Shown here one piece after another: positions 1-64,000 of a stretch of 64,000 nt of DNA; within the stretch, counting starts at the first letter, position 1; the number at the start of each line of letters is the position of its first letter. The notes below the pieces were generated by a model that ran no database searches, was not told the origin of the DNA, and saw only the letters and a list, made by a program, of their open reading frames with translations. A program made the translations under genes and the position numbers. Source of the stretch: Acidobacteriota bacterium (GTDB lineage: Bacteria > Acidobacteriota > Terriglobia > Acidiferrales > UBA7541); contig PMTV01000029.1 in assembly GCA_003167215.1 (NCBI GenBank), forward strand, positions 62,001-126,000. Reading direction: 5' to 3'.

Positions 1-355
1 TACCCGTCCGCAATTCTTATCACGGCCCGCACGATGTCTCACGTATAATCAGCGGAGTCAGCAGTTGCTGTTTTAAGTGAGGGGCGCAACGCCGTCTGTC
101 TACAGGGCTTGTGAGATTAAGGGATGCTTTCGATCCCCACCGCCCCTACCAACATCTTCTGCACTCCGGTGCGGCCCGGGATGACAGTCCTCGACGTATC
201 GGCAAAGTACGGCGGAGGCATGGAACAGTTTTTCGATTTCCTGCGATCGCGCCGCAACGCCGCTCGCGTCATTGCCGCCTCTCAAGGTGCAAAAGCCTTG
301 GCGGCACCCGATTAATGGCTGACCGCTGAGCGCAGGACAACTGCACTGAAGGAAA
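1..355. other. Upstream region without a confident gene
   Basis: Nothing can be named with confidence here. A TATAAT hexamer lies at 44-49 but has no convincing -35 partner. A 63-codon open frame at 124-315 on the plus strand has no recognisable domain and no clear ribosome site. The stretch ends in an AAGGA ribosome site in front of the transporter gene at 356. I looked for a cobalamin riboswitch because the next gene is a metal transporter, and saw no convincing match. Confidence 0.4.
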
Positions 356-1165
356 ATGATCGGCTTACTTTCCATCGTCGCGCTGGGCTTCTTCCTCGGT
401 ATGCGGCACGCCACCGATCCCGACCACGTAATCGCCGTTACCACTATCGTCTCTCGATACCGGAAGATCAGCCACGCCGCGCTAATTGGTGCAGTTTGGG
501 GAGTAGGCCACACGCTCACCATCCTCCTGGTGGGAAGCGGAATTATTCTGTTCGGCTGGGTTATTCCGGCACGCGTCGGTCTCTCCATGGAATTCTCCGT
601 CGGCTTGATGCTGATTCTCCTCGGCGTTCTCAACCTGACCGGCACGCTCCAGTGGATTACCAACACATTCTCTCCAGCCGTCGAAATATCGGCGGCGGCC
701 CATTCTCACCTTCATAGTCACGGCGACTACATTCATACTCATCCGCACCAACATGAACCCGAAGCCCACCCGCACTCGTCTGAGCAAACGCCACTGGGCT
801 GGTTCGATCGACATTTCGGCCAGATTGGTCTCTATCAGGCCGTGCGGCCGCTCATCGTAGGACTCGTCCACGGCCTCGCGGGTTCGGCCGCTGTCGCGCT
901 CTTGGTCTTGACCACAATTCAGAATCCGAAATGGGCGATTGCGTATCTTCTCGTGTTTGGGATCGGCACGATTGCAGGAATGATGCTGATCACCGGAGCG
1001 ATGGTCCTGCCGTTTGCCTACGCGAACAAACGATTCTCGCGGCTTAATCAAGGATTGCGAATTGCTTCCGGACTAATCAGCGTGGCCTTCGGTCTCTTCC
1101 TGGTTTACGAAATTGGATGCGTGAATGGACTGCTCACCAGCCATCCGCACTGGACCCCTCACTGA
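356..1165 (+). CDS. NicO/UreH-type nickel-cobalt transporter
   Basis: Inner-membrane protein of 269 residues, probably moving Ni2+ or Co2+. The first helix carries H-A-T-D-P-D-H at residues 18-24, matching the HX4DH metal signature of the NiCoT/NicO superfamily. Further hydrophobic helices follow, then a histidine-rich loop around residues 115-145 with many H-x-H pairs, as in RcnA and other short members. AAGGA stands just before the ATG. Direction of transport cannot be read from the sequence: the first-helix motif resembles importers, while the short length and His-rich loop resemble RcnA-type exporters. No urease or hydrogenase genes lie nearby. Confidence 0.8.
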   Translation: MIGLLSIVALGFFLGMRHATDPDHVIAVTTIVSRYRKISHAALIGAVWGVGHTLTILLVGSGIILFGWVIPARVGLSMEFSVGLMLILLGVLNLTGTLQWITNTFSPAVEISAAAHSHLHSHGDYIHTHPHQHEPEAHPHSSEQTPLGWFDRHFGQIGLYQAVRPLIVGLVHGLAGSAAVALLVLTTIQNPKWAIAYLLVFGIGTIAGMMLITGAMVLPFAYANKRFSRLNQGLRIASGLISVAFGLFLVYEIGCVNGLLTSHPHWTPH

Positions 1166-1276
1166 CGCACCAAGACGAATAATTGCCCTGACGCGTGTTC
1201 GTTCGCAAGGCGCCTAACCGAGTTGAACATCTTTCCGATAGCACGGCACGCGTGTTTGATATAGTGTCCCACTGTC

Positions 1277-2596
1277 ATGGACCGTTCTGCTGCGAACGAA
1301 GTGAATCATCCTGCCTCGGCCGTGTCTCCATCTCTCACACGAAATCAGATTCGCGGCTTCTGGGCATCGTGGGGTGGCTGGACACTGGACGGCATGGATT
1401 CCTTTGTTTATGCGCTGGTCCTTGTACCTTCGCTGCGCGAACTGCTTCCGCGCTCCGGCATTGCAGCCACCAAGGGAAACATCGGATTGTACGGCGGTTT
1501 GCTGTTCGCCCTATTTCTGATCGGCTGGGGACTAGCGTTTCTTTGGGGACCGGTCGGCGACAAGTTCGGGCGCGTGCGCACGCTTATGCTGACCATCGTG
1601 TGGTATTCGGTGTTCACTTTTCTGAGCGCGTTCGTTACTGGCGTGTGGCAACTTGCTATTCTTCGCCTCCTCGCAGGCGTGGGTATTGGCGGGGAATGGG
1701 CCATGGGCGGGACGTTTGTCGCGGAGGAGTGGCCCGAGAGTCGGCGCCGCATGGGCGCAGGTTTGATGCACACCGGTTACTACGTCGGAATATTTCTCGC
1801 CGCGCTGGCAAACTACGGAATCGGCAGCCGCTTTGGGTGGCGCTCGATGTTTATCGTAGGAGGTGTTCCGGCGCTGTTGCTGGCCTGGATTCGGCACGGT
1901 GTTTCGGAACCGGCTGCCTGGAAAAAGAAAGAAAGTGTTGTACGGTCCTGGGCTGTGTGGCGCCCTTTCGCAACGCTGTTCTCCGCTGCCTGGCGCCGCC
2001 GCACGATTGTTAATGCTCTGCTTATGCTGGTTTCTATCTGCGGGCTGTGGGCCGGAACTGTATATGTCCCCGCGGCCATTACGTCCCTCGCCGAAGCCGG
2101 CGGACGTAGCACTCCGCAAGCAGCGCAACTCGCTTCCTGGGGCATTATGCTGGTCTCGTTCGCCACGATTCTCGGCTGCCTGGCGATGCCGCAGCTCGCC
2201 GAGCTAGTCGGAAGGCGGGGTGCGCTCGCCATCTTCTTTACTCTTATGATGGTGTTTATTGCACTCACGTTCGGCAAAGTTTTCTATCTGGGGCCAGGCG
2301 CGCTTCCATGGCTTTTCGTTTGCCTTTTCTTTCTGGGGTTGGGGGGCGCCAACTTCGCGGTCTATACACTCTGGCTACCCGAGCAATACCCCACGGAGTG
2401 CCGAGCCAGCGCCTTCGCCTTTTCCACATCGTTTGCCCGCTTTGGCGGCGCTGGAATTACCTTTCTGGTGGGAGCGGGCGTGCGGCATTTCGGCTCGCTG
2501 GGGACTCCGGTTGCGATGACTTCTATTGCTTTTGCCCTGGGCCTGCTTCTGATTCCGCTGGCAGCAGAGACACGCGGCAAGACGCTGCCCGCTTAG
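1277..2596 (+). CDS. MFS permease, organic or aromatic acid/sugar-like
   Basis: A 439-residue major facilitator protein with about twelve hydrophobic segments. The loop between helices 2 and 3 has the MFS motif G-P-V-G-D-K-F-G-R near residues 92-100, and the C-terminus ends in E-T-R-G-K-T-L, common in sugar and acid:H+ symporters. The GGEW motif in helix 4 (R-L-L-A-G-V-G-I-G-G-E-W) resembles the sialic-acid/aromatic-acid symporter group. The substrate is unknown. Its 3' end faces the oxlT gene, so it is not in that operon. No strong ribosome site is visible before the ATG. Confidence 0.8.
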   Translation: MDRSAANEVNHPASAVSPSLTRNQIRGFWASWGGWTLDGMDSFVYALVLVPSLRELLPRSGIAATKGNIGLYGGLLFALFLIGWGLAFLWGPVGDKFGRVRTLMLTIVWYSVFTFLSAFVTGVWQLAILRLLAGVGIGGEWAMGGTFVAEEWPESRRRMGAGLMHTGYYVGIFLAALANYGIGSRFGWRSMFIVGGVPALLLAWIRHGVSEPAAWKKKESVVRSWAVWRPFATLFSAAWRRRTIVNALLMLVSICGLWAGTVYVPAAITSLAEAGGRSTPQAAQLASWGIMLVSFATILGCLAMPQLAELVGRRGALAIFFTLMMVFIALTFGKVFYLGPGALPWLFVCLFFLGLGGANFAVYTLWLPEQYPTECRASAFAFSTSFARFGGAGITFLVGAGVRHFGSLGTPVAMTSIAFALGLLLIPLAAETRGKTLPA

Positions 2597-2693
2597 ATCG
2601 ACCATTCTTCCTATAACGCTCACGTCTAATGGTGAATCCGAAAGATTTTCTTAACATCTCAAAGGTACGATACGCCGTATGCCACAGGTTGTA

Positions 2694-4034
2694 CTACGCA
2701 GTGCCACCCGCTTTTACCGGAGCCCCCGTATCGGCAAGCGAAGCAGATTGCTCCGATTTTCGTACGACGCGCGCTGCTAGTGGCTTAAGCCACAGCAAAG
2801 CCATAAACGCGGCGATCAGGTCGCAGATGATCATCGCCCAGAAGACCTTTGTCCAGGAACCGGTCTTGGCAAAGAGCCAGGCGGCGCCCGGTCCGGCAAA
2901 CGCTGCGGCGACTCCTTTGGCGGTGTACACCATGCCATAGTTGGTAGTGGCCCATTTGTTTCCGTACAGGTCGCCGGTGATGGCGGGAAACAACGAGAAA
3001 ATATTGCCCCATGCGAAGAAACATAGGCCTGACAGAGCAACAAACCAGACAGGACGGTTGATCAGTTGGAGCAGAGCATATACCGCAATTGCCTCGAGGA
3101 CGAAGGCGATGAAGATGGCATTCTCCCGTCCGATATTGTCCGACACCCATCCCCAGAACGGACGCGTCAACCCGTTGAGAAGCCGGTCGACGGTGATCGC
3201 CAGCACCAATGCGGTCATGCCGAAGGCCACCACTACATTATCTACGTGATACGAGGACGCCATGGGGTTGAGTTGTGCGGTCACCACCAAGCCACCGAAA
3301 GCTAGCATGGTCATCATCACGTAAATGATATAGAAGGACGGCTGGCGTAGCACTTGCCACGGCGTCATCTCGATAGCCGAGGTGTTTACTTTGCCTTTGA
3401 TCTTCGCTTGTTTCGCCTTCCAGTTTGGCGGCGTCCATCCGACCGGCGGCCTAGCCAGGAAAAGGGAAGCCGCCAGTACAACGACGCCCTGAACAATTCC
3501 CCAGAAAATGAACGTGTGCTGGTAGCCCGAGCTTTTCAACATGGCGGCAATGGGAGCGATCGTCGTCGCGGTGCCTATGCCGAAAGCTCCGGCAGTCAGG
3601 CCGACGCACAGACCGCGATGGTCCGGGAACCATTTCAGCGCGTTGCCGATGGCGCCGCCGTACACGATCCCAGCGCCGATACCGCCCACGCCATACCAAA
3701 AGTAAAGGCTGCCTATCGTCTCAGCCCTCCCGGCTCCGACCCAGCCCAGCCCCACCAAGACCGCGCCGGCGCCCAGCATGAGTCGGGGTCCGATTCGATC
3801 CACCAGGTATCCTTCAAAGGGTACGAGCCACGTCTCCAGTGCAACAAATAAAGTGAAGGTCCACTGGACGGCGACCAGCGTCACGTGCAGATGCGCTTGT
3901 ATCGGTTTAGTGAAGAGTGTCCATGCGTACTGCAGGTTCGCGATGGCCATCATCGCGATGATGCCGGCGATTAACTGCACCCAACGATTGGGAATACGCG
4001 AAGGGTGAATCAGAGACGTTGGAGACACAGCCAT
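2694..4034 (-). CDS. oxlT: OxlT-type oxalate transporter (MFS oxalate/formate antiporter family)
   Basis: Inner-membrane carrier expected to bring oxalate into the cell. From the ATG at 4034 it has 446 residues; this start is chosen because GGAGGT at 4046-4041 stands six bases before it, too close to the ATG at 4040. It follows Oxalobacter OxlT closely: a helix-1 Q-Y-A-W-T-L motif, G-I-V-Y-G in helix 4, W-F-P-D-x-R-G-L after it, and T-R-P-F-W-G-W-V-S-D in helix 8. The two charged substrate residues of OxlT (Arg272, Lys355) are both present, in T-R-P-F-W and Y-T-A-K-G (residues 291 and 373 from this start). A sigma70 promoter and a 19-bp operator lie upstream. No formate-producing oxalyl-CoA decarboxylase is in the window, so exchange with formate should not be assumed. 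Confidence 0.92.
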   Translation of the reverse strand: MAVSPTSLIHPSRIPNRWVQLIAGIIAMMAIANLQYAWTLFTKPIQAHLHVTLVAVQWTFTLFVALETWLVPFEGYLVDRIGPRLMLGAGAVLVGLGWVGAGRAETIGSLYFWYGVGGIGAGIVYGGAIGNALKWFPDHRGLCVGLTAGAFGIGTATTIAPIAAMLKSSGYQHTFIFWGIVQGVVVLAASLFLARPPVGWTPPNWKAKQAKIKGKVNTSAIEMTPWQVLRQPSFYIIYVMMTMLAFGGLVVTAQLNPMASSYHVDNVVVAFGMTALVLAITVDRLLNGLTRPFWGWVSDNIGRENAIFIAFVLEAIAVYALLQLINRPVWFVALSGLCFFAWGNIFSLFPAITGDLYGNKWATTNYGMVYTAKGVAAAFAGPGAAWLFAKTGSWTKVFWAMIICDLIAAFMALLWLKPLAARVVRKSEQSASLADTGAPVKAGGTA

Positions 4035-4170
4035 AGGCATACCTCCGTGATCGTGCGCTAGACGTTAGCGAAGCACTTCCAGATCCGCTCTTTTCCGCGG
4101 GATTGCGACAGCCCATTCATGCGGCGCCTAAGCTTGGAAATGCCTTCGTTCGTTGGGAACTTTGATACAC

Positions 4171-4189
4171 TGGTCCACTAACTGAACCA
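4171..4189. promoter_or_regulatory. 19-bp operator, site A (oxlT)
   Basis: On the minus strand this reads TGGTTCAGTTAGTGGACCA. It is a dyad of TGGTYC and GGACCA around seven bases. It matches site C at 16 of 19 positions and site B (read on the plus strand) at 13 of 19. It lies just downstream of the predicted oxlT start site, where a bound repressor would block transcription. The GntR/FCD protein of this locus is the obvious candidate binder; its relatives recognise TGGT...ACCA dyads, usually with a shorter spacer. Confidence 0.75.
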
Positions 4190-4200
4190 CTTGCGGACGG

Positions 4201-4229
4201 AATTTAGCAGCCTCTCTGGGTACTGTCAA
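4201..4229 (-). promoter_or_regulatory. oxlT promoter
   Basis: Reading towards oxlT, TTGACA (4229-4224) and TAAATT (4206-4201) are separated by exactly 17 bp. Transcription should begin near 4194, leaving a leader of about 160 bases. The 19-bp operator at 4189-4171 would fall at about +6 to +24. Confidence 0.65.
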
Positions 4230-4317
4230 GGGATTCGCGAGTCCTCAGAGAGTAAGCATCGTCAGTCCGAGAGCTCTGCCTTACGTTGGCGCGTAGAAGG
4301 AGACACAACTGATCGCC

Positions 4318-5130
4318 ATGGATGAGAATCAGCGAATGCAGATCGAAACTTACCTCACCCACCTGGATGGTTTGATTCGGCGCGGGCGTCAGGTTCGCGA
4401 CACGTTGGCGACTGATCCATCCAGCCCATCGGCGATGGCTGCCAACCGTGCCTGGCAGGAAGACTGCGGTGTCACGATCAATCAATTGTCCGGAGGCAGT
4501 AAGGCTCATTGGCTGGCTCGCTCGTTTAGCGGCGCCTTCCTGATGCGCTCAGCGGACGGTCGTGCCGCCGAAGGGGCGGCGCCAACCGAGATAGTTCGGC
4601 GCTTGCTCGACGTCTTCGCGCAAGCCGTCGCCACGCTCTCTGGAATGGGCGATGGCTCGGGCGTTTCCGGATCCTCGGTTGCATCCGCATCATCGGAGGC
4701 GCCGCCACCCCGGCGGTTTGAATTCGTCCACAACCCCGATCTTCGGCCTGTTGTTGAGCAGGCTTACATTGATAGTCGAAGCGCCCTGGAGCAAGGGAAC
4801 TATGACTTGGCGTTGCGAACTTCGTGCGGAATCCTGGAAGCCGTTGTGACCGACGCGCTGGAAAACAAAGGGGCGGTTGCGCTGGCTGCCTCTGGTGCGC
4901 CCACGGGGAGGATAGCCGATTGGTCTTTCGAGACGCGGCTCGCCGTTGCGGAGAGCGCTGGGCTTATTCGCAGCGGGTGCGCGCGGCTGCCTGCCGTCGC
5001 GCGGTCATATCGAGATCACACCGATGTTGACGGAGAGAACGGAGCACAGGCGACCGTTTCGGAACGCGATGCGCGGAAGGCAGGGCAGGTGCTTCACGTC
5101 ATTATGAGAGATCTGGATCCGGGGCGGTAG
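4318..5130 (+). CDS. Hypothetical protein, possible HEPN/DUF4145-like C-terminal half
   Basis: A 270-residue soluble protein, divergent from oxlT. The first half is polar with no known motif. A low-complexity G/S/A linker follows around residues 117-137. The second half (about 140-268) is helical and contains R-S-A-L-E-Q-G-N-Y-D-L-A-L-R-x-S and I-L-E-A-V-V-T-D-A-L, reminiscent of DUF4145/HEPN-type helical domains. No signal peptide or membrane segment is seen. AGGAG stands about 14 bases before the ATG, rather far. Whether the operator at 4171-4189 also affects this gene is unknown. I do not recognise a function. Confidence 0.55.
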   Translation: MDENQRMQIETYLTHLDGLIRRGRQVRDTLATDPSSPSAMAANRAWQEDCGVTINQLSGGSKAHWLARSFSGAFLMRSADGRAAEGAAPTEIVRRLLDVFAQAVATLSGMGDGSGVSGSSVASASSEAPPPRRFEFVHNPDLRPVVEQAYIDSRSALEQGNYDLALRTSCGILEAVVTDALENKGAVALAASGAPTGRIADWSFETRLAVAESAGLIRSGCARLPAVARSYRDHTDVDGENGAQATVSERDARKAGQVLHVIMRDLDPGR

Positions 5131-5228
5131 AGAGGTGCGATGAATCGTACGACCGAGGCAAGGGACATAGAACAATCAGACCGCGGCAGTCCTCCGCTTG
5201 CTATTTCAAACCCGCTCTCGTCGTACGG

Positions 5229-5552
5229 TCAATCTTCCAGGTCTTGCCGAAACACCGGCTGCGACGGATTGAGGCTGCCATCGATTACGCCTACGAGCAT
5301 GTCTGCGTATGCGTTCGTCGCTTCCGGCAAAGTGGAGTAGCCGCGTTCCCGCTGTAACGCTCCAGTGGCCGAGTAGATGAGCGTGAAGTAGCGGCCCGCT
5401 GAATACTGAAGTTCGAGCAACTTGCTCGGCATGTCGGGATCCCCTACTTGTCCCAGCACGTCCATCAGCGCGACCGTCCACTGCACACCCTTTGAATCGG
5501 TGACGACCTCGCGCTCGAGGAACTGCCATTCGTCCATGCTCCACAGCGGCAT
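5229..5552 (-). CDS. Small unknown protein, last gene of the oxalate oxidoreductase operon
   Basis: A soluble 107-residue acidic protein beginning two bases after the response-regulator stop codon, so very likely co-translated with it. It is rich in aromatic residues (E-W-Q-F-L-E-R, G-R-Y-F-T-L-I-Y) and has no cysteine, signal peptide or known motif. Position is the only clue: it is the distal gene of the run that begins at gntR. Its 3' end faces the hypothetical gene ending at 5130, and the 98 bases between show no clear terminator. Confidence 0.6.
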   Translation of the reverse strand: MPLWSMDEWQFLEREVVTDSKGVQWTVALMDVLGQVGDPDMPSKLLELQYSAGRYFTLIYSATGALQRERGYSTLPEATNAYADMLVGVIDGSLNPSQPVFRQDLED

Positions 5553-5554
5553 AT

Positions 5555-5917
5555 TTATTCCAGTAGCTGCCCGAGCGCTCGGGCGACCTGCGACCCGGTG
5601 AACGGTTTCGGAATCAGCGAGACTTTTCGGGCTTTCCGGGAGCGGAGACTTGCGTCAGCTTCCTCTGGAGTGTCAGTAATGATAACGACGGGAAGCTCGG
5701 CGTGATCCTGATGATGACGCACGGCGTCGAAGAGCGACTCGCTCATGTCGAAGGCGGAACAGTCGAGCACGAGCGCGTCGGCTCGTTGCTCTACAACGAG
5801 TTCGTTGACGCTGACGGTATATCCCGCTGCGAAAACTTCGTATCCGGCGTCGCGCAGCGCAAAACTCAGCAGCTCGGCAATCTCCGGCGTGTCGTCGATG
5901 AGCAGGATGCGGCGCAA
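5555..5917 (-). CDS. Single-domain response regulator (CheY-like receiver)
   Basis: A 120-residue receiver domain with no output domain. The acidic pair D-D is at residues 8-9, the phospho-acceptor aspartate is in L-V-L-D-C near residue 52, the conserved Thr is in I-I-T-D-T, and the conserved Lys is in I-P-K-P-F near 104. The start is probably TTG at 5917, seven bases after the preceding stop; no ATG fits. It lies between two unknown genes at the end of the oxidoreductase operon, and no histidine kinase is nearby. It may act by protein contact, or be driven by an unlinked kinase. Confidence 0.8.
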   Translation of the reverse strand: MRRILLIDDTPEIAELLSFALRDAGYEVFAAGYTVSVNELVVEQRADALVLDCSAFDMSESLFDAVRHHQDHAELPVVIITDTPEEADASLRSRKARKVSLIPKPFTGSQVARALGQLLE

Positions 5918-5924
5918 GCGTGCG

Positions 5925-6308
5925 CTACTTCTTGCCGGCGCCGAAGCCAGGCAACCGCTTCTTCTTGCCTTCGCAGGGCTCCAGATCCATCACCCACACT
6001 CGGCCGCCAGCTGTGTAGTAGGCGCGGCGGTCGTTCTCGAACATCGCGCCCCAGGCTTCCAGCGTGCGCATCGCGAACGTGTATCCTTCGAAGTTGTTGC
6101 GCGCGTGGTCCAGCACTTCATTTGTGTGCCAGTTGTCGGTGAGGATAGCGTCACCCGGATGCACGCGCAGCACGGTGTAGTAACGGTCGAACGCGGCTTC
6201 CTCCCGTACCTCGCGCGTGGAGCCGCGCTTTTTGCCTTCGCTGACGATATAACTTTCCTGCGCCTCGGGAGCTGCAGGTGGAGCGGGCACCGTTGCTTTG
6301 GTGTTCAT
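5925..6308 (-). CDS. Small unknown protein translationally coupled to the oxidoreductase beta subunit
   Basis: A 127-residue soluble protein whose ATG overlaps the beta-subunit stop codon (ATGA), which usually marks products made together. The first 20 residues are Ala/Pro-rich, the middle holds many aromatic and charged residues (F-D-R-Y-Y-T-V-L-R-V), and the tail is Lys/Gly-rich. There is one cysteine and no iron-sulfur motif. I do not recognise the family. Coupling suggests an accessory or assembly factor, or a small extra subunit of the oxalate oxidoreductase; this is inference. Confidence 0.65.
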   Translation of the reverse strand: MNTKATVPAPPAAPEAQESYIVSEGKKRGSTREVREEAAFDRYYTVLRVHPGDAILTDNWHTNEVLDHARNNFEGYTFAMRTLEAWGAMFENDRRAYYTAGGRVWVMDLEPCEGKKKRLPGFGAGKK

Positions 6309-7369
6309 AGAGTTTGCGCCACCGTTTCAGCCTCCACCGCAGCCGCCATGTTGACCAGATTTTTCGCGTCCGCGGCATGGATCAAAGCCTCGGGCAATTC
6401 GACACCCATCATCCGCCATTGCTCGTTGGCAAAATTCTGTAATTTGGCGATGTGCTCCGCGTGCAGGTGGCCGAAGCGTCCTTGCAATTTCAAGTACTCC
6501 GATACCGGCCGCATATTCTGCGGGCGGAAGCTGTAGTCATACGCACGCTTCTCCGGGTTCCACTCCCAGATGGGGTAGAGCCCGCATTCCACGACCAACC
6601 GGCCAAGATCGATCGAGCGCGGCGTCTCGTACACGAAGCCTTTCTGGCAAGGAGTGTAGATCATCAGGTACGCAGCGCCCTTGTGGTTGAGTCCCTTGCG
6701 GACTTTGTTCATCAAGTCGATGGGGTAGCCCACGCTCGCTGTGGCCACGTAGCAGTGGGGATGGCCGGCTGCCATCATGCGGGCGAGGTCCTTGGGAAAC
6801 AGCGTTTTCGCTTCCGGAACCTTCGGGCCGGGAGGCGAGAAGGTCGTCATGCCGCCGTAGGGCGTGCGCGACGACGCTTGAATACCCGTGTTCGCGTACT
6901 GCTCGTTGTCGTAGCAGATGATCAGGCAATCGTGATTGCGATAGAGCGCGCCTGAAATCGAGGCGAGGCCGATGTCGGACGCGCTGCCGTCTCCCGCTTC
7001 ACAAATAATGTTCGGAAAGGCGCCCTTCCACTTGCCCTTTCGGATCATGGCTTCATACGCGGCGGCGACGCCCGCGGTGAAGCTGCCCGCGCTGCCAATC
7101 TGGGTGTGCGCCCAAGGCACATTGTAGGGCGTGCACAAATACGAACTGTTCGCGACATACATGCAGCCTGTTGGCCCCACCAGAATCGTGTTGTCGCCAG
7201 CCGCTTTGGTCGTCATACGATACTGTATCGAGGGGCCGCAGCCGGCACAGGTGCGGTGGCCGGGGACGAAGGGCTCGGACGAAGGCAATTCAGGGTTGAA
7301 GAAACGCGCGCCCTGATTCGGGCTGCCGAGAATCGGCAATACCTGTCGCTGGACTTCAATCGTTGGCAT
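6305..7369 (-). CDS. Oxalate oxidoreductase beta subunit (TPP- and [4Fe-4S]-binding)
   Basis: Catalytic subunit of a 2-oxoacid:ferredoxin oxidoreductase, 354 residues from the ATG at 7369, which has GGGAGG seven bases upstream. The thiamine-diphosphate motif begins E-A-G-D-G-S-A-S-D-I near residue 124 and runs to Y-D-N-E-Q-Y-A-N near 160. Cluster cysteines are at 41 and 44 (T-C-A-G-C-G), 69 (P-T-G-C-M) and 241 (T-P-C-Q-K). With the alpha subunit it should form the active site where oxalate is decarboxylated. The fold alone would also fit pyruvate or 2-ketoisovalerate enzymes; the oxalate call rests on the alpha residues and the neighbours. Confidence 0.88.
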   Translation of the reverse strand: MPTIEVQRQVLPILGSPNQGARFFNPELPSSEPFVPGHRTCAGCGPSIQYRMTTKAAGDNTILVGPTGCMYVANSSYLCTPYNVPWAHTQIGSAGSFTAGVAAAYEAMIRKGKWKGAFPNIICEAGDGSASDIGLASISGALYRNHDCLIICYDNEQYANTGIQASSRTPYGGMTTFSPPGPKVPEAKTLFPKDLARMMAAGHPHCYVATASVGYPIDLMNKVRKGLNHKGAAYLMIYTPCQKGFVYETPRSIDLGRLVVECGLYPIWEWNPEKRAYDYSFRPQNMRPVSEYLKLQGRFGHLHAEHIAKLQNFANEQWRMMGVELPEALIHAADAKNLVNMAAAVEAETVAQTL

Positions 7370-7446
7370 ATCAATTCCTCCCAATAGCAAAACCACGTAC
7401 CGCAAATTTCGTTGTGCAGACCTTTAGATCCGCATAAAAATATTCT

Positions 7447-8655
7447 CTACTCTTCGAATCCGACCCAGTGAGTGCGCTTTTCGATTTTGCCCTGTTTCTG
7501 CGCTTCCATCATTTTTTGCGTCATCCAGTAAAATTCCTTCATCACGATGGCCTCGCCGCCCATTCCGGCCATGAACGAGACTACCAGCGGCCGCTGTTGG
7601 CTTTCGTAGAGAGCCGCGCAGACCTCGGAATACAGCACGCCGCCGCTGCTCACGCTTCCGAGCCCCATGTTGGTCTCGACCACGCCGACCACTTTGAACT
7701 TACTCAGAACTTCCTTCACTCGATCGGTCGGGTATGGCCTGATGGTTCGGAGCCTTACGAGACCGACTTTCAGGCCCTTATCGCGCATATGCTGAATCGC
7801 AAAACGTGCGGTCACCGCGTGCGCGCCTTGCAGGAAAAAAACGACCTCCGCCCCATCGGTCATGAACTCTTCGATCCAGGGATCGTATCGCCGGCCGAAG
7901 ATATTCGCGAACTCGTCGTGGACCTGCTCGATCACCGCCATCGAATCTTCCATGGCGCGCGCGCGCTCCAACTGAAGTGGCGGACCCTGCTCGGGCATGA
8001 TCTGCGGACCGTGCGACACCGGATGCCGCGGATCAAGCGGGTAAGGATGCTTGTACGGCGGCAGGAATTCCTTCACCTGTCCCGAGTCCGGCAATTCGAC
8101 ATCACTCGTAATGTGGGAGACGAAGAAGCCGTCCTGGCAGACCATCTGGGGCAAAAGCACGCGGGGGTCCTCGCCGATGCGGTAGGCCATCAGGTGATTG
8201 TCGAATGCTTCCTGGGCATCGCACGACCAGCCCATGAGCCACCCCATGTCGCGCGTCGAGAGCGCATCGGTGTGCTCGGAACCAAAATCGCCCGGTGGAT
8301 CGAGGGTGCGGTCGGCGATCATCATCTGCACCGGCATACGGCTGCCGGAGATGGGGGAATAAAGTTCGTAGGCAAATTGCACGCCGACGCCCGAACTTCC
8401 GGTGAACACACGCGCGCCGCTGGAAGCCGCGCCGTGCGCGATGCTCAATTGCGAATGTTCGCTATCGGCCACGATGTACTCGGCGTCGAGTTCTCCGTTG
8501 GCCACCATTTGCGCCAGAGCCATCATCGTTGCCGTGTATGGCCGGATGGGGTAGGCCGTGATCACGTCGACATCGGCGTACTTGGCGGCCTGCGCCGCCG
8601 CGACGCAGCCGTTTATCCGAACGGTTCTCTTTTTTACTTCTGTAGCCGTTGGCAT
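7447..8655 (-). CDS. Oxalate oxidoreductase alpha subunit
   Basis: A 402-residue subunit starting at 8655, 14 bases after the flavoprotein stop. Pyruvate enzymes have Y-P-I-T-P in the pyrimidine-binding domain; here it is Y-P-I-R-P (Arg38). A second signature is R-T-L-D-P-P-G-D-F at 116-124. With a constant offset of seven, Arg38, Arg116, Asp119 and Phe124 fall on Arg31, Arg109, Asp112 and Phe117, which I recall as the substrate and switch-loop residues of Moorella oxalate oxidoreductase. The extra positive charges suit a dianionic substrate. Product: two CO2 and two low-potential electrons per oxalate, with no CoA needed. Earlier in-frame codons up to 8844 overlap the previous gene and lack a start context. 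Confidence 0.9.
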   Translation of the reverse strand: MPTATEVKKRTVRINGCVAAAQAAKYADVDVITAYPIRPYTATMMALAQMVANGELDAEYIVADSEHSQLSIAHGAASSGARVFTGSSGVGVQFAYELYSPISGSRMPVQMMIADRTLDPPGDFGSEHTDALSTRDMGWLMGWSCDAQEAFDNHLMAYRIGEDPRVLLPQMVCQDGFFVSHITSDVELPDSGQVKEFLPPYKHPYPLDPRHPVSHGPQIMPEQGPPLQLERARAMEDSMAVIEQVHDEFANIFGRRYDPWIEEFMTDGAEVVFFLQGAHAVTARFAIQHMRDKGLKVGLVRLRTIRPYPTDRVKEVLSKFKVVGVVETNMGLGSVSSGGVLYSEVCAALYESQQRPLVVSFMAGMGGEAIVMKEFYWMTQKMMEAQKQGKIEKRTHWVGFEE

Positions 8656-8669
8656 GGTTCGCTCCGATT

Positions 8670-10502
8670 CTAAATGTTCTTCGCAGCCCGGTCGCCCAGG
8701 TTCTTCAGCTCTTCCGCCTGCCGTCCGTGCAGGCCCGGCGAGACCGCGAACGCCGTATCCATTCGCACCACGCCGGTATCGAAGTCCAGTTCGGGCACGC
8801 CCTCGAGGCAGCCGGTCGGACATTCCTCGATACAGACGCGGCAACCTTTGCAGTAGTCCACCAGGATCTTATAGAGGCCGTTCGAACGCACGTCACGCAC
8901 GATGCACGGCTCGGGACAGACCAAATAACAATTGTCGCAGGCGTTGCAGGTACCGCAGCTGAAACAGCGGCTGGCCTCTTCGACCGCCTGCTCTTCCGAA
9001 TACGCTTGAATCACTTCCTCCTGCGTTTTGCGCCGGCTCGCCGCCGGCAGCAGCGTCTGCTGCACGCGCGGGAAGTGCGGGAAATAGGTCATGTTCATGC
9101 GATTCAAATCGAATAGGACGTCCACCGGAACTGTCCGCGGCTCCAATGCCTGGCCGCGTAGCACCTTATCCAGATTGAACGCGACGCGCTTCCCGTCGCC
9201 AACTGCATTCACCACCATGAGCGGCTGACCGGAACCGAGCTGCACGATGTCACCTGCAGCAAAAAAGTTCGTGTCGCCAAGACGCCCGAAGCGGTCGATC
9301 TTGATTGTGCCGCGCTCGGTCTTGAACTCGTCCGGCAACCAACCAAGCGACGCCCGTTGTCCCACGGCGATGATCACATTGTCCACGGCGAAGCGTTCCG
9401 CCTTGGCTTCTTTATCGACTGTGATCGGCGAGGCGTTGATAGCTCCGGAAAAGCGCGCGGGATGCAATTGTAAAGCCTCAATTCTGCCGTTCCCGAGCAC
9501 CGCCGTTACTGTTCGTCCGTGCATCAATTCGACGCCTTCTTCCACCATGTCGTGCAGATCTTCCGGCACGGCCGGCATCTCCTGGGGGTTGGACTCCACC
9601 GTAATCATGGTCACTTCCACGGCGCCTTGACGCAGCGCTTCACGGGCGCAGTCTATGGCGGTGTTTCCGCCGCCGATGACCGCGACTCGAGCACCCACCT
9701 TGACCTTTGATGTGCCCATTCCGATGTCGCGAAGGAAGGGAAGTCCGTAAAGCACACCGTCCTTATTCTCGCCTTCGGCTCGCACGCTGTTAGGCTCGGT
9801 CAGACCCACGGCCAGCACGCAGGCGTCGTAATTCTTTTTCAACTCGTCCCAAGTGACATCCTTCCCGACTTCCACGTTGGTCTTGATCGTCACGCCGATC
9901 TCGACGAGGCGCTCGATCTCGCGATCCAGCACGTGCTGCGGGAGCACCCAGTCCGGAATGCCGCCGCGATTCAGTCCGCCGGCTTTCGGCGATTTCTCAA
10001 GGATTGTAACTTTATAGCCGAGGCGCGCAAGCTGATACGCCGCACTGTGGCCTGCTGGACCCGAACCCACGACGGCGACTTTCTTGCCGTTCGGCGTCCC
10101 GGCTTTAACCACGTCGCGCGCCAGTGCCTGTCCCAGATCGCCGAGAAACCGCTCGACCGCGCGAATCGAGATGGCCTCATCGTATTTCCCACGGTTGCAG
10201 GCTTGCTCGCACGGGTGGTAGCACACCCGACCGGTGACCGACGGGAAGGGCATGTCTTCCTTGATGAGCGCGTAGGCGTCCAGATACTTGCCGCGCTTCA
10301 CCAAGTCCAGATAGCCCTGGATCTTTTCGTTGGTGCCACAAGCATTGTTGCAGGGCGGCAACTTGTCCCGGTACACCGGTCTGATCGAACGCCAGTTTCC
10401 GGTAGGGAACAGATCCTGCCCTTTTTCCTGCGTCGGCGCAGGTGTAATGCCGGCGAACGGGATCTTCAGCCGCTCGGGTATCTTTGTGCCTTTGGTTGAC
10501 AT
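8670..10502 (-). CDS. GltD-type flavoprotein fused to 2x[4Fe-4S] ferredoxin (delta) domain
   Basis: A 610-residue electron-transfer subunit. The N-terminal Fer4_20-type domain has cysteines at 51, 55, 94, 98 and 102. The FAD Rossmann motif G-S-G-P-A-G is at 146-151, and the NAD(P) motif G-G-G-N-T-A at 277-282. The C-terminal 100 residues carry two ferredoxin-like cysteine sets (513-529 and 551-565), replacing the separate delta ferredoxin of other 2-oxoacid oxidoreductases. It should pass electrons from the TPP centre through clusters and FAD to NAD(P)+. Moorella oxalate oxidoreductase has no such flavoprotein. Ten bases separate it from the gamma gene. NAD versus NADP preference is not decided. 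Confidence 0.88.
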   Translation of the reverse strand: MSTKGTKIPERLKIPFAGITPAPTQEKGQDLFPTGNWRSIRPVYRDKLPPCNNACGTNEKIQGYLDLVKRGKYLDAYALIKEDMPFPSVTGRVCYHPCEQACNRGKYDEAISIRAVERFLGDLGQALARDVVKAGTPNGKKVAVVGSGPAGHSAAYQLARLGYKVTILEKSPKAGGLNRGGIPDWVLPQHVLDREIERLVEIGVTIKTNVEVGKDVTWDELKKNYDACVLAVGLTEPNSVRAEGENKDGVLYGLPFLRDIGMGTSKVKVGARVAVIGGGNTAIDCAREALRQGAVEVTMITVESNPQEMPAVPEDLHDMVEEGVELMHGRTVTAVLGNGRIEALQLHPARFSGAINASPITVDKEAKAERFAVDNVIIAVGQRASLGWLPDEFKTERGTIKIDRFGRLGDTNFFAAGDIVQLGSGQPLMVVNAVGDGKRVAFNLDKVLRGQALEPRTVPVDVLFDLNRMNMTYFPHFPRVQQTLLPAASRRKTQEEVIQAYSEEQAVEEASRCFSCGTCNACDNCYLVCPEPCIVRDVRSNGLYKILVDYCKGCRVCIEECPTGCLEGVPELDFDTGVVRMDTAFAVSPGLHGRQAEELKNLGDRAAKNI

Positions 10503-10512
10503 GTGTCCTTTC

Positions 10513-11160
10513 CTACGCCGCCACTGGATTGAGCGGCATGATGTGCAACTCTTCGAGTGCCAATCGGAATGCGTGCTTGTTCGCGATCATCGGCTCGATC
10601 GTGGCCATCTTGACGATGCCGGTTGTCTTCACCACAGCTGCGATGAGTGGAGCGGCGATATCAGGAGCGATCGATTTGTTGCGCTCCGCGGCACCTTCAG
10701 TCGAAAGGCGGTCGAGGCCGAGCTCGCCCAGCCGGTAGTAGAGCCATTTGTGGTCGGCCAGCTTAGCGGCGTCGACACAGACGAGTTGGGCCAGCCGCTC
10801 GGCACCCGGCACGAAACGAATCATGTACTCCGGCGTGTAGTGTGTGTTGATCACCAGCGTTCCGCCCGGAGGCATCCCGCGCATGTAATCCCATCCCTTA
10901 ACCATCGTTCCTTCGACCAGCACGATGATGTTGGGCTGCTCGTTTTCGTAGGTGAGTTCGTTCTCAATAACGCTGTCGCTCACGCGACAGTATTTGCGCG
11001 TTGGGCAATTCGTGCGATCAGGATTGTCGACATAATTCTCCATCGCCTGTGCGAATTTGCCCTCCAGCCGGGCAGAAGCGGCAACGGAATTAACGATGTC
11101 GCGTCCTTCTTTGTCCATGATGATGCCGCGGGTCCAAACAGTAAGTTCCGTGTAGCTCAT
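10513..11160 (-). CDS. Oxalate oxidoreductase gamma subunit
   Basis: A 215-residue protein of the 2-oxoacid:acceptor oxidoreductase gamma family, starting at ATG 11160 behind GAGGT; a TTG at 11166 would sit too close to that ribosome site. It begins Y-T-E-L-T-V-W-T-R-G and contains N-I-I-V-L-V-E-G-T and P-P-G-G-T-L-V-I-N-T, the Rossmann-like pattern of the family. In the protein complex gamma packs against alpha and beta. In Moorella the gamma and delta parts are, as I recall, one chain; here gamma is separate and delta is fused to the flavoprotein. It starts two bases after the AAA ATPase stop. Confidence 0.85.
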   Translation of the reverse strand: MSYTELTVWTRGIIMDKEGRDIVNSVAASARLEGKFAQAMENYVDNPDRTNCPTRKYCRVSDSVIENELTYENEQPNIIVLVEGTMVKGWDYMRGMPPGGTLVINTHYTPEYMIRFVPGAERLAQLVCVDAAKLADHKWLYYRLGELGLDRLSTEGAAERNKSIAPDIAAPLIAAVVKTTGIVKMATIEPMIANKHAFRLALEELHIMPLNPVAA

Positions 11161-11162
11161 GA

Positions 11163-13367
11163 TCAACCTCGTGATTTGGTAGATGCGTCGGGACCCAAAT
11201 CCCCGGCGCTATGGCTTATCGCGTTCGCTGTTTTCATCTGTTTCGGACTGCCCCAATCGGAATTAAGAACGGCCAGAAAATCGCTTCGCAAGACAACGAA
11301 TGGCGCAGCGCGGGTGCCGTCCTGAAATTCCACAATCGCTAATAGCGTTGCCTTCTTGCACAGGCTTTCGATGTCGGCGCCGGTTAGCCCTTCCATCCGC
11401 TCGGCGAATTCATCGAAATCAACATTGGGCGCCAACGGCGCACGCCGGCAGCAAAGCCGCATGATGGCCGCTCGATCGGCAGCGTCTGGTTTCGCGAACT
11501 GAATTTTGTAGTCGAACCGCCCGCTGCGTAGAAGGGCCGGCTCGATCCGCTCGGGACGATTGGTAGCGGCCAGCAGGATCACGCCTTTGACGTCGCGCAA
11601 GTTATCGATCTCACGCAGAAGCTGGCTGAGAATCCTTTGATAGACGTCGGTGCCGAATTGATCGACGCCGAACTTTGGGGCGACTGCGTCGATCGTGTCG
11701 AAGAACAGGATGCAGGGCGCAGCCCGTCTGGCCTTTTTGAAAACTTCCCGCAGCGCCCTCTCGGATTCGCCCAACCACTTGGAGTACAATTGCGGGCCAT
11801 CGATGGCGATCAGCGGCACTTGTTTTTCACCCGAAAGCGCTCGCGCCATGGCAGTCTTCCCGGTACCCGATGGTCCGGCCAACAAAATGCCTCGCGGCGG
11901 CGCCAGTCCAACCTGCTCGTAAATCTCGTCGTGCATGTGAGAATGCTCGACTACGGCATCGAGCAAACGTTTGACCTCGGTAAGACCGCCCAGGGATGCA
12001 AAGGTCGTTGCGCTCTTCTCAATAAAAAATTCGCGAGTCGCGCTGGGCTCTACTTCCTTCAAACCGGCGAGAAAGTCGTCGCGCGTGACCTGCAGCGTCC
12101 CCAGTTCAGCGGATGCCGCGCCGTCGGTCTCGAGTGGATAGGCCGAGAGGAAACCACGCAATGCGATCATGCCGACTTCTTGTCCCAGCGCTTCGAGATC
12201 AGCGCCGACGAAACCGTGAGAATGTTCGGCGATCTCCTTCAGGTCCACGTCCGGCGCGAGAGGCATGGCGCGCGTATGGATCTTTAGGATCTGCAGCCGT
12301 GCTTGAGTATTCGGCACGCCAATTTCGATTTCGCGATCGAAACGGCCGGGACGCCGCAGTGCCGGGTCAAGCACCTCGGGGATGTTGGTCGCACCGATGA
12401 CGATCACTTGGCCGCGTGCGACAAAGCCATCCATTAAGCTCAGGAGCTGGGCCACGACGCGCTTTTCGACCTCGCCGACTACCTCCGTGCGTTTGGGAGC
12501 CACGGCGTCGATCTCGTCGATGAACAGGATTGCCGGCGCGTGGCGTGCCGCTTCCTCGAAGACCTCGCGGAGTTTGGCCTCGCTCTCGCCGTAGAACTTC
12601 CGCATGATCTCGGGGCCGTTTAGGTGAATAAAGTGAACGCGACTTTCAGCGGCTACGGCGCGCGCAAGCAGGGTCTTGCCCGTTCCCGGCGGACCGTACA
12701 GCAACACTCCCTTCGGCGCGAGAATTCCCAAGCGCTCGAAGATACGTGAGTACTTCAGCGGCAGCTCAACGATTTCTCGCACTCGCGCCACTTCACGTTC
12801 CAGGCCGCCGATATCTTCGTAGGACACTGACGGAGCGCGGGCCGCCGTCTGCTCGCCTTCCACCACTCGGAGGTCGGTGCGTTTCCCGATCACGACAGGT
12901 CCGGATGGAATCGTGCGCACCACCTGGAAGTTTACCGCCTTGGCAAATGTCGGCACCCGCACCACACAGCCCGCGATCACCGGAACGCCTACCAGATCCT
13001 GCAGCATCCGATCGGGTGCGATGGTTGCCGGCGCAGCTCCTACCCACAACGGCGACAAGCGCACGGCCACCGCCTGCTCGTGCTCGATCGGCGATACCGT
13101 CACCTGTTCCTGCAGGCCCGCGCTGCAATTGCTGCGGCACGTGCCGTCTATCTGAATCATGCCTTCGAAGCCTTCGTCCGAAAGCTCGGCGCGCCCCACG
13201 CCAGTCATGCCGCCGGTGATCTTCAGCACGTCGCCTGCCCGCGCACCCATGCGCAGCAGGTCGGCCGGTGCCAGTCGCGCAATCGCGTGGCCGACGTCTT
13301 CGACCCGCGCCTCCGCAACCCGCAGCGTAAGCGTTCCCGTCATCGATGAATGGGCAGTTTCCGTCAT
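11163..13367 (-). CDS. CDC48/p97-like double AAA+ ATPase with altered D2 Walker B
   Basis: A 734-residue VAT/CDC48-type unfoldase: N-terminal double-psi-barrel and adaptor-like domain (about 10-170), then two AAA modules. D1 has Walker A G-P-P-G-T-G-K-T (225-232), Walker B L-F-I-D-E-I-D (281-287) and arginine fingers in R-R-P-G-R-F-D (338-344). D2 has Walker A G-P-S-G-T-G-K-T (498-505), but its Walker B reads F-F-D-T-I-D (555-560), with Thr in place of the catalytic Glu. D2 should bind ATP and hydrolyse it poorly or not at all. The start at 13367 precedes the N-domain; upstream in-frame codons overlap gntR. Its place directly before the gamma gene suggests a dedicated remodelling or assembly factor for the oxidoreductase. 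Confidence 0.88.
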   Translation of the reverse strand: MTETAHSSMTGTLTLRVAEARVEDVGHAIARLAPADLLRMGARAGDVLKITGGMTGVGRAELSDEGFEGMIQIDGTCRSNCSAGLQEQVTVSPIEHEQAVAVRLSPLWVGAAPATIAPDRMLQDLVGVPVIAGCVVRVPTFAKAVNFQVVRTIPSGPVVIGKRTDLRVVEGEQTAARAPSVSYEDIGGLEREVARVREIVELPLKYSRIFERLGILAPKGVLLYGPPGTGKTLLARAVAAESRVHFIHLNGPEIMRKFYGESEAKLREVFEEAARHAPAILFIDEIDAVAPKRTEVVGEVEKRVVAQLLSLMDGFVARGQVIVIGATNIPEVLDPALRRPGRFDREIEIGVPNTQARLQILKIHTRAMPLAPDVDLKEIAEHSHGFVGADLEALGQEVGMIALRGFLSAYPLETDGAASAELGTLQVTRDDFLAGLKEVEPSATREFFIEKSATTFASLGGLTEVKRLLDAVVEHSHMHDEIYEQVGLAPPRGILLAGPSGTGKTAMARALSGEKQVPLIAIDGPQLYSKWLGESERALREVFKKARRAAPCILFFDTIDAVAPKFGVDQFGTDVYQRILSQLLREIDNLRDVKGVILLAATNRPERIEPALLRSGRFDYKIQFAKPDAADRAAIMRLCCRRAPLAPNVDFDEFAERMEGLTGADIESLCKKATLLAIVEFQDGTRAAPFVVLRSDFLAVLNSDWGSPKQMKTANAISHSAGDLGPDASTKSRG

Positions 13368-13407
13368 GACGTCACATTCGACCTGCTGGGATGAAACTCT
13401 CCGTTGA

Positions 13408-14127
13408 TCAAAACTTTGTATTGAGTACGATCTCTTCCACGTCTTCAATGTGCCGCCGCATCGCGGCCTTTGCCGCTTCCGCATCGTGTCGCTTGATGGC
13501 AGCCAGGATCCGCCGGTGGCCGGCGAGCGACTTTTGCGCGCGTCCTTCCACCTGCAAAGAGTGTTCGCGCGTGTCGCGCAGCAGGTCCATCAGGGTGTCG
13601 ATCACCTTCAGAACGACACTGTTACCGGATGCCAGAGCAATGCCGTAGTGGAAATCCGCGTCCTCGGCGATGGCCGCCTCTCCCTGGCTCTGCGTTTTCT
13701 CCTGCCTTTGGAGAATCTCTTCCATCTCGGAAATTTCTTCGGCGGTAGCGTTGGCGGCTGCTCGCGCGGCCAGCGGCGGTTCGATCATCTTGCGGAAATC
13801 CAGAAGCTCGGTCACTAGACCCTGCCGGCGCTTCAGCGCATTGGCAAAAGGATTGGCGGATGACTCGGTCGTTCGTTCGCGAACGATTGTCCCGGTGCCT
13901 TGGCGCGGTTCAACCAGGCCCACCAGTTCCAGGCCCCGAATCGCGTCTCGAATGGAACTGCGGCTTACCTGAAGAATCTCCGCCAGCTCGCGTTCCGAGG
14001 GCAGTTTATCTCCGGGTTTCAATTTTTTAAGAATCAGGCGTTCGATCTGCTTGGCGACTTCTTCGTAGACTTTGTTTCTTCGGATAACCTCGAAGTCGGG
14101 TTTGACGGATTTGACGGGTGCGGGCAT
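13408..14127 (-). CDS. FadR-type GntR transcriptional regulator (FCD domain)
   Basis: A 239-residue regulator starting at ATG 14127. The winged helix (about 18-85) contains the GntR signature P-G-D-K-L-P-S-E-R-E-L-A and V-S-R-S-S-I-R-D-A-I-R. The C-terminal FCD ligand domain (about 110-235) has the D/H metal set, including D-x-x-F-H-Y-G-I-A and two later histidines (G-H-R-R-I-L, M-R-R-H-I-E). FCD proteins usually sense small carboxylates, so oxalate, glyoxylate or a related acid is a fair guess. It is the first gene of the run leading to the oxidoreductase, and a 19-bp dyad sits eight bases upstream of its ATG, so it probably controls itself. The gap to the AAA gene is 40 bases. Confidence 0.88.
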   Translation of the reverse strand: MPAPVKSVKPDFEVIRRNKVYEEVAKQIERLILKKLKPGDKLPSERELAEILQVSRSSIRDAIRGLELVGLVEPRQGTGTIVRERTTESSANPFANALKRRQGLVTELLDFRKMIEPPLAARAAANATAEEISEMEEILQRQEKTQSQGEAAIAEDADFHYGIALASGNSVVLKVIDTLMDLLRDTREHSLQVEGRAQKSLAGHRRILAAIKRHDAEAAKAAMRRHIEDVEEIVLNTKF

Positions 14128-14134
14128 GGGCAAG

Positions 14135-14153
14135 TGGTCTGGTAAGCGGACCA
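14135..14153. promoter_or_regulatory. 19-bp operator, site B (gntR/oxidoreductase operon)
   Basis: On the plus strand this reads TGGTCTGGTAAGCGGACCA. It shares 15 of 19 positions with site C and 13 of 19 with site A, and has the same TGGT-N11-ACCA spacing. It lies between the predicted start site (about 14159) and the gntR ATG at 14127, so a bound protein would hinder both transcription and use of the short leader. Confidence 0.75.
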
Positions 14154-14165
14154 GCTCACAAATGG

Positions 14166-14195
14166 AGTATACCCCCGCTGTCAAGAGCCTAGCAA
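14166..14195 (-). promoter_or_regulatory. gntR operon promoter
   Basis: Reading towards gntR, TTGCTA (14195-14190) and TATACT (14171-14166) are 18 bp apart. An alternative -35, TTGACA at 14184-14179, has only a poor -10 at the right distance. With TATACT, transcription would start near 14159, placing operator B at about +7 to +25, the same geometry as at oxlT. Confidence 0.5.
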
Positions 14196-14299
14196 ATATT
14201 TTTATCGGGCGAATCCAAAAAGAAATGGATCTGGCCCGGAAACCGCCGCGGTAACAATTGCCCGGGTGCGCGGCCCAAGGTGCGTCTCGCAGGCACCGC

Positions 14300-15283
14300 T
14301 CACTTCGGCGGTTGGGCCATCGCACTCTGCGCCAATAACTTCGTGCAGTTGTACACTGTTCGCGTGTAAGGCATAGGAAGACCCACTCTCTCTCCCAACT
14401 CCACTACTGCGCCCACCAGCGCCTCCAGTTCCATCGGCCGGCCCGCTTCGAGGTCCTGCAACATGGAGGTTCTGTGCTCCCCCACTTTTTCTGCGCCCGC
14501 CATTCGCTGATCGATGGAAACCGGCAACTCCATTCCCAACTTGCTGGAGACCGCTTCCACTTCCTGCATGATGGTGCGTATCAGCGAGGAAACCCCCGGA
14601 TCGCGCACCATCTGAATCAGCGTGGCTCGCGTGAGTGCGCTGACCGGATTCAACGAAGCGTTTCCCAAAACCTTTACCCATATTTCGTGGCGGATCCGGG
14701 TGCTGACCGGGCATCGTAGGCCGGAGGCGATGAGCGCCTCTGCAATTCGTCGGCAGCGTTCGGAGCGCGCGCCGTCCGGCTCGCCGAGAGAAATGCGATT
14801 ACCCTCGATATGTTGAACCACCCCGGGTGAGGAAATCTCGGTAGAAAAGTAAACGATGGATCCTACGACCATACGCGCCTCGATGGCCGAGGAAATTATG
14901 CCACCGGGATCGATCCGCTCCAGGCGCAATCCTTCCAAATCGCCGCCGAACCCCTGGAAGTACCACCAGGGTATTCCGTTTTGTGTGCTGACAACTGTAG
15001 TCTCCGGCCCTAGCACCGGCCTCAACTGCGGCGCAAGTTGCGGCAGGCCGTGTGCCTTCACTCCAAGAAAGACAACGTCCACCGGCCCTACTTCCTCGAG
15101 GGAACCGGCGATTTTCGGCCGCGCGATAAAATCTCCCTCGCTGCTTCTTACTTGCACGCCATGCTCTTGCATAGCACGAAGATGAGGGCCGCGCGCGAAG
15201 AGCGTGACATCGAACCCGGCATGCGCCATGCGCGCACCGATGTAGGCTCCTATCGCGCCCGCTCCCGCGATCAGGAATCTCAT
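14300..15283 (-). CDS. PanE/ApbA-family reductase, probable oxalyl-CoA reductase
   Basis: A 327-residue NAD(P)H-dependent reductase. The Rossmann motif G-A-G-A-I-G is at 7-12 and the family catalytic lysine is in I-W-V-K-V-L-G-N (Lys204, followed by Asn208 and Asn212). By family it would be called 2-dehydropantoate 2-reductase. Its ATG overlaps the stop of the oxalate-CoA ligase (ATGA), with malate synthase upstream, and in Methylobacterium extorquens the oxalyl-CoA reductase was found to be a PanE paralogue (PanE2). I therefore infer reduction of oxalyl-CoA to glyoxylate. No other pantothenate gene is near. A true ketopantoate reductase remains possible. Confidence 0.78.
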   Translation of the reverse strand: MRFLIAGAGAIGAYIGARMAHAGFDVTLFARGPHLRAMQEHGVQVRSSEGDFIARPKIAGSLEEVGPVDVVFLGVKAHGLPQLAPQLRPVLGPETTVVSTQNGIPWWYFQGFGGDLEGLRLERIDPGGIISSAIEARMVVGSIVYFSTEISSPGVVQHIEGNRISLGEPDGARSERCRRIAEALIASGLRCPVSTRIRHEIWVKVLGNASLNPVSALTRATLIQMVRDPGVSSLIRTIMQEVEAVSSKLGMELPVSIDQRMAGAEKVGEHRTSMLQDLEAGRPMELEALVGAVVELGERVGLPMPYTRTVYNCTKLLAQSAMAQPPK

Positions 15284-16791
15284 AGTTCGTCATCCCCGAG
15301 CGCGGCGGCTACGGCGCGTCGGCGAATTTTTCCAGTCGCGGTGGTGGGGATAGTCTTTACGAGATAAATCTTCTTAGGACATTTGTATTCCGCCAGCAAC
15401 TCGCGGCAGTGCCTGATGAGTTCCGATTCGGTGGCGTCGTGTGCTTCGTGCAATACCACCGCGGCGGCTACTTCTTCACCCAACGTAGGATGCACGCAGC
15501 CAAACGTGACCGCTGCCGCGACGGCAGAATGCCGCAGCAAAATCTCGTCGACTTCGTGAGGTGCGATATTCTCTCCACCGCGGATGATGATGTCTTTGAT
15601 CCTGCCGGTCAAATGCAAATAGCAATCCTCATCGAGCATTCCTTCGTCGCCGGTAAGAAACCATCCATTCACGAAAGCGCGAGCGTTGGCGTCCGGATTG
15701 TTTTCATATCCCCGAAATACGTTGGCTCCCTGAATGGCGACTTCGCCGCGCTGGTTGGTGCCGAGATCGTTGCCCTCCTTATTCATGATGCGGATGCGAA
15801 GCCCGGTGCCCACACCGACAGAACCTGCCTTCCGATGTCGCGGAGGTAAAGGATTCGAGGTCATCTGGTGGGCGGCCTCCGTCATTCCGTAGGCTTCGAC
15901 AAACGGCACTCCGAACAGACTTTCGATCTTCTGAATGAGCGCCGACGACATGGGAGCGCTGCACGAACGGATGAAGCGCAGCGAGGCAGCTTCTACGGGT
16001 TTCTGGTGAGTACGTGCCAGCAGAAGCTGATGCATCGTGGGCACCCCCGAATACCAGGTCACGCGATGTTCCCGAACCGTGCGCCAGAAAGAAAGCGCGT
16101 TGAATTTGGTGGGAACAACGACGGTCCCTCCGGAAAGCAAAGTTGCCATGAGTGAGGCAATCAACCCGTGAACGTGGAACAGCGGCATGATGCACAGCGA
16201 AACATCCTCCTCTGAAAGCGCGTATGTGTTCGCGATATTCGCTGACGAGACCGCGAGATTGAAATGCCGCAAGGGAACGCGCTTCGGCCGCCCAGTGCTT
16301 CCGCTGGTGTGCAGGATCAGAGCAATATCGTCAGCCGTGGGCGCGCTTGCGGAAACACCGGTGGGAGCACCCGCGAGCTGAACGTCGCCCTGGTCGCTCA
16401 TTTCCACCGAGAACACCGGAATCTTGCGGTCCGCAGCCGCGCTGCGCGCGAATTGTGCGCCTGCCGGCGGGCAAAGCAAAATCCGCGCATTCGTATCCCC
16501 GAGAAAGAAATGGAACTCTTCGTAGGGATACGCCAGGTTCAACGGAGCTGCGATCCCAGCGATGGAGGCAGCCAGGAAGCTGACGATTGCAGGCAATCCG
16601 TTCGGCAATGCGATGGCTACAGCATCGCCACGGCGAATGCCGGCGGCGGCCAAAGCGTTGGCCATGGCCAAGACCTGTTGCCGGAGCGAATCGTAGGTGA
16701 CTCGGATTCCAAGCTCGGGAACGATCACTGCAGTGTGGCTGTCAGCAAATTGTAAGACGTCAAGAAGGGTGTCTACCGACTTCAGTGTCAT
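15280..16791 (-). CDS. Oxalate-CoA ligase (AAE3/Pcs60-type acyl-CoA synthetase)
   Basis: An adenylate-forming enzyme of 503 residues that should convert oxalate, ATP and CoA to oxalyl-CoA. The AMP loop T-S-G-S-T-G-R-P-K is at 162-170, and the C-terminal catalytic lysine is in T-A-T-G-K-I-R-R (Lys488). It follows plant AAE3 and yeast Pcs60 in I-M-P-L-F-H-V-H-G-L (201-210), W-Y-S-G-V-P-T-M-H-Q (246-255), F-I-R-S-C-S-A-P (273-280) and Y-G-M-T-E-A-A-H-Q-M followed by S-N-P-L-P. These are the stretches that mark oxalate ligases among acyl-CoA synthetases. It is translationally coupled to the PanE-type reductase. No oxalyl-CoA decarboxylase is in the window. Confidence 0.85.
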   Translation of the reverse strand: MTLKSVDTLLDVLQFADSHTAVIVPELGIRVTYDSLRQQVLAMANALAAAGIRRGDAVAIALPNGLPAIVSFLAASIAGIAAPLNLAYPYEEFHFFLGDTNARILLCPPAGAQFARSAAADRKIPVFSVEMSDQGDVQLAGAPTGVSASAPTADDIALILHTSGSTGRPKRVPLRHFNLAVSSANIANTYALSEEDVSLCIMPLFHVHGLIASLMATLLSGGTVVVPTKFNALSFWRTVREHRVTWYSGVPTMHQLLLARTHQKPVEAASLRFIRSCSAPMSSALIQKIESLFGVPFVEAYGMTEAAHQMTSNPLPPRHRKAGSVGVGTGLRIRIMNKEGNDLGTNQRGEVAIQGANVFRGYENNPDANARAFVNGWFLTGDEGMLDEDCYLHLTGRIKDIIIRGGENIAPHEVDEILLRHSAVAAAVTFGCVHPTLGEEVAAAVVLHEAHDATESELIRHCRELLAEYKCPKKIYLVKTIPTTATGKIRRRAVAAALGDDEL

Positions 16792-16885
16792 CCGTTGTCG
16801 CCCCTGGCGCGATCTTTTGTTCGATCTGGTTTTTCTGCTAACAAGTATTTTGCAGCTTGAATTGATCCCGCCAGAATGCTTCCGA

Positions 16886-18430
16886 CTAGATCGGCGAGTG
16901 CTGTCCCTTCACGATCAGTTCCTCCGCGATGCGGCGTGCTTCGGGCAGTGTCGCTGCCGCTTGGCCGTCGATCTCGGCCGGCAAATCGAGTTGCATTTTC
17001 GCCAGCTCCTCGTCAAACAAACGGGTCACCAAAGTGGGGGTGTGTTCGAGCGTCTTGCCGTCGTCGGCGGGCACTTTCACTTGGTGCCGCACGCGCTGTG
17101 CGATCATCAGGCGATAGATGCGATCGGTAGCCAGGTCTTCCATGTACCCATCGAGCAGGCTGGCTCCTTTTCCGTTGAGCACTCCGTTGCGATAACGAAT
17201 CACCGTGCGCACGGCCGCTCGCGTTCCGGCAAGTGTTATAGCTCCCACTCCCCTTGGGATTGGCCGCAGGTCCGGATGGGAGTTCGGCAACTTGGGAAGT
17301 TTTGCAATCTGATTGGGATATGGGAACTGCGCGACAGCGATCTCGTTCTGATCCGGGTGGCCGGTCCACGCCCCATCCATCAGGCAGTCGGCTTCATTCT
17401 TCTTGTCTTGCTTCAGGACCTTCAGAGCGCGCTCGTTCAACTCCGCATCCGTGCGGCTGGGATAGAGTGCGGTCATTCCGCCGATGGCGTGAACTCCGTG
17501 CTTGTGGCAGATTTCCGGCATCAGTGTGCGGAAGTTCTGGAAGAATGCCACGTCGTGCGGGATGGTATTGCGGTCCGGCAGAATCCAGTTGGGATCCTCG
17601 ATCATGAAATCGATCAGCGAGGCCATGTAATCCCAGCGGCCGAGGTTCAATCCCAGGCAGTGATCGCGCAGATTGAAAAGAAATTCCTCCATCTGATAAG
17701 CCAGCGGGTGCGCCTCCACGAGTGCCATGCACTTTATGTAATCCTTAGGCAGCCCTTTGGATTTGGCAAAGGTCTCGAAGAGATCGCGCCACCACAAAGC
17801 CTCTTCGGCAGACTCGCTCTTGGGGATATACACGCAGAAGTTGTGCGGCAACCTTGCCGGATCGATCTGATACCAGATTAGCGCCAGATCGAACAGGGAT
17901 GCGGACATGATCTCGTTCTTAATAACCCCGCCCTGGCTGACGTGCAGCCCGCGGGGGCGCACCCAAGTCACAGTTTTTGAGTGCTGCACTGTGACTTTCT
18001 TGCCTCGCTTCTGGTCCTCGTAGCTAAGTTCATACTTGTAAGCGGCAATCGTGTTTCTGACCGCCAACAGGACGTTCTCCCAGACGTTGGCCGTGGAATC
18101 TTCCAGGTCGATCATAACGGCGGGTGATCCGGAGTTCAGCAGTTTTACCGTCAACGCTCCGTCATCGGCCGGCCCGGTCATTTGATTGCGCTGATCCGCG
18201 CACCAGTCGGGTACTTCGATCCGCCAATCAGAAGTGGTTGCCTCCGAAGGCGGCAAATAGTTCGGCGGATTTCCGCGATGAGACGCTTGCAACACTTCCG
18301 CACGTTTGGAGATGAGTTTCTGTTGCCAAGGCGTGAATTGCTTGTGCAGCGGCAACAGGAAATCAAAGAAGCCCTCGGGGAGGTCCTTCTGGGGATTCAA
18401 GTCAGTTGGCGCGTAATTCATGTATTGCAT
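16886..18430 (-). CDS. aceB: Malate synthase (type A)
   Basis: Condenses glyoxylate with acetyl-CoA to malate; 514 residues. Catalytic features: R-P-R-G at 158-161, a Mg-binding acid in V-E-A-H-P near 239, G-L-N-L-G-R-W-D-Y at 260-268, and the catalytic aspartate in M-D-G-A-W-T-G-H-P-D (Asp352). Start ATG at 18430 or 18421; neither has a clear ribosome site. It lies 94 bases upstream of the oxalate-CoA ligase on the same strand, while isocitrate lyase is 42 kb away under another regulator. The context therefore ties this copy to glyoxylate made from oxalate, though it can serve the glyoxylate shunt too. Confidence 0.92.
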   Translation of the reverse strand: MQYMNYAPTDLNPQKDLPEGFFDFLLPLHKQFTPWQQKLISKRAEVLQASHRGNPPNYLPPSEATTSDWRIEVPDWCADQRNQMTGPADDGALTVKLLNSGSPAVMIDLEDSTANVWENVLLAVRNTIAAYKYELSYEDQKRGKKVTVQHSKTVTWVRPRGLHVSQGGVIKNEIMSASLFDLALIWYQIDPARLPHNFCVYIPKSESAEEALWWRDLFETFAKSKGLPKDYIKCMALVEAHPLAYQMEEFLFNLRDHCLGLNLGRWDYMASLIDFMIEDPNWILPDRNTIPHDVAFFQNFRTLMPEICHKHGVHAIGGMTALYPSRTDAELNERALKVLKQDKKNEADCLMDGAWTGHPDQNEIAVAQFPYPNQIAKLPKLPNSHPDLRPIPRGVGAITLAGTRAAVRTVIRYRNGVLNGKGASLLDGYMEDLATDRIYRLMIAQRVRHQVKVPADDGKTLEHTPTLVTRLFDEELAKMQLDLPAEIDGQAAATLPEARRIAEELIVKGQHSPI

Positions 18431-18554
18431 CGAGTGTTTTCAGTATGCCAGGCCGGCCGACCTGGACGTTTCCGTCCGGCGTCGCGCAATCATGGCAGGG
18501 CGCGAATCCGTAGTCAAATACCTTGAACGCCCGCACCGCTGGAGCATTCCGGAC

Positions 18555-19340
18555 CTATCGCGACGTAACAAAAAAGAAGTACGCGCTCATCGCGAGGCCG
18601 ATGCCGATCACGAACGCCCGCACCTTTCGGGGGTCGGCCTTCTGCGCGTAACGCGCGCCGAACCACCCTCCCAACAGAGCACTCGCGACCATTACTCCGC
18701 ACTGTGGCCACAAAACGGCTCCGGCCAGGATGAAAGTCACCACCGCAGCAGCATTAATCGCGGCGGCAAGCAGCGTCCTGATCGCGCCCATGGCGTGAAT
18801 GTCACGCATTCCCAACGCCGCCAGCATTCCCAGCGTGATAAACCCGATCCCTGCCCCGAAGTATCCGCCATAGACTGCCACCAGCAGTTCCACGAAGGAA
18901 CTCACTATGATCGCCCGCCACGTTATCTTCCGGAGATCATTAATCACGGCGCTGGTGCCGGCGATTGCACGGATGGTATTGCCAAATGCGAAAAGCAACG
19001 TACCGCTCAGCAATAGCCAGGGGACGAAGCGCAGAAAAGTGTGTTGCGGAGTTTTCAACAAAAGCACCGCGCCAGCCCAACCTCCCGCAACGCTGGTCGC
19101 GAGCAGGGGGATCATGAGGCGCGCCGGCGCATCCAGCCGTTTTATGTATGCGAGAGTGCTGGCGGCTAACCCCGGCCATAGTGCGACTGTATTGGTGGCA
19201 TTCGCCTGCACGGGCGGCACGCCGATGAATAAGAGTGCGGGAAACGAGATGAAGCTGCCGCCGCCCGCCAACGCGTTCAAAGTTCCTGCGATTCCCGCGG
19301 CGAAAAACAGAAACAGAACGTGGGTGAATTGCAATCTCAT
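18555..19340 (-). CDS. TauE/SafE-family membrane transporter
   Basis: A 261-residue inner-membrane protein with about eight hydrophobic helices and the family's twofold repeat: N-A-L-A-G-G-G-S-F-I-S-F-P near the start and G-Y-F-G-A-G-I-G-F-I-T-L in the second half. ATG at 19340 is preferred over TTG at 19343. Members export sulfite, sulfoacetate or other small organic anions, but the substrate here is unknown. It lies 124 bases upstream of malate synthase on the same strand, so a role in anion traffic for the oxalate pathway is possible but not shown. Confidence 0.8.
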   Translation of the reverse strand: MRLQFTHVLFLFFAAGIAGTLNALAGGGSFISFPALLFIGVPPVQANATNTVALWPGLAASTLAYIKRLDAPARLMIPLLATSVAGGWAGAVLLLKTPQHTFLRFVPWLLLSGTLLFAFGNTIRAIAGTSAVINDLRKITWRAIIVSSFVELLVAVYGGYFGAGIGFITLGMLAALGMRDIHAMGAIRTLLAAAINAAAVVTFILAGAVLWPQCGVMVASALLGGWFGARYAQKADPRKVRAFVIGIGLAMSAYFFFVTSR

Positions 19341-19438
19341 CAAATATCAGAAGACATCGGAGTACGACACCAGCGCGCTCCTGACTCTTTGCCGAGGCCG
19401 ACCATTTGTGGAGTATCCAAGAATTAGGACACCGTCGG

Positions 19439-20494
19439 TTATTGTACGGATTTGACTTTCTTCCTCACCGCCGCGAGCAGGTCAGGAGGCAGGGCGGAGT
19501 AGCCTTCCTGCACCGCGAATTGCTGGCCATCCGTGTATATCCAATTCAGAAGATCGACCAACGCAGCTGTGCGAGCCGCATCAGACGATGGAATTCGCAG
19601 GTAGATCCAGGTGAAACTGGTAATGGGAAAAGAATCTGCTCCCGGCACATTAGCCAGGGAGGCGGAAAAGTTATTCCAGCGAGGTGCTTCTGCCGCTTGG
19701 CACGCTGCAGCAATACTCTCAGTCGAAGCCTTCACAAACTTGCCGGAAGGGTTTAGCACTGAAGCTTGGGGAATATTACCCTTCACGGCATATTGATACT
19801 CGACGTAGCCGATAGAGCCGGGAATGTTTTTCACCTTGTCCGCCATATCGGAACTGCGTTCCGCAGGATCGCCAAGCGGCCACTGGGGCGAAGATGTGAT
19901 TCCGATTTGAGCGCGAAACTTGGAACTCGCTTTGGAGAGGAAATCAGTGAAGACGTAGTTAGAGCCCTTTCCTGCAGGGCGGTTGATCACTTGGATCGGA
20001 ATACTCGGCAAAATAATCTCGGGGTTGAGCTTCGCGATCTGCGGCGCATTCCACATCTTTACGTCGCCGAGGAAAATCCCGGCCAAGACGTCCCCTGAAA
20101 TCCGAAGCGCCCCGTGGACATCGGGAAGATTGTAGATCGGAACGATCCCGATCAGTACGACCGGCAGTTCAATTAAGCTGCCATCTTTCCGCTCGTTGTC
20201 CGTCAGTTGCGCTTCGCCCGCGCCAAAATCACTCGCGCCACGAGAGATCTGCTTAATCCCTTCGGCGGTGCCGATCGGGACGTATCGCATCTGAATCTTG
20301 GCGCTACGCTTGTCGTATTCTTGTATCCACCGGTTATATAGAGGCGCCGGTACACTCGAACCGGAACCCACCAGGACAACCGAATCTTGGGCTTGGGCCG
20401 AAGGATTGCGCAGCGCGAAGGCAAGAAGAGAAATCAGCAAGATATGCCAGAGCAAACCGCGGCTAGAACGTCGCTGCGCAACGCGCACCCTCAT
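19439..20494 (-). CDS. PstS-like periplasmic anion-binding protein with altered pocket
   Basis: A 351-residue exported binding protein with AGGAGG seven bases before the ATG and a signal peptide over about residues 1-36. The PstS fold is recognisable from V-G-S-G-S-S (42-47) and the ligand loop at 172-179. That loop reads R-P-A-G-K-G-S-N where phosphate proteins have R-S-D-G-S-G-T, and the acid that normally contacts phosphate (D in S-D-A-P-L) is replaced by G-E-A-Q-L (Glu94). No pstC, pstA or pstB is nearby. It may bind phosphate with changed affinity or another oxyanion; which one is open. Confidence 0.78.
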   Translation of the reverse strand: MRVRVAQRRSSRGLLWHILLISLLAFALRNPSAQAQDSVVLVGSGSSVPAPLYNRWIQEYDKRSAKIQMRYVPIGTAEGIKQISRGASDFGAGEAQLTDNERKDGSLIELPVVLIGIVPIYNLPDVHGALRISGDVLAGIFLGDVKMWNAPQIAKLNPEIILPSIPIQVINRPAGKGSNYVFTDFLSKASSKFRAQIGITSSPQWPLGDPAERSSDMADKVKNIPGSIGYVEYQYAVKGNIPQASVLNPSGKFVKASTESIAAACQAAEAPRWNNFSASLANVPGADSFPITSFTWIYLRIPSSDAARTAALVDLLNWIYTDGQQFAVQEGYSALPPDLLAAVRKKVKSVQ

Positions 20495-20834
20495 CGTGTT
20501 CCTCCTACTCGTGACCGGACTATAGCGAGCTTACGATTGTAAGTTACCACCGTTTGGGCGAACTCAGACCCTCAGGTAACGAGTCCTGTTGCAGACTATG
20601 AACGGCCCCCCACCGCTGCTCTCGACCAGCAATAGAGTCGAATTCTCGTCTAAACGGCACGAGCAACTATTTGCCTTCCAAAATTCCAATTGTCCGGTGC
20701 CGCTGAAGGAAGTCCGTGACGCGGCAATGGCTGATGCTAAGATGCTGAGCGTTTGGGCTGCGCGTGCCCGCGAATCGCGACGCACTCCTGCGCAGAGATC
20801 TGCAACAGAGAACAGCGAAGGGCCGAACGAACGT
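20495..20834. other. Divergent control region between pstS-like and hydratase genes
   Basis: No confident gene lies here. The plus-strand reading frame of the next gene stays open upstream to 20589, but the extra codons do not resemble the family and have no ribosome site, so I leave them out. A short inverted repeat, CTTAC-GATT-GTAAG at 20530-20543, lies about 36 bases upstream of the pstS-like ATG and could be a regulator site. The oxalate-locus 19-bp operator is not present. Confidence 0.4.
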
Positions 20835-21671
20835 ATGACCCACGATCTTATGTCGCACAATGACGTCGAAGAACTAGCGCGCGAACTGCTCTCCGCATCT
20901 GAGACGGGCCGGATGGTTGACGCCCCGCCCTCCGAGCGCCCCGGTTTCGACCTCAACACCGCTTATGAGGTTGAAACAACACTCAAGCAGTTTCGCGAAG
21001 CTGCTGGACACAGAGCCGTCGGCCGCAAGGTCGGTTATGCGAATAAGGCCATGTGGCGCGTCCTCAAACTCGAAACCCTGGTTTGGGCCCACATGTACGA
21101 GGACACGGTGCATTATGCTGAAAACAACTCCGCCACACTGTCGTTCCCGCATCCGCGTTCGTTGAAGATCGAACCCGAAATTATTTTTGGTTTAAAAGCG
21201 CCGGTCACAGGCGAAAGCTCTGACGCCGCCGCTGCGCTTGCGTCCTCGGATTGGCTAGCGCTTGGATTCGAAATCATCGACTGTCCTTTTCCGGACTGGA
21301 AGCTTCAGCCCAGTGATTTCGTGGCGTCTTTCGGGCTTCACGCCGCGCTCGTGGCTGGCGAGAGGATACAGGTGCGGCCCGACCTCATTGCGACGCTAAT
21401 CGACGAGCTACCGCGATTTAAAGTGCGAATGTCGAAGAGTGGAGAGATCGTGGAAGAAGGATCCGGAAGAAATTCTTTGAAGAGCCCCGCGCTATGCCTG
21501 GCGGAGCTCGGCGCCGCCATTACCCGCCGCTTTCCCTCCCATCCCTTGAGCGCGGGGGAAATTGTCAGCTCCGGTACACTCACCGCCGGGCATCTGACCG
21601 GCAAGGGCGATCTCTGGACCGCTGACGTCGAGGGAATCTTCCTGCCGGCCCTGACTCTGCGCCTCACTTAA
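20835..21671 (+). CDS. 2-keto-4-pentenoate hydratase / oxo-acid decarboxylase family (MhpD-like)
   Basis: A 278-residue enzyme of the FAH superfamily, MhpD/HpcG branch. It has G-R-K-V-G-Y near residue 60, K-I-E-P-E-I-I-F-G near 107 and the metal-binding G-F-E-I-I-D-C near 145, then G-H-L-T-G-K-G-D close to the end. Such proteins hydrate 2-hydroxypenta-2,4-dienoates or decarboxylate 2-oxo-3-hexenedioate in aromatic breakdown. No other aromatic meta-cleavage gene is nearby. The start at 20835 gives the family's usual length. It may act on an oxaloacetate-like keto acid; the exact substrate is unknown. Confidence 0.7.
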   Translation: MTHDLMSHNDVEELARELLSASETGRMVDAPPSERPGFDLNTAYEVETTLKQFREAAGHRAVGRKVGYANKAMWRVLKLETLVWAHMYEDTVHYAENNSATLSFPHPRSLKIEPEIIFGLKAPVTGESSDAAAALASSDWLALGFEIIDCPFPDWKLQPSDFVASFGLHAALVAGERIQVRPDLIATLIDELPRFKVRMSKSGEIVEEGSGRNSLKSPALCLAELGAAITRRFPSHPLSAGEIVSSGTLTAGHLTGKGDLWTADVEGIFLPALTLRLT

Positions 21672-21831
21672 ATTATTGCGTAAACATTCCGGGCCGCTGC
21701 TCTGCCTGGAAGCGGACACTTCATGTGCATTTGAGATTTGGAATATCTCGTTCAAATCGCATAAATCTCACAATATGCTTGACACCCCCCGGGCGCTATG
21801 CTAACAGCGTCCCTGCTTTTTGCAAAAAAGC
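21672..21831 (+). promoter_or_regulatory. Control region upstream of the porin, with promoter
   Basis: TTGACA at 21779-21784 is followed after 17 bp by TAACAG at 21802-21807. The stretch CTTGACA-N15-TGCTAA then CGTCC is also present, in the same order, upstream of oxlT, so the two promoters look like diverged copies. An inverted repeat GAGAT-N7-ATCTC sits near 21732-21748. No gene is seen in this stretch. Confidence 0.5.
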
Positions 21832-21850
21832 TGGTTCGATTAGCGGACCA
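21832..21850. promoter_or_regulatory. 19-bp operator, site C (porin / oxlT relic)
   Basis: On the plus strand this reads TGGTTCGATTAGCGGACCA, matching site A in 16 of 19 positions and site B in 15. It lies about 25 bp downstream of the predicted -10 and about 140 bp before the porin ATG. Flanks downstream still resemble those of site A (CCAG, then CAAGTTC and ACGAAC), pointing to common descent with the oxlT control region. Confidence 0.75.
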
Positions 21851-21896
21851 GTATGCCAAGTTCGTCACGAACCAAGACAATTTGGAGTTTAAGCAA

Positions 21897-21977
21897 TGCG
21901 GGTGGATTCGATTAACTGCTGGCCTCGTGCCGATGATGGCAGTCGCGAACCTGCAGTGTGCTTTGAAAAATCTCTGC
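21897..21977 (+). pseudogene. Relic of a second oxlT (helix 1 only)
   Basis: Translated in the frame of 21897, this stretch gives W-I-R-L-T-A-G-L-V-P-M-M-A-V-A-N-L-Q-C-A, which matches helix 1 of the OxlT protein in this window at 12 of 20 positions, including A-G, M-M-A and A-N-L-Q. The match ends within about 80 bases and the porin gene starts 13 bases later. The rest of the transporter is gone. A complete open frame continues into the porin in another frame, but no protein of that kind is expected. With operator C upstream, this is best read as the remains of an oxlT duplicate. Confidence 0.7.
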
Positions 21978-21990
21978 GTAAAGGATAATT

Positions 21991-23643
21991 ATGCGCTCGC
22001 CAAAATTGTGGTGTGTGCTCCTGGCTTTGTTTTGCATCGCTCCTGGTCCGCTAGCCTTTGCTCAGAGCGCGAAGCCATCCGACGACCCTACGCAGTCGAA
22101 ATCAACGCCCAAGGTTGCGACCGAAGACGAGGTTCAGCAACTGCGCCGTGAGGTCGCGGAGCTCAAGGCGCAGATTCAGCGGCTGGTCGAAGCGAGCGCG
22201 GTGGCGCAGGGTGGCCCTGCACGCTTGGTGCAGACCAACGCTGTGGCTAGCTCCAATCCCGACGCCTCAGCGCCCGTCGCTACCCCGGTAGCTCCCGCGG
22301 GCTCGAATGCCGATGTCTCATCGCCCGCCGCCACTTCGGCGGACATCGACGCTCTACAAAAAGAGATCAACGTTCTTCAGACCAAGGCTAACGACGTTCC
22401 CCCGGCAACCGCGGGCTGGAACGGCGAGCACTTTTTCTTGAGGAGTTCCGACGGCAACTTCCAGCTCATGCCCGTCGGCTACCTGGATGCGCAATATACT
22501 TTCTACAAAGGCGATGGCGCACCTTCGGACACTTTTAACATCACGCGTGCCCGCTTCGGCGTTCAAGGCAACTACGGGAAGCAACTCGACTATGCTTTCC
22601 TGTTCGAGACAGCCTCCGCTCTTACAATCCGTGACGCCTATCTGGATTTCAAGCCTTGGGACGCTTTCAAGATCATGGGCGGCCAGTACAAAGTGCCTTT
22701 CTCCATGGAAGTCGGAACCGCCGACACCTCCGTTGAGTTCTATAATCGCTCCATCATCTCCGTACTTTACCCGGATGCCGGGGGGGCTTTCCGCGCTCCC
22801 GGAGTTGACGTCCACGGTGATTTGTTTGGAGGTCGCGCGCAGTACTGGGCTGGCATTTTCAATGGACAAGGTCTCCTGACAAACGGGACTACGAATGAGC
22901 CCGAAGTTGTCGGCAGGGTTCGCTTCTCTCCGTGGCTGAAATCCGACAGCCACTGGCTGAAGGGTTTTTCTTTTGGCGGTTCGGCCGAGCATAGCCGATC
23001 CAAGGGTCTCGCAAACGAACAGAGCTTCAGCGGTGTTTTGAACGACGGCACTTACAATTTCTTCCCGCAGTTCCGGATCAATGGTGGAGTCGAGCGATAT
23101 AACGGGTTTTTCTCGTGGCTCAGCGGGCCATTGGGTATTCGCGGAGAATACGCTCAACTCTTGCAGAAGCGCAGCAACATTGGCTCGCTAGCAACCGGAG
23201 GCATCGGATTCGATTCTCTTCCGGGCGTTGTAGGCAAGGGTGCTTACATATCGGCCACATATTTACTGACCGGAGAACGCGAGCCGGAAAATGCCATTCC
23301 GCGCGTAAAACACCCGGTAATCGGTCCTAATTCTCCCGGAGAATCGGGAGGCCCGGGTTGGGGTGCTTGGGCAGTCAAGATCCGCTATGCCTGGCTGGAG
23401 GGGAAAGCTCCGGGCGCCACTTGTGATGCCACCACGATCCCGGCCTGTCCGATCACGCCGGTAATCTCCCCGGCCTTTAGCGATCACACCGATCAGCTCA
23501 CTGTGGGATTCAACTGGTATCTCAATTATTGGGTTCTCGTGAAGTCAGATTTTAACTTGAATCAACTCAAGAACCCGAGCGTTCAGGGCATTTTGCCCCG
23601 CAATTACTTTGTGTTTATTGAGGGTATTCAGTTTCGGTTTTGA
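21991..23643 (+). CDS. OprO/OprP-like outer-membrane porin
   Basis: A 550-residue beta-barrel porin of the Porin_O_P family. A signal peptide covers residues 1-25 (cut after A-F-A-Q). A short coiled coil follows (about 45-70, E-V-Q-Q-L-R-R-E-V-A-E-L-K), then a Pro/Ala-rich linker, a second short coil near 120, and a barrel from about 145 ending in F-I-E-G-I-Q-F-R-F. The family favours anions such as phosphate and polyphosphate. AAAGGA precedes the ATG. The 19-bp operator shared with oxlT lies upstream, so I infer a role in outer-membrane entry of oxalate or another anion. Confidence 0.82.
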   Translation: MRSPKLWCVLLALFCIAPGPLAFAQSAKPSDDPTQSKSTPKVATEDEVQQLRREVAELKAQIQRLVEASAVAQGGPARLVQTNAVASSNPDASAPVATPVAPAGSNADVSSPAATSADIDALQKEINVLQTKANDVPPATAGWNGEHFFLRSSDGNFQLMPVGYLDAQYTFYKGDGAPSDTFNITRARFGVQGNYGKQLDYAFLFETASALTIRDAYLDFKPWDAFKIMGGQYKVPFSMEVGTADTSVEFYNRSIISVLYPDAGGAFRAPGVDVHGDLFGGRAQYWAGIFNGQGLLTNGTTNEPEVVGRVRFSPWLKSDSHWLKGFSFGGSAEHSRSKGLANEQSFSGVLNDGTYNFFPQFRINGGVERYNGFFSWLSGPLGIRGEYAQLLQKRSNIGSLATGGIGFDSLPGVVGKGAYISATYLLTGEREPENAIPRVKHPVIGPNSPGESGGPGWGAWAVKIRYAWLEGKAPGATCDATTIPACPITPVISPAFSDHTDQLTVGFNWYLNYWVLVKSDFNLNQLKNPSVQGILPRNYFVFIEGIQFRF

Positions 23644-23784
23644 TCGGGTCTTGAGTGCTCTGGATCAGGCCGCCGGCTAGTATCCGGGCCGGCAGAAGCG
23701 AATCCAGGAGTACTGCGGACCCAGTGGACAGTTACTTTTGAAATTTTAGTTCGGCCTCCGGCCGATTTCGTAGGAGGAAATTTG

Positions 23785-25752
23785 ATGAAACCGAAAATGC
23801 TTCCCCTTCTATCCCTTGTCGCTCTGCTCGGAGTGATGTTCATCTCCAACAGTTGCAGCAGCAGCTCTAAGAGCTGTCCCGTTTGCGGCACCGATAAGAA
23901 CGGGACGATTGGGTTGATTGACGTCATGCTCGTGCCGGAACACAATCCCAATGGCGAGCCTGGTGGGCCTTTCAATATTTTTGACATTAGCTGGGTGGAT
24001 CCGGTCAACCGCCTTTATTACGTGTCTGATCGCATCGGTCTTGACGTTCCCGCCTTCAGTACGACTTCCAACATCGCGTTGTGGGCCATCGGTGGACAGA
24101 ACTCGGTAGCCGAGGCGGGGAATAATAGCAGCCTCTGCTGGGTGGATCCGACGAGTGGGGAAACCATTCCTCCCGTCACAAGCGGCCTGGGCAATTACAC
24201 TCGGTTTGGATGCAAGACAGATGGCTTCCGCCTTCCAGGCGGTTTTGGCCCCAACGGCAACTTCGGCGGATTTGTGGGAGGTCAATGCTGTGCTTCCCGC
24301 GCCAACAACCTGAACCCGCTTTCCGGTCCAAACGGCCTGGAAATTACGGGCGATGGAAATTTCATGTTTGTCGGGAATGGCAGCTCGCAAGTTGAGGTAT
24401 TCGACCTGGCTCCAATGATTTCAAGCGGCTACACAGCGCCGCCGGTGTTGACCGCTACCATAGTAACTGGCACGTCTCCCGACTATGACGGTCCCAACGG
24501 CATCGTCCCATGCCAGGGGTCCGCAAACGGAAGAGCCTTTTCTGATCCGACTTGTGGCGACCTGCGCGGCGATGAAATTGCTACTACTGGTTCCGTCGTA
24601 ACTTTCCCACAGGACGGTTCCTCGCGTTATCTCTTTGCCGTAATCAATGGCGACCCGGGACTCCCCTTTGTCACTATCGTTGACGCCACCGCGATCGTGA
24701 CCAGAACCGGAACCGACGCGCAACAACATTGTCTCCCTTATTCTCAAGTCACGGACCCTACCGCTACAGATCCCTTCAGTCCGGGTATTAGTACCTATGT
24801 CTCCGGACCTGGCGGTCCGTCGATCACAACACTGTTTCCGGCGAACTACGCCTCCTGCATCCTTGGCCAAATTTACTACGACGGCGCATCCCAAAATGAC
24901 GACACCGTGTTGATTGATGACGGCGGCGTGAACGGCGCGAATGGATTTGTCTGCCCCGATCCTTCTCTCCAATTCTTCGGCCCGACTCCCGGCACCGTTG
25001 GTCCGCCCGTTCCGTCCGGCGCCTCCGGCCATGCGGCTGGTTTCAATCCGGATGTTGCTTGCCATCACGGCCCGCAGCTCACCGCAACCACCGCGACCCA
25101 GGTTGGCGGAGTCTTCTGCCCGGCCGGTCCGGGCACGCCGCCGGGCTGCGTTGGTGCAATAGCCCCGGCAGGGCTGGGGGGAATGATATTTTACCCGGCC
25201 ACAAGCACCTTCCTTCTGACCAATGGAAATTCGACGCCGGACATTACTGTTGGCAGCATCGATGTAATAGATCCCCTCCACCAAATTACCCTTGCGGGCG
25301 GTGGCACTGCATTTGTCCCGGCGATCATCAACAGTTTTCCCGTACCCAATTGCATGCCCACTAGTTTGAATCTCGGACCTGGCACGGATGTCTTCGTAGG
25401 TTGCGCCGACCACGATGGACGCGCGTTCGCGCCGTCCAGCGTCATAATCAACGGCACCACCGGCGCCATCCTCACTGTCATCAACAATGTCGGGTTCGTG
25501 GACGAGACCTGGTATAACCCCGGCGACAACAACTACTACACGGCCTCGAGGGACATGCCCTCCGGCCCGGTTCTCGGCGTCATCAATGCCGGGAGCAGAC
25601 AGTGGCTGCAGAACGTCCCGACAAACGGCAACGCCCACAGCGTCGCGGCCGATCCGAAGAACAATCACATCTTCGTGCCGCTTCCTTCGGGCGGTCCCAA
25701 TTGTGAGACCATCGCCGCAGATGGCTGCGTCGGTGTGTATGCAGCGCAGTAA
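23785..25752 (+). CDS. Large secreted or lipoprotein-like protein of unknown function
   Basis: A 655-residue exported protein from ATG 23785, preceded by GGAGG at a good distance. The N-terminus is hydrophobic (about 5-22) and is followed by S-N-S-C-S-S-S-S, which may be a weak lipobox. The rest is rich in Gly, Pro, Asn and Asp with about twenty cysteines. It has recurring short motifs such as G-P-N-G-L-E-I-T-G-D-G-N-F-M-F-V-G-N, and H-S-V-A-A-D-P-K-N-N-H-I-F-V-P near the end, like blades of a YVTN/SMP-30-type beta-propeller. No catalytic motif was seen. It is followed by a strong terminator, so it forms its own unit. Confidence 0.7.
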   Translation: MKPKMLPLLSLVALLGVMFISNSCSSSSKSCPVCGTDKNGTIGLIDVMLVPEHNPNGEPGGPFNIFDISWVDPVNRLYYVSDRIGLDVPAFSTTSNIALWAIGGQNSVAEAGNNSSLCWVDPTSGETIPPVTSGLGNYTRFGCKTDGFRLPGGFGPNGNFGGFVGGQCCASRANNLNPLSGPNGLEITGDGNFMFVGNGSSQVEVFDLAPMISSGYTAPPVLTATIVTGTSPDYDGPNGIVPCQGSANGRAFSDPTCGDLRGDEIATTGSVVTFPQDGSSRYLFAVINGDPGLPFVTIVDATAIVTRTGTDAQQHCLPYSQVTDPTATDPFSPGISTYVSGPGGPSITTLFPANYASCILGQIYYDGASQNDDTVLIDDGGVNGANGFVCPDPSLQFFGPTPGTVGPPVPSGASGHAAGFNPDVACHHGPQLTATTATQVGGVFCPAGPGTPPGCVGAIAPAGLGGMIFYPATSTFLLTNGNSTPDITVGSIDVIDPLHQITLAGGGTAFVPAIINSFPVPNCMPTSLNLGPGTDVFVGCADHDGRAFAPSSVIINGTTGAILTVINNVGFVDETWYNPGDNNYYTASRDMPSGPVLGVINAGSRQWLQNVPTNGNAHSVAADPKNNHIFVPLPSGGPNCETIAADGCVGVYAAQ

Positions 25753-25781
25753 TTGAAACCTTGGAAGTGATTTCGAATCGA

Positions 25782-25822
25782 AGCCCGAATTTGCATCAGC
25801 AGATTCGGGCTCCGTTTTTTTC
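25782..25822 (+). terminator. Rho-independent terminator
   Basis: A perfect 9-bp stem, AGCCCGAAT (25782-25790) and ATTCGGGCT (25803-25811), encloses a 12-base loop and is followed by seven T residues at 25815-25821. It ends the gene finishing at 25752. The converging gene ends at 25835, so the stem may help in that direction as well. Confidence 0.9.
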
Positions 25823-25834
25823 CGGGCGGCGGAC

Positions 25835-26326
25835 CTAACGGACAGCGGTCTCTTGATAGCGCATCATTTTCCATTCCCCGTCACGGTTGGTCCAAAGTTC
25901 GCCGATGAAAACTCTTTTGAAACGGACGGCCGAACCTTTGGGGAATTGCATGGTGCTTTCGTAAGTAACGAAAGCGTAGTGGGCCCCGAGCTGCTGCACC
26001 TGGAAAAGCTGAAGCAGATAATCGGTGTACATGCTGTGCTCGACTTCGAAGAGGACATGAAGCTTGGCATGTTCGCCATCGCCGTCCGCTTCCACGGCCT
26101 GGAAGTCGTCGGTGAGAAACGCGGCGTAGCCCTTTTTGTCCCTGTTTTTGAAAGCTTCCCACGCGGCTCTTACCTTTGCTTCGAGCAAGTCGGCGAGCTT
26201 GGGCTGAGCCGTCGCATTCTTTGACGGCGTGCTCTGGGCCGCTTTGTCCGCCGCTGCGGGTTGCTGTGCGGATGCAAAGCAGGGCAGAGCGAGCGCGATA
26301 CATGAACATAGAATCCAATTTCGCAT
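25835..26326 (-). CDS. Exported SnoaL/DUF4440-like protein
   Basis: A 163-residue protein starting at ATG 26326 behind GGAGGAAGAG. A signal peptide spans residues 1-20 (A-L-P-C-F-A-S-A). The mature part has the NTF2-like pattern: a helix A-A-W-E-A-F-K-N-R-D-K-K-G-Y, then F-L-T-D-D-F-Q-A-V-E, and a sheet ending in N-R-D-G-E-W-K-M-M-R-Y. Such proteins bind or isomerise small ligands, but no catalytic residues can be picked out. The frame stays open for 58 codons upstream, with two Cys-containing motifs; I prefer the internal start because of the ribosome site and signal peptide. Confidence 0.7.
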   Translation of the reverse strand: MRNWILCSCIALALPCFASAQQPAAADKAAQSTPSKNATAQPKLADLLEAKVRAAWEAFKNRDKKGYAAFLTDDFQAVEADGDGEHAKLHVLFEVEHSMYTDYLLQLFQVQQLGAHYAFVTYESTMQFPKGSAVRFKRVFIGELWTNRDGEWKMMRYQETAVR

Positions 26327-26554
26327 CTCTTCCTCCTCGACTGAGGCGCCGCAAATCTTACAGGCCTCGCGCTTGGCAGTCAAAGCAGAGTTCATTACAC
26401 CCGCAGCGGCGCATTTCTTCGGGCTCCGCTTGTCGGGTTGCGGTTCTGGGCGCTCTTGGCTACCATGAGGCTTCTCGACGGATGTGGCTGCATTCGGCAC
26501 AATCGCGCTGCCTGAATTACGAATTCCGCCGAAACTTTATAGGGAGTTGAAACC

Positions 26555-27130
26555 ATGAAACCTGTCCCATTGCTTCTGCTCGTGCCGCTTGCGTTGGCGT
26601 CATTCGGATTCTCGGCGATGACGCCCCAACAGCCGCCATCGGCGCAAGGGTGGCGGCAATCTCAAAAGACAGGCTCCGCCCGTGGGACTTCCTACGCTCG
26701 ATTTACCTTGGCCGGAAAATTCCTTAAAGCTCCACAGGGTGATGTCTCTAATCGTCCTGCCTTCGTGGTGGACTGCGCCCCCGGTAGCGGAACTCGCAAG
26801 GGCAAGTTCTCAGCCGCGAATCTCCTCATCGGTACCCCCATGAAGATCGACTACGTCGAGCCTCAAGAAATCCACGGAACGTCTTACTACCCAAAGATCT
26901 CCGTTCGATATCGCATCGACGATGCTAAAGAAGAGGAAGAAAAATGGTCCCCGGGAACGGATAAGACTACTGCCGCCATCCCTAAAGATTGGCTGAAGAA
27001 AATACTTCGCGCGCACACCGTGGAAATAACTGCGGAGGATGACCGTGGATCGCAACTCGAAATGCAATTTGACATGCCTAACTCGCCGCCTGTTGAAGAC
27101 GCCTGCAATGTGGATGATCCCAAAAAGTGA
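26555..27130 (+). CDS. Secreted protein of unknown function
   Basis: A 191-residue exported protein with GGGAG upstream of the ATG and a signal peptide over about residues 1-21. The mature domain has many beta-strand-like stretches (S-Y-A-R-F-T-L-A-G-K-F, K-I-S-V-R-Y-R-I-D-D) and two widely spaced cysteines, one at F-V-V-D-C-A and one near the C-terminus (E-D-A-C-N), which may pair. It is acidic and lysine-rich in the middle. I do not recognise the family. It is divergent from the SnoaL-like gene and convergent with the FAH-family gene. Confidence 0.65.
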   Translation: MKPVPLLLLVPLALASFGFSAMTPQQPPSAQGWRQSQKTGSARGTSYARFTLAGKFLKAPQGDVSNRPAFVVDCAPGSGTRKGKFSAANLLIGTPMKIDYVEPQEIHGTSYYPKISVRYRIDDAKEEEEKWSPGTDKTTAAIPKDWLKKILRAHTVEITAEDDRGSQLEMQFDMPNSPPVEDACNVDDPKK

Positions 27131-27184
27131 TTGGAACGGCTAAGGCCATCTTCGGGGGTTTTTAGCTAAACAGATTCGTTCCTT

Positions 27185-28201
27185 TTACACGAGTTCGAAT
27201 TTCAATTCGCCCAGCTTTTCTACGCTGCACGCGATCTTATCGCCCGGCTTGAGCCATACTTGCTGGTCCTTGGGCTTGCCCTGGATCACGCCCTGGGGAG
27301 TGCCGGTGAAAATAATGTCGCCGGGTTTCAGCGTGATGACGCGGGAAACGTAGCTGATTATCTTCCGCGTGTTAAAAATGAAGTCGCTCGTATTGGAAGA
27401 CTGCCGCGTCTCGCCGTTCACGCGGCACTCAATCTTCAAGTTGTCGGGATCGATCTGGTCGGCTGTCACCAGATACGGGCCGAGCGGCGCGAACTGGTCC
27501 GGCGTCTTGCCCACCATCCACTGCCCACCGGTTTCCAGCTGCAGGTCCCGCGCGGTGAAATCGTTGCCGGTCGCGTAGCCGGCAACGTAGGAAAGCGCGT
27601 CCGCTTCGCTTACCGCTTTCGCTTCGCGTCCGATCGCTATTACCATCTCGGCTTCGTAGTCGAATTTCGTCGCGTATTCCACGGGCAGTTTTATGGTGCC
27701 GTTATGGCGATTGAGCGCGGTGTTAAACTTGTTGAAAAGCACCGGCTGCTTCGGAATCGGCGCTCCGATCTCGATGGCATGTTGCCGGTAGTTCAGCCCA
27801 ATGCAGACAATTTTCTCGGGGCGCGTCACCACCGGGCCGAATTCGACAGTGTCTTCCTTCAGGTATGCTTTTTGTGCTTCCTTCGACTTGACAGACGCGT
27901 CCACCAGCGCATTCAGGCTCGGGCCGTCTTCGTTCTGAAGCAAATCGTCAATTGTGGCCGGCGCGTGCATATGCAGAATCTTCGCCGCTTCGACTACATC
28001 GAGGATCCCTTTCTCGTTCTTCACGCACAGGCGGTATTCGGCGCCGCGGCGAATGTTCAACAAGATGAGTCCGCGCGTCATGCCATGCGCCTCCGGTCCG
28101 GCAGGGTTCGCCTTCGCAAGTGTCGCCGGCAGTCGGCCCGCGACCGCCATAGCCCAGACCGCGCCGGTGCCTTTCATGAAATTCCTGCGATTTTGCTTCA
28201 T
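27185..28201 (-). CDS. Tat-exported FAH-family hydrolase
   Basis: A 338-residue enzyme starting at ATG 28201. The N-terminus carries a twin-arginine signal (N-R-R-N-F-M-K) and an Ala-rich hydrophobic stretch, so it is folded before export to the periplasm. The C-terminal catalytic part is of the fumarylacetoacetate hydrolase type: I-V-C-I-G-L-N-Y-R-x-H, the metal ligands in D-Y-E-A-E-M, N-D-F-T-A-R-D near the middle, and I-I-F-T-G-T-P-Q-G-V near the end. Substrates of the family are beta-diketones and acylpyruvates. It lies 61 bases after the DUF885 gene and is probably co-transcribed with it. Confidence 0.82.
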   Translation of the reverse strand: MKQNRRNFMKGTGAVWAMAVAGRLPATLAKANPAGPEAHGMTRGLILLNIRRGAEYRLCVKNEKGILDVVEAAKILHMHAPATIDDLLQNEDGPSLNALVDASVKSKEAQKAYLKEDTVEFGPVVTRPEKIVCIGLNYRQHAIEIGAPIPKQPVLFNKFNTALNRHNGTIKLPVEYATKFDYEAEMVIAIGREAKAVSEADALSYVAGYATGNDFTARDLQLETGGQWMVGKTPDQFAPLGPYLVTADQIDPDNLKIECRVNGETRQSSNTSDFIFNTRKIISYVSRVITLKPGDIIFTGTPQGVIQGKPKDQQVWLKPGDKIACSVEKLGELKFELV

Positions 28202-28262
28202 GGAAAGATCTCCTTTAAGCGGAACCATTCGGCCCGCACCATAATACGGCGCTTTCCGATTT

Positions 28263-30044
28263 TCAATCGGCAGACGCACTCGCCTTTTGCTTTGCCACCC
28301 ACTCATGGATTCGAGCCGACAGAACATCCAGCGGCAGGGCGCCCGCGCTCAGCACCTCATCATGAAAATTGCTCAGGTTAAATTTGTCGCCTAATTGGTC
28401 TTTGGCATACTGGCGCAATTTCAGGATCTCGAGCTGGCCGATCTTGTATCCCAGGGCCTGGGCCGGCACCGCCATGTACCGGTCGGTTTCGCTCTGCACT
28501 TCGTACTCATCTATCGCCGAATGGTCGTGAAAGAAGTCAACCACCTGCTGCCGCGTCCAGTGTTTATAGTGGAAGCCGGTATCCACGACCAGCCGGATTG
28601 CGCGGAGCATGTCGTCCTGCAAGTGCCCGTAATAGCTGTAAGGATCCTGAAAGAATCCCACTTCTTTTCCCAGGCGCTCCGCGTAAAGAGCCCAACCCTC
28701 GGTGTAGGCGGTGTAAAACTCGTTTTGACGGAAAGGCGGAAGCTGCGGCAGTTCCTGTGCGATCGCGATCTGCATGTGGTGGCCGGGAACGCCCTCGTGA
28801 TACGCGGTGGTTTCTATGTCCAGCGTGGTGCCCTTTTCAAAGTTGCCGGTGTTCACCATGATATGGGCAGGCCGCGATCCATCCTGAGACCCTTCCACGT
28901 AGTGCGTGGAGGCCTGTTTCTCGCGGAACTCTTCGATCGGCATGACTTCCAGTTTCGCTTTCGGAAGACGTCCGAACATCAAAGGCAGCTTCGGATACAT
29001 CTGGTCAATATACTTTTGATAGAGGTCGACAATCTCCTGGCGGGAATGCGCATGGACCTTGGGATTTGTCGGCAGGGAGGCGCCAAAAGTCTTCAGGTCT
29101 TTGTAGCCGAGCTGATCGACGACTTGCAACATGCGTGCTTCGATTTCCTTCACCTGAGCGAGACCTATCTGGTGAATTTCTTCCGGCGAAAGATCGGTGG
29201 TGGTGCTCTCCTTCACCAGGAAAGCATAGCGCGCGGGGCCATCCGCGAGCGACCATAAGCCAGGCTCGGCGCGTCCTTTCGGCGCGTAGTCTTCACGCAC
29301 AAATTTCGTGAATTCCACGTAAGCGGGGACCACGGATGCACTAATCGCAGCCAAGCCCTGCTCGCGCAACCGTTTCTGATCCGCGGCGGAGATGGACTCA
29401 GGAAACTTGGCGAAGGGTTCCGCAAAAGGACTGGCGTCGGGAGCTTTGCTGGCGATGCCGTCGGCCTGCTCTACCACTTTCTCAAGCAGAATTCGCGGCG
29501 GCATCAGCCCCTCGGCCATGCCTTTGCGCATCTGGATCTCGGTTTGATCGAACAGCCGGGGAATCTGCTTCAGCCTTGAAATATAGTCGTCGTAGTCCTT
29601 GACCGTTTGGAAAGAAAGCACGGACACAAGTTGCGGCAGGTCGATGTGCGCACCGCTGAACTGCGACACCGGCATTTCCCAAGGCTTGAAACGGGCCCCC
29701 TCGAGACCCATTCGGAGGTCTCGGACCATCAGGGTTTTGTTTAACGCTTCCTGCTCCGGGAAGCCGCTGGTGTCGATCGCTTCGAAGCGGACCAGAAATT
29801 TCTTGCTCTGATCCAGGTCGTCGTCAATGGCCTTTTGGGAGAAGTCGTCCAGTTGGTCGTTCCAGCGTTTGTCCCCGAGGAAGGAAGCGTAGATCGGGCT
29901 AGTGCGAAGAGTGTACTCCCAGCGTTCAGCGAGCAGATCGTTCAGAGCCTTTCTGCGGGCCTCGACGTCAGACTGTGAAGGTGCCGCAGATACACTGGAG
30001 CAGAGCAGGGACATCAGCAATCCAAACAGGACCCAAGATCGCAT
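28263..30044 (-). CDS. DUF885-family zinc peptidase-like protein
   Basis: A 593-residue exported protein (signal peptide about 1-20, V-S-A-A-P). The metal site is H-E-G-V-P-G-H-H near residue 402, the HExxPGHH form typical of DUF885, with the third ligand in E-G-W-A-L-Y-A-E about 35 residues later. It probably cleaves peptides in the periplasm; some relatives act as carboxypeptidases or amidases. It heads a two-gene unit with the FAH-family enzyme. AGGAG stands near the ATG (about nine bases upstream). Confidence 0.85.
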   Translation of the reverse strand: MRSWVLFGLLMSLLCSSVSAAPSQSDVEARRKALNDLLAERWEYTLRTSPIYASFLGDKRWNDQLDDFSQKAIDDDLDQSKKFLVRFEAIDTSGFPEQEALNKTLMVRDLRMGLEGARFKPWEMPVSQFSGAHIDLPQLVSVLSFQTVKDYDDYISRLKQIPRLFDQTEIQMRKGMAEGLMPPRILLEKVVEQADGIASKAPDASPFAEPFAKFPESISAADQKRLREQGLAAISASVVPAYVEFTKFVREDYAPKGRAEPGLWSLADGPARYAFLVKESTTTDLSPEEIHQIGLAQVKEIEARMLQVVDQLGYKDLKTFGASLPTNPKVHAHSRQEIVDLYQKYIDQMYPKLPLMFGRLPKAKLEVMPIEEFREKQASTHYVEGSQDGSRPAHIMVNTGNFEKGTTLDIETTAYHEGVPGHHMQIAIAQELPQLPPFRQNEFYTAYTEGWALYAERLGKEVGFFQDPYSYYGHLQDDMLRAIRLVVDTGFHYKHWTRQQVVDFFHDHSAIDEYEVQSETDRYMAVPAQALGYKIGQLEILKLRQYAKDQLGDKFNLSNFHDEVLSAGALPLDVLSARIHEWVAKQKASASAD

Positions 30045-30550
30045 TAGTAGGAGATCTCCTCTTTGATTTCACTACTGAGCTTAAACATTGTACGCTCCCT
30101 TCACGCGAAATAAAGTCGTCATCGTTCGTTGCAACTCGTTCCGCTTCAAGCCCAGCGTTCCTCGCATTTCCTGCTCCCCAGCCATCCATGAAGAGTGCTT
30201 GACATGTATTTCGGCTTTTGATAAATGCCGGGTAGCGATTTTCATGGTATCGCCGGCCTCCCAGACCGGCTCGCAGTGGACGAAAGATAGTTTCATTCGC
30301 GCAAACGCACCCCGGTGCGTTCCTGCACGCGTTGTTCAGAACTGCCACTTTGCCTTGAAGCATGCTGGCCGCTGCAAGATTTACCTGATTGCGAGGAGAG
30401 AGACGGATGTCCCGTTTTCTCATGCAGGACGTGAACGCGCGCTGGGCGCCTCCAGTGCCGCCGCGCCAATCAGGTAAAGGCAATACTTATTATATAAGTA
30501 TCAATATAGTATAATAGTGGCATTCCCTCACCTGCGCTTAAGGAGCGAAT
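30045..30550. promoter_or_regulatory. Intergenic region with AT-rich promoter and palindrome for the AraC gene
   Basis: No gene is supported in 30045-30482. At the end is an AT-rich patch. ATACTTA (30483-30489) and TAAGTAT (30495-30501) form a perfect 7-bp inverted repeat around five bases, and TATAAT at 30510-30515 is a good -10. The palindrome overlaps the -35 position, so it could be an operator for the regulator that follows. Base composition here is very different from the GC-rich surroundings. Confidence 0.55.
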
Positions 30551-30978
30551 TTGGCGGAGACTCGTTCAAGGCAGCCATCCTCGATCAGCAACTCGTTGCG
30601 CCGCGCTGTCTCCACGGCCGAAGGTCGTTTGCTGAACCCTGCAGAGCAGGACGCCCGCCTCCGCAAAATCCTAGAAATAATCGAATCTGGACCACTTTGC
30701 TCCATCGGAGATCTCGCCTTGGAATTCCGGTTGAGCACGTCATATCTCCAGCATCTGTTCAAGGCCCAGACCGGTTCGCGTCTTGGCCGACGGCTGGTGG
30801 AGCAGCGGCTGCACCGAGCCTCCCGACTCTTGCTACAGGGCAATATGAGCGTCAAGGAAGTCGCTTACGCCGTTGGTTACAAGCCTCCCCCAGTTTCGTC
30901 CGTGCTTTCGAGCGTTTTTTCGATCGCGCTCCTGGCCACTATCGGCGGGAAATGCTAATCGAAAGACGCATCAGCTAG
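30551..30978 (+). pseudogene. AraC-type DNA-binding protein, frameshifted
   Basis: The frame starting at 30551 encodes an AraC helix-turn-helix domain (L-A-L-E-F-R-L-S-T-S-Y-L-Q-H-L-F-K, then M-S-V-K-E-V-A-Y-A-V-G-Y-K). The end of the domain, S-F-V-R-A-F-E-R-F-F-D-R-A-P-G-H-Y-R-R-E, is in the next frame. The switch occurs at a run of five C at 30887-30891; one additional C would restore a single protein of about 142 residues. As written, the product ends at 30958 with a wrong tail. This is either a sequencing or assembly error in a homopolymer or a recent inactivation. Confidence 0.8.
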
Positions 30979-31310
30979 TTCGTTTCGCTTGCACACGCTG
31001 CGAACTGAGCGCAGGAAAAACCCTCACGGGAAGAGCTGCCTCACTCTTTCCCGAAGGCCTGTCGGAAAATACCGTTAATCAAGCAATGAATAGGAGTTGC
31101 GACCTGCCTGGAATTGTGCGCTGAACGCGATGCGTGGCACCTTCTGTCGTTCGGATTCCGCATATGTATTATATTTATCGACGTTTACTTTTATACTTAA
31201 CTGAGGTTAATATGACTAAGCGCGGTCAGGGAATGCGAATGAGATATCGGGAAGATTCAAGCTTCTCAATGCCTCCCTGACCCGCGAGCCCAAAAGTCGG
31301 TATACGAGCC
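30979..31310. other. AT-rich upstream region of TonB receptor 1
   Basis: No gene is supported. The second half (about 31160-31212) is AT-rich and holds TATACT at 31192-31197. A 22-codon open frame begins at ATG 31212 with TGAGG upstream and stops at 31280; it could be a leader peptide, but nothing else supports it. Confidence 0.35.
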
Positions 31311-34300
31311 GTGACGCGAATCGCGATGTATGGACTGACCGTGGCAGCCCTTTCCCTCATTCTGTTTCCGGGGAAGGCTTTTCCGCAGGGAGAGACCACC
31401 AGTGCGATCGTCGGCCAGGTCAGCGATGCAAGCGGCGGGGCGGTGCCGCATGCAACGGTCACAGTCACGAATAACGAGACTGGGCTGAAGCGAAGCGCCA
31501 CAACGGATGATTCGGGCCGATTTAACTTCCCGCAGCTGAAGCCCGGTGCGTACTCGGTCAAGGTAGAAGCAGAAGGCTTCGAACCACAGCAGAATGACGC
31601 TGTATCTTCTGCCTTGGGACAGAAGCAAACTGTCGATTTCACACTCAAGATCACCCGGTCGAGCCAGACTGTTGAGGTCAGCAGTGAAGCTCCAATCCTC
31701 AACCCGGAGAACGCGAATACATCCACGACTCTCAATGCACACGCGCTCGAAGACCTTCCAAATCCGGGCGGTGACCTCACCTACCCGCTTCAGTTTGCCG
31801 CAGGAGCGCTCATCAATACTGCCGGCAGCGGCAATGATTTTGTTGGCGGGACGAATGGCTACGGTAACGTCGAGTTCAATGGACTGCCCGCTCTCTCAAA
31901 CGGTTACATCGTAGACGGGCTGGAAACAAACGATCCGCTGACCAATCTGAACAGCGGACTCTCAACAAATCTCGTGCTCGGATTGAATTCGATATCGGAA
32001 GTAACGGTGAACACGCTTTCCTATGCCGTCGATCAGGGTCGCTATGGAGCGTCGCAAGTAAACTACGTCACAAAGTCCGGTTCGAACCAGTTTCACGGAA
32101 ACTTATATGAGTTGTGGAACGGCTCGAAGTTCGATGCAGCCGACTACTTCACCAATGCCACGCCGGGAAATCACAAGCCGCGTTCTACCGTGAACCACTT
32201 TGGAGGCAGCGTGGGCGGCCCGATCGTCCACGACAAATTGTTTTTCTTCTTCGATAGCGAGTGGGTTCGCATTGCGCTACCCATCGTCACGCCCACGATC
32301 GTTCCGACTCAGGCATTCCAAGCTTATGTTTTGCAGCAGGTGCCCTCACAGTCGGCTCCGTTCTATCGGCAGATGTTTGCCCTGTACGGAAATACCAGCG
32401 GGGCGCCGCGAGCGATACTAGGGTGTCCGCTTGGCGCCAATGGGAATGGTTGCGCAAATAGCCAGAGCGTTTCGCACTCGAGCGACGATCACGAACAGGT
32501 CCAGACGGCCCGCATCGATTACAACCTCAATGAGAAAAACACCGCTTGGCTCCGCTTTCAGGCCGACACTGGACTCCAAGCTGCTTATACCGATCCCATC
32601 AATCCTTTGTTCAACGCTCTTTCCCCTCAACCGCTGTACTCGTTTGCTGCCGGATATACGCACGTCTTTTCGCAGAATCTTGTGAACTACTTCAATCCGG
32701 CATTTTCGTGGTACGAGAGCTTGTTCGGGCCTGCGGATTTTCAGAAGACTCTGTCCGCCTTCCCGATCGTGCTGGAAGGCACCGGCCCGAATGCGTTCAC
32801 ACCGGTCGGAGGATTGGACAACACTTGGGTCCAGGGAAGACGCGCTTCACGGTTTTTCATCAACGACAACCTCGCCTGGAGCCATGGGGCACATGAGTTG
32901 CGGTTTGGAACGAACACGCGAATTCTCCGCTTGAATGATTATGATTTCGGCGAAGGCTCCGTCCCGACCGTAACTTACGCGACCCTGCAGCAATATATTC
33001 AAGGAGTCGCATCCACGGCAACAAAGACGTTCCCCGACGCCGCAAACGAGCCATTCAACTTCTTGAATCTGGATCTCTATGCACAAGACACCTGGAAAGT
33101 AACCAGAAAGCTGACGTGGACTTTCGGCATCCGCGACACGTTCAATTCCAACCCGTTAAATCCTCATGAGCAAATTGCTCGTCTTCGCGGCTCGTTCGAT
33201 TCCATCTCGCATGATGTGAATCAACCTTTGAACGCTGCCATTCTAACCGGTCTCGGTAACGTCTTCTCCTCGACACCTCTGGCGATTTTGCAACCGAGAA
33301 CAGCAATCGCGTGGCAATTTGAGTCCAAGTCGGTGCTCCGTGCCGGCTTCGGCGTTTTCAGTGACATTTTGCCCGGCAGCATCGCCGATGTGGTCGGCGT
33401 CAACCCACCCTATGTCAAAACCTTTCAGGGCGGCATTCTCGGAACTGTTGGCGGCACAGCCATTGCGCCGAGCGAGCCCGGCATCGTAGTGCCTAACAGT
33501 GCGGTTGATGCGACCTTGGCCGCCAATCAGACGTTCAGCTCAGGATTTCCGCAGGGCCAGCTTTCGTGCGCGTCTGCACAAGCGAACCCTGCAACTTGTC
33601 TTCCTCCAGTCGCCATCACGGCGGTGCCGGATGGAAAACTTCACGCCCCATATTTCATGGAGTGGAGTCTTGGTTTGGAACACGAATTGGGTACCACCGG
33701 AAGCATACACGCACAATACGTCGGCACTCGCGCTGTAAACCAGCCTTATCTGACGCAAGTGAACGGCTATCAAACGGTCTGCGACGGGTGCTTCGCTCCG
33801 TTTCCCTATGCCCATTCCACTGATCCCCGATTCGGCGCCGTGACGCAATTTTCCACTGGCGCTAACAGTCACTACAACGGCTTGCAACTGTCCGCTATGA
33901 AACGCATGGGTCATGGCCTAATGGGGCAAATCAACTACACCTGGAGCCGTTGCATGGACACCGTCTCGAACGGCGGATTCCTACAGTTCTCGTCAGGAGG
34001 AATTCTTTCCCCGCTTCCCGGAGATTTAGCTCGCGACTACGGTCCTTGCGACTACGACATTCGCCACAATCTCAACGCTCAATATGTCTATCAATTTCCC
34101 GTCAAGGTCCAAAACCGGCTCCTTGGCTATGCGCTGAACGGCTGGCAGGTATCGGGAACCGCGTTTTGGCACAGTGGAATTCCGTTCTCCGTCTTAAGCA
34201 CCGCCTATTCGGCGAATGGAAATGGCATCGTGAACGGCAGCGGCCCTCAATTCGCAAGTGTTGTTCCCGGCGTGCCGCTCTACCAACACAGTCCCATTCC

Positions 34301-34724
34301 AGGCGTAACGCAACCGGGCACGGTTCAATGGCTCAATCCCGATGCGTTTATTTCCACTGTGGACCCGAGCACTGGGGCATGCCTCGGAGGCGATAGCCCC
34401 GAGAATTGTCAGTTCGGAAACCTCGGTCGTAACGCGCTACGTGGTCCCGATTTTGCGTGGAGTGACTTCTATCTTACGAAAACGTTTCCCCTGACCGAGC
34501 GTGTGAAGGCGCGCTTCGACACGCAGTTTTTCAATGTCTTCAACCATCCGAATTTCGCGCTTCCGAGCATGGTTCTTGCTGGCATTCCGGGCAAGCCTAC
34601 TACGCAGACCGGGTTTGGCGCTTTTACTTCCACGACCTCTCCGCCGACCGGACTACTCGGTGTCGGTTTGGGCGGTGATAGCACGCCCCGTATGATTGCG
34701 TTTCAATTGCACTTGGAGTTCTAA
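31311..34724 (+). CDS. Oar-like TonB-dependent receptor 1
   Basis: A 1137-residue outer-membrane protein. After the signal peptide comes a carboxypeptidase-regulatory-like (Cna-B fold) domain at about 30-115: A-I-V-G-Q-V-S-D-A-S-G-G-A-V-P-H-A-T-V. Next are a plug-like region and a long beta-barrel that ends in Q-L-H-L-E-F with a terminal phenylalanine. This is the class greatly expanded in Acidobacteria, probably for uptake of sugars or oligomers. The start may be GTG 31311 or ATG 31326; neither has a good ribosome site. No ExbB/TonB gene is nearby, so the ligand cannot be inferred from context. Confidence 0.87.
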   Translation: MTRIAMYGLTVAALSLILFPGKAFPQGETTSAIVGQVSDASGGAVPHATVTVTNNETGLKRSATTDDSGRFNFPQLKPGAYSVKVEAEGFEPQQNDAVSSALGQKQTVDFTLKITRSSQTVEVSSEAPILNPENANTSTTLNAHALEDLPNPGGDLTYPLQFAAGALINTAGSGNDFVGGTNGYGNVEFNGLPALSNGYIVDGLETNDPLTNLNSGLSTNLVLGLNSISEVTVNTLSYAVDQGRYGASQVNYVTKSGSNQFHGNLYELWNGSKFDAADYFTNATPGNHKPRSTVNHFGGSVGGPIVHDKLFFFFDSEWVRIALPIVTPTIVPTQAFQAYVLQQVPSQSAPFYRQMFALYGNTSGAPRAILGCPLGANGNGCANSQSVSHSSDDHEQVQTARIDYNLNEKNTAWLRFQADTGLQAAYTDPINPLFNALSPQPLYSFAAGYTHVFSQNLVNYFNPAFSWYESLFGPADFQKTLSAFPIVLEGTGPNAFTPVGGLDNTWVQGRRASRFFINDNLAWSHGAHELRFGTNTRILRLNDYDFGEGSVPTVTYATLQQYIQGVASTATKTFPDAANEPFNFLNLDLYAQDTWKVTRKLTWTFGIRDTFNSNPLNPHEQIARLRGSFDSISHDVNQPLNAAILTGLGNVFSSTPLAILQPRTAIAWQFESKSVLRAGFGVFSDILPGSIADVVGVNPPYVKTFQGGILGTVGGTAIAPSEPGIVVPNSAVDATLAANQTFSSGFPQGQLSCASAQANPATCLPPVAITAVPDGKLHAPYFMEWSLGLEHELGTTGSIHAQYVGTRAVNQPYLTQVNGYQTVCDGCFAPFPYAHSTDPRFGAVTQFSTGANSHYNGLQLSAMKRMGHGLMGQINYTWSRCMDTVSNGGFLQFSSGGILSPLPGDLARDYGPCDYDIRHNLNAQYVYQFPVKVQNRLLGYALNGWQVSGTAFWHSGIPFSVLSTAYSANGNGIVNGSGPQFASVVPGVPLYQHSPIPGVTQPGTVQWLNPDAFISTVDPSTGACLGGDSPENCQFGNLGRNALRGPDFAWSDFYLTKTFPLTERVKARFDTQFFNVFNHPNFALPSMVLAGIPGKPTTQTGFGAFTSTTSPPTGLLGVGLGGDSTPRMIAFQLHLEF

Positions 34725-34927
34725 GGTCGTGATTCCCAGGTTGAGATGACGAGAGGTTCAACCCTCTGGCAACGCGAATCACGCGACGCCTGCTTCGAAG
34801 AAGAGCAGCCGGTCCTGACGCCCGCTTCCTTCACTCGCATTGACTTACCAACGTTCGCGTCCTACTATTTCGTCTTTCCGCAAGCTCTTGATTGCGGCGC
34901 GTTTGTGCACGCGCCAGGAGGCTCAAC

Positions 34928-35212
34928 GTGGAGGATTGGCAGTATGCTCAGGCTGACCGCGCAGAGGAGCTGGCTCAGCTGCATTACTTCACGATGAACA
35001 AGAACCAGAACGGAAAAAACGTCCCGTTCATTATTACCGTCAAGGAATTTGCAGTAGCACCTCAGGGACAGCATTTACGTTTTTTCGCCGAAGCCGACAA
35101 GCCCGTGAATCAGAGCACGGCCGCATTCGTCCCGTCGGGGTGGGGAGATTCAGTGTTGAAGGCATTGGCGGACTGTATGCGCTTGATCCGGCAATTTCCG
35201 TTCGAGGCTTAG
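34928..35212 (+). CDS. Small unknown soluble protein
   Basis: A 94-residue protein from a GTG at 34928, chosen because AGGAGG stands six bases before it. It contains F-I-I-T-V-K-E-F-A-V-A-P and a hydrophobic C-terminal helix (V-L-K-A-L-A-D-C-M-R-L-I-R). No signal peptide or known motif is seen. It lies about 50 bases before the STAS protein on the same strand and may be its partner. I do not recognise it. Confidence 0.6.
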   Translation: MEDWQYAQADRAEELAQLHYFTMNKNQNGKNVPFIITVKEFAVAPQGQHLRFFAEADKPVNQSTAAFVPSGWGDSVLKALADCMRLIRQFPFEA

Positions 35213-35263
35213 TTGCGCTGAACGCATCGCCAAAATCCCGGGAGTGAGGTAACAATTCGCGTG

Positions 35264-35611
35264 ATGCTATCGAAGAAAGAAATCAAGCCGGGAATCTGGG
35301 TGTTTGAATTGAGCGGGCGCGTGCAGATGGGCCCGGATTGCAAGCGCGTCGACCAGGAAGTGGAAAGCCACATCGCGAAGAACGAAACACGCATCATTCT
35401 TGACATGGCCGCAGTGGATCACATCGACAGCGCATTCGTCGGCCAAATCGTGAAGTCTTTCAGCAGGCTTTCCAAATGCGGCGGAACGCTGCGCCTGGCC
35501 GCGCTGTCAAGAATGGTCGAAGGCGTGGTGAATATGACGCAAGTAAACCGCGTGATCGGGGTTTATCCCACTGCCCTCGCCGCCTCAGAAGATTTCCCTG
35601 CGCCAAAATAA
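35264..35611 (+). CDS. STAS-domain anti-sigma-factor antagonist
   Basis: A 115-residue SpoIIAA/RsbV-like protein; the start is ATG 35264 or the adjoining GTG 35261. It has W-V-F-E-L-S-G-R-V at the N-terminus, and the usual phosphorylation region I-L-D-M-A-A-V-D-H-I-D-S-A-F-V-G, with Ser in the standard D-S position. Unphosphorylated it should bind an anti-sigma kinase and free a sigma factor, or act in a similar partner switch. No kinase or phosphatase lies nearby, so the switch partner is unlinked. Confidence 0.82.
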   Translation: MLSKKEIKPGIWVFELSGRVQMGPDCKRVDQEVESHIAKNETRIILDMAAVDHIDSAFVGQIVKSFSRLSKCGGTLRLAALSRMVEGVVNMTQVNRVIGVYPTALAASEDFPAPK

Positions 35612-35615
35612 TCTT

Positions 35616-35897
35616 CTAGGGAGCTTTCAGTTCACGTGGGCCCAGCTCTATCTCATCAATGTAGCACCAACCCCAGTCTTCTCCCGGCTCGAACGACTTC
35701 ATGATCGCGTGCTTGGTTTGATGAAAATGTTTGGTCGCATGTTTATTTTTTGACGAATCGCAGCACCCCACATGCCCGCATTCCAAACACAGTCGCAGGT
35801 GTACCCACGTATCGCCCATTTTCAAGCATTCCTCGCAGCCTTCGGGAGTCCGCGGCGTCACCTTGCGAATTTGATTCAAATGAGTGCAAGCCTTCAT
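35616..35897 (-). CDS. UBP-type zinc-finger protein
   Basis: A 93-residue protein made of one ZnF-UBP domain: C-T-H near the start, C-E-E-C, then C-L-E-C-G-H-V-G-C-C and paired histidines in H-A-T-K-H-F-H-Q-T-K-H. In eukaryotes this domain binds ubiquitin tails; its bacterial role is unclear. It begins 11 bases after the thioredoxin-reductase-like gene on the same strand, and relatives of the two are often neighbours, so it probably works with that flavoprotein. Confidence 0.85.
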   Translation of the reverse strand: MKACTHLNQIRKVTPRTPEGCEECLKMGDTWVHLRLCLECGHVGCCDSSKNKHATKHFHQTKHAIMKSFEPGEDWGWCYIDEIELGPRELKAP

Positions 35898-35907
35898 AAA
35901 TGCCCCC

Positions 35908-37176
35908 TTAAGTTTCCGCCAAATAGCGGTGCACGAATGTAACCGCCATCGCGCCTTCGCCCACCGCCGACGCGCACCGTTTCACCGATCCGTGCCGCAC
36001 GTCGCCCGCTGCAAAGAGCCCCGGCACATTCGTTTCCAAATAATACGGCGAACGCTCCAGCGGCCAGCTCTTCGGATATTTGCTGTCCTGCAACAAGTCC
36101 GGTCCCGTGACAAGGTAGCCGTCGGAATCGCGCACGATGCCCGGCTCGACCGCCCACTCCGTTTGCGGCTCGCCGCCGAGACACAAGAACAGCCAATTGG
36201 TATCAAATGTTTTCTCTTCGCGCGTTTCGTTATTCCTAAGCGTAATCGCCCGCAGCATATGATCGCCGTGCAGCGCGACGACTTCCGTGCGTGCCAGCAC
36301 CTCAATGTTCGGCGAGGAATGGATTCGATCCACCAGATATTGCGACAATGTACGCCTCAAGCAGTCGCCTCGAATCACGATTGTGACTTTCTTCGCGAAT
36401 CGCGCAAAATGCATTGACGCCTGCCCCGCGGAGTTGCCGCCGCCCACCACGACTACGTGCTTGTCTTCGCACAGCGTAGCTTCGCTCACTCCCGCGCCGT
36501 AATACACTCCGACGCCCTGGAATTTATCTTCGTTATCGAGGTTCAACTTGCGATAGCGCACACCGGTCGAGCAGATCGTCGCGTGTGCCACAATTTTTGT
36601 GCCGTCCGCCAAGTAGCCGGTGCCTTTGCCCGGCGCAAACTCTCCGCGAACTCCTTCGCGCAGCATCAAAATCTCCGTCCCAAACCGGTAAGCCTGCTCG
36701 CGTGCTCGCTTCGCCAGATCCGCGCCGCTGATTCCTTCCGGGAACCCCAGGTAGTTCTCGATCTTCGAACTTGTGCCCGCTTGCCCTCCCACCACGGAGC
36801 GCTCTATCAGTACAGTTTTCAATCCCTCGGACGCGCCATACACCGCCGCGCTCAGCCCCGCCGGCCCCGCGCCATAAATCGCCAGATCGTATTCTGAATT
36901 CGACGGATCGCTATACCATCCCAGCTTATCCGCGAGTTGCCGGATCGTGGGATTTTCCATTCGCGTCCCCGTCGGGCACAAGCAGATCGGCAGCCGCGGA
37001 TCATTCAGATTATCCACTCCGTATTCCCGCGCCTGCTCGTCAGTTTTCAGTTCTATCCATTCAAACGGCACATCGCCGCGTCCCAGAAAGTCGCGAATCG
37101 CGTACGCGCGCGCCGATTCGTTCCTCCCGATGATTTTCACGATACCCGGTTCATTCGCTTTCAACTCGTCCGCCAT
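35908..37176 (-). CDS. Thioredoxin-reductase-like flavoprotein without CxxC
   Basis: A 422-residue protein. The N-terminal 80 residues resemble a glutaredoxin-like fold (K-I-I-G-R-N-E-S-A-R) but lack a CxxC. FAD motif G-A-G-P-A-G-L-S-A near 102-110, NADPH motif V-V-G-G-G-N-S-A-G-Q near 248, and a final A-A-G-D-V-R follow the thioredoxin reductase plan. Where thioredoxin reductase has C-A-T-C, this protein has V-Y-Y-G-A-G-V-S-E-A, so it cannot reduce thioredoxin by the usual dithiol route. It may pass electrons to another acceptor. It forms a two-gene unit with the zinc-finger protein. Confidence 0.82.
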   Translation of the reverse strand: MADELKANEPGIVKIIGRNESARAYAIRDFLGRGDVPFEWIELKTDEQAREYGVDNLNDPRLPICLCPTGTRMENPTIRQLADKLGWYSDPSNSEYDLAIYGAGPAGLSAAVYGASEGLKTVLIERSVVGGQAGTSSKIENYLGFPEGISGADLAKRAREQAYRFGTEILMLREGVRGEFAPGKGTGYLADGTKIVAHATICSTGVRYRKLNLDNEDKFQGVGVYYGAGVSEATLCEDKHVVVVGGGNSAGQASMHFARFAKKVTIVIRGDCLRRTLSQYLVDRIHSSPNIEVLARTEVVALHGDHMLRAITLRNNETREEKTFDTNWLFLCLGGEPQTEWAVEPGIVRDSDGYLVTGPDLLQDSKYPKSWPLERSPYYLETNVPGLFAAGDVRHGSVKRCASAVGEGAMAVTFVHRYLAET

Positions 37177-37344
37177 GCTCCTCCTAATCGCACAATCAAT
37201 CCTTTAATTTACACCCATACCATACGATGGAAACAATAGGAGAAGAGCTTCAGGAATTATTTTAGGTGGGCTGCGGTCGTGGCAATATTAAAAAGCGAGA
37301 GCCCGCCGTATGATTGCCCGTTCGCCATTCACCTGGCTGTCTGG

Positions 37345-38730
37345 TTATTCGCCAGAAGCTTTAAGGCGGAACTCCGGCGTTTGGCTGCTCGCGTTCCGGT
37401 TGCTGCGTGTTCTAGCTTTCATCGAGTACAACGCCGCATCAGCCGCGCCCAATAGGAAATCTACCGTTTCGCCATCTTTAGGATAAAGGGCAACGCCAAA
37501 ACTGACCGACAGCTTTGGTTCGCGTCCATCATTCTCAAGACTGTCGCAGATGCGCTGAGCTACTAGATTGGCCGCCAGCTCTCCAGTCTCGGGCAGCACC
37601 AGCGCAAACTCATCCCCGCCGAAGCGCGCCGGAGTATCGATATTCCGGCTGCAGATGCACAAAACATCGGCCAGCCGGCACAGTGCCTGGCTACCGACGA
37701 TGTGCCCGAAACGATCGTTGATGTTCTTCAACCCGTCCAGGTCGAGGAACAGAAGAGCGAACTCACGCGCTGTCCGCTCGGAACGCTTGATTTCCGTGTC
37801 AACTGTTTCCACCAGGTGCCGGTAGTTGGCCAGTCCGGTAAGAGAATCCTTGGCTGCCTCCTGACGCAGACGGCTTTCAAGCTTGCGCTGCTCGGTGACG
37901 TCTTCGACGATGATCTCGTAACTAGCCATCCCGCCCTCTTTGCCCACTTCGCGTCCGCTCAGCCGAACTTTGATCGTCGCCCCATCTTTCCGCTTCCATT
38001 CAATTTCCAGCGGATCGCTGCCATCCTCGCTATCCCCTCCAGCGGGCTGCCCCAGCAATTGCGCTCGCGTAGACGCGTTGCAAAGCATCTCGCTTGCATG
38101 GTTCGCCGCCATCAGTTCGTCTCGAGATGCGTAACCGAGCATGGTCACCAGCGCCTGATTGACGTCCAGAAACTTGCCTTTGCTGTTGCAGCGGCATATT
38201 CCGTAATTCAGATTTCCTACCAGAGCGCGGTAACGTGCCTCGGAATGGCGTAGCTTTTTTTCCGTCTGATCCCGTTCCTCGCGCAGATTGTTCTCACTCA
38301 GGGCGCGACGAACGGCTACCGGAAGGTGTCCGATGTGATCCATTCCCACGCAATCAGCGGCGCCTTCGGTAATAAGTTTTGCCAGGGTTTCCAGTTGCGT
38401 TGTATGGGTCAGGAAGATGCAGGGAACCTGTCTTTCCCTCAGTCGCAGGATTTCCAGCGCTTGGGAGTCTTGCCAGTTTGCGGAGGGGTGCTCAGCTAGC
38501 ACCACGTCGTAGCATTTTGTCTTTAGGCGTCCTAGAAACTGCTCTGGAGTTAGAACCACATCTGCGCTGACCTTGAAATGCGCGCTTCGGAGCTCCCGCA
38601 CGCAATGCTCTACAACTGCGGCATCCCCATGGACAAACAGAACGCGCAAAGTGCGTCTTCGGCTTGCTGGCCCGATCAAGGCCAAAGGCAGGTCAGCTTG
38701 CTTGACGTAATCTCGTGACGTTAAGGCCAT
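37345..38730 (-). CDS. Diguanylate cyclase with degenerate receiver and PAS domain
   Basis: A 461-residue signalling protein. Residues about 28-150 resemble a receiver domain, but the phospho-acceptor Asp is replaced (D-V-V-L-A-E-H), so it is probably not phosphorylated. A PAS domain follows at about 165-285 (Y-G-I-C-R-C-N-S-K-G-K-F, ending E-D-V-T-E-Q-R-K). The GGDEF domain at about 295-450 has an intact active motif in R-F-G-G-D-E-F-A-L, so it should make cyclic di-GMP. No RxxD inhibitory site is evident just before the motif. It is monocistronic. Confidence 0.85.
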   Translation of the reverse strand: MALTSRDYVKQADLPLALIGPASRRRTLRVLFVHGDAAVVEHCVRELRSAHFKVSADVVLTPEQFLGRLKTKCYDVVLAEHPSANWQDSQALEILRLRERQVPCIFLTHTTQLETLAKLITEGAADCVGMDHIGHLPVAVRRALSENNLREERDQTEKKLRHSEARYRALVGNLNYGICRCNSKGKFLDVNQALVTMLGYASRDELMAANHASEMLCNASTRAQLLGQPAGGDSEDGSDPLEIEWKRKDGATIKVRLSGREVGKEGGMASYEIIVEDVTEQRKLESRLRQEAAKDSLTGLANYRHLVETVDTEIKRSERTAREFALLFLDLDGLKNINDRFGHIVGSQALCRLADVLCICSRNIDTPARFGGDEFALVLPETGELAANLVAQRICDSLENDGREPKLSVSFGVALYPKDGETVDFLLGAADAALYSMKARTRSNRNASSQTPEFRLKASGE

Positions 38731-39186
38731 TCAAAATCCGCCAGATTCGCGGGAGCTGGCGCGCCGCACCCGGACCTGTTCATACGTACCCAACCACACC
38801 ATAATGGAACAGACCCGGCCATATCTGTTCAAAACGGCACACTACGCCTTCTTACTTGCCCTGATCTGAACGATTTTGTCACCACCAAGGTCAGATCGTC
38901 TGCCGGGTGGCTTTGTGGGTCGCAGCCTTTTATCGTGCCTGTCCTGAGAAGACCGCCGAAGGGAGGCCGCGACACAAAGCCCCTAAACGACAGGTCTTCC
39001 TTTGTGCGGATTTTCCACCGAGCCTTGCCGCCAGCGGGATACCCTCTCTTTGCGATTCCCTGATGTGGCCGCGCGCGGTGGGGGAACTTAGTAGTGAACT
39101 ATCGGTGTGGTACCATCCGTCCTGCCGTTATGCCAACCAGCGAAATCATCGAAACGAAGGGCCGGATCACCGGCCCAATCTGATCG
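38731..39186. other. Intergenic region with two inverted repeats
   Basis: No gene is supported. GAACAGA (38807-38813) and TCTGTTC (38824-38830) form a perfect 7-bp inverted repeat with a ten-base spacer, 77 bp upstream of the GGDEF gene; this could be an operator. Farther on, GGCTTTGTGGGTCGC (38909-38923) and GCGACACAAAGCCC (38969-38982) form an imperfect 13-bp inverted repeat that may fold into a long hairpin. Confidence 0.45.
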
Positions 39187-40317
39187 ATGAATGCTCCACA
39201 AGAGCTACGAACGCTACTCCCTAACCTGCCGAAATCGCGTATCCCCGAACTTGACGGATTACGCGGCATGGCCATTCTGCTGGTTCTTCTTTACCACTAC
39301 GTTAGTATTCCCCCGGGTCAGCCGCCGTCGCCTCTGCTCCAGGGACTCTTCGCGATAGGTTGGTCGGGAGTGGACCTGTTTTTTGTTCTCTCTGGCTTCC
39401 TCATTGGCGGAATTTTGTTGGATGTCCGCCAATCACCCAACTACTTCAAAGCTTTCTACGGGCGCCGGTTTTATCGAATCGTGCCCTTGTACTACTTCTG
39501 GATTGGCATATATTTTATCGCCGCATCATTCTGGTCGAATCCGGAAACATGGCGTGCTATTCCGATCTACTTATTATTTCTGCAAAACTCCGCAAAGATT
39601 AATCATGCGGCGTTGGGGACGGCATTCCTCGGAGGCTTGTGGTCCCTTGCGGTTGAGGAGCAGTTCTATTTGATAATCCCATCCGTGATTCGATTCCTTT
39701 CGAGGCGCGGACTCCTCTTGATACTTTGGAGCGCAATCATTTGTTCCCCTGTACTTCGTGTCCTACTCCACGAGCATTTGCTGAGTCATCCAGCTGCTCC
39801 GTATATGCTGACTCCCTGCCGGGCTGACTCGCTTGCAATGGGCGTGCTATTGGCGCTTGGCTGGCGAAGCGAGCGACTGAGGGCGGCGTTCTACCGCTTT
39901 CAGACACTCATATGCGGGACATGTCTTGTGCTCTTCTGCGCGTTCCTATATCTAGCTGTCTGGAAACCTTCGCAGTACTCGCTGACCATGTATTCATGGG
40001 GTTTCTCAGTCGTGGATGCCTTTTTCGCCTGCCTGTTGGCAATTGCTGTCATGGCGCCCGGCAGCCGATGGGCCGCCTTTTGCCGTTTGTCCTTTCTTGC
40101 TGAAATTGGACGAGTCTCATATTGTCTGTATGTGATCCATGGAGTTGTGGATCTCGCGTGTCATGAACTCTTTTTCCACAGTCTGCCTCGATCCGACAGT
40201 TTAAAAACAGCTCTGGTGTCCGTGCTTGCAGCGGGGCTGAGTTACGGTCTGGCGGCCCTCTCTTGGAAGTTCTTCGAGCATCCGTTGTTGCGTAAAGGGC
40301 ACACGTTGAAATACTAA
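39187..40317 (+). CDS. Membrane acyltransferase 3 (OafA/ExoZ-like)
   Basis: A 376-residue inner-membrane O-acyltransferase. The N-terminus has the family signature I-P-E-L-D-G-L-R-G-M-A-I, followed by the catalytic histidine in L-L-Y-H-Y. Next comes F-F-V-L-S-G-F-L-I-G-G, then about ten hydrophobic helices, with S-L-A-V-E-E-Q-F-Y in the middle. Such enzymes acetylate or succinylate surface polysaccharides. It has no partner genes nearby, and the stretch before it lacks a clear ribosome site. Confidence 0.85.
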   Translation: MNAPQELRTLLPNLPKSRIPELDGLRGMAILLVLLYHYVSIPPGQPPSPLLQGLFAIGWSGVDLFFVLSGFLIGGILLDVRQSPNYFKAFYGRRFYRIVPLYYFWIGIYFIAASFWSNPETWRAIPIYLLFLQNSAKINHAALGTAFLGGLWSLAVEEQFYLIIPSVIRFLSRRGLLLILWSAIICSPVLRVLLHEHLLSHPAAPYMLTPCRADSLAMGVLLALGWRSERLRAAFYRFQTLICGTCLVLFCAFLYLAVWKPSQYSLTMYSWGFSVVDAFFACLLAIAVMAPGSRWAAFCRLSFLAEIGRVSYCLYVIHGVVDLACHELFFHSLPRSDSLKTALVSVLAAGLSYGLAALSWKFFEHPLLRKGHTLKY

Positions 40318-41158
40318 GATCGCATTTTGTTTTTCGGCAAATGGTCGCAGGGTTTGACGTTGCCGTCTTGAAATTTTCGTCTTCGTCTCTTTCCGCCAAT
40401 CGGATTCTCATCAAAAGATCGGAGATGGTCTCCCTGGGCTTATGCTCACAACATCCAGATCCTTGAATTTCGCCGAATCACGTGCTAGCGTCGCACGTGA
40501 TTAAAATAGAATATCGTCGAACGCTTCACCAAAGCCCGATTCCGGCTGAATCCCAGCCATTAATCCCAAGCGTCCTAGCTCCAAATAAACTCGCAATTTC
40601 GAGCTTCCTGCCTGCATTTCTATCCGGCACAGCCCAATATATAGAAACGGTTGTAACTCACTCAAAACAAACGCTGGAACAATTTCTACCCGGGGCCAGA
40701 ATTGCATGTCAGCCGCATTGGGCTTCCTCAAAAACCATGCATTCTGCGTCACTCGCTCGCCCTGACGACGGAAGGGTCGCTCAGTTTCTAACCGGTTCTG
40801 ACTCACATTCAGAAATGGCCGTAACTCACTCAAAACAAATGAGCCGACCATTTCTAACCGGTTCTAGAATTGCGCGTCAGCTGCACCTGCCATCTTCAGA
40901 AATGACGCAAAATACCGGGCCTCTAGTAGTATCCTTTGCCATTGGACTCCCTGAAAAACGCTGTGCAATTCTCGCGCGCGATTTCTGGAAGACAATTCCA
41001 ATAATGTGACCTAACAAATTGAGGAGTGCGCGATTGATTACCACGGCGGCCAGCGCTATCCGCATCTGGTCCGCGACGAAACCAAGCCCGACTATCTTGA
41101 CGATCTAATCAAAGCCCACGTGACTAAATAAGATTCTTGCTGAGCACGGCGCTAAAAC
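40318..41158. repeat. Gene-poor patch with imperfect repeats and a gene fragment
   Basis: GTAACTCACTCAAAACAAA occurs at 40653 and again at 40821, 168 bp apart. Each copy is followed after about 30 bp by a related block (TTTCTACCCGGGGCCAGAATTG, TTTCTAACCGGTTCTAGAATTG). A third partial block, TTTCTAACCGGTTCTGA, lies near 40788. An open frame crosses the repeats on each strand, but neither looks like a gene. At 41008-41130 a 38-codon open stretch ending in TAA reads like a real protein C-terminus (D-Y-H-G-G-Q-R-Y-P-H-L-V-R-D) but has no start, so it is probably a gene relic. Confidence 0.6.
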
Positions 41159-44116
41159 CTAAAAACTAAAAGAGGCTTGCAGATAAATCTGCCGGTTCGC
41201 TGAACTGGTGGAATACGGCTGCCCAGCGAGCGCGTTGGGCATGGCAAAGAACGCAGAAGCCGATGCTGGAGCGGTAGCCGTCGGCGGATTCAAAACCGCG
41301 CTCGGCACTGCCGCATTCACGTTGTTAAAGACATTGCGCGCGTTGATGCTGAATGTAACGGTATAGCGCTTACTGGTTCCTTCCAAACCGCCAAACCCGC
41401 CCCCTCCGCCGAACGGTCCTCCGGGCCCGCGACCACCACCTCCGCCGCCTCCGCCCGGCCCGCCGCGGCCGCCTCCGCCTCCACCTGCTCCTGCGGGACG
41501 ATCTGCAACTTTGCCGAAACCGAATGACTTGCTGAACCTCACGTTCATGGTGAATCGGCCGGCACTGGTCAGGAAGTTCACCGGAATCTCCCCGCCCGGT
41601 GGCGGCACGGTGTTGAATGCTGGAAATCCGGGCACAGTAACAACGTTTCCCGTAGGCGTTGAGCTGGTTGCGAATGTCGGGCGCTGGTTAAACTGCGAGC
41701 TGCCCAGAAGGTCCTGGCTCAGAGTCACGTTGTATGGAATCCCCGAGGTGGCGATAAGGAAGGGGCTAAACCGGAACCCGTGCGGCAGAGCGACGGAAGC
41801 TAGCAAGAAAAAACGGTTGCGGATATCGAATGAAGCTCGGCCGTAATCCTCGAGTACGTTGAACGGATTCGATGGAAACGAGTTCACGCCGGAGGTGTCG
41901 CTCTTGGCGTAGTTCAAAGTGTAATAGGTCGTGACCAGGAGCTTCGCGCCCGCGCGCACGGTACCTTGGACGAACAGTTGGTTCTGCCGGAAGATCCCTT
42001 CCGATTCGTATTCGTAGACATTTCCTATCGGTCCAAGCGGCCGGTTGAGGAGCGGAGCAGCGGGGTCGTACTGGCCGAGAAAAGGAGTGTTGATATTGTT
42101 GGTGAATAACTGATCGGCTCCGCGCGAATTTAGATAAGAAACGGAGACGTTTGCGATCTTGGTTAGTTGACGCTCAAGAGTGACGGCTGTCTGCGTCGTC
42201 GACGGTGCGCGTAGATTGTGCTGCAACTGGTAAATCGTCGGCAGCGTCAAAGTCGCCGGCAGTCCCGCGATTGGAATTGGAGTCGTGCCGTTAAAGAACC
42301 CCGGATTCGTGACAACGAATTCCGTCAGCGCATCCGCTCCGCCCCCCAACCTTTCGGCTTGCAGGGCGGAAGCTTCAGTGAAGCGATCGTAAAAAATACC
42401 GAAGCCTGCGCGCAACACGGTTCTCGGAGGAGTTTTGCCCCGCCCGATGCCCCATGCAAAACCGAGCCGCGGAGCCCAGTCGTCATGATCTTGGATTTCA
42501 TTCTGCGCTTCGAATCGCAGTCCAAGGCTTACCGTGATGTTGGGCTTCACGCGCCAATCATCTTGAACAAAAAGTCCGACGTCAACTTGGTCCGCGGTAA
42601 AACGGGTTAGGTTCAAATGAGGGTTAGCGTTGCCGGTAATCGAATACTGCACCGCGGCTTGTTCCGTGCCTTCCAGCGTGGCCTGGTAAGCCTGGATGGA
42701 AGGGAAGAAAAATGAGCCATTGAAACCGGAAGTGGCGCTATTCACGTCCGTGAGCCCGCGCAAACGCCCTCCAAATTTCAAAAGGTTCTTCTTTAATTGA
42801 ATGGAAGTGTAATTCTGAAGTTCGTAGTGATTGGTGCTGTCGATGATGTTTCCCTGAGTGTTGCCTCCGCCGGTAAACGCGCCGCCGACGGTTACGCTGG
42901 GCGCGGTGCTTTGCGCGAGCTGGCTGCTTTCATCGCGAAGATACTGAAAGCGCGTTTCATTGATGATATTCGTGCCGAATGCCTGGGTATCGCTCACCTG
43001 CAAAGTCTGCTCGGTGGACAAGGAATTGTAGGCTTGAGACGGCAGCTGAAAGGCGTTGGTTAAATCGTTCATCTCATTGTTGCGGAAATATTGGTAACGC
43101 ACAGACAAGGTGTTTGTTTTGCTCAGCTGATAATCCACCCTTGGGGAAACATTGTAGCGTTTCCGGGGGTTGGCAACCGCTGCACTGAAGGGAACAATTG
43201 CGAAAGTTGTCGGATCGACGGTCTGCGCGTTTACGACTTCGACGTCGTTGATATCTCGAATGTCCACAGTAGCGAACAGCGACAATTTCTTGCTCAAAGA
43301 TCCGCCAAGGTTGCCGCTGTACTGCGTGGTGTAATATCCCGGGAATTCCGTGCCTCCGGCAGTACTGGAATTGAAAAAGGGATTCTTAGAATTCAGCGCG
43401 GAATCGCTCGCATTTATTGATACTTGACCATGCCATTTATCAGTACCGGGCTTGGTGAAGATTTCAATGCGCCCGTACCCGACCTTGTCGTACTCCGCAG
43501 AAAACGGATTCTGATTGATGCGAATTTCCCGGATGGAGGCCTTGGGAGGAAGCTGGCCCCCAGTGAAACCATCGATGTAAAACTGGCCTCCGTTTGGTCC
43601 TGCGGAAGGGCCGGCCAGGGCTTCCAAATCAGTTTGCAATTCGTCCGGATCGTCAGGCAGGGCATCGAGCTCTTTTCCGGAGATGGTGATAGCGCCTGCG
43701 TTGTTCTGCGGGTTCACGTCCACCATCGGCGTTTCTCCCGACACGACTACTTGCTGCTCCTGTTCTTCGATGGTGAGCGAAATGTTTAGATTCTTAACTT
43801 GCCCCGCAGCGATCTCAACGTCCTCGTTCTTGTAAAGTGCAAACCCTTTCGCGACGATTTCGAGCGTGTACTTGCCGGGAGGCAGGTTCTTAAGGTCGAA
43901 GGCACCTTGTTGATTTGAGGTAGCTCCGGTGGAGTTCCCATCAGCCCCATTGAGAAGTATGATCGCGCCCGACACGGCCGCACCGGAAGGATCCAGCACC
44001 TGACCATGCAGCCCGGTAACGGCGGCCGGCGTCTGGCACAGCGCACGCGTGCTAGTGAAACCGCAGAAAGCGATCGCTGCAATCTGCAAGAAAATCGTGA
44101 AATGCCGAGAATTCAT
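41159..44116 (-). CDS. Oar-like TonB-dependent receptor 2 with glycine-rich tract
   Basis: A 985-residue outer-membrane protein. The signal peptide (about 1-26) is followed by a carboxypeptidase-regulatory domain (about 33-115, G-L-H-G-Q-V-L-D-P-S-G-A-A-V), a plug region with G-K-E-L-D-A-L-P-D-D-P, and a barrel ending in L-Q-A-S-F-S-F. Near residues 865-905 lies a tract of almost pure glycine with Arg and Pro, probably an external or periplasmic loop. It begins 46 bases after the DUF5666-type gene and may be co-transcribed with it. The ligand is unknown. Confidence 0.87.
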   Translation of the reverse strand: MNSRHFTIFLQIAAIAFCGFTSTRALCQTPAAVTGLHGQVLDPSGAAVSGAIILLNGADGNSTGATSNQQGAFDLKNLPPGKYTLEIVAKGFALYKNEDVEIAAGQVKNLNISLTIEEQEQQVVVSGETPMVDVNPQNNAGAITISGKELDALPDDPDELQTDLEALAGPSAGPNGGQFYIDGFTGGQLPPKASIREIRINQNPFSAEYDKVGYGRIEIFTKPGTDKWHGQVSINASDSALNSKNPFFNSSTAGGTEFPGYYTTQYSGNLGGSLSKKLSLFATVDIRDINDVEVVNAQTVDPTTFAIVPFSAAVANPRKRYNVSPRVDYQLSKTNTLSVRYQYFRNNEMNDLTNAFQLPSQAYNSLSTEQTLQVSDTQAFGTNIINETRFQYLRDESSQLAQSTAPSVTVGGAFTGGGNTQGNIIDSTNHYELQNYTSIQLKKNLLKFGGRLRGLTDVNSATSGFNGSFFFPSIQAYQATLEGTEQAAVQYSITGNANPHLNLTRFTADQVDVGLFVQDDWRVKPNITVSLGLRFEAQNEIQDHDDWAPRLGFAWGIGRGKTPPRTVLRAGFGIFYDRFTEASALQAERLGGGADALTEFVVTNPGFFNGTTPIPIAGLPATLTLPTIYQLQHNLRAPSTTQTAVTLERQLTKIANVSVSYLNSRGADQLFTNNINTPFLGQYDPAAPLLNRPLGPIGNVYEYESEGIFRQNQLFVQGTVRAGAKLLVTTYYTLNYAKSDTSGVNSFPSNPFNVLEDYGRASFDIRNRFFLLASVALPHGFRFSPFLIATSGIPYNVTLSQDLLGSSQFNQRPTFATSSTPTGNVVTVPGFPAFNTVPPPGGEIPVNFLTSAGRFTMNVRFSKSFGFGKVADRPAGAGGGGGGRGGPGGGGGGGGRGPGGPFGGGGGFGGLEGTSKRYTVTFSINARNVFNNVNAAVPSAVLNPPTATAPASASAFFAMPNALAGQPYSTSSANRQIYLQASFSF

Positions 44117-44162
44117 TCGTTCCCCTGAAACGGAAAGTGGTTACTAGCGTCCGTTGACATTT

Positions 44163-45449
44163 CTATGGATTTGCGCCCGCGGCGTCCGCGGCAGACGAAC
44201 CCAGGCTCCAAGGCGAAAGAGTCATCGCTTGGCTTGCGCTGGGGGCGGCCGCCAAAATAGGTTCGACGCCACCCAGCAACGTAATTGCGGTAAGTCCGCC
44301 GGAACTTCCGCTATCCGTGGAAACGACCATGACCGCATCGCCTTTCTGAAAATCGGTAAGCGGTGCAGCAGGCATTCGACTCAATATTTGCTGCAGGTCC
44401 ACTTGGCCGCCGCCGGGGCGGCCGCTTCCGGCGCCGGGATTCGACGCCCCGCCGGGCTGACGTGCTTCTTGCGAAGCAGTTGCGGCTGGAGCGCCTTCGG
44501 CAGGCCGGTTTCCACTTGCTGGCGCAGCCCCCGGCGCGGCGGGAGTGTTGCCTGTTTGTGACGTTCCGGCCGCAGCCGCTTTCAGACGAAATGCAATCCG
44601 CTGCGCAACTTCAGGCGGCAATTTGCGGAGTTGTGATTGGGGTGAAAGGTTCACCACAACTGTTTTTTTTGTTAGCAAGTCCATCACCGTAACCGAATTC
44701 GAGGAGCCGTCGATGGAAATGATTGTGCCGGCGATATTGCGGAACGATCCGGTGACGATTTCTTCCGCTTCCACTGCGCTTCCTTCCGCGTTGCGCGTAC
44801 CTAGCGCGCGAAGCTGATCTCCCGGCTTGATTTGGTCCAACGAGCTGGGACCGGCATCGTCGAATTTCACGGAACCAGGCGCGTAGCGGCGAAAGACGGT
44901 CTTAGGCGTGGTGTGTATTGCCATAGTTTTCGGGCCGCCGAGTGCGGTAACTGAAATCGAAATCGTTGCCGAACCGGGATCTGCGCTGCTGACCAGGCCA
45001 CCTACACTGCGCTTTTGCCAGTCCTCGCGGTCATGTTCCTGCTTTGCGTCGACGTCAGCGCGTTTCATTAAGATGATCCCGAGCGCGGGGACGGGCTGGG
45101 CCGTGTCCGAAGCTTTCCAGCGAACGAACACCCGGTCGCCTACTTGCAAATCTTTCAATTCCACCGGCACCGCGGTTTTTAAGTCTGTTTGTCCGGGAGC
45201 CACGCGAACGATCTTGGTGGTTGGTTGGACGCTTACCGCGGCGCTGCTTCCGGAGTCGGTCGTAATCGTGACGGTGGTACCTTCAATTGACTTAATGGCC
45301 CCTACTTGCTTCTCCACCGCGCTCGGCGAGGCAGTCTGCTGATCTTTCGACCGCGCGCCAACGGGGGGCGCCAAAACACTACCGCAGGCCGCTAGCGTTG
45401 AGATTGCGCAGATGGCAAATTCCAATCTCGTCTTTTTAAACCAGAGCAT
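44163..45449 (-). CDS. Exported DUF5666-type protein
   Basis: A 428-residue secreted protein with a hydrophobic N-terminus that includes S-T-L-A-A-C-G, a likely lipobox. It has three repeated small beta-barrel units of the DUF5666 kind, each with a pattern like I-x-G-T-I-I-S-I-D-G-S-S-N-S-V-T-V followed by L-x-x-G-D-x-V. They are joined by an Ala/Pro/Gly-rich linker at about 295-350. No catalytic motif is seen. It is upstream of TonB receptor 2 on the same strand, suggesting a periplasmic partner for that receptor. Confidence 0.65.
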   Translation of the reverse strand: MLWFKKTRLEFAICAISTLAACGSVLAPPVGARSKDQQTASPSAVEKQVGAIKSIEGTTVTITTDSGSSAAVSVQPTTKIVRVAPGQTDLKTAVPVELKDLQVGDRVFVRWKASDTAQPVPALGIILMKRADVDAKQEHDREDWQKRSVGGLVSSADPGSATISISVTALGGPKTMAIHTTPKTVFRRYAPGSVKFDDAGPSSLDQIKPGDQLRALGTRNAEGSAVEAEEIVTGSFRNIAGTIISIDGSSNSVTVMDLLTKKTVVVNLSPQSQLRKLPPEVAQRIAFRLKAAAAGTSQTGNTPAAPGAAPASGNRPAEGAPAATASQEARQPGGASNPGAGSGRPGGGQVDLQQILSRMPAAPLTDFQKGDAVMVVSTDSGSSGGLTAITLLGGVEPILAAAPSASQAMTLSPWSLGSSAADAAGANP

Positions 45450-45582
45450 TCAAGACACCTCGTCAAGGGCCGCACACTTCACGATGCTTAGACGCTGGCA
45501 GACCCGCGAACAGTTACGGCGAATTAAGAGATTCTCGATTCGCGCTTGGTCGCCCCTTTTATCGGACTTCTCGGCTCAAACT

Positions 45583-47193
45583 TTATTGCTTCTCCGGAGC
45601 GGTGGAATCTGGCTTCGGGACCGCGAGGGGGGCGCTCATCGATCCTGCCGAGGGAAGCTGCGATGCGTCCCATCCGCCCCCCACAGCTTCGACTAGCTGG
45701 ACGCTTGCCGTCATTTGTTGAATGCGCAGGCTAACGGCAGTTTGCTGGTTGGTGAACAATGCGGTTTCCGCGGTGATCACGTTCAGGTATGGGTCGATAC
45801 CTAACCTATAGCGGTCGATCGCGATTTTGAGGTTTCGTTGCGCCGATCCCACGGCCGTATCCTGCTGCTTGATTTCGATGGACAAAATCCTCAGCGCGGC
45901 CAGGTTATCTTCCACGTTCTGAAACGCGGCTAAAACGGTCTGGCGGTAGTTCGCAATGGTCTCCAGGAAGTTGGCCTGAAACTGTTGCACGGTCGCCCTA
46001 CGCAACCCCCCATCAAAAAGTGTTTCCGTAGCGCTGGGACCCACAGACCAAAATCGGCTTGGCCAGGTGAACCACTTCGTAAACGAAGTGGTCTCGAGCC
46101 CGGCGGACGCGCTCAATGTGACCGTGGGGTAATATGCAGCTACCGCTATGCCAATCTGGGCGTTGGCTTGAGCCATCAATCGCTCTGACGCGGCAATATC
46201 AGGGCGCCGTTCGAGCAATTGCGAGGGAACTACGTAAGGGATTGCCGGAGGATCTGCCTTCAGTGGCTCGGTCGAAATCGAGAAGGATGAGGCAGGCTGG
46301 CCTACCAGAGTTGCGACTGCATGTTCGAACTGGCTGCGCAGGATGCCGAGGTTAGTGTCCTGAGCCTGCGCGGATTCGAGCTGGGTCTCGGCCTGAGCCA
46401 CAGCCTCATCCGAATCGATACCTGTTTCATAGAGTGCCTGAGTGAGTCTCAAAGATTCCTGGAAGGAGACTACAGTATCGTCCAACAGTTGTTTCAGCGC
46501 GTCCTGCCCGCGAATACTGAAATAATCCACAGCGACTTCCGCTTGCACCGTCAAGCGCGTATTTTCCAGATCGGCCGCGCTGGCCTGTGCTGCGTTCGCA
46601 CTGGCTCTGACAGTGTTTCGGACGCGGCCGAATAAATCCGGCACCCAGGTGGCATCAAAGGGCAACAGATAGTCAGTGAGCACTTGTGGGGTAAGAGGAG
46701 TTCCGCCGGTGCCCGTGCCGGTCCCACTCGCTTGGCCGCTGGAGGTTGTCGCTGACTGGCGGCTATTTGTGATAGAGGGCCCTACTGTTACGGTTGGAAA
46801 GTACTGCGAGCGCGCTTGCCTTACCATGGAACGCGCTACCAGGAATGCCGCAGCCGCGGACGCGATATTCTGGTTCGATACATTCACCTGTTCTTCAAGG
46901 GCATTCAACTGCGGGTCGTTAAATATTTCCCACCATTTGCCCTTTAGCGCGGCGTCTTTCGGCTGCGCCACTCTCCAGCCATCGGTGGTTTGATAATCGG
47001 CTGGGGTAAGCTCTTTATAGGCTTCGGGAGCGGTCACCGAAGGCCTGTGATATTTGGGCCCTACTGTGCAGCCCGACAGCAATAATGCGCCGCTAAGCGC
47101 ACGAGCTAGAAGTTGACGTGCACTCTTCACGGAGGTCGTGGCTATGTCGCGTTTCAAGAGTCCAACTCCATAGTTTCGATTGATCTCCGTCAT
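45583..47193 (-). CDS. Outer-membrane efflux channel (NodT/OprM family)
   Basis: A 536-residue lipoprotein that forms the TolC-like exit duct for the RND pump. Its ATG at 47193 overlaps the pump stop codon (ATGA). The lipobox is L-L-L-S-G-C-T-V-G-P. It has the family pair of repeats, including W-W-E-I-F-N-D-P-Q-L-N early on and L-L-E-R-R-P-D-I-A-A-S-E in the middle, with N-V-I-T-A-E-T-A-L-F near the end. In-frame codons upstream belong to the overlapping pump gene and are excluded. Confidence 0.9.
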   Translation of the reverse strand: MTEINRNYGVGLLKRDIATTSVKSARQLLARALSGALLLSGCTVGPKYHRPSVTAPEAYKELTPADYQTTDGWRVAQPKDAALKGKWWEIFNDPQLNALEEQVNVSNQNIASAAAAFLVARSMVRQARSQYFPTVTVGPSITNSRQSATTSSGQASGTGTGTGGTPLTPQVLTDYLLPFDATWVPDLFGRVRNTVRASANAAQASAADLENTRLTVQAEVAVDYFSIRGQDALKQLLDDTVVSFQESLRLTQALYETGIDSDEAVAQAETQLESAQAQDTNLGILRSQFEHAVATLVGQPASSFSISTEPLKADPPAIPYVVPSQLLERRPDIAASERLMAQANAQIGIAVAAYYPTVTLSASAGLETTSFTKWFTWPSRFWSVGPSATETLFDGGLRRATVQQFQANFLETIANYRQTVLAAFQNVEDNLAALRILSIEIKQQDTAVGSAQRNLKIAIDRYRLGIDPYLNVITAETALFTNQQTAVSLRIQQMTASVQLVEAVGGGWDASQLPSAGSMSAPLAVPKPDSTAPEKQ

Positions 47194-50100
47194 CCCAACG
47201 TCTCCTGAGGAAGCTGGTCGGGAGCTTTGCGGTGCGAACGTGCCCAACGAATTCTTAAGCGATCGAGAAAGAGGTAAACAACAGGCGTGGTGTACAGCGT
47301 CAGCATCTGGCTCACGATCAAACCGCCGATAATCGTAATTCCCAGTGGCCGTCTCAATTCCCAACCTGTTCCGGTGCCGAGGGCAAGGGGGAGCGCGCCG
47401 AATATCGCTGCCATAGTCGTCATTAAAATGGGACGAAAACGCAGCAAGCAAGCCTGATAGATAGCTTCTTCCGGGCTCTTTTTTTCGATGCGTTCAGCGG
47501 CCAGAGCAAAATCGATCATCAATATGCCGTTCTTCTTCACGATACCAATGAGCAGGATGACACCAATTATTGCGATAACGCTTAAGTCTATGTGAAAAAG
47601 AAGCAGCGCGAGCACCGCGCCTACCCCCGCGGAAGGTAGCGTGGAAAGAATCGTGATGGGGTGAACAAAGCTCTCATAAAGAATTCCCAGCACGATGTAA
47701 ACGGCCGCCAGCGCCGTTATGATCAGGAGCGGCTGTGTCGAAAGGGAAGCTTGGAAAGCCTGTAGGGTCCCGGAAAACATTCCGTGGATCGTTCCGGGCA
47801 TCCCAATTCTCTGTTCCATCGCGATGATAGATTTGGCGGCATCACTGAGGGCAACGCCCGGAGCCAGATTAAAGGACACGGTCACGGAAGGGAATTGGCC
47901 CTGATGGTTCACGGCAAGCGGCGCCGTCGTGGTCTCAAAATGTGTAATTGCGTTCAGTGGGACTTCTTTTCCGGCAGATGCCTCGACGTAGACGTTTTTC
48001 AGGGCCTCGGGACTTTGCCAAAACTGCGGAGCTACCTCCATAACCACGTGATACTGGTTCAGAGCTGTATACATGGTAGAGACCTGCGACTGGCCAAAGG
48101 CTTCGTAAAGCGTGTTATCCATCATTTGTGGTGTGATGCCCAGCCTTGATGCTGTTTCCCGGTCGTACACGAGTTCGGCTTGCAGTCCGCTGTTCTGTTG
48201 ATCCGTGTTGACGTCCGTAAGAATGCTCTGCTTTCGCATTTCGGAGAGCAGCGTGGGTCCCCATTTCACCAAATCGTCGAGACTGTCGCTTTGAATTGTG
48301 TACTGATATTGCGCACTGCTTTGCCTGCCGCCTATGCGCAAGTCCTGGCCTGCTTGCAGAAAAACCGTCGCTCCGGGGACGGATACAAGCTTCGGGCGCA
48401 AGCGGTTGATGACATCGCTGGCGGAAATCTTGCGCTCATTGAGAGGTTTTAGCGCCAGGTAAATGAAGCCGCTATTTGCCGCACCCTGGCCGCCTGTGAA
48501 GGCCATTACATTTTGAACAGCCGGATCCGTTTTGATCATATTGACGAAGCGTAGGGTGTCAGCTTGCATGGCCTGAAAAGAAATGTCCTGCTCGCCCTGA
48601 ATGCCTCCGAAAACTGTGCCGTTATCCTGCTGGGGGAAAAAACCTTTGGGAACTATATAAAAGAGATAGCCGTTCAGCATGACGGTCAGTAGCAAGACAG
48701 TGAGCGTCAGGGCCGGGTGTTTCAGCACCCAGGCCAGAGTTCTCTCGTAGGCCGCAAGCACGGAGTTAAAGGCTCGCTCGCTAGCGCGAAATATTTTATT
48801 GTGATCCTCATCCCGTTGATGCTTGAGAAGCCTGGCGCACATCATGGGAGTTGTAGTGAGCGAAATAGCGAGCGAGATGATAATCGCAATGGACAAAGTG
48901 ACGGCAAACTCGCGGAATAGCCTGCCGACGATACCGCTCATCAGCAGGATGGGAATGAACACGGCTACCAGAGAAATACTGATGGAAAGCACGGTGAAGC
49001 CAATCTCGCTTGCTCCTTTTAGGGCCGCGTCCATCGGGGAAAGCCCTTCTTCCAGGTAACGCGAGATGTTTTCAATCACAACAATGGCGTCGTCCACCAC
49101 GAAGCCGGTGGCAATGGTCAGGGCCATCATGGACAGATTGTCGATGCTGTAGCTGCATAAATACATGATGGCGAACGTGCCGATCAAAGAGACCGGAACG
49201 GCCACGCTGGGGATAAGAGTGGCGCGCACGTTACGCAGGAAAAGAAAAACCACCAGGATCACCAGGGTAATGGATATGGCGAGCGTGCGCTCCACATCGC
49301 TTACGGACGCACGTATGGTGGTCGTGCGATCGAGCATAATGGTGAAATCCATCGCCGCGGGGATGGAAGCTTTCAAAGCGGGAATGGACGCTCGAATGCG
49401 ATCGACGGTATCGATGATATTGGCGCCCGGCTGCCGGAAAATAATTAACAAGATGCCGGGCTTCCCGTTTACGAAACCGGCCGCTCGTATGTTCTCCACG
49501 GAATCCACTACGTCGGCAAAATCGGAGAGCTTGACGGCGGCACCGTTGTGATAACCGACGACCAGAGGTTTGTAATACTCGGCTTTAAGGAGCTGATCGT
49601 TGGTGGTTATATCGGCGGTTCCTGTGTCGTCCGATATTTGACCTTTGGGTGAATTGGCGTTCTGTTTGCTCAACAAGGACGCAACGTCCTGCAGTCCAAG
49701 GCCGTAGTTATTCAACTGGGTTGGATTAATTTCCACGCGCACGCCGGGCAAGGAACTCCCGCCCACGCTCACCTGGCCGACGCCTTCAATTTGCGAAAGC
49801 CTCTGCTGAATGATGGTGGAGGCTGCGTCGTACATGGGGCCGCGATCGTAAACGTCCGAGGTGAGCGCGAGAATCATGATCGGCGCATCCGCGGGATTTA
49901 CTTTCCTGTAGGTTGGATTGCTCGGCAGGTTTGCCGGCAGGTAGCTGCGCGCGGCGTTGATAGCGGATTGAACGTCCCTAGCCGCGCCGTTTATGTCGCG
50001 ATTCAAATCGAATTGAAGCGTGATGCTTGTGGTTCCAATGCTGCTGGTAGACGTCATCTCGGTGACGCCTGCAATTCGGCCAAACTGGCGCTCGAGCGGA

Positions 50101-50294
50101 GTAGCCACGGAGGAAGCCATGATCTCCGGGCTCGCTCCCGGCAAGCCGGCGCCGACAGAAATTGTGGGGAAGTCAACCTGGGGCAGGGCTGCCACCGGCA
50201 ATTCTTTGAACGCCACCGCACCTGCAAGGGCCAAGGCGACGGTTAGAAGTGTGGTGGCGACTGGCCGCTCTATGAATGGAGAGGATAGGCTCAT
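47190..50294 (-). CDS. mdtC: RND efflux pump subunit, MdtC-like
   Basis: A 1034-residue inner-membrane proton-driven pump of the HAE1 family. The first helix is followed by S-V-G-A-G-L-P-G-A-S-P-E, helix 4 carries the proton-relay pair [13 protein letters not shown], and two large periplasmic domains are in the usual places. It begins two bases after the stop of a second RND gene, and the two are distinct rather than recent copies. This matches the heteromeric MdtBC type, which exports bile salts, novobiocin and other drugs in enteric bacteria. The real substrates here are unknown. Confidence 0.88.
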   Translation of the reverse strand: MSLSSPFIERPVATTLLTVALALAGAVAFKELPVAALPQVDFPTISVGAGLPGASPEIMASSVATPLERQFGRIAGVTEMTSTSSIGTTSITLQFDLNRDINGAARDVQSAINAARSYLPANLPSNPTYRKVNPADAPIMILALTSDVYDRGPMYDAASTIIQQRLSQIEGVGQVSVGGSSLPGVRVEINPTQLNNYGLGLQDVASLLSKQNANSPKGQISDDTGTADITTNDQLLKAEYYKPLVVGYHNGAAVKLSDFADVVDSVENIRAAGFVNGKPGILLIIFRQPGANIIDTVDRIRASIPALKASIPAAMDFTIMLDRTTTIRASVSDVERTLAISITLVILVVFLFLRNVRATLIPSVAVPVSLIGTFAIMYLCSYSIDNLSMMALTIATGFVVDDAIVVIENISRYLEEGLSPMDAALKGASEIGFTVLSISISLVAVFIPILLMSGIVGRLFREFAVTLSIAIIISLAISLTTTPMMCARLLKHQRDEDHNKIFRASERAFNSVLAAYERTLAWVLKHPALTLTVLLLTVMLNGYLFYIVPKGFFPQQDNGTVFGGIQGEQDISFQAMQADTLRFVNMIKTDPAVQNVMAFTGGQGAANSGFIYLALKPLNERKISASDVINRLRPKLVSVPGATVFLQAGQDLRIGGRQSSAQYQYTIQSDSLDDLVKWGPTLLSEMRKQSILTDVNTDQQNSGLQAELVYDRETASRLGITPQMMDNTLYEAFGQSQVSTMYTALNQYHVVMEVAPQFWQSPEALKNVYVEASAGKEVPLNAITHFETTTAPLAVNHQGQFPSVTVSFNLAPGVALSDAAKSIIAMEQRIGMPGTIHGMFSGTLQAFQASLSTQPLLIITALAAVYIVLGILYESFVHPITILSTLPSAGVGAVLALLLFHIDLSVIAIIGVILLIGIVKKNGILMIDFALAAERIEKKSPEEAIYQACLLRFRPILMTTMAAIFGALPLALGTGTGWELRRPLGITIIGGLIVSQMLTLYTTPVVYLFLDRLRIRWARSHRKAPDQLPQETLG

Positions 50295-50296
50295 GG

Positions 50297-53200
50297 CTAA
50301 TCTGCCGGCACAGACTCCGGGGCTCCTTGGCCGCTGCGTCCGGTCCGCCAGGCCGAAGCTTTCTTTGCGAGGCGGTCAAAGTAAATATAAATGACGGGCG
50401 TGGTGTAGAGTGTCAGCACTTGGCTGAGCAGCAGGCCGCCCACCATGGAGATGCCCAGAGGACGCCGCAGCTCGGATCCGATTCCTGAACCCAGCGCGAG
50501 CGGGAGACCTCCGAGCAGAGCGGCCATGGTGGTCATCATGATGGGGCGGAAACGCAGCAGGCAAGCCTCATAGATCGCTTCCTCAGAGCTTTTGCCTTCC
50601 TTGCGCTCCGCTTCCAACGCGAAATCGATCATCATAATGCCGTTCTTTTTAACGATGCCGATTAACAGAATGATACCTATCAGCGCCACGACGCTCAGTT
50701 CGGAGCCGCAAATCAACAGAGCCAGGATCGCGCCAACACCCGCGGAAGGCAGTGTGGATAGAATCGTGAGCGGATGAATGTAGCTCTCGTAAAGAATACC
50801 CAGCACGATATAGACGGTTACGAGCGCCGCCAGAATCAATATCGGCTCGTTGCTCAACGATGCCTGGAACGATGCGGCAGTGCCCTGAAACGCGGCCTGA
50901 ATACTGAGCGGCATTCCGATTTCCTGCTGGGCCTTTTCAATCGCCTTGGTCGCTTCACCCAAGGAAGCGTTGGGCGCCAGATTGAATGACAGCGTCACCA
51001 CAGGGAATTGTCCCTGATGGTTGACCGACAGCGGCGCGGTCTTGGATTCAAAGTGGGTGAAAGCGCTAAGTGGAACGGCAGCTCCATTCGCGGATGTCAC
51101 GGCCGCGGGATTCGCCGAACCCGAGCTCGGCAGCGCCGACGAAGAGGCCGACGGACTTGGCGAGCCAGTCGATCCTCCCGTAGCTGTTGTGGCGGTTACG
51201 ATACCGTTTGCGGTGCTACTCGCAGGAGAGGAGCCGGTCGTGGTTGCCGAGGGAGCAATGGCCGACCGCACGTAGATGTCTTGCAGTTTCGCCGGGTTTT
51301 TCTGAAACTCCGGCATGGTTTCGATGATTACGTGGTACTGGTTCAGTTGCGTGTACATCGTGTCCACTTGCCGTTGGCCAAATCCGTCATAAAGCGTCTG
51401 ATCGATCATGTTCGGCGTGATTCCCATGCGCGAAGCCGTCACTCGATCGATTACCAAGGAGGCCGCCAATCCTTGCGTCTGCTGATCCGTGGCAAGATCC
51501 TCCAGTTCCGGAATTTGCTTTAGTTTGGCCACCAGCTTTGCGGTCCACAAGTTCAGCTCATTGGCGTCCGGATCTTCCAGAGTGTATTGATATTGGGTGC
51601 GGCTTACGCGATCGTCCACGGTGATGTCCTGGACGGGCTGCATGTAGAGCGTGATTCCTTCAATCTTTTCCAAATTGGGCTGCAAACGGCGAATTACGTC
51701 AGACGCGTTCATCTTGCGTTGATTAAGTGGTTTCAGATTAATCAGCATGCGGCCGCTGTTCAGTGTTTGATTGGTGCCGTCGATTCCGATGAAGGAGGAA
51801 AGACTATCGACCGCGGGATCCTTCAAGATCACTTCGGTCAGTTGTTGTTGTTTCTGCGCCATGGCCGGAAACGAAATGGACTGCGACGCTTCTGAAATAC
51901 CCTGGATGATGCCGGTATCCTGCACCGGGAAAAATCCTTTGGGCACGATAATGTACAGGATAACGGTGAGGACCAGGGTGGCGAGCGCAACAAACAGCGT
52001 CGCGGTCTGATGCTTCAGCACCCACTTAAGCGTACGTCCGTAAAAAGCGATGACACTCTCAAACGCATGCTCCGATACCTGGTAGAAGCGCCCGCGTTGC
52101 GATTCCGGCTTATGTTTGAGCAACTTGGCGCACATCATCGGTGTGAGCGTCAAAGAAACGACCGCGGACACGAGAATGGTTACGCTCAGGGTAACCGCAA
52201 ACTCACGGAAAAGCCTTCCGACGATGTCCCCCATGAAGAGCAGGGGAATCAAAACAGCAATCAGGGAAATCGTCAGCGAAACGATGGTGAATCCGATCTG
52301 TTCCGACCCTTTCAACGCGGCCTGCAGCGGTGGATCGCCTTGTTCGATGAAGCGAACGATGTTCTCGATCATGACGATGGCATCGTCCACCACAAATCCT
52401 GTTGAAATCGTCATGGCCATCAAAGTTAAATTGTTCAGGCTATAGCCCGCCAAGTACATCACGCCGAAAGTGCCTACGATGGATAGAGGCACGGCCACGC
52501 TCGGAATGATCGTGGCGGAAAGATTTCGCAAGAAAAGGAAAATGACCATCACGACCAACGCAATCGTCAGCATCAATTCGAATTCGACATCCTCCACTGA
52601 TGCGCGGATGGTCGTTGTACGGTCCGTAAGAACGATCACGTTAACCGACGCAGGCAAGTTACTTTGCAACAGGGGTAAGAGCTTTTTCACTCGGTCCACA
52701 ACTTGAATGATGTTGGCGCCCGGTTGCCGCTGGATGTTCATAATCACGGCGGGTGTAGTGTTCATCCAGGCCGCTTGCTTTGTATTCTCAACGTCGTCAA
52801 TCACGCGCGCCACGTCCGATAGAAAAACGGGGCTCTGGTTGTGATAGGCCACGACCACGTGTTGGAAATCCTTGCTGGTTAGCAACTGATCGTTGGCGTC
52901 GATCTGATAATCCTGATGCGGGCCATCAAAATTGCCCTTGGCCAGATCGAGGCTGGTGTTCTGAACGGCCGTCCTTACGTCTTCCAGGTTGATACCGTAG
53001 GAAGATAGCGCCGTCGGATTTATTTGGATTCGTACCGCGGGCTTCTGCCCTCCGCTGATGCTCACCAGGCCAACGCCGGTTACTTGCGCGATCTTTTCCG
53101 CAAGGCGCGTGTCCGCCAGATCCTCCACTTGCGAAAGCGGGATGCTGGAAGAGGTCAACGCTAGAGTCAAAATCGGCGCATCCGCGGGGTTGGTCTTGCT

Positions 53201-53587
53201 GTAGATAGGTGGAACTGGAAGATCGGCCGGCAAATAGCTTTGGGCCGCGTTGATTGACGCTTGCACTTCCTGTTCCGCGACGTCGATGTTTAAATCGAGC
53301 GAGAATTGTAAAACGATGACTGAGCTTCCGTCCGAGCTCGTCGAAGTCATCTGATTCAGACCGGGCACCTCGCCAAATTGCCTTTCCAGAGGTGCGGTTA
53401 CCGCTGAGGCCATCACGTCCGGGCTGGCCCCGGGATAAAACGTCACGACTTGGATGATGGGGTAGTCGACTTCCGGGAGTGCAGAAACCGGAAGCTGCAA
53501 GTACGCCACGAATCCTGCGAGCATAATCGCTGCCATTAGCAGCGAGGTGGCGACCGGCCGAAGAATAAATGGGCGAGACGGACTCAC
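50297..53587 (-). CDS. mdtB: RND efflux pump subunit, MdtB-like, with Ser/Thr-rich insert
   Basis: A 1096-residue RND protein starting with GTG at 53587, which overlaps the adaptor stop (GTGA). Helix 4 has [13 protein letters not shown]. It is about 55-60 residues longer than usual because of a low-complexity Ser/Thr/Ala/Gly insert coded at about 51085-51270. The insert sits in the second periplasmic loop between Y-V-R-S-A-I-A-P and [10 protein letters not shown], where relatives run on directly. The insert may be a flexible surface loop near the adaptor interface. Confidence 0.88.
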
Positions 53588-55035
53588 GGATGGGCTCCCC
53601 CGCTGGTGCTGGGACTGGCGTTCGGACTTGCCGGCGCCTGAGTGCCGTTAGTTGCGCCACTGCCGCCGCTACTTCCGTTGCTTCCACCGCTGCTGCTAGC
53701 TTTAGTGATCGTAACTTTTGCGCCGTTTTGCAATTTGTCGAACCCGTTCACTGCAATTTCGTCGCCGGCATTCACACCTTGCACCGCCGCGGTATTGCCA
53801 TCCGTAGTGCCCACCGTGACCGTGTGCAATGTTGCTGTATTGTCTGAACCGATTACGTAAACAAAGGCCCCTTGGGCGTTGCGCTGAATGGCCGCGGTCG
53901 GCAGCAGTACGACCCCGCGCTTTGTATCGACCAACAATCTGGCGTTCACAAACTGATTTGGAAACAGCGCGAGATCCTGGTTTTGAAAAATTGCCTTCAG
54001 TTTCACCGTACCGGTGGTCTGGTCAATCTGGTTGTCCAGCGTCAGCAGCGAGCCCGACGCCAGCTTTGTGGTTTGGTCGCGCGCGAACGCATCTACCGGC
54101 AGCTTTTGGCCGCTGCGCATCTGTTTCTGAATCTGAGGCAGATAATCTTCCGCCACACTGAAAATGACGGTGATAGGTTGGAGCTGAGTAATCACAACCA
54201 GCGCAGTAGTGGCGCCGGAAGTAACGATGTTGCCGGGGTCGACCAGGCGAAGTCCCACGCGGCCTTCTATCGGTGCGACAATCCGGGTGTAATCGACGTT
54301 TGTCGCCGCGCTTGCAACCGTCCCTTCATCCTGCTTGACCGTTCCTTCATCCTGTTTGACCGTCTGGGTCTGGTCGTCCAGTTGCTGCTTTGCGATGGCG
54401 TTCCGGCTGTAGGCCTGTTGATAGCGGTCTAAATCGATCTTCGCTTCACTCAATACTGCTTGGTCTTTTGCCAGCGTGCCCTGCGCTTGTGTCAGCGCGG
54501 CCTGATAAGGTCGTGGGTCTATCTCAATCAGGAGATCTCCTTTGCGAACCATTTGGCCTTCGCTGTAGGCCACGTTTGTGATTTGGCCGTCCACGCGGCT
54601 GGTAATTGTCGCGGTATAGACCGGAGTAACCGTTCCCAGAGCATTGATGTAAACGCCAATGTCGCCGGTCCGTGCAGCAGATGTTTGAATTGGAACGCCG
54701 GGACGCGGCTGTTTGGCCAGAGCCTTGGCAGCTTCGGCGGCCTTCACATGCTGGCGATAAAAATAGAAGCCCCCGAGAAGCAGCACCAAGATGACGATGA
54801 TCCAAACCCAAGGATGATGCTTGCGAGGGCGATCGTCAGCATGAGCGGGGGATTTGGGCTGAGGCGGGGCCACCGCCGGCGGTGCGGTCGCCGTGGTGCT
54901 GGGAGAGTCTTGGGTGCTGATTGTTACTGGTGCGTTCGGCCCGCCCGGGGCGTTGGGTGTGCCGGGAGTGTTCGACCCGCTGGCGGAACTTGGAACGTTG
55001 GGAGAGTTCGGAGTGCTCGGCGGATTATCGGGCAA
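53584..55035 (-). CDS. mdtA: RND periplasmic adaptor, MdtA-like
   Basis: A 483-residue membrane-fusion protein. A proline/serine/threonine-rich cytosolic head (1-70) precedes a single membrane helix ([12 protein letters not shown]). The lipoyl and hairpin parts follow: [22 protein letters not shown] and the matching [15 protein letters not shown]. The C-terminal tail is Ser/Gly-rich. The hairpin contains V-K-Q-D-E-G-T twice in tandem from a 21-bp duplication. First gene of the adaptor-pump-pump-channel operon. Confidence 0.9.
54317..54358 (-). repeat. 21-bp tandem duplication inside the adaptor gene
   Basis: Two adjacent 21-bp units (54317-54337 and 54338-54358) differ at two positions and encode V-K-Q-D-E-G-T twice in the coiled-coil hairpin. 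It adds exactly seven residues, two turns of helix, so the heptad pattern is kept. Confidence 0.85.
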
Positions 55036-55630
55036 TTTGTAGTTCCTCTTTTTCAGGATAGGATCGTGAGCCGTTCGGGCCTTGCTATCGAAGTATGTCC
55101 AGTCTTCCGCGTCCCTATGATTTAGCGCCAGCTCGTTACGGGTAGCTTGGCTGTGAGTGGTCCGGGCCGCCCATACTTCGGGAGAGCCGCCTGCAATGAT
55201 AACTTATGCCGGGTTTTGTTCGTTTTGCTTTTCATTCACCTCAACCGCCGGAGCACAATCTCAGCTAACCCGGGTACACACACATATAGCTCCATATCAC
55301 CCACTTCTTTCCGACGATTTAGACCGGCATTTGGTTACACAAATCCGCCGCACCTGATGGCGAAAGAGGTGTACGTCGTCGTTCGCATTGCGCCTCCGGT
55401 CATGGCCAGCCCAACGAACTACAAGCCTTGTTTGCGATTTACAGCGAGAGGGGAAAGCAGACCATATCTGAACATATACCCGCCGAAAACACGATTGAAC
55501 TGTCTTCAAATGTTCCAAAAGAGGACTCCATTCAGGGCCGGGAGCTTCGTCAAGCGGCGTTCGGAAAAATACCAGGGGGGGACGCATCTTGCATCTAGCA
55601 AGGAGCGCCGCTTGATTTTCAGGCTGGTGC
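55036..55630. other. Intergenic region upstream of the efflux operon
   Basis: No gene is supported. Open frames of up to 163 codons exist on the plus strand, but their translations lack any domain and have no ribosome site. The stretch is less GC-rich than its neighbours, and probably contains the promoter of the efflux operon. No regulator gene is adjacent, and I see no clear operator. Confidence 0.4.
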
Positions 55631-57130
55631 TTAATTAATGGGTTTCACCGCTTCGGCGGGCACTCCGTTATCCACGATGTTCTCACCGAACACGATTGGA
55701 CTCTGGCCCGCTCCGCCGTTGAACAAGAAGCCGTCAAAGTTGGCCTGGTCTCCCACGGTTATGCCGTTGAATCCATTGGCTGCGCTTCCTCCGAAGGTTG
55801 TTTGCGTGCCGGTTTGGACCTGAATAGTTGAAATCGCATTGTCATTGAAGAAATTATTTAGTCCGTTGACCGTCAGATTCGGCGAAGTGATAGTGGAAAC
55901 GGTGCCACTAAATTGAGTCGGTTCCAATTCGATTTGATCCGCCGTGGTCGTGGAAATGTCACCGGCGGTGGTAATTCCAGTGGAATCGATCAGCACATTT
56001 TGGCCAACCACCAAATCTCTTGAACCAGCGAATGTGAGGCCTGCGGGTAAAGTCTGTCCGGCGGGCACTCCCACGGAAAACCCTGCACTCGTAGCGGGGA
56101 GCACGAGCGTAAGCACTTCGCCGACTGTTACGTCTTGAGTATTGCCCGCCGGTACCTGGGTCACAAGGACCATTGGTGTCGGCGTCGTAGCGACGATCGT
56201 GCCTTCGAATGCCTGCCCGAAGGTGAAGCCGCTGTCGTCTGTAACGGAGGTCGCCGACAGCACCAGAGGAGACGTGTCGCTAACACTGTAATTAATACTC
56301 ACGATCTGGTTGGTCAAAACACAGGTCAAGTTGTTTGCACTACAGCTCGAGAACCCGCTAAAGGTAGCATTAGTGTCCGGCGTAACCGTGACAGCCTGAC
56401 CCGTCGCACTGTCGGTCAGGGTGAAGCTGCTGGTCAAGACACTTGTCACTGGGCCATCGACGTTGTTGACGTCAATCAGGTTGCCGTCCCCGCCCGGCAC
56501 CGTTGTTACACCCACCCCAACGATGGGATTAATCGTGAAAGTGGTGGTCGTTCCCGCCGTCGCGCCTACCAGGGAATCGGCCACACTAAATTCTATGGAC
56601 ACATTTGTGGGCTGACCTCCCGAAAGTTTTACCGCGTTAGGAAACGGCACGTTTACGAAACTAGGCGTCAGCGTAGGCGACAGTTCACATACCGCGGGCG
56701 TCGCTGCCGCTGTGCACGAGTTGGGAGGCGTTGCTGTATCCTTGTCTGTCGAGTTCGGATCGACGTTGACCGCTACCGTGGCAGTCCCGAACGTAATCAG
56801 GACAGCGGTGTAAGTGCCAGGCGCTACACTCGTGGTCGCGAGCACATCAGACTGCTGCGACGTCTGCATGTTCTCGAGTTGCACGGTCATAGGCAAGTCG
56901 GGAAGCAGGCTTTGAGCTCCGCTGCAATCCGTTGCAAATGCATTGGCGCTGGTAAGCAAACACGCGCTCGTGATCTGAATATCGAACGACAACACGCCGA
57001 CGTTGGATGGTTGGTCGGAGATCGAGACGGCAACCGGGACTTCCGATGAGCTTTGACCGCTTCCGCCGCAGCCGCCGAAGCAAACCAGCAGCAAAAGTAA
57101 TACTGACAGCGCCGAAATCTTCTTGCCCAC
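55631..57130 (-). CDS. DUF4382/DUF5666-type lipoprotein
   Basis: A 499-residue lipoprotein with signal peptide and lipobox V-C-F-G-G-C. The first domain (about 30-195) fits DUF4382: V-A-V-S-I-S-D-Q-P, then V-A-P-G-T-Y-T-A-V-L-I-T-F. The remainder is built of DUF5666-like strands, many starting with I-V or G-T and ending in a T-T-x-A-x-I pattern. It is Thr/Ser/Ala-rich with six cysteines beyond the lipid-modified one. No enzyme motif is seen. It is a separate unit from the efflux operon. Confidence 0.7.
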   Translation of the reverse strand: MGKKISALSVLLLLLVCFGGCGGSGQSSSEVPVAVSISDQPSNVGVLSFDIQITSACLLTSANAFATDCSGAQSLLPDLPMTVQLENMQTSQQSDVLATTSVAPGTYTAVLITFGTATVAVNVDPNSTDKDTATPPNSCTAAATPAVCELSPTLTPSFVNVPFPNAVKLSGGQPTNVSIEFSVADSLVGATAGTTTTFTINPIVGVGVTTVPGGDGNLIDVNNVDGPVTSVLTSSFTLTDSATGQAVTVTPDTNATFSGFSSCSANNLTCVLTNQIVSINYSVSDTSPLVLSATSVTDDSGFTFGQAFEGTIVATTPTPMVLVTQVPAGNTQDVTVGEVLTLVLPATSAGFSVGVPAGQTLPAGLTFAGSRDLVVGQNVLIDSTGITTAGDISTTTADQIELEPTQFSGTVSTITSPNLTVNGLNNFFNDNAISTIQVQTGTQTTFGGSAANGFNGITVGDQANFDGFLFNGGAGQSPIVFGENIVDNGVPAEAVKPIN

Positions 57131-57465
57131 GTTAAAGACCCTCCCCCAAAATTTAATGCACGCCTATTTGATGCAACTTCTCGTCGACCTCTGCAGCCGG
57201 TAAGTCTTGTATCGCCCTCAAAGGCATCGCTAGCACACGAATTACTGTTCAGAGAACCGTCTTCCTAGGAGTCTAACGCGATTCCTAATCGCCAGCGAGG
57301 TATTCACGGAAATATTCCGTGGCTGCAACTCACCTGCTGCCGGACAAAGTCAGCAGCGATGGGGTTGCTGGACAGCCGCACACATTTAAGATTCCTTTCG
57401 CAGGCCAAACCAATTAATCTGGCATTCAAATTTTGGGCTTCCGAAGAGTCTGGTATCGAGGGCCG
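57131..57465. promoter_or_regulatory. Leader of the KimA-like gene with palindrome
   Basis: No gene is supported. CACGGAA (57305-57311) and TTCCGTG (57315-57321) make a perfect 7-bp inverted repeat with a three-base centre, about 145 bases before the transporter ATG. It may be an operator or an RNA hairpin. I looked for a ydaO-type cyclic di-AMP riboswitch, which would be expected for KimA relatives in some phyla, and could not recognise one. Confidence 0.5.
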
Positions 57466-59340
57466 ATGAAACTCTTGGATCTTTGTTTTGGAAAACCGCT
57501 GGCAGCGTCGGACGAGCGGGCCGAACAGCTCGGCATCGCGTCCGGCATCCCTATCTTCGGATTGGATGCGCTCAGCTCCGCCGCATATGGGCCGGAAGCC
57601 GCGCTCACGCTTTTGATTCCGTTGGGCGCCGCGGGGATTGCTTACATCGTCCCGATCAGTACGAGCATCATCGTGTTGCTCGCCATCGTCTATTTTTCCT
57701 ACCGGCAAACAATTGCGGCGTATCCGGGCGGCGGAGGCTCCTACACGGTCGCTTCGGAAAATCTGGGCGTGTTCGCGGGATTACTTGCAGCTTCTGCACT
57801 GATGATCGACTACATCTTGACCGTAGCTGTCGGGATTTCTGCCGGAGTTGGCGCACTCGTTTCCGCGCTTCCGAACCTGCTTCCGCACACGCTGCTGCTG
57901 TGCCTGAGCATCTTGGTGCTAATCACATTTATCAATCTGCGAGGAATGCGGCAGGCCGGCATCATTTTTATGCTTCCCACCTACTTGTTCATCGGGAGTT
58001 TGCTTGCGGCGTTGGCGTTCGGAGTCTTTAAGTCCATCATGGCCGGCGGACATCCCGTTCCAGTCGCAATGCCGCCTCCGGCGCCTTCTTCTGCGGTCGC
58101 CGCGGCGAGTGTTTGGTTGTTGCTGCAATCTTTTTCGAATGGCTGCACGGCCATGACCGGCGTGGAGGCTGTCAGCAACGGCGTTCGCGCATTTCGCGAG
58201 CCCGTTGTGGACACTTCCCGCCGAGTTCTGACGATTATTATCGCGCTCTTGATGGTGATGCTTGCGGGGATCGCTTATCTCGTCCGCGCCTACCACATCG
58301 CGGCTACGGACCCGGGGCAGCCGGGATATCAAAGTGTTTTGTCCATGATCGTTGCCGCAGTCGCGGGCCGCGGAATTTTTTATTACGTCACCATCGGCTC
58401 TGTTCTGGCCGTTCTTGCATTGTCGGCGAATACCGCGTTTGCTGACTTCCCGCGGTTGTGCCGGGCGATTTCATTGAATGGCTACCTTCCGGATTCTTTC
58501 AGTCTTCGTGGACGCCGCTTGGTTTATTCGCAAGGAGTTTACGTCCTTGCAATTCTCGCTGGCTCTCTCCTGGTCGTTTTCCGGGGTGTGACCAATAGGC
58601 TCATTCCTCTTTACGCGGTCGGCGCCTTCCTCGCCTTCACCCTTTCGCAAGCCGGAATGGTGGCGCACTGGAAAAAGAACAGGGGCCCCGGCGCGGGCCG
58701 AAGCATGTTCGTCAACGGGCTGGGAGCCATCGCTACCGGCGCGACCGTAATCGTCGTTCTGGTTGCAAAGTTTATCGAGGGAGCTTGGGTTACAGCGGTG
58801 CTCATTCCCGCGCTGCTTTTGCTCATGATGGCCGTGAAGCGTTATTTTGTGCGCGTTGAAGATGAAATACTCACTCAAGAACCTTTGGAAATCGCGCCAG
58901 TCAAGCCGCCGCTGGTAGTCTTGCCGATTTACAGGTGGAGCAAGCTGATCCAGAAGGCGCTTCAATTCGCATTAACAATTTCCGCTGACATTCATGTCGT
59001 ACACGTTTGTAGAGAAGATCAGAAAGAACAGCTGAAGGACGAGTGGGCCGCGCTGGTCGAAGAGCCGGCCCGCCGAGCCGGGCTGCCGGTGCCGAAATAT
59101 GTCGAACTGCGATCACCGTATCGGCTTGTGATTACGCCCGTCGTTGACTACGTCTTGATGCTGCAGGTGGAAAACCCGGACCGCCAAATAGTCCTGATCG
59201 TTCCTGAATTAATCGAGCTCCATTGGTATCACTATTTTCTGCAGAGCAATCGCGGCGAACTGTTGAAAGGTCTCATGCTTCTGCGGGGAAATCAGAATAT
59301 CGCCATCATTAATTTGCCGTGGTATCTGACCGGAACCTAA
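57466..59340 (+). CDS. KimA-like APC-superfamily permease (probable K+ importer)
   Basis: A 624-residue protein from ATG 57466 (CGAGGG five bases upstream). Helix 1 has the KimA/YdaO-type sequence F-G-L-D-A-L-S-S-A-A-Y-G-P-E, and Y-P-G-G-G-G-S-Y lies in the third helix. About twelve helices run to residue 450, followed by a 170-residue cytosolic domain with a USP-like pattern (H-V-V-H-V-C-R-E-D, I-V-L-I-V-P-E-L). This matches high-affinity potassium importers of the KUP/KimA type. A general amino-acid permease is the alternative. Confidence 0.78.
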   Translation: MKLLDLCFGKPLAASDERAEQLGIASGIPIFGLDALSSAAYGPEAALTLLIPLGAAGIAYIVPISTSIIVLLAIVYFSYRQTIAAYPGGGGSYTVASENLGVFAGLLAASALMIDYILTVAVGISAGVGALVSALPNLLPHTLLLCLSILVLITFINLRGMRQAGIIFMLPTYLFIGSLLAALAFGVFKSIMAGGHPVPVAMPPPAPSSAVAAASVWLLLQSFSNGCTAMTGVEAVSNGVRAFREPVVDTSRRVLTIIIALLMVMLAGIAYLVRAYHIAATDPGQPGYQSVLSMIVAAVAGRGIFYYVTIGSVLAVLALSANTAFADFPRLCRAISLNGYLPDSFSLRGRRLVYSQGVYVLAILAGSLLVVFRGVTNRLIPLYAVGAFLAFTLSQAGMVAHWKKNRGPGAGRSMFVNGLGAIATGATVIVVLVAKFIEGAWVTAVLIPALLLLMMAVKRYFVRVEDEILTQEPLEIAPVKPPLVVLPIYRWSKLIQKALQFALTISADIHVVHVCREDQKEQLKDEWAALVEEPARRAGLPVPKYVELRSPYRLVITPVVDYVLMLQVENPDRQIVLIVPELIELHWYHYFLQSNRGELLKGLMLLRGNQNIAIINLPWYLTGT

Positions 59341-59352
59341 GCCATGCGGCTG

Positions 59353-60315
59353 CTATCGCCCGCGCGGCTTTGCGTTTGTCTTCGCTCGTGCGCTCTTGAG
59401 TTTCGACCCTTTCTTGGCCAGCGGTACGGGCGTGGCCGCGGCACTCTGGAGTAGAAGCAGGAACGCTTGCGCGTCCCGCGAAAGAGCACGGTGCCGGGGA
59501 TGAATCACATCCAGGTTCCGTCGTAGCGGCTCGGCGTTGATGATTTCGATCGCTACGAGCTTGCCTCGTCTAAGCTCCGTGGTCACCGCAATCTGCGGAA
59601 GGAAGCTGAGCCCCAGCTTGCGTTCCACCATTTTCTTTGCCGCTTCAATTGTTTCCACTTCCAAAACCACGTTCGGCAGCAGCCCCGCGCGCCGGAAGAG
59701 GCCCTGGCTTAGCGTCCAGTCGCTCGATCCGCGGTCGAAAAATATGAGCGGCCACGACTCCGTTTCCTCCAGGCGGACTCGGCTTTGTTGCGCCGCCGCG
59801 TGTGCCGGGTGGCCAACGAGAATCAACGGATCGTCGCGCAACGTAGTGGTTTCTACTTCCGGATGATGCAGGGAGCGCGCCACGCCGATATCGGCCTCGC
59901 CGTCCAGGACCATCTTTAAGACCTGCAGCGAGGTACCCGAGCGAAGGTTCACCAGTACTTTCGGATGCTTCGACTGGTACTCCTTCATCACGTCGGGCAA
60001 AAAGTATGTGCAGATGGATAGAGCCGCGGCGATGTTCAACACACCGCTCTCGGAAGGCTGTGATACATGTACGGCTTGCCGCGCCAGCGCGACGGTCCGC
60101 AGCAATTGCTCGGCGACCGGCCGCAGCGCCTTCCCGGCAGGGGAGAGTAAGACGTTGGAATGCACGCGGGTAAAGAGCTTAACGCCGAGCGAAACTTCTA
60201 ACGCGCGGATACGCGCGCTGACCGCGGGCTGGCTCACGCGCAACGCTCCCGCTGCGCGATGAAATCCGCCATATGTCACCACCGCCAGGAATGTTTCTAC
60301 CTGGTCGATTTCCAC
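59353..60315 (-). CDS. LysR-type regulator, probable controller of aceA
   Basis: A 320-residue regulator starting at GTG 60315, with GGAGGT close upstream. The helix-turn-helix is F-H-R-A-A-G-A-L-R-V-S-Q-P-A-V-S-A-R-I at about 16-34. The effector domain (90-295) has two Rossmann-like lobes with Y-Q-S-K-H-P-K-V and I-L-V-G-H-P-A. The tail is Lys/Arg-rich. It is divergent from isocitrate lyase across a 229-bp region with two LysR boxes, the normal sign of direct control. The effector may be glyoxylate or a related acid. Confidence 0.88.
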   Translation of the reverse strand: MEIDQVETFLAVVTYGGFHRAAGALRVSQPAVSARIRALEVSLGVKLFTRVHSNVLLSPAGKALRPVAEQLLRTVALARQAVHVSQPSESGVLNIAAALSICTYFLPDVMKEYQSKHPKVLVNLRSGTSLQVLKMVLDGEADIGVARSLHHPEVETTTLRDDPLILVGHPAHAAAQQSRVRLEETESWPLIFFDRGSSDWTLSQGLFRRAGLLPNVVLEVETIEAAKKMVERKLGLSFLPQIAVTTELRRGKLVAIEIINAEPLRRNLDVIHPRHRALSRDAQAFLLLLQSAAATPVPLAKKGSKLKSARAKTNAKPRGR

Positions 60316-60377
60316 AAGCCACCTCCGGCTACGGGTTTTCCCATAGAACGATTGTACCGGAACCGATAACATAATTC

Positions 60378-60410
60378 TATCAATATGATAAGGACAATCA
60401 GTTTGACTGA
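60378..60410. promoter_or_regulatory. Paired LysR boxes between lysR and aceA
   Basis: Two T-N11-A dyads stand two helical turns apart: TATCAATATGATA at 60378-60390 and TCAGTTTGACTGA at 60398-60410, centres 20 bp apart. This is the usual recognition-site plus activation-site pattern of LysR regulators. They lie 63 bp upstream of the lysR start and 135 bp upstream of aceA, suiting self-control and activation of aceA. Confidence 0.75.
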
Positions 60411-60544
60411 TAGGCCCGGCCGCCTCATACTCGCCTACGGTGCCGCATGGCGCTACGCGGCACGACGATTTGCCTCGCGAAGTTTCAGACCTGGGTTTTC
60501 AGCAGAGCTTTCAACCACAAAGTATTTAAAGAGAGGCGACACAA

Positions 60545-61951
60545 ATGGCCAGCAACGGAACATCTTCGAACGGCAATTCCTCAAACCACGGTATGGACTG
60601 GGAAACGAATCCCCGCTGGAAGGGCGTCACTCGCCCTTATCCTGTCGCAGACGTCGAAAAATTGCGCGGGTCGGTTCATGTCGAGCACACCCTGGCAAAG
60701 CTGGGCGCTGAGCGACTGTGGAAATTGCTGCACGAAGAAGAGTACGTTCCGGCATTAGGCGCCATGACGGGCAATCAAGCTGTCCAACAGGTGAAGGCCG
60801 GCCTGAAGGCGATTTATGTGAGCGGCTGGCAGGTTGCCGCCGATGCCAATGACTCCGGGCAAATGTACCCGGATCAAAGTCTCTACCCCGCCAACAGCGT
60901 CCCAAGTCTTGTGCGTCGAATTAATCAAGCGCTCACGCGCGCGGACCAAGTTCACCACGCCGAAGCGAAGGACGACACCTACTGGTTCGCTCCCATGATT
61001 GCAGACGCCGAAGCTGGCTTTGGCGGCAACCTGAACGCGTTTGAGCTGATGAAGGCCATGATCGAAGCGGGCGCGGCATGCGTCCATTTTGAAGACCAAT
61101 TGTCTTCTGCCAAGAAATGCGGCCATCTGGCGGGAAAAGTTCTGGTGCCAACGATTGAGGCCATTCACAAATTAGTTGCTGCGCGGCTGGCGGCGGACGT
61201 GATGGGCGTTCCCACGTTGCTCATGGCGCGCACCGACGCCGATAGCGCCACGCTTCTTACCAGCGACATCGACCCGCGCGACCGTGAATTCATTACCGGC
61301 GAACGTACTGCCGAAGGATTCTTCCGCATTCGCGGCGGCACTGACTCCGCCATTGCCCGCGGCCTGGCCTATGCCCCGTACGTGGATTTGCTCTGGTGCG
61401 AGACTTCCAAGCCGGATCTAGCGGAGGCACGGAAGTTTGCGGAAGGGATTCACGCAAAGTACCCGGACAAAATGCTGGCTTATAATTGTTCGCCTTCGTT
61501 CAATTGGAAGAAGAATCTCGACGACGCCACCATCGCTCGATTCCAGCGCGAACTCGCATCGATGGGCTACAAATTCCAATTCATCACCCTGGCCGGTTTC
61601 CATGCGCTCAACCTGACCATGTTCGATCTCGCCCGCACCTATAAACAGAGCGGCATGACCGCCTACTGCGAGCTGCAAGAAAAGGAATTCGATTCAGAGC
61701 GGAACCACGACTACGAAGCCGTGAAACATCAGCGCTTCGTCGGCACCGGATATTTCGACGCGGTCCAGCAGGTGATTACCAGCGGTACCGCTTCCACCAC
61801 CGCGCTCGAAGGATCCACTGAGTCAGCTCAATTCGATCATTCGAAGCCGGCCGCGCCCGCAAACGAATCGAAGTCTGCGCAAGCGCCAAAACCCACGGAG
61901 CGCCGCGTGCCGGCTATGGCGGCAAAATCGGCTAGCACCGCTGCCGACTAG
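60545..61951 (+). CDS. aceA: Isocitrate lyase
   Basis: Splits isocitrate to glyoxylate and succinate; 468 residues. The active-site signature K-K-C-G-H is at 190-194, with Cys192 as catalytic base. It is followed by N-C-S-P-S-F-N-W and [11 protein letters not shown] in the C-terminal half. The last 50 residues are an Ala/Lys/Pro-rich tail absent from E. coli AceA. GAGAGG precedes the ATG. Malate synthase is not beside it but in the oxalate locus, so the glyoxylate shunt is split between two regulators. Confidence 0.95.
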
Positions 61952-62460
61952 CTGTGTTGAGCTAACACGATCTTCGAAGTGGTCACGGCTTGTCCCACGT
62001 GCCGCTGCGTATGATCGGCCACGTGGACAAGCAGGCCGCCTAGCGTAGTTGGCAATTCCTTTTTCCCGACAGCGCGCGGCTCTTTAAGCCGGGCTACATC
62101 GAACGCGCGAATTCGCGCCGCGCTCTTTCGCAGCGCCAAGTTCAATTCCGCAAATAGTTCCTCGCGTTTCGCACCAGGATCCAACTCGCTGTTCATCGCC
62201 GCTAGTTGTGCCTCGCTCAGTTGGTTTCCTTCCGCATAAGTCAGCAACCGGTCAATGCTGCGCGCAATATGTCGCAAATGAAACGCCACTGGCGCAATTC
62301 CCGCAGGCCGCGCGTTCAATTCCGCATCGCTAAGCGGCCCGCACCATCGCTCCAGATCCTCCTTAGCAAATTCGAGCGCGTGCAACACAGCCCGCGGCAC
62401 CGCCGGTACATCGGCTAACGTACCGCGCAACCACGGCTCCGCTAATTTGTTCGCTTCCAT
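61948..62460 (-). CDS. DinB-superfamily protein
   Basis: A 170-residue four-helix protein of the DinB/YfiT fold. It has a metal-binding histidine in F-H-L-R-H-I-A-R-S and a second site in [12 protein letters not shown], the usual three-histidine arrangement. Relatives are thiol-dependent S-transferases (bacillithiol or mycothiol) or metal-dependent hydrolases; the substrate is unknown. Its 3' end overlaps that of aceA by four bases, tail to tail. Confidence 0.8.
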
Positions 62461-62593
62461 CGACTTTCGCCCTCCCGTCCAGCTTTAACCTTCAGCAGAC
62501 GTCCAGAGGCATTGCGATTCTTGAGTAGCTCCGCCTTGTCATCCGCAACCCTGTGGGATAGAGTAGCCGCCTTCTCAGCGGGGCGAAACCAAA

Positions 62594-63139
62594 ATGCCAG
62601 TAGCAGCGGGACGGGAAAAACTGAAGGTCTTAATCCGCCGCTCTGCGATTCAGAAGCGCGTTCGCCAGGTCGCACATCAAATCACTAAGGATTTCAAGGG
62701 AGAGCGCGTCCACCTCGTCGGAGTGCTGAAAGGTGCGTGCATTTTTCTCTCCGACCTTGTCCGCGAGCTGAGCCTCGATACTTCAATCGATTTCATCGCC
62801 GTGTCTAGTTACGGCAAAGGAAAACAATCTTCGGGCCAGGTGCGCGTTCTGAAAGACCTCGACAGCAGCATCCAGGGCCTCAACGTTGTGGTGGTCGAAG
62901 ATATACTGGATACCGGCTTGACGCTGAGCTACCTCCTGCGCATTTTGCAGCAAAGAAAACCGAAAACTTTGCGGGTGGCAGCGCTTCTGGATAAGCCTTC
63001 ACGCCGGATTAAAGATGTGAAGGCGGACTATATCGGTTTTAAAATCCCCAACGAGTTTGTGGTTGGCTACGGCCTGGATTACGCAGAACGCTATCGCAAC
63101 TTGAAAGACGTCTGCATTCTCAGCCTTCCGACGGAATAA
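62594..63139 (+). CDS. hpt: Hypoxanthine phosphoribosyltransferase
   Basis: A 181-residue purine-salvage enzyme converting hypoxanthine or guanine plus PRPP to IMP or GMP. The PRPP loop is [14 protein letters not shown] near residues 98-111. The flexible loop has A-V-S-S-Y-G-K-G, and V-V-G-Y-G-L-D-Y near the end closes the active site. It ends one base before deoC and is surely in one unit with it. Confidence 0.93.
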
Positions 63140-63140
63140 C

Positions 63141-63860
63141 ATGCCGCAAAAAGAATCCGAAATCGCGCGATTGATCGACCACACACTGCTGAAGCCCGAA
63201 GCCTCGCGCGAAGATATCCAGCGGCTGTGCGAGGAAGCCATCGATTCCGGTTTTGCCACCGTGTGCGTGAATCCCTGGAATGTTTCGCAGGCTGCCGAAT
63301 TGGTGCGCGGAAGCGAGGTGCGCGTCTGCGCTGTCGTTGGATTTCCTCTCGGCGCGACGCTCCCCATCGTAAAGGAATTTGAAGCGGGAGAAGCGCTCAA
63401 GGCCGGCGCGCAGGAAATCGATATGGTCATTAATGTCGGCGCGCTGAAATCCGGCCAGGAGGCTCTGGCAGAAGCTGACATTCGCGGAGTCGCCGACGCG
63501 AGCCATCGCGCGGGCGCGCTGTGCAAGGTAATTCTCGAGACCGCACTCTTAACCCGGGAAGAAAAAGTCCGCGGCTCGCTCCTGGCCAAAAAAGCCGGCG
63601 CCGATTTCGTCAAGACTTCGACAGGGTTTGGCCCTGGCGGTGCTACGGTGGAAGATGTGCGCTTGATTCGAGAAACTATCGGCAGCGGAACCGGAATCAA
63701 GGCGGCTGGGGGTGTACGCACCCTGGAAGATCTGCGGAAAATGGTGGAAGCGGGCGCCACCCGCATCGGCACAAGCTCAGGCGTGAAGATCATCGAACAA
63801 CTCCGCGGCGCGAATCCCGCCGGCGGCGCTGATTCATCCGGCGCGAGCGGCAAATATTAA
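63141..63860 (+). CDS. deoC: Deoxyribose-phosphate aldolase
   Basis: A 239-residue TIM-barrel enzyme that splits 2-deoxyribose-5-phosphate into glyceraldehyde-3-phosphate and acetaldehyde. It begins [15 protein letters not shown] (near 156) contains the Schiff-base lysine, while K-V-I-L-E-T-A-L-L near 133 and I-K-A-A-G-G-V-R near 189 complete the active site. With hpt it forms a nucleoside-salvage pair. Confidence 0.94.
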
Positions 63861-64000
63861 GCACGCTAAATTGTCCGGATTTCTGCCCCAAGCAACCGTC
63901 GTACGCCTGATATAATTAATCGATTGCGGCACTCGCGGCGCGCGAATAGTCTCTTGCTGCGTGCGGTCATTGCGACTACCTCGGCGGGGGCCGAGGCGCT
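63861..64000 (+). other. Start of a next unit (incomplete)
   Basis: TATAAT at 63911-63916 may be the -10 of another promoter. An open plus-strand frame from a TTG near 63925 runs to the edge of the window without a stop, but it is too short to identify. Confidence 0.25.

Follow-up and report, generated by a model that had tools for sequence, protein, structure and literature searches.

We predict that the 64,000-nucleotide stretch of acidobacterial DNA analysed here (hereafter the window) encodes an oxalate oxidoreductase (OOR) that carries its own NAD(P)+ arm and lies within an operon for oxalate import and assimilation. Taken as a whole, this reading explains the gene content best, and we place its probability at roughly 0.75. 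Its centre is the alpha subunit, which we strongly predict to belong to the OOR clade, as part of a variant complex encoded in an unusual operon (Table 1). Homology, active-site residues, phylogeny and gene order all point to oxalate as the substrate, an assignment that is very probably correct.

Table 1. Genes of the predicted oxalate cluster, with positions in the window and the main evidence for each.
Feature	Position	Strand	Evidence
OxlT-like oxalate/formate MFS antiporter	2694..4040	-	TIGR04259, 476.6 bits (cut-off 335)
Conserved 107-aa protein	5229..5552	-	homologues in acidobacterial OOR loci
Single-domain response-regulator receiver protein, conserved in the locus	5555..5917	-	PF00072, 6.1e-10
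Conserved 127-aa protein downstream of beta	5925..6308	-	homologues in acidobacterial OOR loci
OOR beta subunit, 354 aa	6305..7369	-	5c4i_C, E 3.1e-115; 57% identity with Moorella stamsii beta
OOR alpha subunit (TPP/substrate half-site), 402 aa	7447..8655	-	58% to 5c4i_A; NF045791; tree
GltD-like FAD/NAD(P) module fused to delta 2[4Fe-4S] ferredoxin, 610 aa	8670..10502	-	PRK12771, 509.6 bits
OOR gamma subunit, separate protein	10513..11160	-	NF045790 match, 173.6 bits (cut-off 230 not reached)
Cdc48-type double AAA+ ATPase	11163..13484	-	TIGR01243, 756 bits
GntR/FCD family regulator	13408..14325	-	PF00392, PF07729
PanE-like reductase, predicted oxalyl-CoA reductase	14300..15283	-	NF005089, 421 bits
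AMP-forming ligase, predicted oxalate-CoA ligase	15280..16791	-	solved relatives 6qjz, 5ie0
Malate synthase-like protein	16886..18430	-	TIGR01344, 319 bits (below cut-off 594.5); 3cux, 1.9e-68

The alpha subunit and its active site

The alpha reading frame starts with ATG, and its product aligns with the alpha chain of Moorella OOR (5c4i_A, E 1.1e-153) without a gap across 389 residues. At an offset of +7, 224 of these 389 residues are identical, against 10% identity at the next best offset within a range of +/-60. The first-pass annotation had proposed that Arg38, Arg116, Asp119 and Phe124 map by one constant shift of seven onto Arg31, Arg109, Asp112 and Phe117 of the Moorella enzyme. The shift is exact: R31, R109, D112, D116 and F117 of 5c4i_A correspond to R38, R116, D119, D123 and F124 of the window protein, every one at +7. 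The same annotation held that four such matches are unlikely to arise by chance. The likeness is indeed far beyond chance, but the four matches are not independent events, because the whole protein aligns gaplessly at this offset.

The NCBIfam equivalog model for OOR alpha, NF045791, gives 592.5 bits and is passed (cut-off 500), whereas the best pyruvate model reaches 339 bits against a cut-off of 550. An AlphaFold2 model of the subunit (pLDDT 88) has 5c4i as its top fold match (TM 0.92, E 2.8e-52), followed by the pyruvate enzyme of Methanosarcina acetivorans, 9bt4, with which the fold alignment yields 32% identity. Phylogeny had been suggested as a check on the assignment: in a maximum-likelihood tree of alpha sequences (76 rows, LG+C20+F+G4, some long branches being flagged elsewhere in the tree) the window protein and Moorella OOR share one clade with support 100/100, and the pyruvate enzymes fall outside it. 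Identity to 5c4i_A, family cut-off, clade and best fold match all bear out the earlier identification of the subunit as OOR alpha.

The motifs of the substrate site are Y35-P-I-R38-P and D115-R116-T-L-D119-P-P-G-D123-F124. We compared them in a residue table of 106 alpha sequences. Of these, 76 belong to the OOR clade (74 loci together with the window and Moorella), and R38, R116, D119, D123 and F124 are invariant among them. The 28 rows of pyruvate or other 2-oxoacid:ferredoxin oxidoreductases (OFORs) all have Thr at position 38, in agreement with the earlier remark that YPIRP here replaces YPITP, and D119 and F124 are absent from all 28. R38, D119, D123 and F124 are OOR-specific in this table. 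In the Moorella enzyme, the YPIRP motif is unique owing to Arg31, which together with Asp116, the 'bait' residue, takes part in a 'bait and switch' with the plug loop (PMC5020499). R116, in turn, is kept in 28 of 28 OFOR rows, and its counterpart Arg109 has been described as the solely conserved residue (PMC5020499); it is therefore a general carboxylate-binding arginine and not a marker of oxalate. As a marker R116 is ruled out by its presence in every OFOR row, and it drops from the list of oxalate-specific residues given at first pass, in which R38, D119 and F124 stand. D123, the counterpart of the bait Asp116, was missing from that list and belongs on it.

A second type of OFOR with a YPIRPY motif occurs in two of the loci, L016 (3813-7333) and L013 (2694-6206), and in eight of 89 genomes of the family (L123-L130). 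Its loop reads NRALDDPGAFG: Ala occupies the site of the bait Asp, and where OOR has Pro120 there is a new Asp. The cassette consists of a fused gamma-delta, alpha and beta, mostly with GntR and OxlT-like genes beside it, and its alpha subunit is sister to the OOR clade with support 100/99.

Complex architecture and electron outlet

The beta subunit scores 444 bits against NF045792, below the strict cut-off of 590, and conserves all four [4Fe-4S] ligands, C41, C44, C69 and C241 corresponding to Moorella C24, C27, C52 and C225. Gamma starts with ATG at 11160, within a longer reading frame that begins with TTG at 11166. Its match to the 316-aa gamma-delta model NF045790 is confined to positions 13-210, and its score stays below the cut-off because the ferredoxin fused to gamma is part of that model. 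Delta makes up the C-terminal part of the protein encoded between gamma and alpha, in which Pyr_redox_2 and Fer4_20 domains are found and residues 516-575 match OOR delta.

The Moorella thermoacetica enzyme (5c4i, 5exd, 5exe) resembles that of the window in alpha, in beta, in the substrate-loop residues and in the Fe-S ligands. It differs in having gamma and delta in one protein of roughly 316 aa, without the GltD-like flavin module; the window cluster has no fused gamma-delta of about this size, gamma being split off and delta sitting on the module. Given this variant architecture, what we claim is a variant complex built around an OOR core. Of 35 Acidobacteriota-type loci, 34 encode the GltD-ferredoxin fusion between gamma and alpha, against 0 of 35 other OOR loci; in non-acidobacterial loci its place is taken by the fused gamma-delta (checked in L082). 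The split gamma and the delta-GltD fusion in 34 of these 35 loci thus suggest NAD(P)+ as the probable electron outlet, and we consider it a likely acceptor on the strength of the fused reductase arm.

Which of the two nucleotides is used can be judged from one motif. GGGNTA is retained in all 46 flavoprotein rows that were inspected, and it is followed by V-T-[ML]-I-T-[VI]-E in the acidobacterial OOR rows (VTMITVE and two minor variants) and by YRR in two more distant relatives. Arginines that bind NADP are known in the GltD-like flavoprotein family, and VTMITVE in place of YRR at the dinucleotide site argues for NAD+. By this motif and this analogy, a preference for NAD+ over NADP+ is slightly favoured.

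A coupling of this kind would have a parallel in PadEFGHI, the NADH-dependent phenylglyoxylate dehydrogenase, in which an additional subunit links the 2-oxoacid oxidoreductase core to NAD. The core is shared with the window enzyme, whose alpha and beta match that family distantly. The substrate is different, and window alpha is not a member of that family, with 257 bits against the PadG alpha model and its cut-off of 700.

The predicted oxalate cluster around the enzyme

The genes for a ligase, a PanE-like reductase and a malate synthase-like protein are present in the window cluster in addition to what is known from Moorella. The top three solved relatives of the ligase, 6qjz (2.3e-122), 5ie0 (7e-122) and 8aff, are oxalate-CoA ligases or oxalyl-CoA synthetases, and we predict an oxalate-CoA ligase of the AAE3/Pcs60 type. 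The PanE-like reductase is 48% identical to a homologue in Methylobacterium bullatum that adjoins homologues of the ligase and of OxlT, all three being grouped in that organism by tblastn; homologues of PanE and the ligase are also adjacent on a Rhodobacteraceae plasmid. In M. extorquens, which assimilates oxalate with a PanE-like reductase as would the host of the window, PanE2 has been characterised as an oxalyl-CoA reductase (PMC8411744). That bacterium also has the oxalyl-CoA decarboxylase MeOXC (PMC8411744). By contrast, a profile search found no match to Oxc or Frc in the genome to which the window belongs (95.7% complete), each model scoring above its cut-off in one control genome. We reject the canonical Oxc/Frc route for this genome on these grounds, and energy would come from OOR instead.

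From this gene content we predict an assimilation branch running from the ligase through the PanE-like reductase to the malate synthase-like protein, and we hold it to be probable. The branch is optional, since only 9 of the 21 acidobacterial loci that have enough flanking sequence carry the ligase/PanE pair near OOR. The malate synthase-like gene is found near OOR in fewer acidobacterial loci than the pair. An isocitrate lyase-like gene lies on the plus strand at 60596-61822, 42 kb from the oxalate cluster, and a second malate synthase-like gene on another contig (G000:C64) brings the copies in the genome to two. Considering these two genes, the malate synthase-like protein of the cluster may partly serve the glyoxylate shunt.

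Several smaller genes accompany the enzyme. The regulator is conserved in its domain part (about 240 aa), and its gene recurs beside OOR loci. The 127-aa protein encoded downstream of beta recurs in nearly every acidobacterial OOR locus that has room for it; it has no Pfam match, and its structural model (pLDDT 70) gives a best PDB match of E 0.23, which is meaningless. No Pfam match was found for the 107-aa protein either.

Outside the Acidobacteriota, the gene for the Cdc48-type ATPase adjoins OOR, directly upstream of gamma, in 26 of the 27 loci that offer enough sequence; they come from Bacillota (Moorella among them), Thermodesulfobacteriota and Synergistota. Relatives of the Moorella system have a Cdc48-type and a GntR gene beside OOR, as in the window. 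Among acidobacterial loci the ATPase gene stands beside OOR in 21 of 29. Within the family it is present in nine of 12 OOR-positive genomes and in one of 77 OOR-negative ones (n=89, at least 79% identity; Fisher p 3e-9, a value that overstates independence as the genomes are related). Homology starts near 13367 in the reading frame. The D1 motifs are intact; in D2, Thr takes the place of the Walker B Glu, both in the window and in many relatives. The protein could be a dedicated assembly, activation or repair factor of OOR, an idea that we put forward tentatively.

Proposed mechanism and alternatives

We propose that oxalate is imported by the OxlT-like antiporter and attacked by TPP at the alpha-beta interface, where R38 and R116 would hold its two carboxylates. 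Arg38 and the Asp123/Phe124 loop would bind the second carboxylate, as do Arg31 and Asp116/Phe117 in Moorella. Two decarboxylation steps would then yield two CO2 and two electrons, and the electrons would pass from the beta cluster to the ferredoxin clusters of delta, on to the FAD of the GltD-like module and finally to NAD(P)+, probably NAD+, so that its reduction replaces the release of electrons as reduced ferredoxin. A share of the oxalate would be turned by the ligase into oxalyl-CoA, by the PanE-like reductase into glyoxylate and, together with acetyl-CoA, by the malate synthase-like protein into malate. The Cdc48-type AAA+ protein may help to assemble or repair OOR.

Could the enzyme be an ordinary pyruvate or other 2-oxoacid:ferredoxin oxidoreductase in which an arginine has arisen by chance in the YPITP motif? 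It belongs to the same superfamily, and the pyruvate:ferredoxin oxidoreductases 9bt4, 6cin (Moorella) and 1b0p (Desulfovibrio) have in common with it the fold, the TPP chemistry, R116 and the Fe-S site of beta; the NTG motif of beta and all Fe-S ligands are likewise common to pyruvate enzymes. These enzymes, however, have Thr at the R38 site and lack D119, D123 and F124, and the difference at positions 38, 119 and 124 holds for the full set of 28 non-OOR rows. The residue table and the tree, with its fully supported OOR clade, rule out a pyruvate-enzyme reading of alpha, and the oxalate genes around the enzyme also speak against an ordinary OFOR, which we regard as extremely improbable. A related small acid such as glyoxylate, mesoxalate or oxamate could be imagined as the substrate, since the altered loop of the sister YPIRP clade indicates that the active site can diverge. 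The entire Moorella loop is, however, unchanged in the window enzyme, which is moreover adjoined by homologues of an oxalate transporter and an oxalate ligase, making such a substrate very improbable.

The electron outlet leaves somewhat more room for doubt. A true OOR might still reduce soluble ferredoxin, the GltD-like module having a second function such as bifurcation or reverse electron flow driven by NAD(P)H. PRK12771/GltD relatives do belong to multi-subunit redox enzymes such as Nfn, and the intact 2[4Fe-4S] domain could meet an external ferredoxin. On the other hand, nearly all acidobacterial loci encode the module as a fusion with delta, placed between the gamma and alpha genes. The oxidation of oxalate with NAD(P)+ is, in addition, very exergonic, so that no bifurcation is required. 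We therefore consider a ferredoxin-reducing enzyme unlikely, and continue with an OOR that would deliver its electrons to NAD(P)+.

Host, distribution and significance

Biochemical knowledge of OOR comes from the anaerobe Moorella. Our literature search, with most subscription papers outside its reach, found no report of OOR in Acidobacteriota. The close homologues (88-98%) come from metagenome-assembled genomes (MAGs) of Acidobacteriota from soil, peat and groundwater, and from one MAG labelled Myxococcales. The latter (L053) carries an OOR cluster of the acidobacterial type, most of its genes being 74-90% identical, which reflects either transfer or mis-binning. Among Acidobacteriota labelled gp1, gp2 and gp6 (L011-L048, L081, L088, L090) OOR alpha is 88-95% identical, and transfer within the phylum or strong constraint may account for this likeness. 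The window also encodes an outer-membrane beta-barrel protein of 1137 aa with a carboxypeptidase regulatory-like domain (PF25183, PF13620; 31311-34724).

The genome of the host (3.78 Mb) has four strong matches to heme-copper oxidases, and aerobic respiration is therefore likely. The cluster suggests an oxygen-respiring oxalate eater that uses a route not described before. Whether the whole picture holds is not quite an even bet: oxygen-respiring soil Acidobacteriota would combine an NAD+-linked OOR for energy with the ligase, PanE-like reductase and malate synthase for carbon, amounting to complete oxalotrophy without Oxc and Frc, and the Cdc48-type AAA+ protein would be a dedicated partner of OOR across phyla.

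An enzyme closely related to the Moorella OOR, with what we predict to be a built-in flavin/NAD(P) arm, is widespread in Acidobacteriota of soil and peat. How OOR is assembled and how it chooses its substrate are questions on which two features bear, the Cdc48-type gene conserved next to it and the sister YPIRP clade that lacks the bait Asp. Oxalate is a major exudate of plants and fungi. If our reading is true, abundant uncultured soil bacteria may drain it by a route that is invisible to surveys of oxc and frc genes.
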